A DNA stretch of 64,000 bases from Anaeromyxobacter sp. Fw109-5 (GTDB lineage: Bacteria; Myxococcota; Myxococcia; Myxococcales; Anaeromyxobacteraceae): assembly GCF_000017505.1 (NCBI RefSeq), contig NC_009675.1, positions 1,674,001 through 1,738,000 of the forward strand, in the 5' to 3' direction. This document shows positions 1-64,000 of the stretch, piece by piece. Numbering within the stretch: the stretch's first letter is position 1; the number at the start of each line of letters is the position of its first letter. The notes under the pieces are model-generated. The model did no database searches, was not told the origin of the DNA, and worked only from the letters and a program-made list of their open reading frames with translations. A program made the translations under genes and the position numbers.

Positions 1-254
1 TCGAGCGCCGTGACGACGACGACGCCGATGCCCGGGTCGAGCTGCTTCGCGGCGTCGAGGAGCTCGAGGCCGTCCTTGTCGCCGGGGAGGATGACGTCGG
101 TGAGGAGGACGTCGAAGCGGCGCCGCGCGAGCTGCGCCAGCGCGGTGTCCGCGCCGTCCGCGACCTCCACGTCGTAGCCCGCCGCGCGCAGGTAGTCGCC
201 GTAGACGGTACGCGCGAACCGCTCGTCGTCGACGAGGAGGACGGCGTTTCCCAT
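1..254 (-). CDS. Response regulator receiver protein (partial, C-terminus outside window)
   Basis: This minus-strand frame begins with ATG at 254 and runs off the left edge, so about 84 residues are visible. The N-terminus reads MGNAVLLVDDERFARTVYGD, with the acidic pair of a CheY-like receiver. Further on LLTDVILPGDKDG supplies the phospho-acceptor Asp, followed by a VVVVTA strand. It is therefore a phosphorylatable receiver domain; any output domain lies outside the window. Its start codon overlaps the region just upstream of the divergent CheW-like gene, so the two share a very short promoter region and may belong to one signalling unit. A TACGAT hexamer lies eight bases before the ATG on the minus strand. 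Family assignment is firm, the partner is unknown. Confidence 0.85.
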   Translation of the reverse strand, partial: MGNAVLLVDDERFARTVYGDYLRAAGYDVEVADGADTALAQLARRRFDVLLTDVILPGDKDGLELLDAAKQLDPGIGVVVVTAL

Positions 255-270
255 GGCCGGCCATCGTATC

Positions 271-1056
271 ATGGCGTCCGTGGGCTCCCTCGCGTCCGAC
301 GGCAAGGCGCTGATCTTCTCCGCGGGCGGGGTGCGCCTCGCGCTCCGGCTCTCGCACGTGCGCGAGCTCCTCGCCGTGCCGCCCGACGCGGGAGAGGTGA
401 GCGTCCGCGGCGAGCCGGTGCCGACCGCCTTCGTGTCCACGGTGCTCGGCCTCCCCGCCGGCCCCTCGCCCTACGCGCTCCTCACCGAGGACCCCGCGCG
501 CGCCGCGCTGCGCGTCGAGGCGCTGCACGGGATCGTCGATCTCGCCGAGGCGGAGGTGTTCCAGCTCCCCGCGCGCACGCCGCTGCCGCAGCCGGCGCCG
601 TTCGCGGGCGCGATCGTGGCGCGGGGCGAGCTGGCGCTCGAGCTCGCCGTCTCCACGCTCGGCTTCGCACCGCTCGAGCCCGCCGAGGAGCTGCCGGAGC
701 CGCCGCCCGACGCCGCGCTCGGCGCCGGGGCGGAGCGCGAGCTTCGCTTCGCCCGCGGCGGCCGCACCTACGCCGTCCCGCTGTCGCTGCTCGTCCAGAT
801 CCTCGAGGCGCCGGAGGTCGCGCGCGTGCCGCTCACGCCGCAGTCGCACCGCGGCCTCCTCCACCACGCGCGCGCGCTCCACCCGGTCGTCGACGTCGGC
901 GTCCTCTACGGCGACGCGCCGGGGGAGGGGAGGACCGTGCTGCTCGTGGACGCGGGCGGCGCCGGGGTGGGCGTCGTCGCCGATCGCGTGCTCGGTGTCG
1001 CCGAGGGTGAGGCGGAGGTCACCCGGCCACCGTGGGACGCGCTCTTCGGCGTGTAG
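271..1056 (+). CDS. Tandem CheW-like domain protein
   Basis: The product has about 261 residues with two CheW-like folds. The first (roughly residues 10-130) begins KALIFSAGGVRLALRLSHV and contains a degenerate CheW core. The second (roughly 155-261) begins RELRFARGGRTYAVPLSLL and ends with a VVADRVLGVAEGE segment typical of CheW. CheW proteins couple chemoreceptors to CheA-type kinases in the cytoplasm; a double-CheW protein without a kinase domain would be a scaffold or adaptor. No CheA or receptor gene is visible nearby. An in-frame ATG at 253 would add six residues but overlaps the start of the divergent receiver gene, so 271 is preferred. The domain family is clear, the pathway is not. 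Confidence 0.72.
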   Translation: MASVGSLASDGKALIFSAGGVRLALRLSHVRELLAVPPDAGEVSVRGEPVPTAFVSTVLGLPAGPSPYALLTEDPARAALRVEALHGIVDLAEAEVFQLPARTPLPQPAPFAGAIVARGELALELAVSTLGFAPLEPAEELPEPPPDAALGAGAERELRFARGGRTYAVPLSLLVQILEAPEVARVPLTPQSHRGLLHHARALHPVVDVGVLYGDAPGEGRTVLLVDAGGAGVGVVADRVLGVAEGEAEVTRPPWDALFGV

Positions 1057-1128
1057 CCGAGGGGGCCGACCGGCGCCGGTGTGGGCCTCGCGGGATCACC
1101 TCCAGGCGCCCGTAAAGCCTCGCGAACG

Positions 1129-1157
1129 TTGACATTCGGGCGATCGCGGCGTTACTG
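1129..1157 (+). promoter_or_regulatory. Sigma70-like promoter for the RomR-like gene
   Basis: TTGACA at 1129-1134 is followed after 17 bases by TTACTG at 1152-1157. The -35 box is perfect and the -10 box is poor. It lies 39 bases before the ATG of the regulator gene, in the 140-base gap after the CheW-like gene. Confidence 0.4.
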
Positions 1158-1196
1158 GTTACGGTCTTCCTCCCCTCCGCTCCCCCGGGATCCCCG

Positions 1197-2558
1197 ATGC
1201 CCAAGAACCTGCTCCTCGCGGACGACTCGATCACGATCCAGAAGGTCGTGGGCATCACCTTCGCGAACGAGGACTACCAGGTCGTCGCGGTGGGGAACGG
1301 GGAGGACGCCGTCCTGCGGGCGCGCGAGCTGAAGCCGGACGTCATCCTCGCCGACGTCGTCATGCCGAAGCGCAACGGCTACGAGGTGTGCGAGGCGGTG
1401 AAGGCGGATCCGGCGCTGGCGCACATCCCGGTGATCCTGCTCGCCGGCACGTTCGAGGCGTTCGACGAGGCGCGCGCTCGCGGCGCGCGCGCCGACGGGC
1501 ACATCGCGAAGCCCTTCGAGAGCCAGGCGCTCATCAACAAGGTGCGCGAGCTGGTCGAGGGGAAGGCGGCGGCGGCGGCCGCGCCCCAGGCTCCGCGCCC
1601 GTTCGCGTCCGCCGCCGCGCCCCGGCCCGCCGCTCCGTCGCCCGGCGCGCCCGCCCCTGCGTCGACCCGCCCGACGGCGCCCGGCGCCATCCCTCCCGGC
1701 GCGCGTCCGGGCGGACCGATCCCCGCGCCCGGCGCCCGTCCGTCGGCACCCGGCTATCCGCCCGCAGGCGTGCCCCGGCCCGGGATGGCCGCGCCGCCCG
1801 CCGGAGCGCGGCCCGCCGGACCTTTCCCCGGCCCCGCCGCCCAGGCGCGTCCCGGAGTGCCCGGCCCCGGCGTTCCGCCGGGCGCTCGACCCGGCGCGTT
1901 CCCGTCCGGCGCCGTCCCCGGTGCGCGTCCCGGAGCGATGCCCCCGGGCGCGGTCCCGGCTCCCGGCGCCTTCCGGCCCGCGGCGCCGGGGGTGCCTCCG
2001 CCCGGCGCCCGCCCCACGGCACCCTTCCCCGGCGCGCCGGCGCCGCAGGCCCGCCCCGCCGCGCCCGTCCAGCCGGTGCGTCCGGCGGCGCCGGCCGCGC
2101 CCCTGCCGCAGCAGGCGCGCCCCGCGCCCGCCGTGCAGCCTCCGGTCCAGGCCCCTGCGGCGCGCAAGGATCCCTTCGGCTTCGGCACGCCCGCCCCCCC
2201 GCCGCCCGCAGCCCGCGACGACGACTGGAGCGACGTGGACATGGGCGAGGCGGCGGGTGCGCCGTCGGTGGGGGCGCCGTTCGTCCGCGCGGCGGCGCCC
2301 GCGCCGCTCGCGCTGCCGCCCGAGAGCGCCGCGCCCGAGCTGGCGCCGATGCACGAGTTCGTACCGCCCGCGGCGGCCACCGGCCACGCGCCCGCCGCGG
2401 CCGCCCCGGCCGACGGCGGCGAGGCGGTGCTCCGCGACGCGCTCTCGAAGGCCTCGCGCGAGGTGATCGAGCGCGTCGTATGGGAGGTGGTACCCGAGCT
2501 CGCGGAGACCATCATCCGCGAGAACCTCGACCGCCTCGTGAAGTCGCGCCAGGGCTAG
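1197..2558 (+). CDS. romR: RomR-like response regulator with proline-rich linker
   Basis: The 453-residue product starts with a receiver domain (residues 1-120): DD at 9-10, the phospho-acceptor in ILADVVMPKRNG, and the conserved Lys in HIAKPFE. A linker of about 200 residues follows, made almost only of Pro, Ala, Gly and Arg. After it come a short acidic stretch and a conserved C-terminal helix (ASREVIERVVWEVVPELAET). The order receiver, proline-rich linker, C-terminal helix is that of myxobacterial RomR, which sets cell polarity with the MglA/MglB GTPase switch, and the N-terminus MPKNLLLADDSITIQKV resembles what I recall of it. MglA and MglB are not in the window. No Shine-Dalgarno precedes the ATG. 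Receiver certain; RomR orthology is inference from architecture and memory. Confidence 0.75.
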   Translation: MPKNLLLADDSITIQKVVGITFANEDYQVVAVGNGEDAVLRARELKPDVILADVVMPKRNGYEVCEAVKADPALAHIPVILLAGTFEAFDEARARGARADGHIAKPFESQALINKVRELVEGKAAAAAAPQAPRPFASAAAPRPAAPSPGAPAPASTRPTAPGAIPPGARPGGPIPAPGARPSAPGYPPAGVPRPGMAAPPAGARPAGPFPGPAAQARPGVPGPGVPPGARPGAFPSGAVPGARPGAMPPGAVPAPGAFRPAAPGVPPPGARPTAPFPGAPAPQARPAAPVQPVRPAAPAAPLPQQARPAPAVQPPVQAPAARKDPFGFGTPAPPPPAARDDDWSDVDMGEAAGAPSVGAPFVRAAAPAPLALPPESAAPELAPMHEFVPPAAATGHAPAAAAPADGGEAVLRDALSKASREVIERVVWEVVPELAETIIRENLDRLVKSRQG

Positions 2559-2634
2559 ACCGGGCGCATCCCTCCCACCGCACCTTCCTTGACCTCCGGT
2601 CCGCACGCCGGGCCGCAGGGCGAATCGAGACGTC

Positions 2635-5600
2635 ATGGAGAACGACAACCGCACCGAGCTCGCGAAGGGCTACGAGCACCGCGAGGTCGAGGCACGCTGG
2701 TATCCCTTCTGGCTCGAGCGCGGCTACTTCCACGGCGACGAGCACGACCGCAGCCGGCCGCCGTTCTCGATCGTGCTGCCGCCGCCGAACGTCACCGGGT
2801 CGCTGCACCTCGGCCACGCGCTGACCGCGACCCTGCAGGACGTGCTCATCCGCTGGAAGCGCATGAGCGGCTTCAACACCCTCTGGCTCCCCGGCACCGA
2901 CCACGCCGGCATCGCGACGCAGATGATCGTCGAGAAGGAGCTGAGGAAGACCGAGAAGCTGAGCCGCCACGACCTCGGGCGCGAGGAGTTCCTGAAGCGC
3001 GTGTGGGCGTGGAAGGAGCGCTACGGCTCGCGCATCGGAGAGCAGCACCAGGCGCTCGGCGCGTCCCTCGACTGGGAGCGCGAGCGCTTCACCATGGACG
3101 AGCGGTCCTCGCGCGCCGTGCGCGAGGTCTTCGTGCGCCTCCACGAGGAGGGGCTCGTCTACCGCGAGAAGAAGCTCATCAACTGGTGCCCCGACTGCCA
3201 CACCGCGCTCTCCGACCTCGAGGTCGAGCACGAGGAGGCCCACGCGGGCGAGCTCTGGTCCTTCGCCTATCCGCTCGTCGATCCCGTCGGCGGGCTGAGC
3301 GAGATCGTGGTGGCGACCACGCGGCCCGAGACGATGCTGGGCGACACCGCCGTCGCGGTCCACCCCGACGACGAGCGCTACCGCGCGCTCGTCGGCCGGA
3401 AGGTCCGCCACCCCATCCTCGACCGGGAGCTCCCGATCGTCGCCGACGCGATCCTCGTCGATCCCAAGTTCGGCACGGGCGCGGTGAAGGTCACGCCGGC
3501 GCACGACTTCAACGACTTCGAGGTCGGCAAGCGCCACGGGCTCGAGCAGATCACCGTCATCGGCCCCGACGGGCGGATGACCGAGGCGGCCGGACCGCTC
3601 GCCGGCAGGGACCGCTTCGAGGCGCGCCCGGAGGTGAAGCGGATCATCGCCGAGCAGGGGCTCGACCGGGGGACGAAGCCGCACCTGCTCCCGCTCGGCC
3701 GCTGCCAGCGCTCGCAGACCGTCCTCGAGCCGCTCCTCTCCGACCAGTGGTACGTGAGGATCGAGCCGCTCGCGCGCCCCGCGATCGAGGCGGTGGAGCA
3801 GGGCCGGACGCGCTTCATCCCGGAGCAGTGGACGAACACGTACATGGCGTGGATGCGCAACATCCACGACTGGTGCATCAGCCGCCAGCTCTGGTGGGGC
3901 CACCAGATCCCGGCCTGGTACTGCCCCGACGGCCACGTCACCGTCGCGCGGGAGACCCCGTCCGCCTGCCGGATCTGCGCGAGCGCCGAGCTGCGCCAGG
4001 ACGAGGACGTGCTCGACACCTGGTTCTCCTCGGCGCTGTGGCCGTTCTCGACCATGGGCTGGCCCGAGGACACCGACACGCTGCGGACCTTCTACCCGAC
4101 CTCCGTCATGGAGACGGGCCACGACATCATCTTCTTCTGGGTCGCCCGGATGATGATGATGGGCATCCACTTCATGGGCGAGGTGCCTTTCCGGACGGTG
4201 TACCTGCACCCGATGGTGCGGGACGAGAAGGGCCAGAAGATGTCGAAGACGAAGGGGAACGTCATCGACCCCCTCGTCATCACCGAGCAGTACGGCGCCG
4301 ACGCCCTGCGCTTCACGCTCGCCGCGCTCACCGCGCAGGGCCGCGACATCAAGCTCGCGAAGGACCGCATCGAGGGCTATCGCGCGTTCGCGAACAAGCT
4401 CTGGAACGCGACGCGCTTCGCGCTCATGAACCTCGAGGGCCACGTCCACCAGGCGGTCGATCCGACGAAGCTCGCGATGACGCCGGCGGACCGCTGGATC
4501 CTCGCGCGCACGCAGCGCGCGGTGAACGACACCGTCACGGCGCTCGAGGGGCTCCGCTTCAACGAGGCGGCGAACACGGTCTACCAGTTCGTGTGGGGCG
4601 AGCTCTGCGACTGGTACATCGAGCTCGCGAAGGAGGCGCTCTACGGCGACGACGCCGGCAAGAAGGCCGCGGCGCAGGCGACGCTCACCCACGCGCTCAA
4701 GACCGCGCTGCTGCTCCTCCATCCGTTCATGCCGTTCATCACCGAGGAGCTCTGGCACGTGCTCCGCGCGCGCGTGCGCGCCGAGGGGTGGCCGGACTCG
4801 ATCCTCGCCGGCCGCTACCCGCACGTCGGCGAGGTCGACGAGGAGGCCGAGGCCGCGTTCGGCCCGGTGATCGGCATCGTGGACGCCATCCGCAACATCC
4901 GCGGCGAGATGAACGTTCCGTTCAAGGTGGTCCTCGAGGACGTGGAGATCGGCTCGCTCGCGCCGGAGGCCGAGGCGACCGTGCGTGAAGAGCTCGGCCG
5001 CGTGCACCGGCTCGCCAACGTGAAGGACGCGCGCGTGCTCTCCGACGGGGCGGCCCCCGCCAAGCGCGGGCAGAGCGCGGTCGCGGTCGGCGCCGGCTTC
5101 GAGGTGCGCGTCGGTCTCGCCGGCGCGGTCGACGTCGCGGCGGAGTCGACCAGAATCGACAAGGAAATCGGCAAGTTGGACCAGGATCTCGCGTCCGTCT
5201 CGAGGAAGCTGGAGAATCCGAGCTTCGTCGCGAAGGCGCCGCCGGAGGTGGTCGAGAAGGACCGCGCTCGGCTCGTCGAGCTGCGCGAAAAAAAGCACAA
5301 GCTCGAGGCGCATCGTGCAATGCTCTCGGGCTCGGAACCGGTTTCCACGAGGAGGCAAACCATGGAGAACCAGAACGAGCAGAAGCCCACGACCGAGGAG
5401 ACGACGCCGGCGCCGGCGGCGGCGGTGCAGGAGGCCGCGGGCCAGGTGCAGACGGCCGTCGCCGGGGCGGTCGAGAAGGTCGTCGCCACGGCCACCGAGA
5501 TCGCGAAGGCCGCGTCGAACGCGGTGGTCTCCGGGATCGAGGGGCTCCGCAAGGAGCGCAAGCCGGCGCGGCGTCCGGCGCGCAAGGCGGCGGCGAAGCC

Positions 5601-5793
5601 CGCGCGCGGCGCGAAGAAGGTGGCGAAGAAGGCCGCCGCCAAGAAGGTGCCCGCCAGGAAGGCTCCCGCGAGGAAGGCGGCGGCGCGCGGCGGCAAGAAG
5701 ACGGCGGCCAAGCGCGTGGCGAAGGCGCCGGTGCGCAAGACCGCCGCGAAGAAGGGCGCCCGCAAGGCGGCGGCGCGGCGCGGCAAGAAGTAG
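2635..5793 (+). CDS. valS: Valyl-tRNA synthetase, open in frame into an H1-like tail
   Basis: This class I aminoacyl-tRNA synthetase charges tRNA-Val. The ATP signature HLGH lies near residue 58 within PPPNVTGSLHLGHAL, and KMSKT is at 535-539. The editing domain (TTRPETMLGDTAVAV), anticodon-binding region and C-terminal coiled-coil arm are all present, so the enzyme is complete by about residue 909. No stop codon follows. The frame stays open for another 143 residues of Lys/Ala/Arg-rich sequence that looks like a separate histone H1-like protein, which has its own start and a strong ribosome binding site. Either the cell makes a ValS-H1 fusion of 1052 residues plus a free H1-like protein, or a valS stop codon has been lost. 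ValS identity is certain. Confidence 0.95.
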   Translation: MENDNRTELAKGYEHREVEARWYPFWLERGYFHGDEHDRSRPPFSIVLPPPNVTGSLHLGHALTATLQDVLIRWKRMSGFNTLWLPGTDHAGIATQMIVEKELRKTEKLSRHDLGREEFLKRVWAWKERYGSRIGEQHQALGASLDWERERFTMDERSSRAVREVFVRLHEEGLVYREKKLINWCPDCHTALSDLEVEHEEAHAGELWSFAYPLVDPVGGLSEIVVATTRPETMLGDTAVAVHPDDERYRALVGRKVRHPILDRELPIVADAILVDPKFGTGAVKVTPAHDFNDFEVGKRHGLEQITVIGPDGRMTEAAGPLAGRDRFEARPEVKRIIAEQGLDRGTKPHLLPLGRCQRSQTVLEPLLSDQWYVRIEPLARPAIEAVEQGRTRFIPEQWTNTYMAWMRNIHDWCISRQLWWGHQIPAWYCPDGHVTVARETPSACRICASAELRQDEDVLDTWFSSALWPFSTMGWPEDTDTLRTFYPTSVMETGHDIIFFWVARMMMMGIHFMGEVPFRTVYLHPMVRDEKGQKMSKTKGNVIDPLVITEQYGADALRFTLAALTAQGRDIKLAKDRIEGYRAFANKLWNATRFALMNLEGHVHQAVDPTKLAMTPADRWILARTQRAVNDTVTALEGLRFNEAANTVYQFVWGELCDWYIELAKEALYGDDAGKKAAAQATLTHALKTALLLLHPFMPFITEELWHVLRARVRAEGWPDSILAGRYPHVGEVDEEAEAAFGPVIGIVDAIRNIRGEMNVPFKVVLEDVEIGSLAPEAEATVREELGRVHRLANVKDARVLSDGAAPAKRGQSAVAVGAGFEVRVGLAGAVDVAAESTRIDKEIGKLDQDLASVSRKLENPSFVAKAPPEVVEKDRARLVELREKKHKLEAHRAMLSGSEPVSTRRQTMENQNEQKPTTEETTPAPAAAVQEAAGQVQTAVAGAVEKVVATATEIAKAASNAVVSGIEGLRKERKPARRPARKAAAKPARGAKKVAKKAAAKKVPARKAPARKAAARGGKKTAAKRVAKAPVRKTAAKKGARKAAARRGKK
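5350..5355 (+). promoter_or_regulatory. Strong internal Shine-Dalgarno site inside the valS frame
   Basis: AGGAGG at 5350-5355 sits six bases before the in-frame ATG at 5362. It is one of the best ribosome binding sites in the window. It argues that translation of the H1-like product starts here independently, although the valS frame reads straight through. Confidence 0.75.
5362..5793 (+). CDS. Histone H1-like Lys/Ala-rich DNA-binding protein
   Basis: The product has 143 residues in two parts. Residues 1-60 are Ala/Glu/Val-rich and amphipathic (EAAGQVQTAVAGAVEKVVAT and similar). Residues 65-143 are almost only Lys, Arg, Ala and Pro in AAKK, PARK and ARKAA repeats, like the C-terminal tail of eukaryotic histone H1 and of bacterial H1-like proteins such as HctB or BpH1. 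It most likely binds DNA non-specifically or condenses it. The start is chosen on a perfect AGGAGG site six bases upstream. The frame is continuous with valS, without an intervening stop. nadC begins eight bases after its stop. Function is inferred from composition only; a short H1-like protein or a genuine ValS tail are both possible. Confidence 0.7.
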   Translation: MENQNEQKPTTEETTPAPAAAVQEAAGQVQTAVAGAVEKVVATATEIAKAASNAVVSGIEGLRKERKPARRPARKAAAKPARGAKKVAKKAAAKKVPARKAPARKAAARGGKKTAAKRVAKAPVRKTAAKKGARKAAARRGKK

Positions 5794-5801
5794 CTTCGGG
5801 G

Positions 5802-6647
5802 ATGCCCCGGCTCTCGGCCCACGCGGAGCGCCTCGTCGAGCTCGCGCTGGAGGAGGACCTCCTCCTCGGCGACGTGACCAGCGAGGCCACGATCGACCCG
5901 GCGGCGAAGGGGGAGGGGAAGTTCCTCGTGAAGGAGGAGCTGACCCTCGCCGGGACCGCCGTCGCCGTCCGGGTCTTCGAGCAGCTCGGCGCGGCGTGCC
6001 GGTTCGACCGGGCGGATGGTGCGCGCGCTGCGCGCGGCGAGGTGGTCGGGGTCGCCACCGGGTCCGTGCGCGCCCTCCTCGCCGCCGAGCGGACCGCGCT
6101 CAACTTCCTGCAGCGACTCTCCGGGGTGGCGACCGCGACGCGGCGCTGCGCCGACGCCCTCGCCGCGGGCGGCGGGCGGACGCGGCTCCTCGACACGCGC
6201 AAGACGACGCCGGGCTGGCGCATGCTCGAGAAGGCGGCGGTGCGCGCCGGCGGCGGCAAGAACCACCGCTTCGCGCTCGGCGACGGCATCCTCATCAAGG
6301 ACAATCACGTCGCGGCGTGCGGCGGCGTCGCCGAGGCCGTGCGCCGCGCCCGCGCCGAGGCGGGGGCCATGCTCAAGATCGAGGTCGAGGTGGTGGACCT
6401 CGCCGGCCTCGAGGCCGCCATCGCCGCCGCGGCCGACATCGTCCTGCTCGACAACATGGACGAATCGACCATGGCGGAGGCGGTGCGGCTCGCGCGCGGG
6501 CGCGTCCTGCTCGAGGCGAGCGGGAACATGACCCTGGAGCGGCTCCCCCGGGTGGCCGCCACCGGCGTCGACTTCGTCTCGATGGGCGCCATCACGCACT
6601 CGGCGCGGGCGGTGGACATCTCGTTCGAGCTGACGCCCTCGGGGTGA
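5802..6647 (+). CDS. nadC: Nicotinate-nucleotide pyrophosphorylase (quinolinate phosphoribosyltransferase)
   Basis: NadC converts quinolinate and PRPP to nicotinate mononucleotide, CO2 and pyrophosphate in NAD biosynthesis. The 281-residue length is usual. Diagnostic blocks are visible: the N-terminal EEDLLLGDVTSEA, the TALNFLQRLSGVAT helix, LLDTRKTTPGWRMLEK with catalytic Arg and Lys, KNHRFALGDGILIKDNH, IEVEVV, and IVLLDNMD near the C-terminus. It follows the H1-like gene by eight bases and is followed by birA after 13 bases, so valS, the H1-like gene, nadC and birA are probably cotranscribed. nadA and nadB are not in the window. Assignment is secure. Confidence 0.95.
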   Translation: MPRLSAHAERLVELALEEDLLLGDVTSEATIDPAAKGEGKFLVKEELTLAGTAVAVRVFEQLGAACRFDRADGARAARGEVVGVATGSVRALLAAERTALNFLQRLSGVATATRRCADALAAGGGRTRLLDTRKTTPGWRMLEKAAVRAGGGKNHRFALGDGILIKDNHVAACGGVAEAVRRARAEAGAMLKIEVEVVDLAGLEAAIAAAADIVLLDNMDESTMAEAVRLARGRVLLEASGNMTLERLPRVAATGVDFVSMGAITHSARAVDISFELTPSG

Positions 6648-6660
6648 CCGGGAGATCGCG

Positions 6661-7650
6661 ATGGCGGAGACCTCGAGCAGCGAGGAGCTCGTCCTCGCCT
6701 TCCTCGCGGAGGCGGGCGACGAGTTCGTCTCCGGCGAGGCGATCTCCGGCAAGCTCGGGCTCACCCGGGCGGCGGTCTGGAAGCACGTGAACGCGCTGCG
6801 CGCCGCCGGGTACCGCATCGACGCGCTGCCCGCGCGCGGCTACCGGCTCGCCGAGGTACCCGACCGGCTCACCGCGCTCGAGCTTCGCCCGCTGCTCGAC
6901 ACCCACGATCTGGGCCGGGAGCTGCACTGCTACGACGAGCTCGGCTCGACCAACGACCGCGCGAAGGAGCTCGCCGACGCGGGCGCGGAGCACGGCGAGG
7001 TCGTGGTGGCGGAGGCGCAGACCGCCGGCCGCGGACGCCGCGGGCGCGAGTGGGTGTCGCCCCCCCGGCGCAACCTGTACTTCTCGGTCGTGCTCCGCCC
7101 CGACCTCCCGCCCGCGCGCGCGGCCGAGCTGACGCTCGTCGCCTCCATCGCGGTGTGCGACGCGGCGCGTCAGGCCGGGGTGGCCGCCGGCATCAAGTGG
7201 CCGAACGACGTGCTCGTCGGCGGGAAGAAGCTCGCAGGGATCCTCACCGAGCTCGCGGCCGAGCCGGACCGGGTGCACTGGGTGGTGATCGGCGTCGGCG
7301 TGAACGTGAACGCGCGCGCAGAGGACTTCCCGGAGGAGCTCCGCGGCGACGCCACGAGCCTCCTCATCGAGCGGCGCCGCCCCGTACCCCGCGCGCTCTT
7401 CGCGGCCGCCTGCCTGACCGGGCTCGAGGGCTGGCTCGACCGTCACGCGGAGGAGGGATTCGGCACCATCCGCGACGCCTGGCGCGAGCGGTCCGTGACC
7501 CTCGGGCGCGAGGTGGTGGTGCGGACGGAGGGGCGCGAGATCGCGGGCGTCGCGGAGGACATCGACGCCCAGGGGGCGCTCCTCGTGCGCGGCCGCGCCG
7601 GCGTGGAGCGGATCCTGGCAGGGGACGTCACCCTGCTCCGCCCGCGATAG
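6661..7650 (+). CDS. birA: Biotin-protein ligase / biotin operon repressor
   Basis: The 329-residue bifunctional protein has an N-terminal winged helix (residues 8-65, containing LGLTRAAVWKHVNALRAAGY) and a biotin-protein ligase catalytic domain. GRGRRGREWVS is the biotin/adenylate-binding loop and IKWPNDVLV carries the catalytic Lys. A short C-terminal SH3-like domain (about 280-329) completes it. It activates biotin to biotinyl-AMP and attaches it to carboxylase carrier domains. The winged helix suggests it also represses biotin genes when loaded, as in Escherichia coli. No biotin operator or bio gene is visible here. The ATG follows nadC by 13 bases. Assignment is secure. Confidence 0.94.
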   Translation: MAETSSSEELVLAFLAEAGDEFVSGEAISGKLGLTRAAVWKHVNALRAAGYRIDALPARGYRLAEVPDRLTALELRPLLDTHDLGRELHCYDELGSTNDRAKELADAGAEHGEVVVAEAQTAGRGRRGREWVSPPRRNLYFSVVLRPDLPPARAAELTLVASIAVCDAARQAGVAAGIKWPNDVLVGGKKLAGILTELAAEPDRVHWVVIGVGVNVNARAEDFPEELRGDATSLLIERRRPVPRALFAAACLTGLEGWLDRHAEEGFGTIRDAWRERSVTLGREVVVRTEGREIAGVAEDIDAQGALLVRGRAGVERILAGDVTLLRPR

Positions 7651-7685
7651 CGGCCGATAGAGCGACACCGGGCAGCGCACCCGCG

Positions 7686-7715
7686 TTGACCCAGGCGGGG
7701 AGGCGACGCTAGGCT
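7686..7715 (+). promoter_or_regulatory. Promoter for a probably leaderless coaX mRNA
   Basis: TTGACC at 7686-7691, an 18-base spacer and TAGGCT at 7710-7715. The GTG start of coaX follows after only six bases, so the predicted transcription start coincides with the start codon and no ribosome binding site is needed. Confidence 0.5.
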
Positions 7716-7721
7716 CCGGCC

Positions 7722-8482
<761 letters not shown>

Positions 8483-8486
<4 letters not shown>

Positions 8487-9022
8487 GCGAGGCCTCCCCC
8501 GCGCCGTCCGCGCCTCTGCCCCCGGGCGATCCGGACCTCGACGAGGGGCTCTCCGCCTTCGCCGCCCGCGATCCGGAGGCCGCGCACGCCGCCTTCGGGC
8601 GGGCGTACCGCCGCGACTCGCGCTCGCCGCGGGCGATGTCCTGGTACGGCGTCACCCTGGTGCTCGTCGAGCGGAACTCGAACCTCGGCGTCGCCCTCTG
8701 CGACCAGGCCGTCCGCGCGGCGGGCCCGGACCCCGAGCTCCTGCTCAACCTGGCGCGGGTGCACCTCGCCTTGAATCAGCGCGAGCGCTCGGTGCGCGCC
8801 ATCTCCCGCGGCCTCGAGCTGTGGCCGCGCGACGCGCGGCTGCTCGCGGCGCGCGACGCGCTCGGCACCCGCAGCGCGCCCGTCCTGCCGTTCCTCTCGC
8901 GCTCCAACCCGCTCAACCGGACGCTCGGCAAGCTGCGCCACCGCTGGCGCCAGCGCCGCGCGCCGGCGTACGAGCTCTCCCCCCTCGCGCTCGGCCTCCC
9001 CGGCGACGCGCCGGGGCCCTAG
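8483..9022 (+). CDS. Small TPR-like protein downstream of coaX
   Basis: The 179-residue product starts at a GTG that overlaps the coaX stop (GTGA). After an Ala/Pro-rich N-terminus, residues 20-130 form TPR-like helices: [40 protein letters not shown] and [21 protein letters not shown] basic C-terminus (LRHRWRQRR) follows. No signal peptide or membrane segment is seen. It is probably a cytoplasmic protein-interaction module. The arrangement does not link it clearly to CoA synthesis. The neighbour downstream begins seven bases after its stop. TPR-like architecture is fairly clear, function unknown. Confidence 0.65.
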
Positions 9023-9029
9023 GAGCCTC

Positions 9030-10172
9030 ATGCCGGGCTGTCCGCTTCCGCTCGACACGCTCCCGAAGCCGCTGCAGAAGCACGCGGACGAGAAGGCGCC
9101 GCCGCCGCTCCGGATGATGGGCGCGAAGGGGCTCGTCCCCGCGGTCGCGCCGGCCGACCTCGTCACGCTGCTCTGGTTCCTGTCCTTCGACGGCGACGCG
9201 GCGGTCGCCGGCGCCGCGGTGAAGACCGCGGAGGGGCTGCCCGACAAGCTCTGGAGCGCCGCGCTCCGCGCGGAGGGCGTCCCCGGGGACGTCCTCGACT
9301 GGCTCGCCGACCGGTTCGCGGGCAAGGACCCCGCGCTCGAGCTCGTGCTCCTGAACCCGGCGACGCCGGACGCGACCTTCGCCCGGCTCGCCTCGTCCGT
9401 CTCGCAGAAGCTCGCCGACATCGTCCGCCAGAACGAGCTGCGCCTCCTGCGCTGCGACGACGTCATCCGGGCGCTGTGCCGGAACCCGAACGCGCTCGCC
9501 TCCACCCTGGACGGCGCCTGCGACTTCTGCGTCCGGAACGGCCTCACGCTCCTCGACGTGCCGCAGCTCGTGGCGGCCCACGTGCGGATCCACCGCGTCG
9601 ACCCGACCGTCCGCCAGGCCGCGCCGGTCGAGACCGCCGCCGCGCTCATGAGCGACTACGGGGCGGAGCTCGCCCAGGAGCGGCCGGAGGGCGCGCCCCC
9701 GCCGGCCGACGCGGCCGAGGACGCGACGAAGAGGCTCAACATCACGCAGCGGGTCATGCGGATGTCGGTGGCCGAGAAGATCAAGCTCGCGACCCTCGGC
9801 AACAAGGAGGCGCGCACGCTCCTCCTCCGCGACTCGAACAAGCTGGTCTCCATGGCGGCCGCCACGAGCCCGCGCATCACCGACGGCGAGATCCTCGGCC
9901 TCGCCAACTCGCGCACCGTGAACGCCGACGTGCTCCGGTACATCTACTCGAACCGGGAGTTCACGCGGACCTACGCGATCAAGATCTCGCTCGTGAAGAA
10001 CCCGAAGGTCCCGCTACCGACCGCGCTGAAGATGATGTACACGCTGCAGGAGAAGGACATCAAGGAGCTCGCCCGCGACCGGAACGTGCCGCAGACGATC
10101 CAGGCGCAGGCGAAGGCCCTCATGATGAAGAAGGAGGCCGCCGCGCGCGGCCCCACGATGGGGAAGCACTGA
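9030..10172 (+). CDS. Conserved HEAT/LRV-like helical repeat protein, function unknown
   Basis: I do not recognise a named family for this 380-residue protein. It is soluble, with no signal peptide or membrane helix. The first half (residues 35-200) is a series of helices with Ala/Leu-rich faces and the loops LLNPATPDATFARLA and LCRNPNALASTL. A low-complexity break rich in Pro, Ala and Glu follows near 215-230. The second half (235-370) contains repeat-like units of about 35 residues: MSVAEKIKLATLGNKEARTL, AAATSPRITDGEILGLAN and ISLVKNPKVPLPTALKMM. This is the pattern of leucine-rich-variant or HEAT solenoids. GGAG lies upstream of the ATG. It sits between the TPR gene and murJ and is probably cotranscribed with both. 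Confidence 0.6.
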   Translation: MPGCPLPLDTLPKPLQKHADEKAPPPLRMMGAKGLVPAVAPADLVTLLWFLSFDGDAAVAGAAVKTAEGLPDKLWSAALRAEGVPGDVLDWLADRFAGKDPALELVLLNPATPDATFARLASSVSQKLADIVRQNELRLLRCDDVIRALCRNPNALASTLDGACDFCVRNGLTLLDVPQLVAAHVRIHRVDPTVRQAAPVETAAALMSDYGAELAQERPEGAPPPADAAEDATKRLNITQRVMRMSVAEKIKLATLGNKEARTLLLRDSNKLVSMAAATSPRITDGEILGLANSRTVNADVLRYIYSNREFTRTYAIKISLVKNPKVPLPTALKMMYTLQEKDIKELARDRNVPQTIQAQAKALMMKKEAAARGPTMGKH

Positions 10173-10188
10173 CGCGCGCCGCCCGCGG

Positions 10189-11832
10189 GTGGCCGGACCG
10201 ATCCGAATGAAGCCGCCGACGCAGGCGCCCCCGGGCGCACCCCCGGCCGCGCCCGCAGCTGCGCCCGTGCGGGTGGGGCGCGCGCTCTGGCTGTCGGGCG
10301 CGACCATGATCTCGCGCGTCCTCGGGCTGGCGCGCGATCAGCTCTTCGCCATCCTCATCGGCGCGAATCGGTACTCGGACGCCTTCGTGGTGGCCTTCCG
10401 GATCCCCAACCTCCTGCGCGATCTCTTCGCGGAGGGGGCGCTCTCCTCGGCGTTCGTCCCCGCGTTCGCCGACGCCCACCGCAACCGCGGCCGCGACGCC
10501 GCGTACCGGCTCGCCAACGCGGTGGTCGGGGTGGTGCTCGTGGCGGTGGGCGTCCTCACCGCGCTGGGCGTCGTCTTCGCGGACGGGCTCGTGGCGGCGA
10601 TCGCGCCGGGGCTCGAGTCGCCCGGCCTCGCCGCGCTGCTCGCGCGCATCATGATGCCGTTCCTGCTCCTCGTGTCGCTCGCCGCGGTCGCGATGGGGAT
10701 GCTGAACGCGCAGAGCCGCTTCGGCGCCCCGGCCATCGCGCCCGCGCTGTTCAACGTGGGCTCGCTCGCGGTGGGCCTCGGGCTGTGGGCGTCGGGCTGG
10801 CCGCCCGAGCGCGCGGTGGTGGGCTGGGCGGTGGGGACGATGGTGGGCGGGGTCCTGCAGCTCGGCGCGCAGCTCCCCGCGCTGCACGCGCTCGGCTTCC
10901 GGGCGCGGCCGGTCCTCTCCCGCGAGGCGCTCCGTGACCCGGGCATGCGGCGCATCGGCAGGCTCATGGGCGCCGCCGTCGTGGGGCTCTCGGCGACGCA
11001 GGTGAACATCCTCGTGAACACCATCTTCGCCTCGCACCAGGTGGGCGCGAACACCTGGCTGCAGATGGCGTTCCGGCTCATGCAGCTGCCGCTCGGCGTC
11101 TTCGGGGTGGCCATCGCCACGGTCGCGGGGGCGGGGGTCGCGCAGCGCGCCGCCGCGCGGGACATGCCGGCGGTGAAGGCGACGCTCGGGGCGGCGATGC
11201 GGCACGTGGCGTTCCTGAACGTGCCCTCGGCGGTGGGGCTCGCGGTGCTCGCCGGGCCCATCATCTCGATGATCTACGAGCACGGCCGCTTCGGGCCGGA
11301 GGACACCGCCGCCACCGCGCAGGCGCTGGTCTTCTACGCCGTCGGCCTCTACGCCTACTCGGGGGTGAAGGTGTTCGCCCCCGCCTTCTACGCGCTCGAC
11401 GAGGCGCGCGTGCCGGTCGTCGGCAGCGTGCTCGGCATGGCCTCCAACGTGGCGCTCAACGTGACGCTCTGGCCCGTGCTGGGGTTCCGCGGCGTCGCGC
11501 TCGGCACGTCGCTCGCCGCCGGCGTGAACTTCCTCGTCCTCGCGCTGGTCTGGAGGCGGCGCCACGGCGGGCTCGGCGGCGCCGGCATCGTGGCGCAGCT
11601 CGGGCGCGTGATGGCGGCGACGGTCGTGCTCGGGTTCGCCGCCTGGGCGGCCCTGCGGGGGCTCCAGCGCGTGCTCCCCCACGACGGCGGCCTGGCCCGC
11701 CAGCTCGCCCTCGGGCTCCTCCCGGTCCTGGCGGGCGGCCTCGCCTACCTGGCCGCCGCGCGAGCGCTGGGCATCTCCGAGCTGACCGAGCTGCTCGGCG
11801 CCGTTCGACGGCGGCGCGCCCGCCGATCCTGA
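10189..11832 (+). CDS. murJ: Lipid II flippase MurJ (MviN family)
   Basis: MurJ moves the peptidoglycan precursor lipid II across the inner membrane. The 547-residue protein has a Pro/Ala-rich N-terminal extension of about 28 residues, then about 14 hydrophobic segments. Conserved features are SGATMISRVLGLARDQLFA, the YSDAFVVAFRIPNLLRDLF helix with its essential Arg, and GALSSAFVPAFA. The MFRLMQLPLGVF-type segment in the second half is also present. The GTG at 10189 is the longest plausible start; an ATG at 10207 would shorten the unstructured N-terminus by six residues. It follows the helical repeat gene by 16 bases. Assignment is secure. Confidence 0.93.
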   Translation: MAGPIRMKPPTQAPPGAPPAAPAAAPVRVGRALWLSGATMISRVLGLARDQLFAILIGANRYSDAFVVAFRIPNLLRDLFAEGALSSAFVPAFADAHRNRGRDAAYRLANAVVGVVLVAVGVLTALGVVFADGLVAAIAPGLESPGLAALLARIMMPFLLLVSLAAVAMGMLNAQSRFGAPAIAPALFNVGSLAVGLGLWASGWPPERAVVGWAVGTMVGGVLQLGAQLPALHALGFRARPVLSREALRDPGMRRIGRLMGAAVVGLSATQVNILVNTIFASHQVGANTWLQMAFRLMQLPLGVFGVAIATVAGAGVAQRAAARDMPAVKATLGAAMRHVAFLNVPSAVGLAVLAGPIISMIYEHGRFGPEDTAATAQALVFYAVGLYAYSGVKVFAPAFYALDEARVPVVGSVLGMASNVALNVTLWPVLGFRGVALGTSLAAGVNFLVLALVWRRRHGGLGGAGIVAQLGRVMAATVVLGFAAWAALRGLQRVLPHDGGLARQLALGLLPVLAGGLAYLAAARALGISELTELLGAVRRRRARRS

Positions 11833-11949
11833 TCCGGGACCGCCCCCGCCGCCCTCGCGGCGCGAGCCGGTGGGCCCATGGGTGGCCGCCGGGGACCCGC
11901 CTCCTCCCACGACGCCCGTCCGGACCGCCGGCTTCGCCTCCGAGGGGCT

Positions 11950-11977
11950 TTGGCGCGCCCGACGCGTTGCCTACCTT
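11950..11977 (+). promoter_or_regulatory. Sigma70-like promoter for the small DUF883-like genes
   Basis: TTGGCG at 11950-11955, a 16-base spacer and TACCTT at 11972-11977, in the 181-base gap after murJ. The predicted start near 11984 leaves a leader of about 30 bases before the ATG at 12014. Confidence 0.4.
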
Positions 11978-12013
11978 CCCACAGGGAACCCTTCAACCCC
12001 GTGAGGTCGGCAC

Positions 12014-12220
12014 ATGGAGAACGGCGGCGGCGTCTCGCAGGTGAAGCAGAGCGCGGGAGACATCGCGCAGGACATGCAGGACCGGATCGAGGAGCTCCGC
12101 GGCTACGCGGAGGACGCCGGCGAGGTGATCCGCAACTTCGCGCGGGAGCGGCCGGTCGCGGCGTGCGCCATCGCCGCCGGGATCGGGTTCCTGCTCGGTC
12201 GGCTCATGTCGCGGACGTGA
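12014..12220 (+). CDS. Small DUF883/ElaB-like membrane-anchored protein
   Basis: The 68-residue protein has an amphipathic helical N-terminal half (AGDIAQDMQDRIEELRGYAE) and one C-terminal hydrophobic segment with glycine-zipper spacing (AACAIAAGIGFLLGRLM) ending in RT. This is the layout of ElaB/YqjD/DUF883 proteins, C-tail-anchored inner-membrane proteins linked in enterobacteria to stationary-phase ribosome binding and stress. The sequence ARERPVAACAIAAGIGFLLG matches the family signature. It is followed 50 bases later by a second protein with a related layout. Family likely, role unknown. Confidence 0.7.
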   Translation: MENGGGVSQVKQSAGDIAQDMQDRIEELRGYAEDAGEVIRNFARERPVAACAIAAGIGFLLGRLMSRT

Positions 12221-12270
12221 GCGGGGCGCGGACTCGGATGGACCATCGAGGGACGAGGGAGGTGAGGGGT

Positions 12271-12603
12271 ATGGCGGCGATGGACGACATGGGCGAGGTC
12301 GGCGAGACGCTGAAGTCGGTCACGGAGCAGGCGCGCGAGGCGGTCACGCGCTTCGCGCAGGAGATCCAGCTCGAGCGGCGCATGCAGGAGAACCCGATCG
12401 CCGTCCTGGGGGCCGCGGCTGCCGCGGGCTTCGTGCTCGGCGGCGGGCTCTGGCCGCTCATGCGCCCGTTCGTGAAGGCCGCGGCGCGCACGGCGCTCTC
12501 GCCCACGAACCTGCTCGCCATCGGCGCCGCGTTCGGCGCGATGCGCGCCGCGAGCGGGCAGGACGAGATGCCGCAGGGAATCCCTGCACCCGACACGCAC
12601 TAG
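12271..12603 (+). CDS. Small membrane protein related to the preceding DUF883-like protein
   Basis: The 110-residue protein repeats the architecture of its neighbour. A charged amphipathic helix (SVTEQAREAVTRFAQEIQLE) comes first. The motif MQENPIAVLGAAAAAGFVLG, a glycine-rich membrane segment in the DUF883 style, follows. A second weak hydrophobic stretch (LLAIGAAFGAM) and a short polar tail complete it. The ATG at 12271 is preceded by GGGAGGTGAGG, a good though slightly distant ribosome site; an ATG at 12238 is an alternative. The pair may form a membrane scaffold, but that is inference. No catalytic motif is visible. Confidence 0.6.
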   Translation: MAAMDDMGEVGETLKSVTEQAREAVTRFAQEIQLERRMQENPIAVLGAAAAAGFVLGGGLWPLMRPFVKAAARTALSPTNLLAIGAAFGAMRAASGQDEMPQGIPAPDTH

Positions 12604-12620
12604 GGAAACCGCGTGACGTC

Positions 12621-12638
12621 GCGAGACCGGGTCTCTGC
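12621..12638. other. Short hairpin after the DUF883-like pair
   Basis: GAGACC-G-GGTCTC forms a compact inverted repeat about 20 bases after the stop at 12603. It could end transcription or mark processing, but no T-tract follows. The rest of the 118-base gap holds only a weak TTGACC box at 12662-12667. Confidence 0.25.
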
Positions 12639-12721
12639 GCGAACTCGGTTGGGGTCGTGGGTTGACCGTCCGGAACGGCGATCACACCCTAGGCGCTCGC
12701 GAACCATGAGGTGACCCAGAG

Positions 12722-13033
12722 ATGATGGACGTGACGCGCGGCGCACGTGGCGAGCTGGTCATCCGCATCGCCGGAACGTTCGATGGGATGGCCGCGTCCC
12801 GCCTCGCCGGCTGGCTCGGCGAGATCTCCAGCGACGACGAGCTCGTCGTCGACTTCTCGCAGGTCCGCGACTGCCACGACCTCGGCCTCGCGGCCGTGGC
12901 GTGCGACCTCGCCCAGCGCGGTCCACACCTCCAGCTGCGCGGGCTCACGCGGCACCAGCAGCGGATGCTCCGCTACTTCGGGCTCGACCTCGAGCCCGGC
13001 GAGCTCCAGGGAGAGGAAGAGGCGCTCGGGTGA
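12722..13033 (+). CDS. STAS-like (anti-sigma factor antagonist fold) protein
   Basis: The 103-residue protein has the alternating strand/helix pattern of a STAS domain: RGELVIRIAGTFDGMAA, then DELVVDFSQVRDCHDLGLAA, then a strand/helix with HLQLRGLTRHQQRML. In classical antagonists the phosphorylated Ser lies in the DxS.V.D.SG motif; here DFSQVRDCHDLG has Cys-His where Ser-Ser or Ser-Gly is usual, so phospho-regulation is doubtful. GAGGTG at 12708-12713 is a good ribosome site for the ATG at 12722. It is convergent with the FrzS-like gene. A partner anti-sigma factor or kinase is not visible nearby. Confidence 0.65.
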   Translation: MMDVTRGARGELVIRIAGTFDGMAASRLAGWLGEISSDDELVVDFSQVRDCHDLGLAAVACDLAQRGPHLQLRGLTRHQQRMLRYFGLDLEPGELQGEEEALG

Positions 13034-13088
13034 GCGGAGCCCGCCCGGTCTGAGCCGCAGCGGCGATTCAGGCTAGGTGGTCTCCGCC

Positions 13089-14588
13089 TCAGGGGCGCGG
13101 CGGCGGCGTCGCCGCCCTCGGCTCGCGCGCGCCGAGCGTGTCCTGCGGCGCCTCCTCGTCGAGGAGCTGCGCGGCGATGGCGAGCGCCTTTCGCACCTTC
13201 TCGCGCACCTTCTCGTCGCCCTTGATCTTCTGGTAGGCGCGCAGCACGCGGTCCTCGTTCTTGGCGTTCGCCGCCTCGAGCTCCTGGACGCGCTTGCGCA
13301 GCTCGCCGGTGCGCTTCTCCACCTCGCCGTGCGCGCCCGCGGCCTCCTCGCGCGCGACGAGCAGATCCGCGCGGAGCCCCTCGAGCTCCTGCTCGAGCTG
13401 CGCCGCGCGAGCGACCGCGCCTGCCGCCTCGTCGGCCTTCTTCCGCGCCTCGGCCTCGGCGAGGCTCGCCCGCCGCTCCGCGTCCTCTGCGCGGCGGCGC
13501 GCCTCGGCGGCGTCCACCTCGGCCCGGCGCGCCCGCGCCGCGAGCCCTTCGAGCTCGCCGCGCGCGCCGGCGAGCGCCACCTCGGACTCGTCCGCGCGCG
13601 CGCGAACGTCCTCGAGCTCCCGCTCGAGGCGCGCCGTGTCGCCGTTCGCGCTCGCCCTCGCCTGCCTCGGCGGGTCGTCGTCGAGCAGCGGGATGCCCGC
13701 CGCGCGGAGCAGGTCGGCGCTCGCACCGCGCAGCGGGCCGCGGGCCGGCGGCGCCGGCTCGGGCGCGCGGTCCTCTTCCTCCGGGAGCGGCAGCCCGGCC
13801 CCCTCGTCGCCGAGCGCGTCGAGCGCGAGCTCGGCGTCGGGCCGATCCTCCTCGTCCCGCTCGGCGGCCAGATCGTCCAGGCCGAGCGGCTCCGAGTCCT
13901 CCTGCGCGTCGAGCCCCAGCCCGAGCTCGAGCTCCAGGTCGTCCTCGTCGGCGGCCGCGGCGGCGGACGGAGCGGCGAGCTCCTCGAAGGCGTCGTCGAG
14001 CAGGCGCAGCTCGTCGTCCACGCTGCCGGCCGCCCCTCGCCCGCCCGCGATCGGCTCGTCGTCGGGGAGCGCCGACAGGTCGAGCGCAGGCAGGTCCTCG
14101 ACCGGCTCGGTCGGGAGCGCCTCGAGCCCCATCGAGTCCTCGAGGCTGACGAGCTCTTCCTCCCCGAGGTCGTCGTCGTCGGGGCGGGGGATCTCGTCGT
14201 CGACGGGCGGCTCGGCCAGCCCGACGACGCGCTCCACGGCGTCCACGAGCGCCTGCGGCCCGTAGGGCTTGAAGAGGTACTCGTCCGCGCGGACCTTCAG
14301 CGCCCGGTGCTTCTCGAACGTCTCCTCGGTCGCCTCGGCGCTGGTCAGGACGAGCGGGATGGCCTTCAGCGACTCGTCCTTCTTGAGCCGCTGGCAGACG
14401 AGGTAGCCGCTCATGCCCGGCAGCTCGACGCAGAGGACGATGCCCTGCGGGCTCCACTCGCGCGCGAGGTCGAGCCCGTCCTTCCCGTCGGCGGTGTCGC
14501 GGACCTCGAAGCCTCGCGACTCGAGCGCCTGGGTGAGCGCCGACGCGAGGGCGGCGTCGTTCTCGATGAGGAGGATCTTCGTGGGCAT
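13089..14588 (-). CDS. frzS: FrzS-like pseudo-receiver / coiled-coil protein
   Basis: The 499-residue product begins MPTKILLIENDAALASALTQ, a CheY-like domain (residues 1-122). The phospho-acceptor Asp is replaced by Cys53 in GIVLCVELPGMSG, and the acidic pair reads Asn10-Asp11, so it is a pseudo-receiver. GYLVCQRLKKDESLK and LKVRADEYLFKP closely follow the pattern I recall from Myxococcus FrzS, a motility protein that moves between cell poles and whose receiver is also atypical. An acidic linker (about 130-270) and a long Ala/Glu/Arg coiled coil (about 280-480) follow, as in FrzS. Upstream codons would allow a start at 14630, but 14588 fits the receiver fold. It is likely a polarity or scaffold protein; orthology is inference. 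Confidence 0.72.
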   Translation of the reverse strand: MPTKILLIENDAALASALTQALESRGFEVRDTADGKDGLDLAREWSPQGIVLCVELPGMSGYLVCQRLKKDESLKAIPLVLTSAEATEETFEKHRALKVRADEYLFKPYGPQALVDAVERVVGLAEPPVDDEIPRPDDDDLGEEELVSLEDSMGLEALPTEPVEDLPALDLSALPDDEPIAGGRGAAGSVDDELRLLDDAFEELAAPSAAAAADEDDLELELGLGLDAQEDSEPLGLDDLAAERDEEDRPDAELALDALGDEGAGLPLPEEEDRAPEPAPPARGPLRGASADLLRAAGIPLLDDDPPRQARASANGDTARLERELEDVRARADESEVALAGARGELEGLAARARRAEVDAAEARRRAEDAERRASLAEAEARKKADEAAGAVARAAQLEQELEGLRADLLVAREEAAGAHGEVEKRTGELRKRVQELEAANAKNEDRVLRAYQKIKGDEKVREKVRKALAIAAQLLDEEAPQDTLGAREPRAATPPPRP

Positions 14589-14651
14589 CGCGCGTTCCGG
14601 GGGGCGGACGGGGGCGCGGCGATGCGGCAACCGCGCGGAAAAGGCTGGGAA

Positions 14652-14679
14652 ACTCTACCCCAGCCCGCGCGCGGGTCAA
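14652..14679 (-). promoter_or_regulatory. Sigma70-like promoter for the FrzS-like gene
   Basis: On the minus strand, TTGACC (14679-14674), a 16-base spacer and TAGAGT (14657-14652). It lies about 60 bases before the ATG at 14588, in the gap between the anti-sigma gene and the FrzS-like gene. Confidence 0.45.
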
Positions 14680-14700
14680 AATGACGGTCCGGGCGGACGG

Positions 14701-15531
14701 CTACCGGGCCGCGTCGGCCTGGGCCGTCTGCACGAGCTCGAAGAGCTGGCCCTCGTCGAGATCGGAGACGAGGGAGTAGACGATCTCGTCCTGGCGCCAG
14801 ACCGCCACGTTGTATCCGCGGGCGGCCGCGATCCGGACCTTGTGCGAGCCGATCTTCACCTCGCGCCCGGACGTGTCGAAGCGGCCGTCGGGGTCGTCCA
14901 CGATGAACAGGCCGGCCTGGCCGCGCGGGAGCTGGTACCGGATGTACGCCGCCGGCCACGCGCCGATGTGCGAGAGGCGCGCGCCGAGCACCTGCACGCC
15001 TGCGGTGCGGAAGCGGGGCGGCGCGGGGTTGAAGTCGAGCTTCCCGGCGAACCAGCCGGGGATGCCGCTCTCCGGATCCGTGAAGGTCACCTCGAGCGGG
15101 AGCTCGCGGTGGTGCTTGCGGATGGCGTCCTCGACGAGCGGGCTGTCGCCGTGGCCGAGCGGGTCGAGCCAGAGCACGAGCAGCACGCCCGCGACGCAGG
15201 CCGCGAGGGTGGCGAGGGGAACGGGCGAGAGGGCCCGGCGCCAGAGCGGGAGGCGTCTCCGCGCGAGGGACTCCTCGATGCGGGCGCGCAGGGCGGGCGG
15301 GGCACGTCCGGCGGGCGAGTCGCTGCCGAGCGCCTCGCGGAGCTTCGCGCGGACGGCGGCGCGGACGCGCGCCTGCCGCTCCACCATCGACCGGCAGCGC
15401 GGGCACGCGGTGAGGTGGACGTCCATCTCGGCCCGCTCGCGCTCGTCGAACTCGCGGTCGAGGTACGGATCGACCGAGCGCTCGACGTCGCTGCATTCGA
15501 GGGCCGCGATGAGCGTGGGTTCGATCGCCAT
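14701..15531 (-). CDS. Zinc-finger (ZAS-type) transmembrane anti-sigma factor
   Basis: The 276-residue protein carries the ZAS anti-sigma signature: Cys13, then after 25 residues His39-x3-Cys43-x2-Cys46 (HLTACPRC). A basic stretch and one membrane helix near residues 90-112 (VPLATLAACVAGVLLVLWL) separate it from a periplasmic domain of about 165 residues that binds no obvious ligand. The ZAS domain should hold the ECF sigma factor encoded just upstream (gap 23 bases) at the membrane until a signal reaches the outer domain. This two-gene order is standard for ECF regulation. A regulated protease is not in the window except for unrelated candidates. Confidence 0.85.
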   Translation of the reverse strand: MAIEPTLIAALECSDVERSVDPYLDREFDERERAEMDVHLTACPRCRSMVERQARVRAAVRAKLREALGSDSPAGRAPPALRARIEESLARRRLPLWRRALSPVPLATLAACVAGVLLVLWLDPLGHGDSPLVEDAIRKHHRELPLEVTFTDPESGIPGWFAGKLDFNPAPPRFRTAGVQVLGARLSHIGAWPAAYIRYQLPRGQAGLFIVDDPDGRFDTSGREVKIGSHKVRIAAARGYNVAVWRQDEIVYSLVSDLDEGQLFELVQTAQADAAR

Positions 15532-15554
15532 GGGCGCGTTTCCGCCGGGGAGCC

Positions 15555-16193
15555 TTACGCCGACTTTCCGCGGCGCTTCCGGTACGTCTCGAGATCGATG
15601 CTGCCGTCCTCACCGACCTCCTGCAGCACGCCGGACAGCACCGCGTAGCTCGCCAGCGCCTTCTGGAGCAGGCGGCGCCCGCGGTAGAGCCGGCTCATCA
15701 CGGTGCCGACGGGGACGTCGAGGATCTCGGCGATCTCCTTGTACGAGAACTCCTGGAGGTCCGCGAGGATCACGACGAGCCGGAAGTCGATGGGGAGCGA
15801 GTCGACGGCCTTGAGCACGTCGTCGGACAGCAGCCGGTCGAAGAAGTACTGCTCCGGGTTCGCGGCGAACTCCGCCGCCTCTCTCGACACGAAGCGCTCG
15901 TGCACGGCGTCGCGCTCCGAGCCCTCGACGATGTTCCGCTCCTTCACCGATCGCCGGTATCGGTTGATGAAGGTGTTCGTGAGGATCTTGAACAGCCACG
16001 CCTTCATGTTCGTTCCGCGCTCGAACTTGTCGAAGAAGCGGTAGGCGCGGAGGAAGGTGTCCTGGACGAGATCCTCGGCGTCACGATCGTTCTTCGTGAG
16101 GCGCAGCGCCGCGGAGTAGAGGGGATCGAGGTGCTTGAGCGCGAGCTCCTCGAACTCGCCACGCGTGAGGTCGGTCTGTCTCAGATCGAACAT
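15555..16193 (-). CDS. ECF-type RNA polymerase sigma factor
   Basis: The 212-residue protein has region 2 ([59 protein letters not shown]) and region 4 ([40 protein letters not shown]). An unusually long linker of about 45 residues lies between them. Regions 1.1 and 3 are absent, so it is an extracytoplasmic-function sigma factor. The anti-sigma gene follows after 23 bases. The ATG at 16193 lacks an obvious Shine-Dalgarno. ECF factors usually activate their own promoter, but a clear GGAAC/GTC pair was not identified upstream. Family certain, regulon unknown. Confidence 0.92.
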
Positions 16194-16533
16194 CAGGGGT
16201 TCGTCTCTCCCACCGGGGTTCTATTCCGCTCGTCCGTGCACCGCTTCCCTCGTACCACGTACCAGGGAACGAGCAGCCGGTCGAACCGATTCCCGCCGCC
16301 CACCCCCGCGCCCGGTCGTCGGGGGGGCCTGCGGTCGAGATGGCGGAAAGGACGTAAGAATTCTAATCGGACCTGTGCGGGGGGCGCATGCCTCCGAGGC
16401 GCGATCCAAATCGGAGGCTCGGCCGTGCGGACGCGCTCCCGCGAGCTGGTCCGCGTGGTATGAGGCGGGCCCCTCGCCGTCGAGCCTCTGCCCGGGCGGG
16501 GCAGCCCGAGGCGCCCTTACACTATAGAGCCCG
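16194..16533. other. Divergent intergenic region between the ECF operon and the radical SAM gene
   Basis: These 340 bases hold no supportable gene. They include a locally AT-richer patch near 16347-16372. At the right edge TACACT (16518-16523) overlaps TATAGA (16523-16528), 5-10 bases before the radical SAM ATG, without a recognisable -35 box. Both divergent operons must be controlled from here. Confidence 0.5.
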
Positions 16534-17868
16534 ATGCCGAAGCTCCTCTTCGCGGACGATCGCGGGAACGTCTACGACCACCCCGAGCTGGACGCGGCCG
16601 TCCGCAGCGGTGACGCTGCGACCGGCACGCGCGAGCGGCCGATCGACCTGCCGGAGGGCGCGTCGCTCTGCATGCTCCCGGGGCGCCGCCCGGTCGGGAT
16701 CGACCCGTCCTCCGGCGCGCTGGTCGTCCTCCACGAGATCAAGCTGGGGCGCAGGCGGGTGAAGCCGCACGCGGTGGGCGCCACCCTGCCGCCCGGATAC
16801 ACCCGGACGTTCCTGCCCGCGGCGGCCCGCGCCGCGCTCCCGACGACAGGGGAGGCGCCGATCCTGCCGCAGTGGGCGTACACCGCCGCGGCGCTCGGTC
16901 CGCGCGGGCCGGTCGCCTGGGCGCTGCACACCGATCGCCGAAGCCACTGGAGCCCGACGGCGCACTCGACCGAGGACCTGCCGGAGCTGGTGGAGCGCAC
17001 CCTCGAGGAGACGGACAACCCGATCTACCGGCAGCTCGCGCGCTGCGCCCTCGAGTGGCGCTGCTTCACCGCGCAGAACACGTTCTACGCGCGCGACGAG
17101 GGGGCGATCCCCGCGTCCGCCTCGTGCAACGCCTCCTGCGTGGGCTGCCTCTCCGAGCAGCAGGAAGGGATGCCGCCGTCGAGCCACGAGCGCATCGCCC
17201 GCCCCCCGACCGCGGAGGAGATGGCGGAGGTGGCGCTCCGGCACCTCGCCCGCGCGACCGGGCGCATCATGGTGAGCTTCGGGCAGGGGTGCGAGGGGGA
17301 GCCGCTCACGCGCTGGAAGGAGATCGAGCGGGCGCTGCGGCGCGTGCGGGCGGAGACGCGCCGCGGCTCCCTGCACGCGAACACGAACGGCTCGCTCCCG
17401 GACGCGTTGGGACGCCTGATCGACGCCGGGCTCGACTCGGTGCGGATCTCGACGAACTCGGCCTCGCCGGATCTCTACGCGGCGTACTACCGGCCGAGCG
17501 GCTACGGGCTGGCGGACGTGGTCCGCTCGATCCGCGTCGCGAAGGAGAGGGGCGCCTACGTCGCCCTGAACCTGCTCACCTTCCCCGGCGTCACCGACCG
17601 CGAGGGCGAGGCGGAGCGGCTCTGCCGGCTGGTCGCGGAGACGGGCGTGGACCAGGTGCAGACGCGGCCGCTGGCGCTCGATCCCGACGTGTACGTCGAG
17701 CTCTCGCGCGGCCTGGGCGGCGGCGGGCCGGCCCTCGGGATCCGCCGGCTCGTCGCGGAGCTGAAGCGGGCGCGGCCGGGGCTGGTGGTGGGGAACTTCT
17801 CACGCGCGCGGCGAGAGCGCGCGAAGCCGGAGCGCCGCGCGCGGCGGGGCCGGCCGGAGGCGCGATGA
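16534..17868 (+). CDS. Radical SAM protein, specific function unknown
   Basis: The 444-residue protein has a radical SAM core: Cys198-x3-Cys202-x2-Cys205 (SCNASCVGCLSEQ) ligates the 4Fe-4S cluster that cleaves S-adenosylmethionine. FGQGCEGEPL is the next conserved strand, HANTNGSLPDALGRLIDAGL and VRISTNSASPDLYAAYYRPS follow. The roughly 190-residue N-terminal part has no family I know; it begins with a strand-rich segment (LLFADDRGNVYDHPELDAAV) and includes ALHTDRRSHWSP. The C-terminus is basic and probably disordered. Its stop overlaps the ATG of an rRNA methyltransferase gene by four bases (ATGA), suggesting a coupled pair and perhaps RNA or ribosome-related work. Start is ATG with a possible -10 box five to ten bases upstream. 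Confidence 0.75.
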   Translation: MPKLLFADDRGNVYDHPELDAAVRSGDAATGTRERPIDLPEGASLCMLPGRRPVGIDPSSGALVVLHEIKLGRRRVKPHAVGATLPPGYTRTFLPAAARAALPTTGEAPILPQWAYTAAALGPRGPVAWALHTDRRSHWSPTAHSTEDLPELVERTLEETDNPIYRQLARCALEWRCFTAQNTFYARDEGAIPASASCNASCVGCLSEQQEGMPPSSHERIARPPTAEEMAEVALRHLARATGRIMVSFGQGCEGEPLTRWKEIERALRRVRAETRRGSLHANTNGSLPDALGRLIDAGLDSVRISTNSASPDLYAAYYRPSGYGLADVVRSIRVAKERGAYVALNLLTFPGVTDREGEAERLCRLVAETGVDQVQTRPLALDPDVYVELSRGLGGGGPALGIRRLVAELKRARPGLVVGNFSRARRERAKPERRARRGRPEAR

Positions 17869-19091
17869 GGGCAGCGGGGAGCGTCGTGCGCGGCGAGGCG
17901 GAGCTCGAGCTGCGGAAGGACCTGGCGCGCCACCTCCGCGCCGGGCACCCGTGGGTGTTCCGCAAGGCGGTGGACCGGGCGCCGAAGGGGCTCCCCCCAG
18001 GCGCCATCGTGGACGTGACGGAGGAGGGACGGTTCGTGGCGCGCGGGTACTACGATCCGCACTCCGCGATCTCGGTGCGGATCCTGACGCGCGAGCCGGC
18101 GGAGGCGATCGACGCCGCGTACTGGCGACGCCGGGTGGCCCGCGCCGTCGCGCTCCGGCGCGAGCTCGTCCACGGCACGACGGGCTACCGGCTCGTCCAC
18201 GGGGAGTCGGACGGGCTGCCCGGCGTGGTCGCCGATCGCTACGACCGCTTCGCCGTGCTGAAGCTGTACTCGGCGGGGCTCACCCCCCACCGCGGCGCGA
18301 TCGTCGAGGCGCTCCGCGCCGAGGCGGAGGGGCTCGCCGGCGTCTACGGGCGCGACGAGATCCCGCGCGACGACCTCGACGACGCCGAGGCGGGCGCGCC
18401 GCAGGGGCGGGTCCTGTGGGGCGCCGAGCCCCCGGAGCGGATCGCCTACGACGAGCACGGGATGCAGGTCCTGGTCGACGTGCGGCGCGGCCAGAAGACG
18501 GGCCACTTCCTCGACCAGCGCGAGAACCGCCGCCGCGTGCGGGCGCTCGCCGCGGGCCGGCCGGAGGTGCTGAACCTGTTCGGCTACACCGGCGGCTTCT
18601 CCGTGGCGGCGGCGCTCGGGGGCGCGCGCCACGTGGTGACGGTGGACGTGGATCGCGACGCCATCGCGCTCGCGCGCGAGAACTTCCGCGCGAACGGCCT
18701 CGACCCCGCCGACCACGCGTTCGCCTCCGAGGACGCCTTCGAGCTCCTCGCGCGCTACAAGCGCGAGGGGCGCCGGTTCGACCTCGTGGTCTGCGATCCC
18801 CCCGCGTTCGCCAAGTCGCAGAAGGCGGTGGACGCGGCGCTCGCCGGCTACGCCTCCCTGAACCGCGCCGCGCTCGCCGTGGTCGCCCCCGGCGGCCTGC
18901 TCGTCACCGCGAGCTGCTCCGCCCGCGTCTCCGCCGAGCAGTTCACGGACGCGGTGAAGGAGGCGGCGTACAAGGCGAAGGTGGAGCTGCAGCTCGTCGA
19001 GGAGACGAGGCAGCCGGCGGATCACCCGGTGGCGCTGCAGTTCCGGGAGGGGAGGTACCTCAAGTGCCTCGTCCTCCGGCGGGTGGGGTAG
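17865..19091 (+). CDS. rlmI: RlmI-type 23S rRNA (cytosine-C5) methyltransferase
   Basis: The 408-residue SAM-dependent methyltransferase has an N-terminal PUA domain (residues 12-85, ELRKDLARHLRAGHPWVF). An EEHD-like middle domain (YRLVHGESDGLPGVVADRYD) and a Rossmann catalytic domain follow. Key blocks are KTGHFLDQRENRRRV, VLNLFGYTGGFSVAAALGGA (SAM binding) and VVCDPPAFAKSQ (catalytic loop). VTASCSARVS carries the likely nucleophile Cys. This is the COG1092/RlmI family, which makes m5C1962 in E. coli 23S rRNA. A short inserted segment near residues 170-185 is acidic. It starts within the stop of the radical SAM gene. The family is certain, the exact nucleotide is inferred. Confidence 0.88.
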   Translation: MRAAGSVVRGEAELELRKDLARHLRAGHPWVFRKAVDRAPKGLPPGAIVDVTEEGRFVARGYYDPHSAISVRILTREPAEAIDAAYWRRRVARAVALRRELVHGTTGYRLVHGESDGLPGVVADRYDRFAVLKLYSAGLTPHRGAIVEALRAEAEGLAGVYGRDEIPRDDLDDAEAGAPQGRVLWGAEPPERIAYDEHGMQVLVDVRRGQKTGHFLDQRENRRRVRALAAGRPEVLNLFGYTGGFSVAAALGGARHVVTVDVDRDAIALARENFRANGLDPADHAFASEDAFELLARYKREGRRFDLVVCDPPAFAKSQKAVDAALAGYASLNRAALAVVAPGGLLVTASCSARVSAEQFTDAVKEAAYKAKVELQLVEETRQPADHPVALQFREGRYLKCLVLRRVG

Positions 19092-19154
19092 GGCGGGACG
19101 CCGACGGGCCGCTCGCGCCGGGCATGTCGAAGCCCGCGCGGGGGTGCCGCGACG

Positions 19155-20714
19155 CTAGCCCGCGGCGGCGTCGAGGGGCGACAGGCACGCGCCGGGCTTG
19201 AACAGGCGGAACAGCGTGTCGTAGTCGACCGGCTTCGTGAGGTGCTGGTCGAAGCCGGCCGCGATGGCGCGGCGGCGGTCCTCGGGCTGGCCGTAGCCGG
19301 TGACCGCCACGAGCTTCACTCCCTGGCCGAGGGCGGTCCGCACGCGGCGCGCGACCTCGTAGCCGTCGAGGCCGGGCAGGCCGATGTCCACGAGCATCAC
19401 GTCGGGGTGGTCGGAGAGGGCGCGCGAGACGCCGCGCAGGCCGTCCTCCACGGCGTCCACCTCGTGGCCGAGGTGCTCCACGAGGAGCCGCAACGCGTCG
19501 CGGTTGTCCTCGTTGTCCTCGACGACGAGGACTCGCAGCTTCCCGCCGCGCGGCTCGTGCCGCGACGGGGTCCGCTCGCGGCTCTCCGCCACCGCGGCGA
19601 TGGGGAGGGACACCTCGAACTCGCTGCCCTGGCCGGGTCCCGGACTGCGTGCCTCGACGGTGCCGCCGTGCTGGTCCACGAGCCGCTTCACGAGCGCCAG
19701 CCCGAGCCCGAGGCCGCCCTGGGCGCGGTCGATGGTGGTCGCGGCCTGCGTGAACGGCTCGAAGATGCGCGCGATCATGTCGGCGGGGATGCCGATGCCG
19801 TCGTCGCTGACGCGGATCGAGGCCTTCTCGTTGCGCCGCGCGACGAGCACGGTCACCCGGCCGCCGGACGGGGTGTACTTGAGGGCGTTCGCGAGGAGGT
19901 TCGCGACGATCTGCTCGACGCGGACGGGGTCGGCGTGGATGGGGACCGGCTCGCGCCAGAGCGACACGGCGAGGTCCAGCCCCTGCAGCCGGGCGGCCTC
20001 CGCGAGCCCCGCCACCGCCTCGCCGACGAGCTCGTTCAGGTCCACGACCTCGCGCCGGAGGGTGATCTGCCCGCGCGTGACGCGCGAGACCTCCAGGAGA
20101 TCGTCGACCAGCCGCGCGAGGCGGCGCGCCTGGCGGTCGATGATCCCGCGCGGGCGCTCGTCGTCGGAGGAGCGGAAGAGGGGCAGGGCGAGGAGGATGG
20201 CGCCGAGCGGGTTGCGCAGCTCGTGGCCCAGCATCGCGAGGAACTCGTCGCGCGCGTCCACCGCCCGTCCGAGCTGACGCATGAGGTCGCGCGCGGCGTA
20301 CTGGCGCCGGCGCGTGCGCTCCGCGCTCTTCACGGCGCCGACCAGGGTGAGCACCTGGGCGGGCCGCTCCACGAGCGTCACGTTCCCCAGCGCGTCGAGC
20401 GCATCCGGCGCGGGGGAGGCGGCCGGGAGGCGCAGGCCGTCCCGGCAGAGCAGGATGATCGGCAGGTCCGACCAGGGCTCCTGCAGCGCGAGGGCGCCCG
20501 AGAGGCCGGTGAGCGCGTCCTGCGAGAGGCACTCGGACTCGATCACGGCGGTCGCCGCCCCGCGCCCGATCTCGGTCGCGAGCGTGGTCGCGTCCGGGAC
20601 GGCGACGACGTTCAGGCCGGCGCGGCGGAGCGCCGGACCGGCGAGGTCGGCGCCGTGGCCGGTGGGCATGAGCAGGAGGACTCGATCTTCGAGTGGCGAG
20701 CCTTCGTTCCCCAT
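19155..20714 (-). CDS. Hybrid histidine kinase / response regulator
   Basis: The 519-residue cytoplasmic protein has three parts. Residues 10-130 are a receiver-like fold without the usual DD and phospho-Asp pattern. A HisKA domain carries His164 in FLAMLGHELRNPLGA, followed by an ATPase domain (QIVANLLANALKYTPSGG, DDGIGIPADMIARIFEPF, GLGLGLALVKRLVDQHGG). The C-terminal receiver (about 395-515) has VLVVEDNEDNRDAL and the acceptor in MLVDIGLPGLDG. No membrane segment is present, so input is intracellular, possibly through the N-terminal domain. ATG 20714 is chosen because GGAGG lies upstream; a start at 20765 is possible. It is divergent from the secreted protein gene at 20912. Signal and target unknown. 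Confidence 0.88.
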   Translation of the reverse strand: MGNEGSPLEDRVLLLMPTGHGADLAGPALRRAGLNVVAVPDATTLATEIGRGAATAVIESECLSQDALTGLSGALALQEPWSDLPIILLCRDGLRLPAASPAPDALDALGNVTLVERPAQVLTLVGAVKSAERTRRRQYAARDLMRQLGRAVDARDEFLAMLGHELRNPLGAILLALPLFRSSDDERPRGIIDRQARRLARLVDDLLEVSRVTRGQITLRREVVDLNELVGEAVAGLAEAARLQGLDLAVSLWREPVPIHADPVRVEQIVANLLANALKYTPSGGRVTVLVARRNEKASIRVSDDGIGIPADMIARIFEPFTQAATTIDRAQGGLGLGLALVKRLVDQHGGTVEARSPGPGQGSEFEVSLPIAAVAESRERTPSRHEPRGGKLRVLVVEDNEDNRDALRLLVEHLGHEVDAVEDGLRGVSRALSDHPDVMLVDIGLPGLDGYEVARRVRTALGQGVKLVAVTGYGQPEDRRRAIAAGFDQHLTKPVDYDTLFRLFKPGACLSPLDAAAG

Positions 20715-20911
20715 CGATGCCTCCGGTCCCACCCGCCCCCGCCCGACCCGCGTGCGCTCACGCACGACCGCCGTGGTGGGGATTGCTCTCCTACCTGCAC
20801 CTCATTGTCGAGGGGCCTACCGAGGTTCCGCCCCAAGGAGGAGACGGAGAGGACGCGCTCGACGCCTGGCACGAACCGTGGTCCGATCCGACGTCCTCGA
20901 CGGAGGTGCCC

Positions 20912-21463
20912 GTGATTCGCCCGCTTCTCGCCGCCGCGTCGCTCGCGCTCGTCGTCCCTGCCCTCGCCGGCGCGCGCGGCCCATCTACCCCCGAGGAGCG
21001 GCGCCGGGCCGTCGAGACCACCCGGAGGCTCGAGAAGGCGCCGCTCGCGAAGGACGCGAACGCGGCGCGACGGAGGCTGCTCGACTGGATCGTGGAGATC
21101 CCGGACATCCAGGTGCGGAGCTGCTCGGGCCCCCTCGACGTGCTCGTGGAGGACCCCGGCCCGTACGGGCGGATCCTGTACCTCCAGTCGATCTTCGGGA
21201 TGGCCACGTTCCTCATCGAGCACCCGCGGGCGAAGGACGACTGGGCCACGGTCCAGTCCGCCGGGATCGAGAGCGTCCTCCGGGCGTACCGCGCGATCGT
21301 ACGCGCCGACTCCGACGCGCGCCGGGAGGAGCTCGACGGGCTCGTCGAGATCCAGCGGCGGGGCCGGCTGAAGCAGCTCGTGCAGGAGACGATGGGCGAG
21401 TGCGGCAAGCCGCAGGACGAGGAAGGCGAGGGGATGGGGCCCGTCCCGCGGGACTCCATCTGA
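20912..21463 (+). CDS. Secreted protein of unknown function
   Basis: The 183-residue product has a typical signal peptide: basic start (VIRP), hydrophobic core LLAAASLALVVPALAGA and an Ala-x-Ala-like cleavage site near residue 24. The mature part is helical and charged (PEERRRAVETTRRLEKAPLA, RRRLLDWIVEIPDIQVRSCS). A hydrophobic stretch ILYLQSIFGMATFLIEHP and an acidic C-terminus follow. Only two Cys are present. GTG at 20912 is chosen because CGGAGG lies six bases upstream and the signal peptide starts there. It is divergent from the hybrid kinase and convergent with the CPBP gene. I do not recognise the family. Confidence 0.6.
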   Translation: MIRPLLAAASLALVVPALAGARGPSTPEERRRAVETTRRLEKAPLAKDANAARRRLLDWIVEIPDIQVRSCSGPLDVLVEDPGPYGRILYLQSIFGMATFLIEHPRAKDDWATVQSAGIESVLRAYRAIVRADSDARREELDGLVEIQRRGRLKQLVQETMGECGKPQDEEGEGMGPVPRDSI

Positions 21464-21483
21464 CCTCCCGCTGACCCCTCCGC

Positions 21484-22464
21484 TCAGCGCCCGGGCCCGG
21501 GCAGCGCCCCCATCCGGACCGCGAGGAACAGCGCGAGCAGGAGCAGCGCCCCCGCGAGCATCGCGAGATGGAGCCTCGCGGGCACGCGGCTCAGCCGGAA
21601 GCGGGTCGAGGGGTCCGAAGGTTCGCGCCGCACGATCGCCGCCTCGGGCGGGATGGGCCCCTCGCTGACGGTCCGGAAGGCGGTCAGGAGCGGGGCGAGG
21701 GCCGCCGCGCCGAGCAGCAGCGCGCCGACGATCGCGACGACCGGCGGCTGCTCCACCTCGCGCGCCGCGCGCGGGGCCGCGAGGGCGAACAGCGAGACGA
21801 TGCCGTTGTTCACGGCGTGCGCCGCGACCGCCGGCCAGATGGAGCCCGAGCGCCAGGCGAGCCAACCGAACACCCCGCCGAGCACCAGCAGCGCCGGGAA
21901 CCTCACGGGGTCGAGGTGGATGACCGCGAAGAGCAGCGTGGACGCGGCGAGCGCCGCGGCGGGCCGCCGGCGCGAGAGCAGGGTCGTCTGGAGATAGCCG
22001 CGGAAGGCGATCTCCTCGCAGACGGGCGCGACGAGCGTCGCGACGACGGCGAGCACCACGCGCTCGGCGAGCGAGCGGTCGAAGAGCTTCGCCACGTCGA
22101 AGGTCTCGATCCAGGAGCGCGGCATGAGCCGCTGCGCGCCGGCCATCACCCCCATCGCGAGCAGGGTCCCGGCGGCGCCGGCGAGCGCGCCGAGCACGAG
22201 CGGCGCCGGCCGCACGCGGCCGAGGCGCAGGTAGGGCACCGCCTTCAGGTTCGAGCCGGTGGCGAGCACCAGCGCGGGCAGCAGGAAGACGAACAGCTCC
22301 GACCAGACGAGCCCCACGAAGACGTGGATCGCCTGCGCGAGCAGCCCCGGCAGGAAGAGCGCGAGCAGCACCGCGAAGAACGCGAGCGCGCTCTTGGGCG
22401 CCGGGGGCGCGGGGGTCGGCTCGGCGGCCTCGGGGCTGGCATCCACGCCCGCGCAGGATGGCAC
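21484..22464 (-). CDS. CPBP-family (CAAX/Rce1-like) intramembrane metalloprotease
   Basis: The 326-residue multi-pass protein contains the Rce1/CPBP motifs: PVCEEIAFRGYLQ (Glu-Glu-x3-Arg), then FAVIHLDPVRFPALLVLGGV with His, and AAHAVNNGIVSL with His/Asn. About eight hydrophobic segments flank them. Such proteases act inside the inner membrane; bacterial members serve in bacteriocin immunity, protein sorting or unknown roles. The N-terminal 25 residues are Pro/Ala-rich. GTG at 22464 is the annotated start; a GTG at 22446 would also fit. It is divergent from coaBC across about 40 bases. Substrate unknown. Confidence 0.82.
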   Translation of the reverse strand: MPSCAGVDASPEAAEPTPAPPAPKSALAFFAVLLALFLPGLLAQAIHVFVGLVWSELFVFLLPALVLATGSNLKAVPYLRLGRVRPAPLVLGALAGAAGTLLAMGVMAGAQRLMPRSWIETFDVAKLFDRSLAERVVLAVVATLVAPVCEEIAFRGYLQTTLLSRRRPAAALAASTLLFAVIHLDPVRFPALLVLGGVFGWLAWRSGSIWPAVAAHAVNNGIVSLFALAAPRAAREVEQPPVVAIVGALLLGAAALAPLLTAFRTVSEGPIPPEAAIVRREPSDPSTRFRLSRVPARLHLAMLAGALLLLALFLAVRMGALPGPGR

Positions 22465-22494
22465 CGCCGGCCCTCACCGCAAAGCGTTCGAGGG

Positions 22495-22500
22495 TAATAT
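22495..22500 (+). promoter_or_regulatory. -10 box (TAATAT) before a probably leaderless coaBC
   Basis: TAATAT is close to the sigma70 -10 consensus and ends seven bases before the ATG at 22508. No convincing -35 box was found. The hexamer overlaps an upstream ATG at 22499, which makes 22508 the better start. Confidence 0.4.
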
Positions 22501-22507
22501 GGCCCGC

Positions 22508-23728
22508 ATGAACTTCCGAAACCGCACGGTGCTCCTGTGCGTCGGCGGCGGCATCGCCGCGTACAAGGCCTGCGAGGTCGCTCGCCTGGTCGTGAAGGGC
22601 GGCGGGACGGTGCGCGTGGCGATGACGCCGGCGGCGACCCGCTTCGTCGGGCCGCTCACGTTCCAGGCGATCTCCGGCGCGCCCGTGCTGGTCGACCTGC
22701 TCGACCCGGCGGCGGATCTCGCCTACGGGCACCTCGGCCTGGCCCGCGTGGCGGACCTCGCCGTCGTCGCGCCGGCCACGGCGGACCTCATCGCGCGCAT
22801 CCGGGCGGGGATGGGCGACGACGGGGTCACGACGACGCTGCTCGCCGTCACCTGCCCGGTGCTCCTCGCGCCGGCGATGAACACGCGCATGTGGGGAAAC
22901 GCGGCGGTGCAGGAGAACCTCGCGGCGCTCCGCGCCCGCGGGATGCACGTCGTCGGCCCCGAGGCCGGGGAGCTCGCCGACGGCGACGTCGGGGAGGGGC
23001 GCCTCGCCGATCCGGCGAAGATCGCCCTCGCGGCGGCGCGCCTCCTGGGCCGGCAGGACCTGGCCGGCCGGCGCGTGCTCGTCACGGCCGGGCCGACGCG
23101 CGAGCCGATCGACCCGGTGCGCTTCATCTCGAACCCCTCGACCGGGAAGATGGGCTACGCCGTCGCGGCGGTGGCGGCGCGGCGCGGCGCGGACGTGACG
23201 CTCGTCTCCGGCCCCACCGGGCTCGCGGACCCCGCGGGCGCGCGGGTGGTGCGCGTCGAGACCGCCGAGCAGATGGCCGAGGCGGTGGACGCGGCGACGG
23301 ACGGGATGGACGTCTTCGTCGGCGCGGCGGCCGTCTCCGACTACCGGCCCCGCGACGTCGCGGCGCAGAAGCGCAAGAAGTCCGCGGGCGACGAGACGCT
23401 CGTGCTGGCGCGCACCCCGGACATCCTCGCGGGGCTCGGCGCGCGGCTGGCGGGGCGCCCCGACGCGCCGGTGCTGGTCGGGTTCGCGGCCGAGACCGAG
23501 GACGTCATCGCCCACGCGCGCGAGAAGCTGAAGGCGAAGCGCTGCGACGTCGTGGTCGCGAACAAGGTCGGCGCGCCAGGGACAGGCTTCGGCTCGGACA
23601 CCAACCGCGTGGCGCTGGTCTCCGCGGACGAGCTCGCGGAGATCGAGGGCCCCAAGGAGCAGGTCGCCGAGGCCATCCTGGACTGGATCCTGCCGGTGCT
23701 GGACGCGCGTCGCCCGCGCGGGGGGTGA
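22508..23728 (+). CDS. coaBC: Bifunctional phosphopantothenoylcysteine decarboxylase / phosphopantothenate-cysteine ligase
   Basis: The 406-residue protein performs two successive steps of CoA synthesis. The N-terminal flavoprotein CoaC domain (1-180) has VLLCVGGGIAAYKACEVARL, APATADLIARIRAGMGDD and PAMNTRMWGNAAVQENL with the PAMN motif. The CoaB domain (185-400) has VLVTAGPTREPIDPVRFISN, NPSTGKMGYAVA, AAAVSDYRP and a DVVVANKVG segment. Length and motifs are standard. Two in-frame ATGs exist (22499 and 22508); the second is chosen because a TAATAT -10 box ends seven bases before it. It works in the same pathway as coaX earlier in the window, although the two are not adjacent. Confidence 0.94.
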   Translation: MNFRNRTVLLCVGGGIAAYKACEVARLVVKGGGTVRVAMTPAATRFVGPLTFQAISGAPVLVDLLDPAADLAYGHLGLARVADLAVVAPATADLIARIRAGMGDDGVTTTLLAVTCPVLLAPAMNTRMWGNAAVQENLAALRARGMHVVGPEAGELADGDVGEGRLADPAKIALAAARLLGRQDLAGRRVLVTAGPTREPIDPVRFISNPSTGKMGYAVAAVAARRGADVTLVSGPTGLADPAGARVVRVETAEQMAEAVDAATDGMDVFVGAAAVSDYRPRDVAAQKRKKSAGDETLVLARTPDILAGLGARLAGRPDAPVLVGFAAETEDVIAHAREKLKAKRCDVVVANKVGAPGTGFGSDTNRVALVSADELAEIEGPKEQVAEAILDWILPVLDARRPRGG

Positions 23729-23899
23729 CCCACGGTCCGCTCACCCCCCGGGCGTCGCCTCTGCGAGGGCGGGCGCGAGGCCGAGGGGGCGCGACGGGGA
23801 GGGGCCGCCCGCTGGAGGAGGGAGGCGGCGAGCGGACGACGCTTGCCGCGACGTGCAGCAAGCAGGGCACGATGACGAGCGCGTCACCGGTCCGCGCGC

Positions 23900-24283
23900 A
23901 TGGAGACCCTCGACATCCTCGTAGTCGACGACGACGCGGACATCCGCGAGGCCCTCGGCCTCGCGCTGGAGCTCGAGGGGTACAGCGTCGGGCTCGCGCG
24001 CGACGGCGGCGCCGCCTGGGCGCTCCTCGCCGGCGGCGCGAGGCCCGCGCTCGTGCTGCTCGATCTCGCCATGCCCGTGCTCGACGGGGCGGCGCTGCTC
24101 GCGCGCATCCGCGCCGACGACCGCCTTCGCCACCTGTGCGTCGTCCTCGTCACGGCGTTCGCGTCGCCGGCGGACGCGACCCGCGCGCAGGCGGACGGGG
24201 TGCTCCACAAGCCGGTGAGCCTGTCGGACGTCCTCGCCCTGGTGACGTCGACCTGCGGCGACCGGGTCGCGGAGCGGCCGTGA
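23900..24283 (+). CDS. Single-domain response regulator in a symporter-kinase operon
   Basis: The 127-residue protein is a complete CheY-like receiver with no output domain: ILVVDDDADIREALGLALEL holds the acidic pocket, LVLLDLAMPVLDG the acceptor Asp, VVLVTAF the Thr and VLHKPVS the Lys. Its stop overlaps the GTG of a small membrane protein gene (GTGA), which in turn overlaps the start of a symporter-type histidine kinase, so all three are translationally coupled. It is the natural phosphorylation partner of that kinase. Because it lacks a DNA-binding domain it should act by protein contact or in a phosphorelay. About 170 bases of GC-rich sequence without clear promoter boxes precede it. Confidence 0.85.
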   Translation: METLDILVVDDDADIREALGLALELEGYSVGLARDGGAAWALLAGGARPALVLLDLAMPVLDGAALLARIRADDRLRHLCVVLVTAFASPADATRAQADGVLHKPVSLSDVLALVTSTCGDRVAERP

Positions 24284-24540
24284 GGCCCGGGTCGGAGCGT
24301 GCCCGGATCGGCCGGGTGCTGCGGCAGCGCGCGTTCGCGGCGGGGTTCCTCGTCACCGGGGTGCTCGTGCTCGCCTGGCCCTTCGTGCGCGCGCCCAGGT
24401 TCCACCTCCTGCCCGCGTTCCTCCACCTCGTGGTGGCGTGGAGCGCCATCGTGGTGGGGCTCGCCGCCATGGCGCGCGCCCTCGCGCTCGGGGACGGCGA
24501 CGCCCGCGAAGGCGACGACCAGGACGCGCGCCGTGGGTGA
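24280..24540 (+). CDS. Small two-helix membrane protein coupled to the symporter-kinase
   Basis: The 86-residue protein has a basic N-terminus (RARIGRVLRQR), two hydrophobic helices (AAGFLVTGVLVLAWPFV and LHLVVAWSAIVVGLAAMARA) and an acidic tail. The GTG start overlaps the receiver stop by four bases, and its own end overlaps the following kinase gene by eight bases. The layout recalls the small DUF485/DUF4212 subunits encoded just upstream of solute:sodium symporters, and the small cbrX frame upstream of Pseudomonas cbrA. It may therefore be an accessory subunit of the symporter part of the kinase. That role is inference from position and topology; the frame itself is well supported by the overlaps. 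Confidence 0.65.
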   Translation: MRPGSERARIGRVLRQRAFAAGFLVTGVLVLAWPFVRAPRFHLLPAFLHLVVAWSAIVVGLAAMARALALGDGDAREGDDQDARRG

Positions 24541-27500
24541 CCTCGGCGTCCCGGCCGCCATCGTCGGCGCGTACTTGGCCGCCCTCTTCGGCGTCGCGGC
24601 GTGGGCGGAGCGGCCCGCCGGCCGCAGGCTGGCGGCCACGCCGCTCGTCTACGCGCTCTCCATGGGCGTGTACGCGACCACGTGGACGTTCTACGGCAGC
24701 GTCGGCTTCGCCGCCGAGAACGGGGTCCTCTTCCTCACCGTGTACCTCGGCCCCACGCTCTGCGCGATCGCGTGGTGGTGGACGGTCCGCAAGCTCATCC
24801 GGATCAAGGCGGAGTACCGCGTGACCGGGCTGCCCGATCTCCTCGCCCTGCGCTACGAGCGATCGCACCGGGTGTCACTGCTCGCCACCGGCCTGCTCGT
24901 GGTCGGGCTCGTGCCCTACCTCGCGCTCCAGCTGAAGACGCTGTCGGCGACGCTCGGCCTCGTGGCGGGCGGGACCGGTGCGCTCGCGTACCCGCGGGTC
25001 GGAGATCGCGTCGGCCCGCCGCTGGTCGCCTTGCTCGTGCTGTTCACGGTGCTGTTCGGGCTGAGGCGGGTCCGCCCGACGGAGCGCCACCCGGGCCTCA
25101 TGGTCGCGCTCGCGGCGGAGTCCGCCGTGAAGCTCGTCGCGTTCATCGCCGCCGGCCTGTACGTGACGTACGGTCGCTACGACGGGCTGACCGACGTGTT
25201 CCAGCGCGCGGCGGCGGCGCCGGCGCCGCTGGTGCCGGACCTCCTCGGGGGCCAGGGGGTGGTCACCTGGCTGCTGCACCTGCTCGTCGCCGGCGTCGCG
25301 GTCGTCCTCCTGCCGCGCCAGTTCCACGTCGCGGTCGTCGAGGCCTCCGACGAGCGCCACCTGCGCACCGCGATGTGGCTGTTCCCGGCCTACCTGCTCG
25401 CGATGAACGTCTTCGTCCTGCCGATCGCCCTCGGCGGGCTCCTCCTCGGCCTCCCCGTGGCGCAGGCGGACTCGTTCGTCCTGTCGCTGCCGCTCGAGGA
25501 GGGACGCAACGCGCTCTCGTGGCTCGTCTTCCTCGGCGGGTTCTCCGCGGGGACGGGGATGATCATCGTCGAGACGACGGCGCTGGCCACGATGATCTCG
25601 AACGACGTGGTGGTGCCAGCCGCCGACCGGTTCCGTCCGCTCGCGGGCCTGGGCCGGCACCTCCGGCCCGTGCGGTGGGTCAGCGCCGCGGCGATCCTCG
25701 CCGCCGCGTTCGCGTACGAGCGCGCGTTCGGCGCGCAGTACTCGCTCGCGTCGATCGGGTTCGTGTCCTTCGTGGCGGTGCTCCAGCTCGCGCCCGCGGT
25801 GGTGGGGGTCCTCTTCTGGCCGGGCGCGAGCCGCACCGGCGCCGTCGCCGGCATGTCCCTGGGGATCGCGGCGTGGGTGTACACGCTCGTGGTGCCGGTC
25901 CTGGCGCGCTCCGGATGGCTCCCGGAGTCGATCCTCACCCTGGGGCCGTTCGGGATCGAGCCGCTCCGTCCCGAGGGGCTCCTCGACGTGCACCTCGACG
26001 CCGTCTCCCACGCGGTGCTGTGGACGCTGGTCCTGAACGGCGGCGCGTTCGCCGTGGGGTCGCTCCTGTTCCCGCCCTCGTCCGAGGAGCTCGCCCGGGC
26101 CGAGCGCATCGTCGGCCTCCGCGCCCCGCCGCTCGCGCGCGACGCGGACGAGAGCCCGAGGGTGGCGCGCGTCGAGGACAAGCGCGCCGCCGCAGCGGCG
26201 CTCCTCGCGCGGTACCACGGAGAGGAGGACGGCGCCCGCCTCGCCGAGGAGTGCCTCGCCCGGGCAGGCGCGCCGCGGGAGGGCGGGCTCTCGGCGATCC
26301 AGCTCGCGCAGCTGCAGGCCGAGGTCGAGACGACGCTCGCCGCCGCCATCGGCAGCGCCGGCGCGCACGCGGCGCTCCGGCGCAACCCGCTCGTGCTCCC
26401 CGAGGAGTCCCGCGCCATCTCGGCGGCGTACGCCGAGATCCTCACCTCGCTCCAGGTCTCGCCCGCCGAGCTCGAGCGCAAGCGGGAGTACCACCGCGAG
26501 CGCGAGCGACTCCTCCTCCACGAGGCCGAGGCGCAGCGGCTCCTCGCGGAGATCAGCGGCCGGCTCGGCGCGTCGCTCGCGCTCGAGGACGTGGCGCGCG
26601 CGGCGGTGCGGCTGCCGGTCCCGCAGCTCGCGCAGGCGGCGGTGCTGTGGCTCGCCCCCGCCGGCGGGAGGCCGGGGCGAGCGTGGGTGGCGCACCCCGA
26701 TCCGGAGCGCGAGGGGGCGGCGCGGGAGGCGGCGGAGCGCGCGGCGGCGCACCTCGAGGAGGTGACGAGCGTCTCGCGCGCGCTCGCGACGGGGCGGCCC
26801 GTCGTGCGCCCGGAGGGGCCGGATCCGGGGTGGCCGGAGCCGCTGCGCGCGGCGGTCGGGCGCATGCGCGAGCTGACGCTGCCGCTGCTCGCCGGCCGGA
26901 AGCCCCTCGGCTCGCTCACGCTCCTCGGTGCGCCGCGGTCGGAGGGCGCGGACGACATCGCCCTCGCGGAGGAGGTCGCGCGGAGGCTCGCCATCGCGCT
27001 CGAGAACGCCCGCCTCTACGAGCGCGCGGAGGAGGCGGTGCGGGCGCGCGACGAGTTCCTCGCCGTGGCCTCGCACGAGCTGAAGACCCCGCTCACGCCG
27101 CTCCGGATCCGGATCCACGCCCTCGAGCGGCTCGTCGCGCGGGACGAGCTCGCGAGCGTCCCCCGCGAGAAGCTCGTCCAGCTCCTCTGCGGCGCCGAGG
27201 AGCAGGTGCTGCGCGTCGTGGGCCTCGTCGACGATCTGCTCGACGCCACTCGCATCTCCGCCCGGCGGCTGAAGCTCCGGCCCGAGCCGATGGACCTGGT
27301 GGCGAGCGTGCGCGCGGTCGTCGAGCGCCACGCGACGGAGCTCGCCGAGGCGCGCTGCGCGGTCCACGTGGACGCGCCCGACGAGGCGCGGGGCGTCTGG
27401 GACCGCCTGCGGGTGGAGCAGGTGATCACGAACCTCCTGCTCAACGCGGCGAAGTACGCGCCGGGGACGCGCGTGGACGTGCGCGTTCGATCCGACGGCG

Positions 27501-27745
27501 CGCGCGCCTGCGTCGCGGTGCACGACGGGGGGGCCGGCATCTCGCCGGAGGATCAGGAGCGCATCTTCCTGCCCTTCGAGCGGGCCGCGCGCTACCTGGA
27601 GGTGAGCGGGTTCGGGCTCGGGCTGTTCATCGTGCGCCAGATCGTCGAGGCGCACGGGGGCCGCGTGACGCTCGCGAGCGCCCCCGGGCAGGGGACGACG
27701 TTCACGATCGAGCTGCCGCGCGCCACCGCGCCGCCCCCTGCGTGA
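24533..27745 (+). CDS. CbrA-like sensor kinase: sodium/solute symporter domain fused to histidine kinase
   Basis: The 1070-residue protein begins with an SSS/SLC5-type transporter domain of about 12-13 helices (roughly residues 1-530; TTWTFYGSVGFAAENG, VTGLPDLLALRYERSH). An acidic helical linker comparable to the STAC region follows (about 540-670), then a GAF-like domain (about 680-835) that retains SLTLLG and IALENARLY. The kinase core has His848 in FLAVASHELKTPLTP and an ATPase domain (QVITNLLLNAAKYAPG, DGGAGISPEDQERIF, GFGLGLFIVRQIVEAHGG). This is the CbrA class, in which a transporter-like module senses or transports a nutrient (histidine for Pseudomonas CbrA) and controls phosphorylation. 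The coupled receiver upstream is its likely partner. Ligand unknown. Confidence 0.88.
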   Translation: MGDLGVPAAIVGAYLAALFGVAAWAERPAGRRLAATPLVYALSMGVYATTWTFYGSVGFAAENGVLFLTVYLGPTLCAIAWWWTVRKLIRIKAEYRVTGLPDLLALRYERSHRVSLLATGLLVVGLVPYLALQLKTLSATLGLVAGGTGALAYPRVGDRVGPPLVALLVLFTVLFGLRRVRPTERHPGLMVALAAESAVKLVAFIAAGLYVTYGRYDGLTDVFQRAAAAPAPLVPDLLGGQGVVTWLLHLLVAGVAVVLLPRQFHVAVVEASDERHLRTAMWLFPAYLLAMNVFVLPIALGGLLLGLPVAQADSFVLSLPLEEGRNALSWLVFLGGFSAGTGMIIVETTALATMISNDVVVPAADRFRPLAGLGRHLRPVRWVSAAAILAAAFAYERAFGAQYSLASIGFVSFVAVLQLAPAVVGVLFWPGASRTGAVAGMSLGIAAWVYTLVVPVLARSGWLPESILTLGPFGIEPLRPEGLLDVHLDAVSHAVLWTLVLNGGAFAVGSLLFPPSSEELARAERIVGLRAPPLARDADESPRVARVEDKRAAAAALLARYHGEEDGARLAEECLARAGAPREGGLSAIQLAQLQAEVETTLAAAIGSAGAHAALRRNPLVLPEESRAISAAYAEILTSLQVSPAELERKREYHRERERLLLHEAEAQRLLAEISGRLGASLALEDVARAAVRLPVPQLAQAAVLWLAPAGGRPGRAWVAHPDPEREGAAREAAERAAAHLEEVTSVSRALATGRPVVRPEGPDPGWPEPLRAAVGRMRELTLPLLAGRKPLGSLTLLGAPRSEGADDIALAEEVARRLAIALENARLYERAEEAVRARDEFLAVASHELKTPLTPLRIRIHALERLVARDELASVPREKLVQLLCGAEEQVLRVVGLVDDLLDATRISARRLKLRPEPMDLVASVRAVVERHATELAEARCAVHVDAPDEARGVWDRLRVEQVITNLLLNAAKYAPGTRVDVRVRSDGARACVAVHDGGAGISPEDQERIFLPFERAARYLEVSGFGLGLFIVRQIVEAHGGRVTLASAPGQGTTFTIELPRATAPPPA

Positions 27746-27766
27746 CCCGCCGCCGGCGCGCGTCGA

Positions 27767-28714
27767 TCAGGCCGCCGACAGCTTCGCGAGCGACCGCGGC
27801 AGCACGAGCTTGCCGCGGATCGCCTCGCGGAAGCTCTCGCGGGTCTCGGCGGCGATCTCGTGCGCCTCGCGGCGCAGGATGTGGCCGCGCGCGGAGCGCT
27901 CCTTGAGCTGCTTGCGCAGATCCGTCGCGAGGCGGATGTTGCGCGCGCCGGTCGCGTCCGCGCGGGCGGCCTCGCTGCGCTCGCCCTCCGCGAGCATCCC
28001 GACGATCGCCTCCACGGCGAGCACGTCCGTCTCGGTCACGAGGTCCGCCTCGAGCACGAGGTTCCGCTCGGGCGCGAGCACCGAGCGGGACACGTGGTGG
28101 AAGCGGCTCATGCGCGCGCTCGCGAGCAGCGACCGGAAGAGCTGCTTGGAGACGCCGAAGGGGAGCACGGAGGCGCCCGCCAGCGTCCGATCGAGGAAGT
28201 CGTCGTGCTCCCGCAGCGCGCGGGTCGAGACCTGGCGGGCGAGCTGCGAGAGCGCGCGATCCATGCGCTGGTCGTAGCGCAGCTCCCAGTAGGCGTGGCG
28301 GGTGCGCGCCTTGTGGAACGAGGCCACGGTCTTGAACGGCACGTAGTAGTTGTGCGCGACCGTGTCGGCGGCGAGGTGGGCGAGGAAGCCGAGCGAGAAC
28401 GCCTGCTCCGCTCCGGGCTTGGCCTGCTTGAACACGTTGAAGCCGACGCGCCAGTTGTGACAGTGGTACAGGTACCTCGCCATGTTCTTGCCCACGACGA
28501 TGTCCGCGGCGAGGGACCCGTACAGGAAGTCGTGGCCGAAGTCCTGGAGCAGGCCGCGCAGCGACGGCTGCACCACCCCGAGGCTCGAGAGCGCCTGCGC
28601 GGAGAAGTTGAGGTGCGCGAGCGGGCCCCACGCCTGGGCGTCGGACGGGAGGGCGAGGATGAGGATCGCGACGGCGGCGAGGGGCAGAGCGGCGAGCAGG
28701 CGCTTCATGTTCAT
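27767..28714 (-). CDS. Secreted zinc-dependent phospholipase C family protein
   Basis: The 315-residue protein starts with a signal peptide ([20 protein letters not shown], cleavage after SDAQA). The mature N-terminus begins with Trp-Gly in the family manner ([14 protein letters not shown]). Metal-ligand patterns of the zinc-dependent phospholipase C / P1 nuclease fold (PF00882) are visible: His in [17 protein letters not shown], and [20 protein letters not shown] with its HxxxD motif. The remaining 150 residues are helical and charged. It likely hydrolyses phospholipids in the periplasm or outside the cell. ATG 28714 is preceded at nine bases by a TACAAT -10 box. Fold assignment good, substrate unknown. 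Confidence 0.82.
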
Positions 28715-28723
28715 CGAGCTGGG

Positions 28724-28753
28724 ATTGTAGGGGTCGGCGTCCGAGCGCCGCAA
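28724..28753 (-). promoter_or_regulatory. Promoter for the phospholipase C-type gene
   Basis: Minus strand: TTGCGG (28753-28748), an 18-base spacer and TACAAT (28729-28724). The ATG at 28714 follows after nine bases, so the leader would be at most two or three bases. Confidence 0.5.
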
Positions 28754-28789
28754 CGCGGCCTTCGGGAATTCGTGAGGGGTGGAACGGTC

Positions 28790-29656
28790 GTGAGCAAGCA
28801 CGCACATCTGGGGAGCGAGGAGGTGGTCGAGGTGGCGCGCGAGGCGCTGCGTCACCTCGCCTGGCTCCGCTCGGCGGGGGTCTCCGAGGTGCCCGCTCCG
28901 GCGCTCGCTCCCGACATCGCCCCGCATGGTCTTCCGGCTGAGCCCGCCGCGCCGCCGAAGGTTCCGGCCCGCGGGGGGGCGCCCGCCGCCGGCCCCTCCG
29001 CGGAGCGGGCCGCCCCGGCGCTCGCCACCCCGGCACGCGTCGGGCCGGACGCCCCTCCCGGCGGGTACACCACCGCGGACAAGGGCTGCGGCAGCCCGGC
29101 CCTGCTGGGCCTCCGCGGGGAGCTCGGCGAGTGCACTCGCTGCAAGCTGGCGGGCACCCGGACGCACGTCGTGTTCGGCGTGGGGAGCCCGGCCGCCGAG
29201 CTCATGTTCGTGGGCGAGGGTCCCGGCGCCGACGAGGATCAGCAGGGAGAGCCCTTCGTCGGCAAGGCGGGGCAGCTGCTCACGAAGATGATCGAGGCGA
29301 TGGGCTTCCGCCGCGAGGACGTCTACATCGCGAACGTCGTGAAGTGCCGCCCCCCCGGCAACCGCAACCCGGAGCCGGACGAGCTCGCCGCCTGCGAGCC
29401 GTTCCTGCGCGCGCAGATCGCGGCCATCTCGCCGAAGGTGATCGTGGCGCTGGGGAAGTTCGCGGCGCAGACGCTGCTGCGGGACACCACGCCCATCTCC
29501 AAGCTGCGCGGCCGCTGGTCGAGCTACGAGGGCGTGAAGCTCATGCCCACCTTCCACCCCGCCTACCTGCTCCGCAGCCCGGAGGAGAAGAAGAAGGCCT
29601 GGGAGGATCTTCAGCTGGTGATGAAGGAGCTCGGCCGGCCCTTGCCACGGAGGTAG
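28790..29656 (+). CDS. Family 4 uracil-DNA glycosylase (4Fe-4S type)
   Basis: The 288-residue protein removes uracil from DNA. Residues 1-85 are an Ala/Pro-rich extension of unknown role; this or similar tails occur in several type 4 enzymes. The catalytic domain has the cluster ligands [17 protein letters not shown], the active-site motif [36 protein letters not shown] with a third Cys and CEPF with the fourth. The C-terminal [13 protein letters not shown] loop carries the conserved His. GTG at 28790 is preceded by a GAGGGGTGG ribosome site; a GTG at 28772 is also possible. The next gene begins two bases after its stop, so it is cotranscribed with the NfeD gene. Confidence 0.92.
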
Positions 29657-29658
29657 CC

Positions 29659-31017
29659 ATGCGGCGTCCTCGGAGCCCGCGCCTCGTCCTGGCGGCCGTC
29701 GCCGCCCTCGCTGCGGCGATCGCGCTCGCCGCTCCGGAGCCGGCGCCGCCGCCGCCTCCTGCCGCGCCGCGCGTGCTCACGCTCGAGATCCGCGGCCCCA
29801 TCACCGGCGGGACCGCCGAGTACGTGGCGGCGGGGCTCGTGCGGGCCCGCGAGGGCGCGTACGCCGCGCTCGCGATCGAGCTCGACACGCCGGGCGGCGC
29901 CCTCGACGCGACGCGCGAGATCGTCCAGGCGATGCTCGCCTCGCCGATCCCGACGGTGGTCTGGGTCGGCCCCGCCGGCGCCCGGGCCGGCTCCGCGGGC
30001 GTGTTCCTCACGCTCGCCGCGGACGTCGCCGCGATGCACCCCACCTCCAACATCGGCGCCGCGCACCCCGTCACCGGCAGCGGCCGCGACGTCGCGGAGG
30101 AGGCCGGGAAGGACATGGCGAAGAAGGTGGAGAACGACACCGCCGCCTTCGCCCGGAGCGTCGCGGCGGCGCGCGGCCGGAACGCCGACTGGGCCGAGCG
30201 CGCGGTGCGCGAGAGCGTGGCCATCACCGCGGCGGACGCGGTGAAGGAGCGCGTCGTGGACTTCACCGCCGCGGAGCTGCGCCTCGCCGTCGAGGGCGCC
30301 GACGGGCGGAAGGTGAAGACCACCGCGGGGGAGCGCACGCTGCGCACCCGCGGCGCCGCGCTCGAGCCGTACGAGAAGACCGTCCGGCAGCGCGTCCTCT
30401 CCTTCCTCGCCGATCCCAACGTCCTCGCGATCCTGATGCTGGTCGGCACCCTCGGCATCGCGCTCGAGCTCTACAACCCCGGCTCGATCGCACCCGGGGT
30501 GATCGGCGCGTTCGCGCTGTTCCTCGCCTTCGTGGGGATGCGCGTCATCCCGGTGAACGCCGGGGCGGTGATCCTGCTCCTCGTCGGGGCGGGCCTCCTC
30601 GTCGCCGAGGCGTACGTGACGACCCACGGCATCGCCGCCGTGGCCGGCGCGGCCTGCCTCGTGCTCGGCCTCGCCTTCTTCGTGGATCGCGCCTCGCCCG
30701 ACTACCGGTTCGCCCCCGGCACGCTCACGATCTCGCCGTGGATCGTCTGGCCGACGCCCGTCGCGGTGGCGCTCGCGCTGGGGTTCATGGCCTGGAAGGT
30801 CGCCGGCACGCGCAGGCGCCCCCTGCAGCTCGGCGCGCCCGGGCTCATCGGCAGCGCGGGCGAGGCGCTCTCCGACATCGGCCCCGCCGCCGGCGAGGCC
30901 TTCGTGCACGGCGAGTACTGGCAGGCGCGCAGCGCGGACGCGATCCCGGAGGGGGCGCGCGTGCGCGTCGTGTCGGTGGAGGGTCTCACCGTGACGGTGG
31001 TCCGGGAGGGGGCGTGA
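29659..31017 (+). CDS. nfeD: NfeD-type membrane protease with ClpP-like domain
   Basis: The 452-residue protein starts with a signal/anchor segment (LVLAAVAALAAAIALAAPEP). A ClpP-class serine protease domain (about 40-230) follows, with ELDTPGGALDATREIVQAML and GARAGSAGVFLTLAADVAAM holding the likely catalytic Ser. Four to five membrane helices come next (VLAILMLVGTLGIALELYNP and others) and a C-terminal NfeD OB-fold (residues 385-452, GAPGLIGSAGEALSDIGPAA). This long NfeD form is typically encoded next to a stomatin-like SPFH protein, and here the SPFH gene follows. In archaea the pair is linked to membrane protein quality control. GGAGG overlaps the end of the preceding gene and serves the ATG at 29659. 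Confidence 0.9.
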   Translation: MRRPRSPRLVLAAVAALAAAIALAAPEPAPPPPPAAPRVLTLEIRGPITGGTAEYVAAGLVRAREGAYAALAIELDTPGGALDATREIVQAMLASPIPTVVWVGPAGARAGSAGVFLTLAADVAAMHPTSNIGAAHPVTGSGRDVAEEAGKDMAKKVENDTAAFARSVAAARGRNADWAERAVRESVAITAADAVKERVVDFTAAELRLAVEGADGRKVKTTAGERTLRTRGAALEPYEKTVRQRVLSFLADPNVLAILMLVGTLGIALELYNPGSIAPGVIGAFALFLAFVGMRVIPVNAGAVILLLVGAGLLVAEAYVTTHGIAAVAGAACLVLGLAFFVDRASPDYRFAPGTLTISPWIVWPTPVAVALALGFMAWKVAGTRRRPLQLGAPGLIGSAGEALSDIGPAAGEAFVHGEYWQARSADAIPEGARVRVVSVEGLTVTVVREGA

Positions 31018-31144
31018 AACAATCCTCCGGAGATTGATTCACAACCCCTGAGGCTCCGACCGCGGGATAGTAGTGAACACGCTCCACGCCGCCGCGCTCG
31101 GGCGCCGGCGCACGCCGCACGAACGGCTCCCCGGAGGTCTCACC

Positions 31145-31909
31145 GTGCCGCTCCTCGGAATCGCGATTCCCGTCGCCGTCATCCTCCTGTGGTTCCTCTC
31201 CGGCATCCGCATCATCAACGAGTACGAGCAGGGCGTGGTCCTCCGGCTCGGCCGGTTCTCCGGGACCCGCACCGCCGGGCTCAAGTGGATCATCCCGTTC
31301 ATCGACCGGATGATCATCATCGACATGCGCATCACCGCCGAGCAGGTGCCGCCGCAGGACGTGATCACCCGCGACAACGTCTCGGTGAAGGTGAACGCGG
31401 TCATCTACTTCCGCGTGCTCCAGGCCGACCGCGCCTTCCTCCAGGTGACCGACTTCCTGTTCGCGACGAGCCAGTTCGCGCAGACCACGCTGCGATCCGT
31501 GCTCGGCCAGGTCGACCTCGACGATCTCCTGAGCCAGCGCGACAAGATCAACCGCCAGCTCCAGGAGATCATCGACCGGCACACCGAGCCGTGGGGCGTG
31601 AAGGTGACGGCCGTCGAGGTCAAGCAGGTGGACCTGCCCGAGGAGATGCGGCGCGCGATGGCGAAGCAGGCGGAGGCGGAGCGCGAGCGCCGCTCGAAGG
31701 TGATCGCCGCCGAAGGCGAGTACCAGGCCGCCACGAAGCTCGGTCAGGCCGCCGACGTCATCGCCCGCTCGCCGGGCGCGCTGCAGCTCCGCTACCTGCA
31801 GACCCTGGTCGAGATCTCGGCGGAGAAGAACTCCACCATCATGTTCCCGCTCCCCATCGAGCTCGTGAAGCCGTTCATCGACGCGGGGCGGCTGCCCGGT
31901 CCGAAATAA
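31145..31909 (+). CDS. SPFH/stomatin-like membrane protein (slipin)
   Basis: The 254-residue protein has one N-terminal membrane helix ([18 protein letters not shown]) followed by the SPFH/band 7 domain: [60 protein letters not shown] charged coiled-coil region ([20 protein letters not shown]) completes the stomatin pattern, and the ending [20 protein letters not shown] is typical of slipins. It likely oligomerises on the inner membrane and works with the NfeD protease encoded just upstream. GTG 31145 is preferred because GGAGG lies six bases upstream; an in-frame GTG at 31073 would add 24 residues. Assignment secure, physiological role inferred. Confidence 0.92.
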
Positions 31910-32057
31910 CGGCGCGGCGCCCGCGTAGAGCGATCCGTCCCTCTGGGGAGAGAGGACCGGCGAGGGGTGTCCGGCGCACGGGCCGGGCATCCCTCGGCCG
32001 CATTTCCTCGAAGGGGGAGCGGAACGGGCGAGCCGTCCGGCGCCGTCGCTCGCCCTC

Positions 32058-32990
32058 TCACAGCTCCGCGACGATCGTCCCGTCCGCGCGCGTCCACGCG
32101 CGCGACATGACCGGCGTGTTGTTCGCGAACCCGGGCTCGCCGCGCGGGCCCACCACGATCACGCCTCCCTCGCCCTGGACGCGGCTGCCGAGGGCGGCGA
32201 CCGCCTCCCGGGCCGCCTCCGTCGCCGCCACTCCACGTCCGACGAGCTCCGCGACGTGGCGCGCCAGCGTGAGCTGGATGATCCGCTCTCCGTGGCCGGT
32301 GCAGGAGACGGCGGCGAGCGCGTCGTCGGCGTAGGTGCCGCAGCCGATGAGCGGCGTGTCGCCCACCCGGCCGGGGAGCTTCAGCTGCATCCCGCCCGTC
32401 GAGGTCGCCGCGGCGAGGTGGCCCCGCGCGTCCCGGGCGGCCGCCCCGACCGTTCCGGACTTCTCGCCGAGGGGATGAAGACCCCGCGGCGAGAAGCTCC
32501 CTGCCGCCGCTCGGGCCGCTTCCCAGCGCGCCCGCTGGCGGGGGGTCACGAGGAGCCCGTTGTCGTGCGGGAGGATGCCGACCTCGCGCGCGAACGCGGA
32601 CGCGCCGGGGCCGGCGAGCAGCACGTGGTGCGAGCGCTCCATGATGGCGCGGGCGAGGGAGACCGGGTTCCGCACGTCCTTCACCACCGCCACCGCGCCG
32701 CAGCGGAGCGTGGCGCCGTCCATGATCGACGCGTCGAGCTCCACGTCTCCGGCGGCGGTGAGCGTCGCGCCCGTCCCGGCGTTGAACGTCGGGTCGTCCT
32801 CGAGGATCCGCACGGCGGCCTCGACGGCGTCGAGCGCGCTCCCGCCGGCGAGGAGGATGGCCCAGCCGGCCTCGCAGGCACGGCGTACGCCCTCGAGGCG
32901 GGGGGCGTCTGCGCCCCCGTATGAGGCCGGGTCATCGGAACCGAGGCTTCCGGCTCCGCCATGGACGATGATGGCGGACGTCGCGTGCAT
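32058..32990 (-). CDS. iaaA: Isoaspartyl peptidase / plant-type L-asparaginase (Ntn hydrolase)
   Basis: The 310-residue precursor is self-cleaved before Thr180 ([20 protein letters not shown]), which becomes the N-terminal nucleophile of the beta subunit. Other family blocks are [12 protein letters not shown] at the N-terminus, [20 protein letters not shown], and [15 protein letters not shown] for substrate binding. The enzyme hydrolyses beta-aspartyl dipeptides and asparagine. The protein has no signal peptide, so it works in the cytoplasm. It is convergent with the SPFH gene over a 148-base gap that holds no recognisable feature, and divergent from the thiolase operon. Assignment is secure; preference for isoaspartyl peptides over asparagine is inferred. 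Confidence 0.92.
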
Positions 32991-33053
32991 GACGGGTGGG
33001 GAGGGTAGGGAGGCGGGTGCCCGCGATCAAGCCGGCGCGCGGACGCACGTTCG

Positions 33054-33106
33054 TTGGCGCGCAGGATCGGCGCTTCCTATGTTCCGGGCGCCCGGAGGTC
33101 CTCCGG
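33054..33106 (+). promoter_or_regulatory. Promoter and palindromic operator candidate of the thiolase-scoAB operon
   Basis: TTGGCG at 33054-33059, an 18-base spacer and TATGTT at 33078-33083. Two palindromes follow directly: TCCGGGCGCCCGGA at 33083-33096 (perfect, 14 bp, across the predicted transcription start) and CCGGAGGTCCTCCGG at 33092-33106. Their position suits a repressor site. The regulator is not visible in the window. Confidence 0.4.
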
Positions 33107-33127
33107 AGCTCCCGACGAGAGGTCATC

Positions 33128-34309
<1,182 letters not shown>

Positions 34310-34320
34310 CGGAGGCCGGG

Positions 34321-35034
34321 ATGAACAAGCTCGTCGAGTCGGCGGACGCGGCCGTCGCGGACATCCGCGACGGTGCGACCGTCATGGTGGGTGGCTTCGG
34401 GCTCTGCGGCAACCCGGAGAACCTGATCGCCGCGCTGCACCGCAAGGGCGTCAAGGACCTCACCGTCATCTCGAACAACTGCGGCACGACGGAGCAGGGG
34501 CTCGGGATCCTCCTGAAGGCGCGGCAGATCCGGAAGATGGTCTCGTCGTACGTCGGCGAGAACAAGGAGTTCGAGCGTCAGTACCTCTCCGGCGAGCTCG
34601 AGGTCGAGCTCGTGCCGCAGGGAACGCTCGCGGAGCGCATCCGGGCGGGCGGCGCGGGCATCGGCGGCTTCTACACCGCGACGGGCGTCGGGACGCAGGT
34701 CGCGGAGGGGAAGGAGACGCGCGTCATCGACGGGCGCGAGTACCTGCTCGAGCGGCCGCTCGTCGCCGACTTCGCCCTGGTGTACGCCTGGAAGGCGGAC
34801 ACCTGGGGGAACCTGCTCTACCGCAAGACCACGCGGCAGTTCGGGCCGATGATGGCGACGGCCGCGAGGATCACGATCGCCGAGGTGGAGCACGTCGTCC
34901 AGCCGGGAGAGATCGACCCGGACGTCGTCCACACCCCGAGCATCTACGTGAAGCGGCTCGTGAGGGGCGAGCGGTACGAGAAGTGGATCGAGCGGCGCAC
35001 GGTGCGCCCGCGGCAGGTCTCGGAGGGACGCTAG
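34321..35034 (+). CDS. scoA: 3-oxoacid CoA-transferase subunit A
   Basis: The 237-residue alpha subunit of a family I CoA transferase has the CoA-binding signature [35 protein letters not shown] and [17 protein letters not shown] follow. [20 protein letters not shown] completes the family pattern. Together with the beta subunit encoded next it transfers CoA between succinyl-CoA and acetoacetate (SCOT) or between acyl-CoA and acetate. The following gene starts at the base after its stop (TAGATG), so the subunits are made together. Placement after the thiolase favours acetoacetate/ketone-body use. The donor acid is inferred, not seen. Confidence 0.93.
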
Positions 35035-35691
35035 ATGCCGCTCACCCGCGAGCAGATCGCCACCCGCGTCGCGAGGGAGCTCCGCGACGGTTTCTACGTG
35101 AACCTCGGCATCGGCATGCCGACCCTCGTGTCCAACTACGTGCCGGCGGGGATCGAGGTGGTGCTGCAGTCCGAGAACGGCATCCTCGGGGTCGGTCCCT
35201 ATCCCTACGACGGCGACGAGGACCCGGACCTCATCAACGCCGGCAAGGAGACGGTGACGGTGCTCCCCGGCGCCGCGTTCTTCTCCTCCGCGGAGTCGTT
35301 CGCCATGATCCGCGGCGGCCACGTCGACCTCGCCATCCTCGGCGCGCTCGAGGTGTCGGAGCGCGGCGATCTCGCGAACTGGCTCGTGCCCGGGAAGATG
35401 GTGAAGGGCATGGGTGGCGGGATGGACCTCGTCGCGGGCGCGAAGCGGGTGGTGGTGATGATGGACCACGCCACGAAGGACGGGCGCCCGAAGATCCTGA
35501 AGCAGTGCACGCTGCCCCTCACCGGCCGCCGCTGCGTCTCGGCCATCTGCTCCGACCGCGCCTGGATCGACGTGTCCCAGGACGGGCTCGTCCTGCGCGA
35601 GCTCGCGCCGGGGGAGACGGTCGCGTCCGTGCAGGAGCTCACCGAGGCGAAGCTCATCGTCGCGCCCGACGTGAGGACGATGCAGGTCTGA
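35035..35691 (+). CDS. scoB: 3-oxoacid CoA-transferase subunit B
   Basis: The 218-residue beta subunit carries the catalytic glutamate in [20 protein letters not shown], which forms the covalent glutamyl-CoA intermediate. [40 protein letters not shown] and [20 protein letters not shown] are further family blocks. It starts directly after the scoA stop. The enzyme acts in the cytoplasm on acetoacetate with the preceding thiolase. After its stop lies a 128-base gap with a large inverted repeat before the next gene. Assignment is secure. Confidence 0.93.
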
Positions 35692-35712
35692 CTCACCGCT
35701 CCCGTCGCGAAG

Positions 35713-35788
35713 GGCTACGGGCTCCGGCCGCGGGCTTCAGGAAAGACGCCGCCAAGGTCGTTTCTCCCGTAGCCTGAGGCCCGGAGCC
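35713..35788 (+). other. Two mutually exclusive inverted repeats before the SAM hydrolase gene
   Basis: GGCTACGGG (35713-35721) pairs with CCCGTAGCC (35766-35774), and the overlapping GGCTCCGG (35720-35727) pairs with CCGGAGCC (35781-35788). Because the left arms overlap by two bases, an RNA could form only one full stem at a time. It may be the end of the scoAB transcript or a leader element; no known riboswitch class was recognised. Confidence 0.3.
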
Positions 35789-35819
35789 GGAATTTCGTCG
35801 ATCTGCGTCGAGGTGTCCC

Positions 35820-36590
35820 GTGGGCCCGCTCTTCACGCTCCTCACCGACTTCGGCGCCGGCTCCGGCTACCCGGCGCAGGTGAAGGCGGTGCTGCTCGCG
35901 GCGCACGCGGACGCGCGCCTCGTGGACGTCTCCCATGAGGTCCCCGCCTACGACGTGCTCGCCGGCGCGCTGCTCCTGGAGGCCTGCGTGCCGTGGTTCC
36001 CGAGGGAGGCGATCCACCTCGCGGTGGTCGACCCCGGCGTGGGCACCGCGCGCCGCGGGCTGTGCGTGGTCGATCCCGAGGGACGTCGCCTCGTGGGCCC
36101 GGACAACGGCCTGTTCACGCCCTTCCTCGGTGACGGCGCGCGCGCGTTCGAGCTCGCGCCGGGAGACGCCCTCCCTCGGCCCCGGAGCGCCACCTTCCAC
36201 GGCCGCGATCTCTTCGCGCCGGCCGCCGCGCTCCTCGCCGCGGGCCGAGGGCCCGAGCGGCTCGGGCCGCCCGTGGCCGACCCCGTACGGCTCGCCTGGC
36301 CGAGCGCGCAGCGGTGCCCCGACTGCCTGCGCGGAGAGACCCTCGCCGCGGATCACTTCGGCAACCTCGTCACCTCGATCCGCGAGGAGGATCTCGGGGG
36401 CGCGGCCGTCGCGCACGCGCAGGTGGGGGAGGAGCGGGTGCGCTTCGTGCGCACCTTCGGGGAGGCGGCGCCCGGGGAGCTCGTGGCGTACGTGGGGAGC
36501 GGCGGTCGCGTCGAGGTCGCGATCCGCGAGGGGAGCGCGGCGGCGCGGCTCGGGATCCGGGGGGTCCCCGTTCGGCTCGCGCTCGCGTGA
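35820..36590 (+). CDS. S-adenosylmethionine hydrolase / SAM hydroxide adenosyltransferase (DUF62)
   Basis: The 256-residue protein begins LFTLLTDFGAGSGYPAQVKA, the DUF62 signature with its SAM-binding Asp. HLAVVDPGVGTARRG and LVGPDNGLFTPFL (both family hallmarks) and a TFHGRDLFAPAAALLAAG block (Asp/Arg/His of the active site) follow. DHFGNLVTSI lies in the second domain. These enzymes cleave SAM to adenosine and methionine using hydroxide; fluorinases and chlorinases are rare relatives with a special insertion that is not seen here. GTG at 35820 has no strong ribosome site. It is preceded by a pair of inverted repeats. Assignment is good, physiological purpose unknown. Confidence 0.9.
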   Translation: MGPLFTLLTDFGAGSGYPAQVKAVLLAAHADARLVDVSHEVPAYDVLAGALLLEACVPWFPREAIHLAVVDPGVGTARRGLCVVDPEGRRLVGPDNGLFTPFLGDGARAFELAPGDALPRPRSATFHGRDLFAPAAALLAAGRGPERLGPPVADPVRLAWPSAQRCPDCLRGETLAADHFGNLVTSIREEDLGGAAVAHAQVGEERVRFVRTFGEAAPGELVAYVGSGGRVEVAIREGSAAARLGIRGVPVRLALA

Positions 36591-36630
36591 GCGCCCGCCG
36601 CATCGCCTGCACGCGGGGTGCGCGCGAACC

Positions 36631-36659
36631 TTGGCCCCCCGGATCGCCCCTGCTACAGT
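36631..36659 (+). promoter_or_regulatory. Promoter for a probably leaderless PilZ mRNA
   Basis: TTGGCC at 36631-36636, exactly 17 bases, then TACAGT at 36654-36659. The ATG at 36667 follows after seven bases, the usual distance from -10 box to transcription start. Confidence 0.55.
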
Positions 36660-36666
36660 TTCGAGG

Positions 36667-37026
36667 ATGCAACGCCCGCCGGAGAACAAGCGCAAGACCG
36701 CGCGCCTCCACCACGAGATCCCGGTGGCGTACCGGACCGTCGGCAGCTTCCTCACCGACTGGGCGACGAACATCAGCCAGGGCGGGCTGTTCATCAACAC
36801 GCGCGCGCCGCTGCCCGTCGGGACGGCGGTGAAGATCCTCATCCAGCTCCCCGGCGCCTCCTTCCCGTACCAGCTCACCGGCCGCGTCGCTCGCATCACC
36901 GAGTTCGGCAACCGAGCGAACCTGGTGCCGGGCATGGGCGTCGAGTTCACCGGCATCGACGACGCCAAGCGGGTGGACATCGAGGCGTTCGTGAACCGCC
37001 TCCGGCACCAGCTCGACGAGGCGTGA
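36667..37026 (+). CDS. Stand-alone PilZ domain protein (cyclic di-GMP receptor candidate)
   Basis: The 119-residue protein is a single PilZ domain. The cyclic di-GMP motif is intact: Arg9-x3-Arg13 (RKTAR) and Asn35-x-Ser37-x2-Gly40 in TNISQGGLFI. The rest (VGTAVKILIQLPGASFPYQL, MGVEFTGIDDAKRVDIEAFV) matches the PilZ variant expanded in myxobacteria (TIGR02266-type, from memory). It therefore likely binds cyclic di-GMP and acts through protein contact, possibly on motility or surface behaviour. Transcription seems to start at the ATG itself. Related PilZ sequence begins the Hsp70-like protein at 50781-53060. Confidence 0.85.
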   Translation: MQRPPENKRKTARLHHEIPVAYRTVGSFLTDWATNISQGGLFINTRAPLPVGTAVKILIQLPGASFPYQLTGRVARITEFGNRANLVPGMGVEFTGIDDAKRVDIEAFVNRLRHQLDEA

Positions 37027-37077
37027 GCGCCCCCGATGCTGCGAGCGCGGCCGGGGCGCGGTAAGAGTCTCGCCGCA

Positions 37078-38484
37078 GTGAGAACCGAGCTGACGATCGA
37101 GGACCTCGCCCCCGGCGGCGAGGGCGTGGGGCACGCGGGCGCCCGGACGGTGTTCGTGCCTTGGACCGCGCCCGGCGACCGTGCGGTGGTGGACGTCCAG
37201 GCCGGCGACGGCACCGCGCACGGCAGCCTCGTGTCGCTGCGGGCGCCCGGGCCCGTACGCGTCCCGGCGCCTTGCGTGCACTTCGGCCCGGGGGAAGTCC
37301 CCGGGGTCTCGGCGCGAGGCCAGGCGCGGCCGGATGACGCCGCGCCGGAGGGAGCGGGGGGCCCGGGCGGGCCAGCTTCTCGGCCCCCTCCGTACGACGC
37401 CGGCTGCGGCGGCTGCGAGTGGCTGCACGTCGACTATGCCGCGCAGCTCGCCGCGAAGGAGCGAACCGTCCGCGAGGCGCTCCGGCGCATCGCCCGAGTC
37501 GACCCCGGCGCGTACGACGCGCGACCCATCGTCGGATCGCCGGCGCCGCTCCGCTACCGCGCGCGCGCGAAGTTCCACCACGACCGCGCGAGCGGCCGGC
37601 TCGTCTACTTCCGCCGCCGTTCCCACGCGCCGGTGCGGCTGCGGGAGTGCCACCTCCTCGACGAGCGGCTCGACGCGCTCCGCGAGGCGGTCGGTCCGGC
37701 GCTCGGCCGGGCCGGCCTCGCGCCACGCGAGGTCGCGCTCGAGTGGTCCGGTCACGAGGGCCGCGGCGCTGCGTGGCTGCTCCTGCCCGCGATCACGCCC
37801 GCGGTGCGAGCGCGCGCGGAGGCCCTGCTCTGCGAGGTCCCCGCGCTCGCCGGCGCCGTCCTCCAGCCGGAGGGCGGCGCGCCGGTGCTCGTCGGGAGCC
37901 CGGTGCTCCGCCACGCCCGCGTCCCGGGCGACGCCGCCTCCGGAGTGCAGCGGTCCCGGCCCGACGTCTTCCAGCAGGCCAACCGCGGCGCCAACGCGCT
38001 GCTCGTGCGCGCCGCCCTCGACCTCCTCGCCCCCGATGGCCTGGACGTGCTGGAGCTGCACTGCGGGGCCGGGAACTTCACGGGCCCGCTGGCCGCCCGG
38101 GCGCGCTGGGTCGCCGCGGTGGAGGTGCAGGGACCCGCGCTCGAGCTCGCCCGCGCGGACCTGGCCGGTGCCGGCAACGTCCGCTTCTTCGCGGGCGACG
38201 CGCTGAAGCTCGCGCTCGCGTTCGCGCGCGAGGGGGGCCCCTCGGCGCGGCGTTTCGGCGCGGCGCTCCTCGATCCACCGAGGGAGGGGGCGAAGGGGAT
38301 CGGCCCCGCGCTGCGCGAGCTGGGGCTGCCGCGCACCGTCTACGTGTCCTGCGATCCGGCGACGTTCGCGCGGGACGTCCGGGCGTGCGTGGAGACCGGC
38401 TTCCGCCTCGAGGCGGTGCAGCCCGTGGACATGTTCCCCCAGACGCACCACGTGGAGGCAGTCGCGCTGCTCGTCCCGGCCTGA
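37078..38484 (+). CDS. rlmD: TrmA/RlmD-family RNA (uracil-C5) methyltransferase
   Basis: The 468-residue enzyme methylates C5 of uridine, in RlmD at U1939 of 23S rRNA. An N-terminal TRAM-like domain (ELTIEDLAPGGEGVGHAGAR) comes first. Then four Cys for a 4Fe-4S cluster: one in APCVHFG, two in AGCGGCEWLHVDY and one in RECHLLDE. The SAM site is LELHCGAGNFTGPLAARARW, with FQQANRGAN before it. The catalytic Cys lies in TVYVSCDPATFARDV. An insertion of about 35 Gly/Pro/Arg-rich residues separates the first two cluster ligands, which is unusual. GTG 37078 fits the domain start; ATG 37036 is possible. Which RNA it modifies is inferred. Confidence 0.88.
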   Translation: MRTELTIEDLAPGGEGVGHAGARTVFVPWTAPGDRAVVDVQAGDGTAHGSLVSLRAPGPVRVPAPCVHFGPGEVPGVSARGQARPDDAAPEGAGGPGGPASRPPPYDAGCGGCEWLHVDYAAQLAAKERTVREALRRIARVDPGAYDARPIVGSPAPLRYRARAKFHHDRASGRLVYFRRRSHAPVRLRECHLLDERLDALREAVGPALGRAGLAPREVALEWSGHEGRGAAWLLLPAITPAVRARAEALLCEVPALAGAVLQPEGGAPVLVGSPVLRHARVPGDAASGVQRSRPDVFQQANRGANALLVRAALDLLAPDGLDVLELHCGAGNFTGPLAARARWVAAVEVQGPALELARADLAGAGNVRFFAGDALKLALAFAREGGPSARRFGAALLDPPREGAKGIGPALRELGLPRTVYVSCDPATFARDVRACVETGFRLEAVQPVDMFPQTHHVEAVALLVPA

Positions 38485-38535
38485 GGGGAGGCGACCCCGA
38501 TCCCTCCTCGGCCGTTGCGCGGCCATGACGATTCC

Positions 38536-40383
38536 ATGACAGTCGAGACACACGCTCCCCGATCGGACGGCGTGGGACACGACGAGAGCATGCACCGAAG
38601 ACTCACGATCGCGCGTTTTGCCGAGCGGACCCTGCCGCGGCTGGTGGTCTCGGCCGCCCGGCGGGTCCCGGGAAAGACCTTCCTCCGCTTCGTCGATCCG
38701 GCGCGCCCGGACGCGGCGCCGCGGGCTTTGACCTTCGCCGACTTCGCCGCAGGCGTGGGGCGCGCCGCCGCGTTCCTGCGCGCCACCGGGACGGGACACG
38801 GCGCGCGCGTGCTGCTCCTCGCCGACAACTCGCCGGAGTGGCAGATGTTCGCCCTCGGCGCGCAGGCGCTCCGCGCCGAGCCGGCGACCCTCTTCTCCAG
38901 CCTCGCGGACGAGCAGGCGCAGGCCATCGCGCTGCGCGTCCGGCCTCGCGTCGTCTTCGTGGGCTCGGCGGCGCACTGGGCGAAGCTGGCGCCGATCGCG
39001 GCGGACCTCGCCGCCGCGGGGCTCTCCGCCGTCGTCTCGGGCGAGCCGCTCGACGCGGCCGCCGTCCCCGCGGGCGTCCGTACCGCGGCGGTCGCGGAGG
39101 TCTTCTCGGGAGCGGGGCTCGACCTCGACGCGCTCGACTCGCTGGCGCGCGCCGCGAGCGAGGAGGACCCGTTCCTGCTCCTCTTCACGAGCGGCACGAC
39201 CGGCCGACCCAAGGGCGTCCGCCTCGCGCAGCGCGCCATCGTGCACGCCATCGAGGGCGGCCACGTCGCGGTCGCGCGCACCCCCGAGGACGTCGGGCTC
39301 CACTTCCTGCCCTTCGCGCACGTCGCCGGCCACGATCAGTTCGCGCTGGCGCTCGCCGAGACGCACGGGCTCGTGATGGTGGCGCGACGCGAGGACATCG
39401 AGCCCGGGCTCGCGCTCGGCCCGACCTACCTGTTCTCCGTGCCGCTCGTGTACGAGCGGATCCGGAACGGAGTCGAGGCGAAGCTCGCGACGCTCCCGCG
39501 CCCGGTGCGCGCCCTCGCGAACGCGGCGCTCGCCGCGGCCGGGCGGGCCCGGGTGGACGGCTCGCGCTCCGCGCGGGATCTCGTCCTCGCGCGGCTCGCC
39601 GACCGGCTCGTGGGGAGAGCGGTGCGCGCGAAGCTGGGGGGCCGGATCCAGGGACTGTTCTCCGGCGGCGCCCCTGCCTCCCCCGCGCTCTTCCGCTTCT
39701 TCGAGTCGCTCGGCATCCCGCTCGTGGAGCTGTACGGGATGAGCGAGACGGCGGGCCTCATCTCGTCGAACCTGTTCTCCGGCGAGCGCCGGCCCGGGAG
39801 CGCCGGGGTGATCACGCCCGACCAGGAGATCCGCTTCGAGCCGGACGGCGAGCTCCTCGTGAAGGGACCGCTCCTCCTCACCGGCTACCTCGAGCGCGAG
39901 GACGAGCAGGGCGCGTTCACCGACGACGGCTTCTTCCGCACCGGCGACATCGGCCGCGTCGACGCGGAGGGGTTCCTGCGGATCGAGGGCCGCAAGAAGC
40001 ACCTCATGGTGCTCTCGACCGGCAAGAAGCTCTCGCCCGAGCCGATCGAGCAGGCCATCGCGTCGGCCGCGCCGTTCCAGGGCGCCGTGCTGCTCGGCGA
40101 GGGCAAGCCGTTCGTGTCGGCGGCGGTGTTCGTCGCCGCGGAGGAGCTCGCACGGCTCGCGGCGGCCGGGAAGGACGCCGCGCAGGAGCTGCTGCCGCGC
40201 GCGCGCGCCGCGCTCGCCGCGTTCAGCGACTTCGAGAAGCCGAAGCGGCTCCTCGTGATCCCCGGCGCGCCGCAGGATCACCCCGCGCTCGTGACCCCGA
40301 CGCTGAAGGTGAAGCGCGACGCCCTCGTGGCGTTCCTCGGCTCGACCGTGGCGGACCTCTACGCGCCGCAGCCGAGCGCGTAG
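38536..40383 (+). CDS. AMP-dependent acyl-CoA synthetase / ligase
   Basis: The product of about 615 residues belongs to the ANL adenylate-forming family. The P-loop is LLLFTSGTTGRPKGVRLAQR, then VELYGMSETAGLIS (the YGxTE motif) and FRTGDIGRVDAEGFLRIEGR. A C-terminal domain follows with PTLKVKRDAL carrying the catalytic Lys. It activates a carboxylic acid, probably a fatty acid, to its CoA ester. Starts are uncertain: TTG 38515, ATG 38536 or ATG 38590. 38536 is used because the first 18 residues are compatible with an unstructured tail and no better ribosome site exists. It is one of two long-chain-type ligases in the window. Convergent with the M48 gene. Confidence 0.88.
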   Translation: MTVETHAPRSDGVGHDESMHRRLTIARFAERTLPRLVVSAARRVPGKTFLRFVDPARPDAAPRALTFADFAAGVGRAAAFLRATGTGHGARVLLLADNSPEWQMFALGAQALRAEPATLFSSLADEQAQAIALRVRPRVVFVGSAAHWAKLAPIAADLAAAGLSAVVSGEPLDAAAVPAGVRTAAVAEVFSGAGLDLDALDSLARAASEEDPFLLLFTSGTTGRPKGVRLAQRAIVHAIEGGHVAVARTPEDVGLHFLPFAHVAGHDQFALALAETHGLVMVARREDIEPGLALGPTYLFSVPLVYERIRNGVEAKLATLPRPVRALANAALAAAGRARVDGSRSARDLVLARLADRLVGRAVRAKLGGRIQGLFSGGAPASPALFRFFESLGIPLVELYGMSETAGLISSNLFSGERRPGSAGVITPDQEIRFEPDGELLVKGPLLLTGYLEREDEQGAFTDDGFFRTGDIGRVDAEGFLRIEGRKKHLMVLSTGKKLSPEPIEQAIASAAPFQGAVLLGEGKPFVSAAVFVAAEELARLAAAGKDAAQELLPRARAALAAFSDFEKPKRLLVIPGAPQDHPALVTPTLKVKRDALVAFLGSTVADLYAPQPSA

Positions 40384-40418
40384 CGACCGCGCGCCCCGCA
40401 GCGGCGACTCGGCCCGGC

Positions 40419-41687
40419 TCATCCCGCCGGCGCGCGCCGCTCGGCGGCCGCGGTCCGCTGGATCGCCGCGAGCCGCTCCACCAGCACGGGGTGGCTGTAG
40501 TGCCAGGCGCTGTACCAGGGGTGCGGGTGGAGGTTCGACAGGTTCTCGCCGTTCAGGCGCAGCAGCGCCGTCTCGAGCGCCTCCGGCGCGCGCGCGAGGC
40601 GCACGGCGTAGCGGTCCGCCTCGTACTCGTGGCGGCGGGAGAGGTACGCGGCGAACGGCGCGAGCCAGAACACGAACGCGCCGCCGCCCAGCGAGACCAG
40701 CGCGAGCGCGGCGTGCAGGCTCGGTCCGCCGAAGCCGAACGCGGCGTAGAGCGGCGGCCAGGGCACGAGGCGCGAGAGCGCGAACAGCAGGAGGAAGCTC
40801 GCCGCGAGGGCCAGCGCCAGGTGGCGGTGCACGTGGTGCGCCCGGTAGTGGCCGATCTCGTGCGCGAGGACGCTCGCCGCCTCGTCCACGCTCATGCGCT
40901 CGACGAGCGTGTCGAACAGCACGATGCGCGGGCGGATCAGCCCGGTGAAGTAGGCGTTCGAGTGACCGGAGCGCCGCGAGGCGTCCATCACGTAGAGGCC
41001 GCGGTGGGCGAACCCCGCCGCCTGCGCGAGCGCCGCGAGCCGCTCGCGCAGCGGCCCGTCGGGCAGCGGCTCGAAGCGGTTGAACAGCGGCGCGATCACC
41101 GAGGGGTAGAGCCACAGCAGCACGAGCTGGACCGCGGCGTAGAACGCGAACAGCCAGACCCACCACAGCGCCCCGGTGAAGCGCATGAAGCCGTAGGTCG
41201 CGTACAGCAGGGGGATCCCGAGCGCGGCCTGGAGGAGCAGCGACTTCAGCCGGTCGGTGAGCCATAGCCGCGGCGTGGTGCGGTTGAACCCGAAGCGCTC
41301 CTCGAGCACGAAGGTGTGGAAGACGGCGAAGGGGAGGCCCGCCACGGAGAACGCCAGGCTCACGAGGGCGAGGAAGAGCACGAACCGGTGCGCGCCGCGG
41401 ACGCCCCGTTCGGCGAGCGCGCCGTCGAGGAGCGGGAGCACGCCGGAGAGGAGCACCGCCAGGGTGAGCGCCGCGAAGAACGCGCCCTGGGCGAGGGAGA
41501 AGCGGCAGTTCGCGAGGGTGTAGGCGCGGCTTCGCTCGGCCGTCGCGTCGTCCACCCGGCCGGCGAGCGGAGCAGGGACCCCGCGCGCGCGGGCGACGTG
41601 GCGCAGGTTGAGCAGGAGGAGGGCGGTCTCGATCGCGTACTGGATGAGGAAGAAGGCCAGGAAGACCGGCAGGACCCAGGAGACCAT
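40419..41687 (-). CDS. M48-family membrane metalloprotease (Ste24-like)
   Basis: The 422-residue protein has about seven hydrophobic segments around a cytoplasmic zinc protease domain. The zinc motif is His276-Glu277-x2-His280 (VLAHEIGHYRAHHVHRHLAL), and the third ligand lies in SRRHEYEADRYAVRLA. The N-terminal part (HTFVLEERFGFNRTTPRLWL) and the spacing are those of Ste24/CAAX endoproteases rather than HtpX, which is shorter. In bacteria such proteins take part in membrane protein quality control. ATG 41687 is chosen as the start of the first helix (VSWVLPVFLAFFLIQY). It is divergent from the next gene over 40 bases. Assignment secure, substrate unknown. Confidence 0.92.
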   Translation of the reverse strand: MVSWVLPVFLAFFLIQYAIETALLLLNLRHVARARGVPAPLAGRVDDATAERSRAYTLANCRFSLAQGAFFAALTLAVLLSGVLPLLDGALAERGVRGAHRFVLFLALVSLAFSVAGLPFAVFHTFVLEERFGFNRTTPRLWLTDRLKSLLLQAALGIPLLYATYGFMRFTGALWWVWLFAFYAAVQLVLLWLYPSVIAPLFNRFEPLPDGPLRERLAALAQAAGFAHRGLYVMDASRRSGHSNAYFTGLIRPRIVLFDTLVERMSVDEAASVLAHEIGHYRAHHVHRHLALALAASFLLLFALSRLVPWPPLYAAFGFGGPSLHAALALVSLGGGAFVFWLAPFAAYLSRRHEYEADRYAVRLARAPEALETALLRLNGENLSNLHPHPWYSAWHYSHPVLVERLAAIQRTAAAERRAPAG

Positions 41688-41727
41688 CGCGGAGAGTGAT
41701 ACTCCGCCCGAGGCGCCCGCGCAGCGC

Positions 41728-42369
41728 GTGTTCCTGCTCTCGCCGGCGAACAGCGCAGGTGAACGGATGGCGCTGGTCCTGTCGCCGCGCGCCCGGTTCG
41801 CGCTGGCGCACTCCGTCCAGGGCCAGGGCGCTCCCATCGGGGAGGTGTTCGCGTTCGCGAGCGGGCTCTACTTCCGCGGAAAGCTCGCGTACGCGCGGTG
41901 CTTCGCGCGCCCGCCAGAGGGCGTGCCCGGCGCGCTCGTGATCGCGCCCGGCGCGGGGCTCGTCCCCCCCGACGTCGCCGTCAGGGCCGACGACCTGCGC
42001 GCGTTCGGGGCCGTCCCGGTGGACGCGGCCGATCCGCGCTTCCGCCTCCCGCTCGAGCGCGACGCGCGGCTGCTCGCCGATCGCCTCGGGCCGCGCGCCG
42101 ACGTCGTGCTGCTCGGCAGCATCGCGAGCCCGAAGTACGTGGAGCCGCTCCTCGCCATCCTCGGGAGCCGCCTCGTCTTCCCGCTCGACTTCGTCGGGCG
42201 CGGTGACATGAGCCGCGGCGGCCTCATGCTGCGGGCCGTGCGCGCGGGGGTCGAGCTCGGCTACGGGCCCGTGGAAGGGGCGGTGCGGCGCGGGACGCGC
42301 CCGCCGCGATTGCCGCCGCTGCCGCGCGCCCCGGGGGGATCGGGCGACGGAGGGTTCCGCTCGGGTTAG
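41728..42369 (+). CDS. Conserved protein of unknown function
   Basis: I cannot name this 213-residue protein, though the start MFLLSPANSAGERMALVLSP and the block GEVFAFASGLYFRGKLAYAR look like a conserved family. It contains a hydrophobic stretch ALVIAPGAGLVPPDVAVRAD and a regular alpha/beta pattern with VVLLGSIASPKYVEPLLAIL, suggesting a small Rossmann-like fold that binds a nucleotide or ligand. The last 25 residues are Pro/Arg-rich and probably disordered. GTG 41728 is chosen because the conserved part begins there. The next gene, a VWA protein, starts nine bases after the stop, so they form an operon. No membrane segment or signal peptide. Confidence 0.6.
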   Translation: MFLLSPANSAGERMALVLSPRARFALAHSVQGQGAPIGEVFAFASGLYFRGKLAYARCFARPPEGVPGALVIAPGAGLVPPDVAVRADDLRAFGAVPVDAADPRFRLPLERDARLLADRLGPRADVVLLGSIASPKYVEPLLAILGSRLVFPLDFVGRGDMSRGGLMLRAVRAGVELGYGPVEGAVRRGTRPPRLPPLPRAPGGSGDGGFRSG

Positions 42370-42378
42370 GATCCGCGG

Positions 42379-43779
42379 GTGCACGCGCGCGTCGTCGAGT
42401 TCGCGGGGCTGCTCCGCACGAACGGGGTGCGGGTCTCGCCGGCCGAGGTCGCCGACGCGGTCGAGGCCGCGGCGCTGGTGGGCGCGTCGGACCGCGGCAG
42501 CTTCCGGGCGGCGCTGCGCGCCACGCTCGTGAAGCGCTCGCGCGACGTCCCCGTCTTCGACGGGCTGTTCGAGCTCTACTTCTCCGCGCTGGGCCGCGTC
42601 GTCGAAGGGCTCGAGCGCGGCGTGGTCGGCGAGCTCGCCGCCCGCGGGCTCCTCGAGGGGGACGATCTCGAGGTCGTCGCGCGGACGATGGAGGAGCTCC
42701 TGCGCGGCATGAGTCCCCTCGCGCGCGCCGCGCTGGGCGGCGATCCCGCGCTGCTCGCGCGGTTGCTGCGCGGCGCGGCGCTGCAGGTGGACTTCGGCGC
42801 GTTCGCGAGCGCCGGCGCCACCGGGTTCCAGGCGCGGCGGCTGCTCGCCGCGGCGGGGGGCGCCGCGCTCGCCGACGACGCCGCCGCGCTCGAGCGGGCG
42901 CTGCGCGCGCGCGGGCTCGCTCCCGGCGCGCTCCAGCTCGTGACCGGCTCCCTGGAGGCCGCCCTCCGCAAGGTCGAGGAGGCGGCGCGGAGCTGGGCGG
43001 AGCTGGAGGGGAGGGCGCGCACGCTGCGCGAGGACCGGGGCGGCGGCCTCGCGCCGGTGTCGCGCGAGCAGATCGCTCGCATGGAGGTCGCGGTGCGGCG
43101 GCTGGCGGAGCGGCTGCGGGCGCGGCTCGTCCGGCGTGAGCGCTCTCGCCGGCGGGGCGCGCTCGCCGTGCGCCGCACCCTTCGCCGCAACCTCGGCCTC
43201 GGCGGCGTCCCGGCCCGGCTCGTGTTCCGCCACCGGCGGCCGCAGCGGCCCGACGTGGTGGTGCTGTGCGACGTCTCCGAGTCGGTCCGGCACGTCACCC
43301 GGCTCATGCTGCTGTTCCTGTACACGCTGCAGAGCCTCTTCACGCGCGTGCGCACCTTCGTGTTCGTCTCCGACCTCGCGGAGGTGACGGACCAGCTGAG
43401 GGCCGAGAAGGACCCGGCGCGCGCCGCCGGGCTCGCCGTCGCCGGGCGCGCGGTGAGCCTCGCCGCGAACTCGAACTACGGGCGGGCGCTGAAGACCTTC
43501 CACGACGACTTCCGCGGCGCCGTCACCCGCCGCACCACCGTGATCGTCATCGGGGACGGGCGGAACAACTACAACGCGCCGGAGGCCTGGGTGCTCGACG
43601 AGCTCCGGCGGCGGGCGCGGCGCGTGCTGTGGATCTGCCCCGAGGCGCGCGCGGCCTGGGGCATGGGCGACAGCGAGATGCCGCTCTACGCCCCGCGCTG
43701 CAGCCGGGTCGCGACCGTGGGCTCGCTCGAGGACCTGGAGGAGCTCGCCGACGCGCTCGTGCCGGGGGGCGGGGGGTAG
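42379..43779 (+). CDS. CoxE-like VWA domain protein
   Basis: The 466-residue protein ends in a von Willebrand A domain with an intact MIDAS motif: Asp298-x-Ser300-x-Ser302 in VVLCDVSESVRHVTRLML, followed by the Thr/Asp loops (TTVIVIGDGRNNYNAP). The N-terminal 260 residues are helical with the CoxE layout (FAGLLRTNGVRVSPAEVADA). CoxE-type proteins usually pair with a MoxR AAA ATPase to mature metalloenzymes; no MoxR gene is next to it here. It is translated from GTG 42379 with TAGGAT ending six bases upstream, which may be a -10 box. The gene abuts the satellite-rich region on its right. Family good, target unknown. Confidence 0.82.
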   Translation: MHARVVEFAGLLRTNGVRVSPAEVADAVEAAALVGASDRGSFRAALRATLVKRSRDVPVFDGLFELYFSALGRVVEGLERGVVGELAARGLLEGDDLEVVARTMEELLRGMSPLARAALGGDPALLARLLRGAALQVDFGAFASAGATGFQARRLLAAAGGAALADDAAALERALRARGLAPGALQLVTGSLEAALRKVEEAARSWAELEGRARTLREDRGGGLAPVSREQIARMEVAVRRLAERLRARLVRRERSRRRGALAVRRTLRRNLGLGGVPARLVFRHRRPQRPDVVVLCDVSESVRHVTRLMLLFLYTLQSLFTRVRTFVFVSDLAEVTDQLRAEKDPARAAGLAVAGRAVSLAANSNYGRALKTFHDDFRGAVTRRTTVIVIGDGRNNYNAPEAWVLDELRRRARRVLWICPEARAAWGMGDSEMPLYAPRCSRVATVGSLEDLEELADALVPGGGG

Positions 43780-43798
43780 GCCTCGGGCCTCACTCCTG

Positions 43799-43895
43799 CC
43801 TCGACCTCGACCTCGACCTCGACCTCGACCTCGACCCCGACCTCGACCTCGACCTCGACCTCGACCTCGACCTCGGCCTCGACCTCGGCCGCGAC
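43799..43895. repeat. Hexanucleotide satellite array 1 (CCTCGA units)
   Basis: About 16 near-perfect tandem copies of the hexamer CCTCGA, with single-base variants (CCCCGA, CCTCGG). All reading frames are open across it. It begins about 20 bases after the VWA gene stop and ends at the motif TCATTCATCACATG that starts the left HNH-related module. Confidence 0.9.
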
Positions 43896-43906
43896 CTTGT
43901 CATTCA

Positions 43907-44175
43907 TCACATGGGCTCGTCCTGGACTCGGGACGAGGTGCCGACCGCGCGACCGTGGTGGGCACGCGAGAGGGGGCAGTACGAGCGAGGAAATGCGGGC
44001 TACGAGGGGCCGGAGGGGCGGCGTCGCCGCGCGTCCGCCGCGTCGCCGGAAGGCGCTGCGGTCGGCATTGCTCCCGTTCCGCCGACCGCGGTCACGTTGC
44101 CCACAACCTGCTGAATGGCAGCTGGCGCGGTGCCGGCATGCCCGTCCGCACGGAGACGCTCTCACGCCGGAAGGG
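43907..44175. repeat. Direct repeat, copy of 44807-45075
   Basis: The two segments share long identical runs, for example GACTCGGGACGAGGTGCCGA and GGAAGGCGCTGCGGTCGGCA, with scattered substitutions and small indels. They include the end of the HNH gene. Their direct orientation shows that the module was duplicated in tandem. Confidence 0.8.
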
Positions 44176-44300
44176 CAGCGCACGGACCGTGGGCGGCAGC
44201 GATCCACCAGCAGCCGCCGGCGGCGCGGGGATCGCCTCCTGCGGCTCGGCAGGTCGGGCATGGACTGTCGCCAGCGGCAGCGCCGGGGCGCTCGCGGCAA
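44100..44300 (-). pseudogene. HNH endonuclease remnant (two fragments joined)
   Basis: Bases 44100-44175 match the C-terminal coding end of the HNH gene (region of 45000-45075), and 44190-44300 match its central linker (about 45605-45720). About 500 bases, including the whole HNH motif, are missing between them. No start codon or continuous conserved frame remains, so this is a dead fragment. Confidence 0.6.
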
Positions 44301-44311
44301 GCAGGCTGTTG

Positions 44312-44327
44312 AAGAAGGCGCCTTCTT
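44312..44327. other. Perfect 16-bp palindrome
   Basis: AAGAAGGCGCCTTCTT is its own reverse complement. It lies where similarity to the HNH module stops and the transposase scrap region begins, so it could be a recombination or insertion scar. Confidence 0.6.
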
Positions 44328-44335
44328 GGAGCGCC

Positions 44336-44362
44336 GCTCGCCCTGAGCCTGTCGAAGGGCGA
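44336..44362 (-). repeat. Dispersed palindromic repeat, copy 1
   Basis: On the minus strand this reads TCGCCCTTCGACAGGCTCAG plus GGCGA, 25 bases identical to the copy at 54773-54797. The ends (TCGCCCT/AGGGCGA) form a 7-bp stem. It borders the IS5-type fragment. From memory, this CTTCGACAGGCTCAGG motif is scattered through many high-GC genomes. Confidence 0.7.
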
Positions 44363-44363
44363 T

Positions 44364-44459
44364 CGGCGCGACCGTTTTCGCCCAGCCGAAGATCTCCTCG
44401 ACGCGCTTCCGGATGCGCTGGCTCACCGCGTACCCGCGGTGCCGCGTCGTCCGGCCATC
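44364..44459 (-). pseudogene. IS5-family transposase fragment
   Basis: About 32 residues on the minus strand (GRTTRHRGYAVSQRIRKRVE followed by EIFGWAKTVA) match the C-terminal end of IS5-type DDE transposases, including the catalytic Glu in RKRVEEIFGW. The rest of the transposase is absent on both sides, so it is a scrap left by an insertion and deletion inside the left module. Confidence 0.7.
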
Positions 44460-44460
44460 G

Positions 44461-44745
44461 CGGACGTCGAAGCGCGTTTCGCCTCGAACCTCGTCAAGAG
44501 GGCAACGTTCACCCGCCGCAACTGGGACTCGCGTGGCTCGCAAGCGCTGTCGCTGGAGATAGCAGGGACTCTAAGTGAATGTCGCGAGATGGTTGTGCGA
44601 CCTTTCTCGGACCTGCCCCGCCCGCTCCCCAGTCCTCGCGTCGACGGCGACGAAGACCCGCCCGTGCGACGCGCGAGGCGCGCCGGGAAGGAAACCGAGC
44701 GCTTCTCCCCTCGATGCCCGAGCCCCTCTCCGTCGATCCGCGACA
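44461..44745. repeat. Direct repeat, copy of about 46338-46620
   Basis: The segments share runs such as CGTTTCGCCTCGAACCTCGT and GGCGCTTCTCCCCTCGATGC-like blocks (44700 and 46578 regions). They are the right flank of the two modules and each runs into a hexanucleotide array. No supportable gene was found in either copy. Confidence 0.75.
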
Positions 44746-44794
44746 CCCCGACCCCGACGCCGACCCCGCCCTCGACCCCGACCCCGCCCTCGAC
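44746..44794. repeat. Hexanucleotide satellite array 2 (CCCCGA/CCCTCGA units)
   Basis: About eight tandem hexamers of the form CCCCGA, CGCCGA and CCCTCGA. It separates the left degenerate module from the right element and ends five bases before the element's left terminal repeat. Confidence 0.85.
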
Positions 44795-44992
44795 GCTTGT
44801 CATTCGTCACATCGGCTCGCGCTGGACTCGGGACGAGGTGCCGACCGCGCGCCCGCGGTGGGCACGCGCGAGGGAGCGGTACGAGCCAGGGAAAGCGGCC
44901 TACGAGGGGGCCGGAGGGCCGGCGTCGCCGCGCGTCCGCCGCGTCGCCGGAAGGCGCTGCGGTCGGCATTGCTCCCGTTCCGCCGACCGCGG

Positions 44993-46165
44993 TCACGTTG
45001 CCCACAAGCCCTGCTGAATGGCAGCTGGCGCGGCGCCGGCGTACCCCGTCCGCTCGGAGGCGCTCTCACGCCGGAAACGATCCATGTGCTCGCGCCCGTA
45101 GGTCTGTTCGGCGTGCAACAGGTTGTGCGACCTGCAGGCCAGTCTGAGGTTCTCGACCGTCGAGGGTCCGCCCAGGGCCTGCGGGTGGATGTGGTCGAGC
45201 TCCAGCTGCCAGCGGCTGTTGCAGCGCCGCCTGTCCGGAGCGACCCAGGCGCAGCGTCCACCGTCGCGCTTCCAGACCTCGCGCCGCACTGCCGCCGGGA
45301 TCGTGCTCGTGGGCGCGACGGGCTCGGCAGAGGGCCGTGGGTCCCGGTCCGCCTTCCGCTGACGCTGCAGCTGCGGCGCGACCGCGCCCTTGCGCTTGCC
45401 GTGCTTCTCGACGGCGCAGCGGATGGCCTCGCGGAGCACCGCCGCGAGATCGCCGTCCGGGATCTTGTGCGAGAGCAGCGCGGTGAGCGTCTCGAGGTCC
45501 TCCTTGCAGGACGCGTCGATGGTGACCCGCAGCGACCAGTCGCTCTCGCTCACCGCACGGGTCTCCGCCCGCGCCTTCGGGCGAGGCGGGTCGAGTGGGC
45601 GGAAACCGTGGCCGGCGACCCACCAGCAGCCGCCCGAGGCACGGGGATCGCCTCCTGCGGCTCGGCAGGTCGGGCATCCACTGCCGCCAGCGGCAGCGCC
45701 AGGGCGCTCGCGGCTGGAGCGCGGTCGGGCAGCTTGCGCAGGCCCGCCCGCGGAGCGGTGCGCGCCTGGAGCGAGGCGACGAGGTGATCCACCTCGGCCT
45801 TGGTGCGGTAGGCGGCCCCGGGCGACGAGGTCGGGCAGGTTCTCCTCGGTCAGCACCTGGCCGAGCAGCTGGACGGTGGAGATGCAAAGGCGGCCATCCC
45901 GCAGGGCGCCCTCGAGGCTGGGGAACCGGCGCAGCACCCGCATCGCCTGGATGCGTCGCCCGGCCGCGCCCTCGCGAAGGTGGAGCACCTCCAGGCAATA
46001 CGCCCAGAGCGAGGGGTAGCCGGCGTCCACGTACGCGCGGCGGCGATCGAACTCCTCGAGGTGGAGGAGGAACTCGACCTGGACGTCGCGCTCCTCGCCG
46101 GCGAGCTCGCGCAGGCGCTGGGCGAGCAGGGTCGAGTCGGGGGCGGAAGGGGCGACAGCGGGCAT
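44993..46165 (-). CDS. DUF222-type HNH endonuclease with a compensated double frameshift
   Basis: The frame encodes 390 residues. The N-terminal part (1-114; LLAQRLRELAGEERDVQVEF, GYPSLWAYCLEVLHLREGAA) is the DUF222-like helical domain. The C-terminal part has an HNH nuclease: Cys in GRCAWVAPDRRRC, ELDHIHPQALGGPSTVENLR and LACRSHNLLHAEQTYG. The middle (about residues 115-190) does not resemble the family in this frame. Another frame over the same bases gives YRTKAEVDHLVASLQA and LRKLPDRAPA, which do. So one indel near 45815-45825 and a second near 45600 cancel each other. The gene may still be active with an altered linker or be decaying. A strong AGGAGGTG site precedes ATG 46165. Confidence 0.75.
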   Translation of the reverse strand: MPAVAPSAPDSTLLAQRLRELAGEERDVQVEFLLHLEEFDRRRAYVDAGYPSLWAYCLEVLHLREGAAGRRIQAMRVLRRFPSLEGALRDGRLCISTVQLLGQVLTEENLPDLVARGRLPHQGRGGSPRRLAPGAHRSAGGPAQAARPRSSRERPGAAAGGSGCPTCRAAGGDPRASGGCWWVAGHGFRPLDPPRPKARAETRAVSESDWSLRVTIDASCKEDLETLTALLSHKIPDGDLAAVLREAIRCAVEKHGKRKGAVAPQLQRQRKADRDPRPSAEPVAPTSTIPAAVRREVWKRDGGRCAWVAPDRRRCNSRWQLELDHIHPQALGGPSTVENLRLACRSHNLLHAEQTYGREHMDRFRRESASERTGYAGAAPAAIQQGLWAT

Positions 46166-46185
46166 GGTGCACCTCCTTGTGCACC
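46166..46185 (-). promoter_or_regulatory. Hairpin presenting the Shine-Dalgarno site of the HNH gene
   Basis: A perfect 7-bp inverted repeat (GGTGCAC 46166-46172, GTGCACC 46179-46185) encloses six bases. In the HNH mRNA the loop reads AAGGAG, the ribosome binding site, and the stem abuts the ATG. Translation may therefore depend on RNA structure. Confidence 0.6.
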
Positions 46186-46661
46186 GTTCGTAACACGCGA
46201 TTTGCGGCTCTCCTGGAACGCACCAGGCTCGCGCCTGCGCCGCGTTCCGGGCCCGCCCCTTCGCCATCCACGCGGTGCGCCGGACGCGCACGGTCCGACC
46301 TGCCTGCGCTCGCGAGGAGCGTGCTCTCGACGTGCCGCGGACGTCGAAGCACGTTTCGCCTCGAACCTCGTCAAGAGGGCAACGTTCACCCACCGTAACT
46401 GGGCTCGCGTGGCTCGCAAGAGCTATCGCTGGAGATAGCAAGGACTATGAGTGAATGCCGCCGTCGGCCGAGCGTGCGCGCAACTTCCTCGGACCTGCTC
46501 TGCCCGCACGTCCAGTCCTCGCGCCGACGGCGACGAAGACCCGCCGCGTGCCATGCCCGAGGCGCGCCGGGAACCGGGCGCTTCTCCCCTCGATGCCCGA
46601 GCCCTCTGCGTCGAGCGGCGCCACACAACCCCGCGCGCGCGCGCGCGTGCTGTCGCCGTGG
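46186..46661. other. Non-coding right flank of the HNH element
   Basis: No supportable gene was seen in these roughly 475 bases. They contain the probable HNH promoter region (TTACGA on the minus strand near 46190), the direct repeat shared with the left module, and an alternating CG tract at 46632-46647 (eight CG dinucleotides) that could adopt Z-form DNA. Confidence 0.55.
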
Positions 46662-46679
46662 GATGTGACGAATGAAGAG

Positions 46680-47047
<368 letters not shown>

Positions 47048-47091
47048 GTTCGCCTCGATCCGGGCCTCGGGTCACCCCATCGGCCTGCCTG

Positions 47092-47121
47092 TTGACTCAG
47101 CGCCCCCCGGTTCCTTAGGTT
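47092..47121 (+). promoter_or_regulatory. Promoter of the miaB operon
   Basis: TTGACT at 47092-47097, an 18-base spacer and TAGGTT at 47116-47121. The GTG of miaB follows after nine bases, giving a leader of at most about two bases. The promoter starts 45 bases after satellite array 3. Confidence 0.5.
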
Positions 47122-47130
47122 CCGCCGGCC

Positions 47131-48513
47131 GTGACCGACCTCGTCTCGCTGTCGCCCAAGCCCGCTTCCGCGCCCGGCACCCGCCCGGCCGCCGCCCGCA
47201 AGGTCTACGTCCACACCTTCGGCTGCCAGATGAACGCGTCGGACTCCGACCGGATGATCGAGCTGCTCGGCCGCCACGCCTTCGCGCGCGCGGAGACCCC
47301 GGACGACGCAGATCTCATCCTCCTCAACACCTGCGCCGTGCGCGAGAAGGCGGAGCAGAAGCTCCTCTCCGCCCTCGGGCGCTACCGCGAGGTGAAGGCG
47401 CGGCGCGGCGCGCTCATCGCGGTGTCGGGCTGCGTCGCGCAGCAGGAGAAGGATCGGCTCCTCGCGCGCGTCCCGTACGTGGACTTCGTGTTCGGGCCCG
47501 ACAACATCGGGAAGCTGCCGGAGATGGTCGCCCGCGCCGAGCGCGAGCGGTTCGCCGAGACCGGCTGGATGGACTCGCAGGATTACGTCTTCCCGCAGGC
47601 CGATCCCGAGGCCGCGCGCGGCCGCCCGACCGCCTTCGTCACCGCGATGAAGGGCTGCGACAACGTCTGCGCGTTCTGCATCGTCCCGCACACCCGCGGC
47701 CGCGAGGTGTCGCGCGCCTTCCCCGAGATCGTGGCCGAGTGCGCCTCGCTCGCCGAGGTGGGGGTGCGGGAGGTCACCCTCATCGGCCAGAACGTCAACT
47801 CCTACGCCGGCGGCTGCACCTTCGCGGAGCTGCTCCGGCGCGTCGCCGCCGTCCCGGGGATCGCGCGGATCCGCTTCACCACGAGCCACCCGCACGATCT
47901 CTCGGACGCGCTCGTCGCGGTGTTCCGCGACGAGCCGAAGGTGATGCCCCACTTCCACCTGCCGGTGCAGTCCGGCTCGGACGCGGTGCTCGCCCGCATG
48001 CGCCGCGACTACACGGTGGCGGAGTACCTCGACCGCTTCGACCGCCTGCGCGCGGCGCGCCCGGGCATCGCGATCACCACCGACTTCATCGTCGGCTTCC
48101 CCGGCGAGGGGGAGGCGGACTTCGAGGGCTCGCTGGCGCTCCTCGAGCGCGCGCGCTTCGAGCAGAGCTTCAGCTTCCTCTTCAGCCCGCGCCCGAAGAC
48201 CGTGGCGAACCTGCGGCTCGGCACCGCGCCGGAGTGGCAGGAGATCCCGAGGGCCGTGGCGGTGGAGCGCCTCGAGCGGCTCCAGGCGGCGCAGCGGCGG
48301 ATCGCCGCGGCGGCCCTCGCGGCCGAGCTGGGCAAGGTCGTCGAGGTCCTCGTCGAGGGCGCCTCCGACGAGCCAGGCGAGCGGCTCGGCCGGACGCCCG
48401 AGAACCGCGTCGTGCACCTCGCCGCGGACGAGGCGGGGGCGCCGACCGGCGCGCTCGTGCGCGCCCGGATCACCCGCGCGGGCGGCAGCTCTCTGTCCGG
48501 AACGCCGGCGTGA
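47131..48513 (+). CDS. miaB: tRNA-2-methylthio-N6-dimethylallyladenosine synthase
   Basis: MiaB adds a methylthio group to i6A37 of tRNAs reading UNN codons. The 460-residue protein has an N-terminal UPF0004 domain (VYVHTFGCQMNASDSDRMIE, LLNTCAVREKAEQKLLSALG, SGCVAQQEKD) with three cluster Cys. The radical SAM core has Cys-x3-Cys-x2-Cys in MKGCDNVCAFCIVPHTRGRE, and a C-terminal TRAM domain completes it. All are standard for MiaB rather than MtaB or RimO. GTG start without Shine-Dalgarno; a promoter ends nine bases upstream. Its stop overlaps the VanZ-like start (GTGA), beginning a chain of four overlapping genes. Assignment secure. Confidence 0.95.
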   Translation: MTDLVSLSPKPASAPGTRPAAARKVYVHTFGCQMNASDSDRMIELLGRHAFARAETPDDADLILLNTCAVREKAEQKLLSALGRYREVKARRGALIAVSGCVAQQEKDRLLARVPYVDFVFGPDNIGKLPEMVARAERERFAETGWMDSQDYVFPQADPEAARGRPTAFVTAMKGCDNVCAFCIVPHTRGREVSRAFPEIVAECASLAEVGVREVTLIGQNVNSYAGGCTFAELLRRVAAVPGIARIRFTTSHPHDLSDALVAVFRDEPKVMPHFHLPVQSGSDAVLARMRRDYTVAEYLDRFDRLRAARPGIAITTDFIVGFPGEGEADFEGSLALLERARFEQSFSFLFSPRPKTVANLRLGTAPEWQEIPRAVAVERLERLQAAQRRIAAAALAAELGKVVEVLVEGASDEPGERLGRTPENRVVHLAADEAGAPTGALVRARITRAGGSSLSGTPA

Positions 48514-48908
48514 CCAACCGCACGCGCACGGCGCTCCTCGCCTCGGCTGCGACCGCCTGGGCCGCGCTCATCTTCTGGGCCTCGTCTCAGCCGAACCCCT
48601 TTCCCCAGCTGCCGCGCGGCCTCTTCGACCACGACAAGCTCCTGCACGCGAGCGCCTACGCGGTGCTCGGCGCGCTCGTCCGCGGCGCGCTCGGCGGCGC
48701 CCGGCTCCGGCCCTGGATGGCGCTCGCGGCGACCGTGGCGGTGGGCACCGCTTACGGCGCCTCGGACGAGCTCCACCAGGCCTTCGTGCCCAACCGCTCG
48801 GCCGATCCGGGGGACCTCGCGGCCGACGCGCTCGGCGCCGCCGCGGGCGCGGCGGTGGCTTCCCTCATCTTGCGGCGTGTGGGGGCGCGGGCTAGCATCC
48901 GCGGCTGA
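48510..48908 (+). CDS. VanZ-like membrane protein
   Basis: The 132-residue protein has about four hydrophobic segments and the VanZ pattern: ALIFWASSQPNPFPQLP, then HDKLLHASAYAVLGALVRGA with conserved Asp/Lys/His, and GASDELHQAFVPNRSADPGD (the DExHQ.F.P.R motif) before a final helix. VanZ itself gives low-level teicoplanin resistance, but most members are of unknown function, so no resistance is implied. GTG 48510 overlaps the miaB stop, and the stop overlaps the ATG of the next gene by one base. Family clear, role unknown. Confidence 0.82.
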   Translation: MTNRTRTALLASAATAWAALIFWASSQPNPFPQLPRGLFDHDKLLHASAYAVLGALVRGALGGARLRPWMALAATVAVGTAYGASDELHQAFVPNRSADPGDLAADALGAAAGAAVASLILRRVGARASIRG

Positions 48909-49435
48909 TGCCCATCATCGCGCCGTACGCCGGGCGGGCGCCCCGCCTGCACGCGTCCGTGTTCGTGGCGGAGAACGCGGTCGTGGTCGGCGACGTGGAG
49001 GTGGGCGAGGGCTCCTCCATCTGGTTCGGGACGGTCGTCCGCGGTGACGTGAACCACGTCCGCATCGGCGCGCGCACGAACCTCCAGGACCTCACCGTGG
49101 TCCACGTCACCACGGCCACGCACCCGACGGTGATCGGCGACGACGTGACCGTCGGTCATCGCGCGGTGCTGCACGGCTGCACCATCCGCGACCGCTGCCT
49201 CGTCGGGATCGGCGCCATCGTGATGGACGGGGCGGTCGTCGGGCCGGACGCGATGGTCGGCGCCGGCGCGCTGGTCGCGCCCGGGACCGTCGTCCCGCCC
49301 GGCACGCTGGTGCTGGGATCGCCCGCGAAGCCGCGGCGGGAGCTGACGCCCGAGGAGCTTGCGTTCCTCCGAACGTCGGCGGAGCGGTACGCCGGATACG
49401 CCGCCCGCCATCGCGGCGGAGGGGGTGGGGCATGA
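48908..49435 (+). CDS. Gamma-class carbonic anhydrase-like hexapeptide protein
   Basis: The 175-residue protein is a left-handed beta helix of hexapeptide repeats (VVVGDVEVGEGSSIWFGTVV, VRIGARTNLQDLTVVHVTTA, VTVGHRAVLHGCTIRDRCLV, IGAIVMDGAVVGPDAMVGAG). It carries the Arg-Gly-Asp and metal-ligand His pattern of the YrdA/CaiE/gamma carbonic anhydrase family, including His in VVHVTT, TVGHRAVLHG. A C-terminal helix (LRTSAERYAGYAARH) packs on the trimer. Whether it hydrates CO2 is not evident. It overlaps both neighbours (TGATG and ATGA), so it is made as part of the miaB transcript. Confidence 0.9.
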   Translation: MPIIAPYAGRAPRLHASVFVAENAVVVGDVEVGEGSSIWFGTVVRGDVNHVRIGARTNLQDLTVVHVTTATHPTVIGDDVTVGHRAVLHGCTIRDRCLVGIGAIVMDGAVVGPDAMVGAGALVAPGTVVPPGTLVLGSPAKPRRELTPEELAFLRTSAERYAGYAARHRGGGGGA

Positions 49436-49893
49436 CGGCGTTCGAGGCGCTGAAGCGCACGGCCCTGTTCGGCGACTTCACCGAGACCGGCCTCAGGATC
49501 TTCGCGGGCATCGCGGTGGAGAAGGCCATCCCCGCCGGCACCCCGCTGTTCGTCGAGAACATGGTCGGCGAGTCGCTCTTCATCGTGAAGTCGGGCACGG
49601 TGCGCATCACGCAGCGCACCGCGGAGGGCGAGAAGGAGCTCGCCGTGGTGGGCGCCGGCGAGCACCTGGGCGAGCTCGCGCTGCTCGGCCGGAGCGTGCG
49701 GCTCGTGTCCGCGGTCGCCGCCACCGCCTGCGAGGTGCTGGAGCTCACGCAGCGCGACTTCGTCCGCCTCCAGCCTCAGAAGCCGCAGGCCTGCCTCAAG
49801 CTGGCGCTCGCCATCGCGAGCGACCTCGCCACGAAGGTCACCGAGAATCGGGACACGCTGCGGGAGCTCGCGGCGCGGGCCCGATCCGGCTAG
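49432..49893 (+). CDS. Cyclic nucleotide-binding domain protein without output domain
   Basis: The 153-residue protein is a single cNMP-binding beta roll: LFGDFTETGLRIFAGIAVEK, then VGESLFIVKSGTVRI, and the phosphate-binding cassette GEHLGELALLGRSVRLVSAV with the Gly-Glu-Leu and Arg residues. A C-terminal helix (ACLKLALAIASDLATKVTEN) follows but no helix-turn-helix, so it is not a CRP-type transcription factor. It probably modulates another protein. ATGA overlap with the preceding gene. The 163-base gap after it has no recognised feature apart from the dedA ribosome site. Confidence 0.85.
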   Translation: MTAFEALKRTALFGDFTETGLRIFAGIAVEKAIPAGTPLFVENMVGESLFIVKSGTVRITQRTAEGEKELAVVGAGEHLGELALLGRSVRLVSAVAATACEVLELTQRDFVRLQPQKPQACLKLALAIASDLATKVTENRDTLRELAARARSG

Positions 49894-50056
49894 GTGCCGA
49901 TCGCTCCCTCGGCCGTCTCTCCGCGCGACGGCGGGAAGGGCCGGCGTGCGCCCTTCGTTCCTCGTCCGGGGTCCACGCGCCGCGAGCGCGGAAGCTGCGC
50001 TGAGCGCGTGACGCGCCGGGCGGTTTCGAGGTAATTCGAGGGGGACGAGACACCGG

Positions 50057-50737
50057 ATGCTCGAACGCCTGGTCGCTATCCTGGGAGGCCACTCCCTCCA
50101 CGTCGGGTACGGCGTCGTGTTCCTCATCCTGCTGCTCTGCGGCTTCGGCCTGCCCATGCCCGAGGACATCGTCCTCGTGACCGGCGGGGTGCTGGCCTGG
50201 TTCGCCTCCGACCTGAGCCACGCCACCTTCTCCGGGATGATCCGAGATCGGGGCTTCCTCACGATGGTGCTGGTCGGGCTCGCCGGCATCCTGGCGGGGG
50301 ACTCGGTCATCTTCATGGCGGGCCGGCGCTACGGCGCGCGGGTGGCGGACTTCCGGCCCCTGCGCCGCATCATCACGCCGGAGAAGCTGCAGCTCGTGGA
50401 GCGGAAGATCCGCACGCGCGGCAACGTGGTCGTGCTGTTCGCGCGGTTCCTGCCCGGCCTGCGCGCCCCCACGTTCTTCACCGTCGGGCACGCCCGGATG
50501 CCGTACTGGGAGTTCCTGCTCTTCGACGGCGTCGCCGCGCTCGTCTCCGCGCCGCTGTGGGTGTGCGTCGGCTTCTGGTTCGGCTCGGACCTGCACGCGG
50601 CGGCCCGCGTCGCGGCGCGGTTCTCGAACTACATCCTGATCGGCGTCGCCGTCGTGATCGTCGCCTTGGTGTTCCGCTGGGCGCAAGGGCGTCGCGGCGC
50701 CCCGCCCGCCCTCGCGTCCGAGGCGGAGCGGGAGTGA
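50057..50737 (+). CDS. DedA-family membrane protein
   Basis: The 226-residue protein has five to six membrane helices and the DedA/SNARE-associated signature: FGLPMPEDIVLVTGGVLAWF, GLAGILAGDSVIFMAGRRYG, and ARFLPGLRAPTFFTVGHARM with the conserved Arg/Pro-Gly-x-Arg-x-Pro motif. Members of this family act in undecaprenyl phosphate or phospholipid recycling and proton homeostasis. GAGGGGGACGAG lies about ten bases before the ATG as the ribosome site. It is convergent with the PilZ-Hsp70 gene. Family secure, lipid substrate inferred. Confidence 0.9.
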   Translation: MLERLVAILGGHSLHVGYGVVFLILLLCGFGLPMPEDIVLVTGGVLAWFASDLSHATFSGMIRDRGFLTMVLVGLAGILAGDSVIFMAGRRYGARVADFRPLRRIITPEKLQLVERKIRTRGNVVVLFARFLPGLRAPTFFTVGHARMPYWEFLLFDGVAALVSAPLWVCVGFWFGSDLHAAARVAARFSNYILIGVAVVIVALVFRWAQGRRGAPPALASEAERE

Positions 50738-50780
50738 CCGGACCGACCGGACGCTGAAGCGAGGCGCCCAGGCCGCCGGG

Positions 50781-53060
50781 TCAGCGCGCCTCGGTGCGCC
50801 TCCCGAAGAGCTTCCGCAGGAGCCCGCCGAGCGCGCCGGTGGAGGTGGGGACGGGGTCCTCGTCGCCGCCGGCGGCAGCCGCGGCGGCCTGGAGCCGCGC
50901 CGCCGGATCCGGCGCGGGGAAGTTGCCGGTCTCCGCCTTCGCCGCCTCCGCGCCGCCGCCCTGCTCGAGCTTGCGGCGCGCCGCCGCCGCGCCCTCGCGC
51001 GCCGACATCACCGCCCGCACCTCGCGGCCGGTGTTGAGCTCGCGGGCGGTCACGGTGAGGAGGCACTCCGCGCCGAGCTCGAAGCCGACGGCGATCTTCA
51101 CCATGCCGCGCGGGCCCGGCGGCAGCCCCTCGAGCCGCAGGGTCCCGAGGTACTCGCACTCGGCCGCGGCCCCGCTCTCGCCCTGGAACACGGCGAGCTC
51201 GAACTCCGTCTGGCCGTCCCGCGTCGTGGAGAGGCCGTACTGCTTGCGCGCCGGCAGCGGGGTGTTCCGCTCGATGATCTTCTTCACCCGCCCGCCCGGC
51301 AGCCCGATCCCGATCGACATGGGCAGCACGTCGATGAGGACCACGCCCTCCGCGGAGCCGAGCGAGTGGGCGAGCAGCGCCGCGCCGATGGCCACCGCCT
51401 CGTCCGGGTGGACGGCGTGCGACGGCGCCCGGCCGAAGAACGCGGCCACCTTCTCGTGCACGAGCGGCATCCGCGACTGGCCGCCGACGAGGAGCACCTC
51501 GTCGATGTCCTTCGTCCCGAGCCCCTTGGCGAGCAGCACCTCCCGGCAGACGTCCAGGGTCCGGTCCACGAGCGGCGCCGCCAGGGCGACGAGCTCGTCG
51601 CGCGTCAGCAGCGCCTCGAGGCCGACCGGCTCGCCGTCGCGCAGCGCGAGGTACGGGAGGCTGACCGGGTACTCGGACCGCTCGGAGAGGGCGCACTTCG
51701 CGCGCTCCGCCGCGTCCACCACGCGCGAGAGCGCGACCCGGTCCTCGCCCGGGAACGGGGCGCCCGTCGTCTCCTCCCAGCGGGCGAGGAGCCGATCGAC
51801 GATGCGGTTGTCGAAGTCCACCCCTCCGAGGAAGGTGTCGCCCCCGGTGGACACGACCTCGTAGACGTTGTCGGAGAGCTCGAGCACCGAGGCGTCGAAG
51901 GTGCCGCCGCCGAGGTCGTAGACGAGGACCCGCTGGTTGAGGTGGCGCCCGTACGCGTACGCGAGGGCGGCCGCGGTCGGCTCGTTCAGGATGCGCTCGA
52001 CCTGCAGGCCCGCGAGCGCCGCCGCGTGGCGCACGGCGGCGCGCTGGCGCTCGTTGTAGTAGGCGGGCACCGTGATGACGGCCCGGTTCACCTCCTCGCG
52101 GAGGTGGTTCTGCGCCACGTCGCGGACCTCGCGCAGCACGAGCGCGGAGATCTGCTCGAGCGTGACGGTCTCCTCGCCGAGCCGCACCGCCGCGACGCCG
52201 TCGTCGCCCGGCACGATCTCGTACGGGAACTTCGCGCGGATCTCCTGGACGACCGGCGTGTCCCAGGCCCGGCCGATGAGCCGCTTCGCGCCCGAGACGG
52301 TGGCCTTCGGGTTCGTGAGGAGCTGCGCCTTGGCGAGGTGCCCGACCACCACGCGGTGGCGCGCGTTGAGCGCGACGATCGAGGGGACGGTGTTGTGGCC
52401 CTCGCGGGAGGGGATCACGTACGGGCGGCCGTCCTTCACGACGGCGGCGCAGGAGTTGGTCGTGCCGAGGTCGATCCCCACGATGGCGCGCGAGGGGCGG
52501 GCGACCGGCTGCGGCGTGGCGGGCAGGCCCAGCTCCACGCGCGCCGGTCCGGCCGCGACCTGCTCGACGCGGTGGGGCGCGGCGAGCTCCGCCTGCGCCG
52601 GCGCGGGGGCGGGCGTCGCCCGCGGCGACGGGGCCCGCGTCGGGGCCGGCGTTCCGTCGGGGCGGGCGGCGATGGGGGCCGGCGCGACCACGCCGGGGGC
52701 GAGGCCCCGGCGCTCCTTCAGCTCCACCATCCGCTCGACCAGCGCGCGCGAGGCGTCGTCGAGCCTCGTGAACTGGATGCCCATCCCGGGCGCGCGCCGA
52801 GGGTGGGCGGCGGGGGCCTCGGCCTGGATCCAGCGGACCACGCCCTCGCCGCGGATGGCGGCCTCGCCGCCGGCGAGCCGGAGCTCGAGGTGGAGCGGCG
52901 TGCCGACCGGCTTCGGGTCGCGCGTCCGGATGAAGACGCCGCCGCGGGAGATGTTCACCGCGAAGCGCTCGACGAGCTCGTCGATCGTGCCGTAGGAGAG
53001 CCGGACCGCGAGCCCCACCGGCCTCCGGCCGCCGCCGCGCTTGTCGTTCGGTCCCTCCAC
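50781..53060 (-). CDS. PilZ-Hsp70 fusion protein (DnaK-like chaperone with cyclic di-GMP domain)
   Basis: The 759-residue protein joins three parts. Residues 1-115 are a PilZ domain with an intact cyclic di-GMP motif: Arg8-x3-Arg12 and Asn36-x-Ser38-x2-Gly41 ([10 protein letters not shown]). Residues 120-190 are a Pro/Ala linker. From 192 comes a DnaK-type ATPase: [96 protein letters not shown] substrate-binding beta domain follows ([20 protein letters not shown]). The lid is short and the tail ends Ala-rich with a basic amphipathic helix, not EEVD. It is probably a specialised chaperone or ATPase switched by cyclic di-GMP. GTG start at 53060. No grpE or dnaJ nearby. Confidence 0.88.
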
Positions 53061-53254
53061 CGCTCGCGATTATCCCTTCGCGGCGGACGGGCGGGCAAGC
53101 GCGGGCTCGCCACGCGCACGCCGGCGATGTGGGCCGGCGCGCACCCGGCGCCGCCGAGCTCCGCAGGGCGGCGCGCCCGGCCCGCGCACCGGGGCTCCGA
53201 CGGCCGCGGCACGGGCCCGGGGACGCACGGGATTCCGCAGCGGTGACGGGCGCC

Positions 53255-53284
53255 TTGACCGGTTCGAGCGCGCTCGATTATACG
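53255..53284 (+). promoter_or_regulatory. Promoter for a probably leaderless guaB mRNA
   Basis: TTGACC at 53255-53260, an 18-base spacer and TATACG at 53279-53284 (or 17 bases and TTATAC). The guaB ATG at 53290 follows after five bases. The rest of the 229-base gap upstream shows nothing recognisable. Confidence 0.55.
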
Positions 53285-53289
53285 TCCGC

Positions 53290-54753
<1,464 letters not shown>

Positions 54754-54772
54754 ACCCGGTCGACGGCACCGC

Positions 54773-54797
54773 TCGCCCTTCGACAGGCTCAGGGCGA
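54773..54797 (+). repeat. Dispersed palindromic repeat, copy 2, in the guaB-guaA gap
   Basis: The 25-base motif begins TCGCCCTTCGACAGGCTCAG and ends GGCGA, identical to the reverse complement of 44338-44362. The 7-bp stem TCGCCCT/AGGGCGA could form a hairpin in RNA 20 bases after the guaB stop. No T-run follows, so a simple terminator is unlikely. Confidence 0.7.
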
Positions 54798-54798
54798 C

Positions 54799-54910
54799 CG
54801 GATCACCCGTGCCCCCCGGGAACGCGCAGGAGCGAGCGGATCACCCGTTGCGCCCGGGGGAGCCGCGCAGGAACGAGCGGATCACCCGATGCCCCGGGGA
54901 GCGCGGGGCG
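54799..54910 (+). repeat. 38-41 bp tandem repeat upstream of guaA (about 2.7 units)
   Basis: Units start with CGGATCACCCG at 54799, 54837 and 54878 and continue with a CCCCGGG-centred palindrome and GCGCAGGAACGAG. The first two units are complete (38 and 41 bases), the third is partial. It follows directly on the dispersed palindrome. Confidence 0.75.
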
Positions 54911-54937
54911 ACGGATTGGCATTCGACGGAGGCCGGG

Positions 54938-56494
<1,557 letters not shown>

Positions 56495-56557
56495 CGCCCG
56501 GGGAGCGGCCGGAGCGCATGTGGCCGGTGTAGGCCCGCGGTCGCCCGCTTCCTTAGT

Positions 56558-56585
56558 TTGCCGGCCGGCGGGGGAGGGCTATCAT
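56558..56585 (+). promoter_or_regulatory. Promoter of the VWA lipoprotein operon
   Basis: TTGCCG at 56558-56563, a 16-base spacer and TATCAT at 56580-56585. The predicted start near 56592 leaves a short leader with GGAG before the ATG at 56610. Confidence 0.5.
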
Positions 56586-56609
56586 CCCGCCGGATCGGAG
56601 GCTTCCACG

Positions 56610-58430
56610 ATGGCGCGATCGTCCGCGGTCCGCGCGCTCGCCCCGCTTGCAATGCTCGCGGTGGTCGGGTGCCAGGACTACAACTTCAACCCTGTCGGCC
56701 ACTGTCTCGTCCAGCCCGGCAACGAGCGCGTGACGCTCTCGGATCTGTCGTCGGCGGACATCTTGTTCGTCGTGGACGACTCGGGATCGATGGGCGCAGA
56801 GCAGGCGAAGCTCGCGGCGAACTTCTCCGCGTTCATCAACAACCTCGACGCCTCGAACGCCAACCGCGTCGCCTCGGGCCTCTCGCCGATCGACTTCCAC
56901 ATCGCGGTGACGACGACGTCGGTCTACTGGAACGCGAACTTCGCGAGCTCGTTCGCGTACACGTGCCAGGCGGGCGTGTGCCGGAACAGCGCCGGGGAGG
57001 CGCTCCTCGATACCGGGAACCAGCCGGTCACGTGCGACCGCGTGGGGAGCGTCCTTCCGGACCAGGCGAACACCTCCGGAGTCGCGGGGTGCGGGTCCAC
57101 CTTCGATCGCAGCTACGACTTCACCGGCTGCGCGCAGGCGAACGGCGTCCCGATCGCAGAGGTCCCTCCCGCCGTCGCCGGGGTGGCAGCGCACCTCGCG
57201 GCCTATCCGCGCGGCGACTTCGTCTCCTGGAACGGGAACCCCCGCGTCCTCCACTTCGACAAGGAGCTCTACGGACCCACCGGCCGGAACAGGCAGGGGT
57301 TCACGCGAGAGCAGCTCATCAACTTCTTCGTCGGCTCCGGCACGAACGGCGGCAACATCGTCGTGGGGACCTGCGGGTCAGGTGAGGAGCAGGCGCTCCA
57401 GGCCGCCCGGCTCGCGCTCCAGAAGGCGCTCGACGGCAAGCAGAAGGACACGTACACCATCGCCGGGCAGCCGGCGTGGGACGCGACGACCCGCACCGCC
57501 TCGGCGACCGCCGAGTGGCCGCGGCCGAACTCGAAGCTCGTGATCGCCTTCGTCGGCGACGAGGACGACTGCTCGTCGCCGGACGACGCGAGCGCCGGGA
57601 TCGTGATGCGCGCCGATGACACGGGCGCCGACGCCTGCGTGCGCGACTGGCAGTCGACGGATCCCGCGCGAAAGAAGCAGTTCCCGGTCGGAGAGCTCGT
57701 GGACTACCTCGCGGGCCTCGGCCGGCAGCTCGGCGCCGCGTTCATCTTCCCGGCCGAGCAGACGTCGTGCTCCGGCACGAGCTGCACCCCCGGTCTCTGC
57801 TGCCAGGAGAACTGCCCCACCGCGGGCGTCTGCACGCAGAGCATCAACCCGGCGAACTACTGCGGCGCGCAGGCTCCGGGCCACCGGCTCTACGACGCGG
57901 CGAACCAGCTCCGGAACAGGGGGGCAGACGTCATCGCCGGCTCCGTCTGCGACGGCGACTTCGCGACGCTGCTGAACGAGCTCGCGGAGATCGTGAAGCC
58001 GCCCGCCGGGCTCACGCTGCCGACCCAGCCGGCGGAGGGGCAGATCACGTTGCTGCGCATCGCCGCCAGGAACGGGCAGACGCGCAAGACCTGCAACGGC
58101 CCGGCGCCCGCGGGCACCACGCTCGACGCCGCGCGGGCCAGCTATGACTGGTGGTTCACGGCCGGCCGCGAGGTCAGCGCCCCCGTCGAGGTCTCGCAGA
58201 ACGTCTACATCAACCAGGGCACCGGCAACTGCGTGGCCGACGCCGGCGAGACCTACTCGGCGGACTACATCGCGCTGAACCCGCCGAGCGGGTGCACGAC
58301 CCGGGACGACTGCCAGCGGGTCCTCGGCGGTCGGCCGGAGAACTGGGGCTGCTACACGCCGCCGGGCACCGGCCGCGGCACGTGCGTCTGCTGCGAGGCC
58401 GGCTCGACGGCGCCGGAGTGCCAGCCGTGA
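56610..58430 (+). CDS. Cys-rich VWA-domain lipoprotein (first of a pair)
   Basis: The 606-residue protein has a lipoprotein signal peptide (ALAPLAMLAVVGC, lipidated Cys21). A VWA domain begins ADILFVVDDSGSMGAEQAKL with an intact Asp-x-Ser-x-Ser MIDAS motif, and its later strands include SKLVIAFVGDEDDCSSPDD. Insertions within the domain and a Cys-rich C-terminal part (SCSGTSCTPGLCCQENCPTA, GRGTCVCCEAGSTAPECQ) probably form disulphides outside the cytoplasm. The architecture is typical of large myxobacterial lipoproteins of unknown role, perhaps adhesion or assembly. The stop overlaps the start of a second, shorter VWA lipoprotein (GTGA). Function unknown. Confidence 0.8.
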   Translation: MARSSAVRALAPLAMLAVVGCQDYNFNPVGHCLVQPGNERVTLSDLSSADILFVVDDSGSMGAEQAKLAANFSAFINNLDASNANRVASGLSPIDFHIAVTTTSVYWNANFASSFAYTCQAGVCRNSAGEALLDTGNQPVTCDRVGSVLPDQANTSGVAGCGSTFDRSYDFTGCAQANGVPIAEVPPAVAGVAAHLAAYPRGDFVSWNGNPRVLHFDKELYGPTGRNRQGFTREQLINFFVGSGTNGGNIVVGTCGSGEEQALQAARLALQKALDGKQKDTYTIAGQPAWDATTRTASATAEWPRPNSKLVIAFVGDEDDCSSPDDASAGIVMRADDTGADACVRDWQSTDPARKKQFPVGELVDYLAGLGRQLGAAFIFPAEQTSCSGTSCTPGLCCQENCPTAGVCTQSINPANYCGAQAPGHRLYDAANQLRNRGADVIAGSVCDGDFATLLNELAEIVKPPAGLTLPTQPAEGQITLLRIAARNGQTRKTCNGPAPAGTTLDAARASYDWWFTAGREVSAPVEVSQNVYINQGTGNCVADAGETYSADYIALNPPSGCTTRDDCQRVLGGRPENWGCYTPPGTGRGTCVCCEAGSTAPECQP

Positions 58431-59638
58431 GCCGCCGCCCGCTGCGCGTCACGCTCCTCGCCGCGCTCGCGCTCGCCTGCGAGTCGGTGCCCACGGACGC
58501 GGTGACGCGCTGCGAGGCGACCCGCGTCGTGCCCGCCGCGGTGAAGACGGACATCCTCTTCGTCATCGACGACTCCGGCTCGATGGACGAGGAGCAGGCG
58601 AACCTCCGCGACAACCTCGACGCGTTCATCGACGCGCTCGTCGCCGCTCCGATCGCGAACGAGTTCCAGATCGGCGTGACCAACACCTCGGTCGAGGCCT
58701 ACAACACCGGGACGTCGTATCCGAAGGACACGCCGGCCCAGTACAAGCCGTACCCGGCCGGCGCGCTCATCGCCATCCGCCAGACCGCGCCCGGCGTGGC
58801 CAACCCGGGCGACATCCTCTGGACGGCGACCGACGGGTTCACCGGCCCGCGCATCCTGACGGCGGCGTCCCCCTCGCTGGTGGAAGACTTCAAGGCGAAC
58901 GTGCGGGTCGGCACGTACGGCGCCGGCAAGGAGCAGCCGTTCCGGGCCACGCGCCTCGCGCTCACCGACCGCGTCGCCGACGGCGTCAACGCGGGGTTCC
59001 TCCGGCCGGGCGCCCGGCTCGCCGTGGTGTTCGTCTCCGACGAGGACGACTGCACCGACACCGCTGCGCCCTTCGCGACCAGCGACTCCCAGTGCCATGA
59101 CGCCGCGTTCAAGGACGCGAGCCTCGACGCCGTGGACGACTTCGTCGACTTCCTGCGGGGGACGATCGACGGCGAGCGCCGCGAGGTGACCGTCGCCTCG
59201 ATCGTCGGCGTGGACGCGGCCACCGGCGATCCGTCCTGCCTCACGTGCGCCAACACGGCGTGCGGGACGGCCTACGACGGCGCGGTCCGCTTCAGCCAGC
59301 TGGCGGAGCGCCTCGGCACGCTCCGCACCCGGACCGGCTCCATCTGCGACCCGAGCTTCCGGAGCATCCTGGAGGACATCGCCGGCCTGCTCGTCGCCCA
59401 GTCCCTGCCGCTCGACGGCACGCCCGCGGACTGGCGGATGCTCGCCGTCGCGGTGGATCGCGACGGGGTGGAGACCATCCCCTGCCCGGTGGCGCTCGAG
59501 GAGAGCGCCGACGCGCTCACGGCCGGCGCCGTCTATACGCCTCCCCTCGAGGGGCGTCCGGCGGCCCTGACCTTCCAGAATGACTGCCGGCTCCAGCAGG
59601 GGGATCGGGTCCAGGTGCAGGTGGTCTGCGCCGGTTGA
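58427..59638 (+). CDS. VWA-domain lipoprotein (second of a pair)
   Basis: The 403-residue protein is a paralogue-like partner of the preceding one. The signal peptide (RRPLRVTLLAALALAC) has lipobox Cys16. The VWA domain carries TDILFVIDDSGSMDEEQANL (MIDAS), LAVVFVSDEDDCTDTAAPF, and a shared block TYGAGKEQPFRATRLAL that resembles TCGSGEEQALQAARLAL of its neighbour. A final domain of about 70 residues (ADWRMLAVAVDRDGVETIPC) also resembles the first protein's RIAARNGQTRKTCNG region. GTG overlap with the upstream gene indicates coupled translation; the two probably work together on the cell surface. Function unknown. Confidence 0.8.
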   Translation: MSRRPLRVTLLAALALACESVPTDAVTRCEATRVVPAAVKTDILFVIDDSGSMDEEQANLRDNLDAFIDALVAAPIANEFQIGVTNTSVEAYNTGTSYPKDTPAQYKPYPAGALIAIRQTAPGVANPGDILWTATDGFTGPRILTAASPSLVEDFKANVRVGTYGAGKEQPFRATRLALTDRVADGVNAGFLRPGARLAVVFVSDEDDCTDTAAPFATSDSQCHDAAFKDASLDAVDDFVDFLRGTIDGERREVTVASIVGVDAATGDPSCLTCANTACGTAYDGAVRFSQLAERLGTLRTRTGSICDPSFRSILEDIAGLLVAQSLPLDGTPADWRMLAVAVDRDGVETIPCPVALEESADALTAGAVYTPPLEGRPAALTFQNDCRLQQGDRVQVQVVCAG

Positions 59639-59729
59639 GCCGTTCCGGTCGTCCCGCGCCGGCGCCCGTCAGCGACGCTCGGAGGGGTCGCTCACCCCGG
59701 CCGTGCCGGAGACCGATCACCATTCGTGA

Positions 59730-60557
59730 ATGGCTCCGTCCGGAGCCTGCGCGGGCGCGCGCGCGTGTGCAAGAACACGTTTCATGCTCGCCGCGCTCGC
59801 CCTCGGCCTCGCCGCCGCGCTCGCCTCGTCGGCCGGCACCCGTGGGGATGACGCGCCGCGGCAGGGCGTGGCCGCCTTGCTCGCCCGGGCGGATGCAGCC
59901 TACGAGCGGCGCGCCGACCCGCGAGAGCTGGCTGCGGTCGGCACCGCGCTCGCAGAGGGCGAGCGGCTCGCCCCCGACGATTACGAGGTGCTCTGGCGGC
60001 TCGCGCGCCTGCAGTTCTGGCTCGCAGACGACCCGTCCCTGCGCGACGAGGAGAAGAGCCGGATCGGCAAGCGCGGATGGGAGTACGGCGAGCGGGCCAT
60101 CCGGGCGAACCCCGCCCGCGTCGAGGGGTGGCACTACTCGGCGGCGGGCATGGGCAACTACGCGCTCGGGATCGGGATCTGGCGCGCCCTCCGCGAGGGG
60201 ATCGAGAAGAAGTTCAAGGACCGGCTCTCGCGGGCGGAGAAGATCGACGCGGACTTCGAGCACGGCGCGATCCAGACCGCCTGGGGCCGGTTCTGGTACG
60301 AGCTGCCGTGGCCCAAGCACGACGACCGCAAGTCGGAGCGCGCCCTGAAGGTCGCGCTCGAGAAGAACCCCGACAACGTCCGGGCCCACGTGTACCTCGC
60401 CGACACCTACCGGAAGCAGGGGCGACGGGGAGAGGCGCGCGAGCAGCTCGAGATGGCTGCCGGAGGGAAGCCCGGACGCTATGACGAGGCGGAGGAGCGC
60501 CGGTGGCAGGAGATCGCCCGCCGCAAGCTCGCCGACCAGCAAGGAGGAGCACGATGA
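59730..60557 (+). CDS. Exported TPR protein coupled to a fatty acyl-CoA ligase
   Basis: The 275-residue product starts with a short Cys/Arg-rich segment and a hydrophobic stretch (FMLAALALGLAAALASSAGT), probably a signal peptide. ATG 59784 is an alternative start directly at the hydrophobic stretch. The mature part is a TPR solenoid: LAEGERLAPDDYEVLWRLAR, GERAIRANPARVEGWHYSAA, ALKVALEKNPDNVRAHVYLA, with a conserved central block YALGIGIWRALREGIEKKFK. Its stop overlaps the ATG of the acyl-CoA ligase (ATGA). It is probably periplasmic and binds another protein; its link to lipid metabolism is only by position. Confidence 0.7.
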   Translation: MAPSGACAGARACARTRFMLAALALGLAAALASSAGTRGDDAPRQGVAALLARADAAYERRADPRELAAVGTALAEGERLAPDDYEVLWRLARLQFWLADDPSLRDEEKSRIGKRGWEYGERAIRANPARVEGWHYSAAGMGNYALGIGIWRALREGIEKKFKDRLSRAEKIDADFEHGAIQTAWGRFWYELPWPKHDDRKSERALKVALEKNPDNVRAHVYLADTYRKQGRRGEAREQLEMAAGGKPGRYDEAEERRWQEIARRKLADQQGGAR

Positions 60558-62371
60558 TCGCCGAGGCCGAGCTGCTGAGGAAGGGCGCGACCGCCGCGCG
60601 CAACCTGGTCGCGCTGTTCGAGTCGCAGGCGCAGGTGCGCGCCGAGCGGACGGCGGTGAAGATGAAGCGCGAGGGGCGCTGGCAGGACGTCTCGTGGGCC
60701 GACGTCGCCCGGCGCGCGCGCGACGTGTCGGACGGGCTCGCGGCGATCGGGCTGCGGCCCGGCGACCGCGTGGCGATCATCGGCGAGACCAACCTCGAGT
60801 GGATCCTGGCCGACCTCGGCGTCCTCGGCGCCGCAGGGATCACGGTCACGATCTACCAGTCGAACAAGCCGGCGGAGTTCCAGTACATCCTGGCGGACGC
60901 GGGCGCGCGCTTCGTCTTCTGCGACACCGACGTGCAGGTGGCCAAGATCCGCGAGGTGCGCGGCAAGCTCCCCGCGCTCGAGGGGATCATCCGCGCGACC
61001 GGCACCGCGGCGGATCCGTTCGAGCGAACGCTCGCGGACCTGGAGCGGGCGGGCGCGGAGTGGCGGCGCGCGAACCCCGACGCGCACGCCGCAAGGGTCG
61101 CGGCCCTGGGGCCCGACGATCCGGCGAGCTTCATCTACACCTCGGGCACGACCGGCAACCCGAAGGGCGTCGTGCTCACGCACGGCAACTGGGTCTACGA
61201 GGGCTACGCGGTCGAGCAGATCGATCTCATCGGCCCGAACGACCTCGTCCTCATGTTCCTGCCGATGGCCCACTCGTTCGCGAAGGTCATCGAGGCGGTC
61301 TGGTTCGCCACCGGCGCGACCTGCGCGTTCGTGGAGTCGCTGGAGAAGATCCTCGACAACGCCTCGGAGGTGAGGCCGACGGTGATGCCGTCGGTGCCGC
61401 GCATCTTCGAGAAGGCCTACAACACGGTCGTCTCGAAGGGCCTCTCCACCCCCGGGCTCAAGGGCAAGCTGTTCCAGCTCGCCATGGAGAGCTTCGACCA
61501 GTACGCCACCGCCGCGGATCAGGGCAAGCCCTACTCGTCGTTCGGGTTCCTCGTCGGGAAGAAGCTGGTGTTCCCGAAGCTCACCCACGCGCTCAACGAG
61601 CGCTTCGGCGGACGCATGCGCCTCTTCGTCTCCGGCGGCGCGCCGCTCTCGCCGAAGATCGCGCACTTCTTCGACGTGCTCGGGTTCACCATCCTGGAGG
61701 GGTACGGCCTCACCGAGTCCTCGGCGGGCACGTTCGTGAACCGTCCGGGGCGCAACCGGATCGGGACCGTCGGGCCCCCGGTGCCGGGGACGGAGGTTCG
61801 CATCGCCGAGGACGGCGAGGTCCTCCTGAGGGGCGGCGGGGTGATGAAGGGCTACTACAACGCCCCGGAGGCCACCGCCGAGGTGCTGAAGGACGGGTGG
61901 CTCTACACGGGGGACATCGGCTACCTCGACGAGGCGGGGCACCTCAAGATCACCGACCGCAAGAAGGACATCATCGTCACCGCGGGCGGGAAGAACGTCG
62001 CCCCGCAGAACCTCGAGAACGAGCTCAAGACGGAGCCGCTCATCTCGCAGGTGATGGTGCACGGCGACAAGCGGAAGTTCCTCTCCGCGATCGTCACCTT
62101 GAACGAGGAGAACGCCCGCAAATGGGCCACGGACAGCGGGGTCCCCGCGGGCGCGGCGCTCCACGAGGCGCCCCAGGTGCGCGCCCAGATCCAGAAGGCC
62201 ATCGACGCGCTCAACGCGAAGCAGGCGAGCTACTCGACGATCAAGAGGTTCGCGATCGTGCCGAGGGACTTCACCCAGGAGTCGGGCGAGCTGACGCCCA
62301 CGCTCAAGGTCAAGCGGAAGGTCGTCACGCAGAACTACCGAACCCTCCTCGACTCGTTCTACGCGGAGTAG
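60554..62371 (+). CDS. Long-chain fatty acyl-CoA synthetase (FadD15/FACL type)
   Basis: The 605-residue adenylate-forming enzyme activates long-chain fatty acids. It has the P-loop SFIYTSGTTGNPKGVVLTHG, the linker and Y-G-x-T-E motif ILEGYGLTESSAGTF, WLYTGDIGYLDEAGHLKITD and DRKKDIIVTAGGKNVAPQNL. The C-terminal Lys lies in LTPTLKVKRKVV. The long insertion LEKILDNASEVRPTVMPSVP with FEKAYN is typical of FACL-type enzymes found in Mycobacterium and myxobacteria. AAGGAGGAGC before the ATG is an excellent ribosome site. It overlaps the TPR gene stop. With the SCP2 protein and the CoA racemase gene downstream it suggests a small lipid-CoA cluster. Confidence 0.92.
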   Translation: MIAEAELLRKGATAARNLVALFESQAQVRAERTAVKMKREGRWQDVSWADVARRARDVSDGLAAIGLRPGDRVAIIGETNLEWILADLGVLGAAGITVTIYQSNKPAEFQYILADAGARFVFCDTDVQVAKIREVRGKLPALEGIIRATGTAADPFERTLADLERAGAEWRRANPDAHAARVAALGPDDPASFIYTSGTTGNPKGVVLTHGNWVYEGYAVEQIDLIGPNDLVLMFLPMAHSFAKVIEAVWFATGATCAFVESLEKILDNASEVRPTVMPSVPRIFEKAYNTVVSKGLSTPGLKGKLFQLAMESFDQYATAADQGKPYSSFGFLVGKKLVFPKLTHALNERFGGRMRLFVSGGAPLSPKIAHFFDVLGFTILEGYGLTESSAGTFVNRPGRNRIGTVGPPVPGTEVRIAEDGEVLLRGGGVMKGYYNAPEATAEVLKDGWLYTGDIGYLDEAGHLKITDRKKDIIVTAGGKNVAPQNLENELKTEPLISQVMVHGDKRKFLSAIVTLNEENARKWATDSGVPAGAALHEAPQVRAQIQKAIDALNAKQASYSTIKRFAIVPRDFTQESGELTPTLKVKRKVVTQNYRTLLDSFYAE

Positions 62372-62464
62372 CCAGGCCGTCCCCCGCCGGGCGCTCGCGC
62401 GCGCGTGGGGCCTCTGCTCTACTGGCGTGGCCCCCGCCTGCGGGCGCCCGCCAAAGGGGATCCG

Positions 62465-62848
62465 TTGGACCAGAACCGCCTGCGCGTCCTCCTCGTGGAG
62501 GACGACGACGACAACCGTGAGCTGATGGCCGAGGTCCTCGAGGCCTCCGGCTACCAGGTCCACACGGCCGCGAGCGGGCAGGAAGGCCTGACCACGCTGT
62601 CCGAGCATCCGATCGACGCGGTGGTGACGGACGTGGGCATGCCCGGCATGGGCGGGCTCGAGATGGCGCGAGCGGCGAAGGCGATCGCCCCGACGGTGCC
62701 CGTCGTGATCGTCACCGGCTGGGCGGAGCGCGACGACATCGCTCGCGCGCGCGGGCGCGAGGTGGACGCGGTGCTCATCAAGCCGGTGGACCCCGACGCG
62801 CTCACCTCCGCCGTCGCCGACGTCCTTCGCGGGCGCTCCCGGCCATAG
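62465..62848 (+). CDS. Single-domain response regulator
   Basis: The 127-residue protein is a CheY-like receiver: RVLLVEDDDDNRELMAEVLE (acidic pocket), VVTDVGMPGMGGLEMARAA (acceptor Asp), VVIVTGW (Thr) and VLIKPVDPDALTSAV (Lys). There is no output domain. TTG 62465 is the best start with GGGGA a few bases upstream; upstream sequence in the same frame does not look protein-like. It most resembles receivers of hybrid kinases, so it may act in a phosphorelay, for example with the hybrid kinase at 19155-20714, but that is speculation. Confidence 0.82.
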   Translation: MDQNRLRVLLVEDDDDNRELMAEVLEASGYQVHTAASGQEGLTTLSEHPIDAVVTDVGMPGMGGLEMARAAKAIAPTVPVVIVTGWAERDDIARARGREVDAVLIKPVDPDALTSAVADVLRGRSRP

Positions 62849-62864
62849 CGGCCGCAGCGCTCGC

Positions 62865-62893
62865 TTGACAGCGGATCGGCGTCTCAATACGTA
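62865..62893 (+). promoter_or_regulatory. Sigma70-like promoter of the SCP2 gene
   Basis: Perfect TTGACA at 62865-62870, a 17-base spacer and TACGTA at 62888-62893. The leader of about 45 bases contains a GGAGG ribosome site (about 62930-62934) before the ATG at 62945. Confidence 0.6.
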
Positions 62894-62944
62894 TCGGACA
62901 CCGCCGATTCCAGAGTCGATCCGTGCCCACGGAGGCTTCGCCCG

Positions 62945-63280
62945 ATGGCCGAGCAAGTGACGAGCGTGAAGGACGTCTTCGAGCGCCACATCCCGTCCCG
63001 GTTCCAGGCGAAGCCGGACGTCGTGCAGAAGATCAACTCGGTCTACGAGTTCAACATCTCCGGCCCCGGCGGCGGGGTCTGGACGGTGGACTGCACCTCG
63101 CCGGGCGGCAAGATCGTCGAGGGTCACGCGCCGAACGCGAAGTGCACGGTGGCGGCGACGGACGCCGACTTCCTGAACATCGTGAACGGCAGGCTGAACG
63201 CGCAGATGGCGTTCATGTCGGGCAAGCTCAAGATCCAGGGCGACATGGGGCTCGCCATGAAGCTCCAGCAGATCCTCTAG
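62945..63280 (+). CDS. SCP2 sterol-binding domain protein
   Basis: The 111-residue protein is a stand-alone SCP2 domain: VFERHIPSRFQAKPDVVQKI, SVYEFNISGPGGGVWTVDCT, CTVAATDADFLNIVNGRLNA and the final QMAFMSGKLKIQGDMGLAMK helix that closes the hydrophobic tunnel. SCP2 domains bind lipids and acyl-CoA and often serve peroxisomal-type beta-oxidation of branched acids. The racemase-like gene follows after 16 bases, which supports that connection. It has its own strong promoter and ribosome site. Domain secure, ligand inferred. Confidence 0.9.
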   Translation: MAEQVTSVKDVFERHIPSRFQAKPDVVQKINSVYEFNISGPGGGVWTVDCTSPGGKIVEGHAPNAKCTVAATDADFLNIVNGRLNAQMAFMSGKLKIQGDMGLAMKLQQIL

Positions 63281-63296
63281 GCGGCGCCTCTGGACG

Positions 63297-64000
63297 GTGC
63301 GTCCGCTCGAGGGTCTCCGCGTGCTCGATCTGTCCCGGCTGCTGCCGGGACCGTTCGCGACGCTCGTCCTCGCCGACCTCGGCGCGGACGTGGTGCTCGT
63401 GGAGGATCCGCGGGGCGGGGACGCGCTGCGCAGGCTCCCGCCGCTCGCCGGTGAGGCGTCCGGCGCCTTCCACGCGCTGAACCGCAACAAGTGCTCCGTC
63501 GCGCTCGACGTGCGCCGCCCCGAGGGCGCGGCGGTGTTCCTGCGCCTCGCGCGCCGCGCCGACGTGGTGGTCGAGTCCTTCCGCCCGGGCGTCCTCGAGG
63601 GGCTCGGCCTCGGCTGGACGGCGCTGCGCGCCGCGAACCCGCGCCTCGTGCTCTGCTCGATCACCGGGTACGGCCAGGACGGCCCTTACGCCGCGCGCGC
63701 CGGCCACGACGTGGACTACCTCGCGGTGGCGGGCGTCCTCGGGCTCACCGGCGAGCCCGAGCGGCCCGCCGTGCCGGGGGTGCAGGTCGCCGATCTCGCG
63801 GGCGGCTCCTGGCCCGCGGTGGCGGGGATCCTCGCGGCGCTGCTGCGGCGCGCGACCACCGGGGAGGGGGCCCACGTCGACGTGTCGATGGCCGAGGGCG
63901 CTGTCTCGCTCATGACGCTCCCCCTGGCGATGGCATGGGCCCGCGGCACGCCGCTGGAGCGCGGGCGGGAGCTCCTCTCCGGGGGCGCCGCCTGCTACGG
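63297..64000 (+). CDS. CoA-transferase family III protein, alpha-methylacyl-CoA racemase type (partial)
   Basis: The first 234 residues are visible. They begin MRPLEGLRVLDLSRLLPGPF with the family III CoA-binding fold. Next come DVVLVEDPRGGD, ALNRNKCSVALDVRRPEGAA, VVESFRPGVLEGLGLGW and the motif LCSITGYGQDGPYAARAGHD, where the final His-Asp is the catalytic pair of alpha-methylacyl-CoA racemases (with DYLAVAG following). Such enzymes invert the alpha-methyl branch so beta-oxidation can proceed. GTG 63297 fits the fold start. It lies after an SCP2 gene and near a long-chain acyl-CoA ligase. The protein is cut by the window edge. Confidence 0.88.
   Translation, partial: MRPLEGLRVLDLSRLLPGPFATLVLADLGADVVLVEDPRGGDALRRLPPLAGEASGAFHALNRNKCSVALDVRRPEGAAVFLRLARRADVVVESFRPGVLEGLGLGWTALRAANPRLVLCSITGYGQDGPYAARAGHDVDYLAVAGVLGLTGEPERPAVPGVQVADLAGGSWPAVAGILAALLRRATTGEGAHVDVSMAEGAVSLMTLPLAMAWARGTPLERGRELLSGGAACY

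Follow-up and report, generated by a model that had tools for sequence, protein, structure and literature searches.

A putative CbrX-family hairpin encoded between a single-domain receiver and an SLC5-STAC sensor kinase in Anaeromyxobacter sp. Fw109-5

In the 64,000-nt stretch of Anaeromyxobacter sp. Fw109-5 DNA analysed here (the window), three genes of the forward strand probably form one coupled signalling unit, composed of a transceptor kinase, a CbrX-type hairpin subunit and a receiver as the likely phosphorylation target. The receiver gene (23900..24283, ATG start, TGA stop, 127 aa) overlaps the hairpin gene (24280..24540, GTG start, TGA stop, 86 aa) by 4 nt, and this in turn overlaps the kinase gene (24533..27745, GTG start, 1070 aa) by 8 nt, so that the first-pass annotation was right in describing all three genes as overlapping. 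The 8-nt hairpin/kinase overlap was kept in all nine loci seen of the subgroup (the window and L054-L061).

Domains of the kinase and of the receiver

The kinase starts with an SLC5 transporter domain (residues about 1-520, 24533..26092), which matched chain A of PDB 10ed, from the CbrX-CbrA-CbrB system of Pseudomonas, at E 5.6e-63 as a single sequence and at 4.9e-155 by profile. In fold comparisons the best Foldseek match had an E value of 3.8e-10 and VIA-align 2 gave Z 34.4 against human CHT1 (3.3 A over 456 residues). The matches listed by these fold searches did not include 10ed, and Pfam SSF fell below its own cut-off on the kinase. K200 aligns with K196 of CbrA, the lysine of the Na2 site, and a lysine was present there in all rows compared. 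The following helical region (about residues 531-637, 26123..26443) appears to be a STAC domain by a two-step profile link: over this region the window class matched related kinases with prob 95.5 and E 1.5e-8, and these in turn matched CbrA-type kinases with prob 96.3. Direct comparison of the window class with the CbrA type gave a prob of only 1.6, with a score of 18.2 against at most 12.6 for controls, and the PDB profile match of the region to 10ed_A (E 0.059) came third in the list. The kinase continues with a GAF domain (residues 684-824, 26582..27004, GAF_2 E 3.7e-8) and ends with HisKA (838-910) and HATPase_c (957-1064) domains at 27044..27724 (E 1.6e-10 and 6.5e-29 respectively); neither a PAS domain nor a C-terminal receiver was detected on it by Pfam.

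Response_reg (E 6.8e-21) was the sole Pfam family that the receiver matched at E up to 1. It carries the acidic pair D10/D11, D55 and K104, kept in 9/9 aligned receivers, which we take to be the acidic pair, the phospho-acceptor and the conserved lysine position of a response regulator. It is a single-domain response regulator, and the first-pass annotation was right in describing it as devoid of an output domain. This is not peculiar to the window locus: the genome contains a related class that has a single-domain receiver as well. Orthologs precede the hairpin gene in L054 (81%), L055 (61%) and L061 (56%), and more distant receivers in L056, L058 and L059. None was found in L057 and L060; a receiver is therefore found in seven of the nine subgroup loci, window included, which counts against the three-gene unit.

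A working scheme can be drawn from this layout. The three genes would be translationally coupled. The kinase would act as a transceptor, built from the SLC5-fold domain with K200 at the sodium-2 position, STAC, GAF and the histidine kinase, and its SLC5 domain may perform proton-coupled sensing or uptake. The hairpin would lie against the transporter domain, its two termini on the inner side, as suggested by the binding reported in Pseudomonas, and could help sensor assembly or possibly dimer contact. The kinase would most likely phosphorylate D55 of the receiver encoded just ahead and, since the latter has no output domain, it would act by binding a partner or by handing the phosphate on.

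The hairpin: gene status, kinship and role

Hydropathy analysis indicated two membrane helices in the small protein, and an AF2 model placed them at residues 5-37 and 43-85 (pLDDT 78.8, pTM 0.45). W54 is invariant, and at least 90% of the relatives in the alignment have P34; this proline and tryptophan are conserved across phyla in the hairpin alignments. A hairpin match in genome G011 (L071) was discarded as a chance match within a longer permease-like frame, in a genome with no SLC5-kinase match.

The small gene lies in GC-rich DNA, within a frame free of stops over 680 codons; therefore its open frame is no evidence for it, and its status as a gene is judged from homology and position. We searched the window with an HMM made from hairpins of other loci. 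The starting set was the 69 of 79 loci positive in a two-helix scan, from which L128 and L135 (false by eye) and L117 (a copy of L068) were left out; among the 66 remaining, three are labelled Myxococcota (L145, L161, L167) and one has no phylum label. Of the 588 ORFs of the window, the small frame was the best match (E 0.03), the next-best ORF having an E value of 4.2. The same HMM missed L091 at E up to 1, whose hairpin was called from position and alignment. In 20 hairpin pairs, dN/dS ranged from 0 to 0.59 (one pair with saturated dS) and was always below 1. The highest value, which counts against our reading, was that of the window and its nearest relative L054, and selection on the window's hairpin is therefore visible but weak. 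This value, not far under 1, and the placement within the long stop-free frame would suit an open frame that arose by chance in GC-rich sequence, but the first rank in the HMM search and the orthologs with the same position and the same 8-nt overlap in 9/9 loci leave that explanation hardly credible.

Intermediate profiles connect the window hairpin with CbrX, and on the following matches we place it in that family. Chain X of 10ed was the top PDB match of the Myxococcota hairpin profile A1 (E 0.0024) and of profile A5 (E 1.1e-4). The profile of the window subgroup, A6, matched A4 (prob 95.9, E 6.4e-9), and A5 also matched A4 (prob 95.7, E 8.5e-9), control comparisons for both reaching a score of at most 17.6. 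Three results count against this kinship: A6 had no PDB match at E up to 1, A6 compared with A5 gave a prob of only 2.5, the link running via A4, and A3 and A4 did not match 10ed_X.

The first-pass annotation had placed the small protein both like cbrX and like DUF485/DUF4212 subunits. The former comparison stood as family membership via intermediates, whereas kinship with DUF485/DUF4212 was not supported: their profiles scored 9.6-13.9 against the hairpins, within the range of reversed controls (8.9-16.5), although the DUF alignments were shallow and restricted to Pseudomonadaceae. The likeness thus appears to be positional. Neither family was among the 25 families listed for A1. A hairpin that is a symporter subunit of DUF485, DUF4212 or DUF3311 type and not a CbrX relative could nevertheless be argued from the similar position beside SSS symporters, DUF3311 being encoded in the mctP operon (PMC9100948), and from weak matches: DUF3311 matched 3/40 members of A4 (best E 0.0067) and 1/40 of A1 (E up to 1), and DUF4212 1/40 of A4 (E 0.041). 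In profile comparison DUF3311 gave a prob of 7-15, with scores of 18.6-21.5 versus 9.2-16.5 when reversed. Set against the control-level scores of DUF485 and DUF4212 and against CbrX as the top PDB match of the Myxococcota profile, this reading is very improbable.

A further explanation concerns the role of the gene, which could be a leader coupling ribosomes to the kinase start, the sequence of its peptide being irrelevant. The overlaps of 4 and 8 nt and the dN/dS of 0.59 for the window pair are compatible with it. Translational coupling was shown in P. putida by a study that argues against a function of the CbrX peptide as such, its identity probably being of no importance (PMC6591292), and according to a 2026 preprint growth on histidine is normal when CbrX is missing (PMC13022988), a result that also counts against a subunit role. 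However, the same preprint describes CbrX physically bound to the CbrA transporter domain in a cryo-EM map, packed on TM3/TM8; the proline and tryptophan are conserved across phyla, 20/20 pairs have dN/dS below 1, and at many hairpin-SLC5 loci the two genes do not overlap but are separated, by 90-167 nt in five of them. A leader is thus unlikely, and the hairpin most likely serves the sensor as a structural subunit.

Binding of the hairpin to the transporter domain of the window kinase would be expected from the Pseudomonas preprint. In covariation analysis of 105 hairpin-SLC5 pairs (effective number only 38), the top signals fell most often in the TM5 region and did not indicate TM3/TM8, which counts against the expected contact. 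At twelve SLC5 positions a conserved residue differs when hairpin-bearing rows are compared with those of CrbS type. Positions 75, 90, 237 and 276 lie in regions reported to touch CbrX, as mapped via AF2 helices, a share that is not clearly above chance. We regard both comparisons as uninformative.

Linkage of hairpins to SLC5 modules

In Myxococcota genomes, 78/78 strong hairpin matches were directly upstream of an SLC5 match. In the genome-contig scan, a hairpin was carried, among the matches listed, by 75 of the 78 SLC5 loci with upstream DNA. This HMM test, which superseded the two-helix scan, covered 79 listed loci: 70 had an adjacent hairpin, five had one at the 90-167 nt mentioned above, three had none and one (L127) was at a contig edge. 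The 86-residue gene is thus conserved beside SLC5-kinases; together with the bound state reported for Pseudomonas CbrX (PMC13022988), this strengthens the earlier suggestion of an accessory subunit of a transporter-sensor, of which conservation is observed and binding expected by analogy. Hairpins precede both HisKA kinases and SpoIIE phosphatases among the scanned SLC5 loci.

No hairpin was found upstream of CrbS-type kinases (0/22 loci, plus the three further loci without hairpin in the contig scan); for 20 long-type loci within L197-L225 this was scanned by hydropathy only, up to 170 nt upstream. The sequence of these long-type kinases stops at about 1015 aa, before their receivers come into view. 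The 11 CrbS-type kinases placed in a quick SLC5 tree formed one nested branch; the hairpin-less group is the CrbS branch, and outside it the pairing of hairpin and SLC5 module is near-obligate.

At L095 a hairpin occurs together with a kinase that itself matches a receiver (E 1.8e-5), and a receiver on the kinase alone was accordingly ruled out as a marker of hairpin loss. In L125, L128 and L153 the receiver screen failed to pick up receivers that are visible by Pfam; since it is insensitive, further hairpin-bearing kinase-receiver hybrids may exist.

The descriptions of CbrX that we found in the literature concern Pseudomonadaceae only, and its role is left open by the CbrXA preprint (PMC13022988). 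We lean somewhat towards a broader reading, in which CbrX is no leader peptide particular to Pseudomonas and would represent there an ancient hairpin subunit, spread over six or seven phyla, needed by almost every SLC5-STAC transceptor whatever its output, lost once at the origin of the CrbS type and serving as a general coupling or dimer part. The outputs would be a HisKA kinase, an Hpt-type kinase or a SpoIIE phosphatase with STAS partners. A near-universal hairpin would belong to the basic design of transporter-kinase sensors, and the hairpin-less CrbS branch is a natural comparison for learning its role.

Comparison with known systems

The window locus shares with CbrX-CbrA-CbrB a small two-helix gene that runs into the beginning of an SLC5-STAC sensor kinase gene, a homologous SLC5 domain with the Na2-site lysine and a layout suited to translational coupling. 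Among the histidine-pocket positions of CbrA, Y51, W55, F71, Y75, F406 and K196 are kept in the window kinase, whereas S53, A56 and F248 are replaced by T49, T52 and A253. CbrA has PAS where the window kinase has GAF, and its partner is the NtrC-type CbrB, whereas the neighbour in the window is an upstream receiver without DNA-binding part. A phmmer search with the L077 regulator as query found no sigma-54 regulator among the window ORFs, and also missed the window receiver. In the quick tree, whose sampling left out RpuS, CbrA-type rows joined another Myxococcota class (13 rows, SH-aLRT 100) and the window fell in a different clade. By clade, GAF in place of PAS and single-domain receiver, the window kinase is not a CbrA ortholog; the label CbrA-like in the first-pass annotation holds for the homologous SLC5 domain and fails for the clade and the GAF domain.

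The kinases of CrbS-CrbR and RpuS-RpuR are, like that of the window, SLC5-STAC histidine kinases. Those of CrbS type carry a C-terminal receiver and no hairpin, whereas the window kinase lacks such a receiver; it was present in 5/5 hairpin-less kinases scanned in full (L125, L153, L128, L190 and L193) and is also reported (PMC7918813, PMC5715377). According to a section heading of PMC5715377, the SLC5 domain of CrbS can stand in for its CbrA counterpart, a point against the idea that signalling strictly depends on CbrX. We also considered the CrbS S-helix (PMC5715377) as a dimer part substituting for the hairpin and set this aside, since, judged by eye, hairpin-bearing kinases of the paralog class likewise appear to carry a long helix ahead of their kinase core.

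This paralog class of the same genome (G000:C1:2301845-2303440, L070) likewise comprises a hairpin, an SLC5-kinase and a single-domain receiver (124 aa). Its receiver is downstream of the kinase with a 4-nt overlap, whereas that of the window is upstream, and the next gene encodes a CBS-DUF294 protein (L070) or a PAS-exonuclease (L096, L152). As an analogy only, human SGLT1/2-MAP17 pairs an SLC5-fold transporter with a small protein in solved structures; MAP17 is a single-helix membrane protein with a different binding site.

Operon and kinase of the window

The first-pass annotation had described three overlapping genes, and this arrangement was confirmed. On the forward strand, a receiver gene (23900-24283) overlaps by 4 nt the small gene encoding the two-helix membrane hairpin (24280-24540, GTG start), which overlaps by 8 nt a kinase gene (24533-27745, GTG start) with GAF, HisKA and HATPase_c domains. 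A CoaBC-type flavoprotein gene (DFP and Flavoprotein domains, 22352-23728) lies just 5′ of the receiver. The genome is a single contig of 5,277,990 bases, of which the window covers 1674001-1738000.

The SLC5 part of the kinase scored under the Pfam SSF cut-off and matched chain A of PDB entry 10ed with E 5.6e-63 as a single sequence and 4.9e-155 by profile. An AF2 model of kinase residues 1-660 (pLDDT 88.2, pTM 0.86) predicted an SLC5 fold (Foldseek top E 3.8e-10) and could be aligned to human CHT1 (VIA-align 2: Z 34.4, rmsd 3.3 Å, 456 residues). The hairpin was modelled with two helices in all, 5-37 and 43-85.

A receiver was found upstream in 7 of the 9 loci of the window's subgroup, the window included: as orthologs in L054 (81%), L055 (61%) and L061 (56%), and as more distant proteins in L056, L058 and L059. 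None was found upstream in L060, nor in the 1.8 kb seen at L057. D10, D11, D55 and K104 were invariant in all nine aligned receivers, three of them downstream receivers from other loci. The class of the window genome's paralog carries a single-domain receiver downstream of the kinase, so such receivers count as a usual partner for kinases of this kind.

Conservation of the hairpin gene beside SLC5 modules

Owing to the high G+C content, stop-free frames run to great length on either strand (22498-24540 and elsewhere), so open frames alone are no evidence for genes here; that of the hairpin, inside a 680-codon stop-free frame, proves nothing. Homology was tested in two reciprocal ways. A first HMM was built from 66 hairpins of contig-database loci, picked by position and hydropathy (three labelled Myxococcota; the Anaeromyxobacter locus L117 excluded). 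With it, the window hairpin frame ranked first of 588 ORFs (E 0.03; runner-up 4.2). Across 40 Myxococcota loci (L071 and 39 that have a kinase; 3534 ORFs in total), the hairpin frame was the sole match at E up to 1 in 38 loci (E 1e-28 to 0.15); L091 and L071 had no match at this threshold. Reciprocally, an HMM of Myxococcota hairpins (A1) gave 82 matches in 9762 ORFs of 86 loci: 73 adjoined an SLC5 start (72 loci), five lay 90-167 nt upstream, and the remaining four were elsewhere (E 0.57-0.99).

The annotation had suggested looking for conservation of the small gene next to SLC5-kinases. It was indeed present in 75 of 79 contig-database loci, an uneven sample, being the best 80 of at least 561 ranked by likeness to profile A2, with the copy L117 removed. 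In this sample one locus was cut by a contig edge, and L125, L128 and L153 had no hairpin by the A1 HMM.

At genome scale, matches of the SLC5 part numbered 80, spread over 71 of the 195 Myxococcota genomes scanned. The A1 profile gave, over 189 of the phylum's genomes, 78 strong matches (E up to 1.3e-7) and eight weak ones (E 1.4e-4 to 0.007); all 78 strong matches, and none of the weak ones, lay directly upstream of an SLC5 match. Two SLC5 matches were without a strong hairpin match: one in G141, which may lie outside the 189 genomes and whose locus L074 does carry a hairpin, and one in G039, which is weak (E 2.6e-7) and lies in an open frame of 506 aa. The sequences behind A1 come from this very phylum, so its sensitivity is partly by construction; this does not hold for the specificity.

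A pure leader role of the small gene, as argued for CbrX in the available text of PMC6591292, is spoken against by hairpin dN/dS of 0 to 0.59 in a set of 20 pairs (dS was saturated in one pair, and the top value, 0.59, is that of the window pair), by a P and a W conserved across phyla and by the existence of loci without overlap. Translational coupling may apply too.

Outputs and a hairpin-less branch

Downstream of the hairpin, SLC5 modules end in HisKA kinases, an Hpt-HATPase kinase (L073) or GAF-SpoIIE phosphatases (L140, L160). In L140 the hairpin precedes the SLC5-GAF-SpoIIE gene (L140:4977-9035), followed by STAS and HATPase_c_2 genes, apparently a transporter-fold sensor feeding partner-switching. 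The window's own genome holds a second hairpin-SLC5-kinase unit (L070, G000:C1:2301845-2303440) with an overlapping single-domain receiver after the kinase and then a CBS-DUF294 protein, replaced by a PAS-exonuclease in L096 and L152. Going by record titles, hairpin-bearing rows of a quick SLC5 tree came from Pseudomonadota, Myxococcota, Thermodesulfobacteriota, Nitrospirota, Bacteroidota, Actinomycetota and one, possibly misbinned, Moraniibacteriota MAG.

Within Pseudomonadaceae, all eight CbrA-type kinases had CbrX (L191, L206, L212, L214, L216, L217, L219, L222) and a third kinase type also carried a hairpin (L197, L198). No hairpin accompanied the long type in any of 22 loci: 20 Pseudomonadaceae loci in the range L197-L225, the Pseudomonas locus L190 and the Thalassospira locus L193. 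A C-terminal receiver was present in each of the five hairpin-less kinases that were scanned full-length (L125, L153, L128, L190, L193). We call the long type CrbS-type for its length and this receiver, which is borne by CrbS (PMC5715377) and likewise MxtR (PMC7918813), according to the available text of these sources. In the quick tree, built from 78 SLC5 domains, a branch with SH-aLRT 98 separated off the 11 hairpin-less rows, which sat within the hairpin-bearing ones; the tree is unrooted, and a single loss would explain it most simply. The receiver by itself does not account for the absence of the hairpin, since L095 has both a hairpin upstream and a receiver match in the kinase.

Relation to CbrX, CbrA and CbrB

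Profile comparison matched A4 with both the window class of hairpins, A6 (prob 95.9, E 6.4e-9), and a second Myxococcota class, A5 (prob 95.7, E 8.5e-9), with scores of 48.5 and 46.0 against at most 17.6 for controls (A4 in reverse, and 44 membrane segments taken from SLC5); A6 against A5 gave a prob of only 2.5. Chain X of 10ed was the top PDB match of A1 (E 0.0024) and A5 (E 1.1e-4) and was not matched by A3, A4 or A6. The window hairpin is therefore linked to CbrX through intermediate profiles. DUF485 and DUF4212 scored inside the reversed-control range, and DUF3311 (prob 7-15) gave no more than a suggestive match.

The PDB lists 10ed as a 'histidine kinase' (chain A, 606 aa) and an 'MFS transporter' (chain X, 58 aa). 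We infer that it is the CbrXA entry of PMC13022988, because chain X is nearly identical to CbrX sequences beside Pseudomonadaceae CbrA-type kinases and a lysine falls at 196 by alignment count. The available text of that paper describes CbrX as a hairpin whose two ends lie inside and which packs against TM3 and TM8 of the transporter (SLC5) domain. It also reports that AlphaFold models suggest possible dimer contacts and that cells lacking CbrX grow normally on histidine. In the available text of the literature found on CbrX/CbrA, SLC5-STAC kinases and symporter small proteins, no CbrX relatives outside Pseudomonadaceae are reported; a 2015 J Mol Biol STAC paper could hold one.

For the STAC region, the window class matched that of the paralog (prob 95.5, E 1.5e-8), which in turn matched the CbrA type (prob 96.3), while window class against CbrA type directly gave 1.6 (control scores at most 12.6). 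Over 490-588 it was matched to 10ed chain A (E 0.059, third in the PDB list). K200, equivalent to CbrA K196, was a lysine in every row aligned, and coupling by proton, not sodium, is plausible. Pocket residues of CbrA were matched in the window kinase by Y47, W51, F67, Y71 and F413, whereas S53, A56 and F248 are replaced by T49, T52 and A253; from this pocket we make no prediction of histidine as substrate.

An arrangement resembling the Pseudomonas system was seen in L077, from the same order as the window organism and a different family, presumably Myxococcaceae. It carries a CbrX-like hairpin, a CbrA-like kinase that clusters with Pseudomonas CbrA in the quick SLC5 tree, and an overlapping sigma-54 response regulator as CbrB-like partner. 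L077 is a CbrXAB-like trio beyond the Pseudomonadaceae, to which CbrAB is called unique in the available text of PMC8871633.
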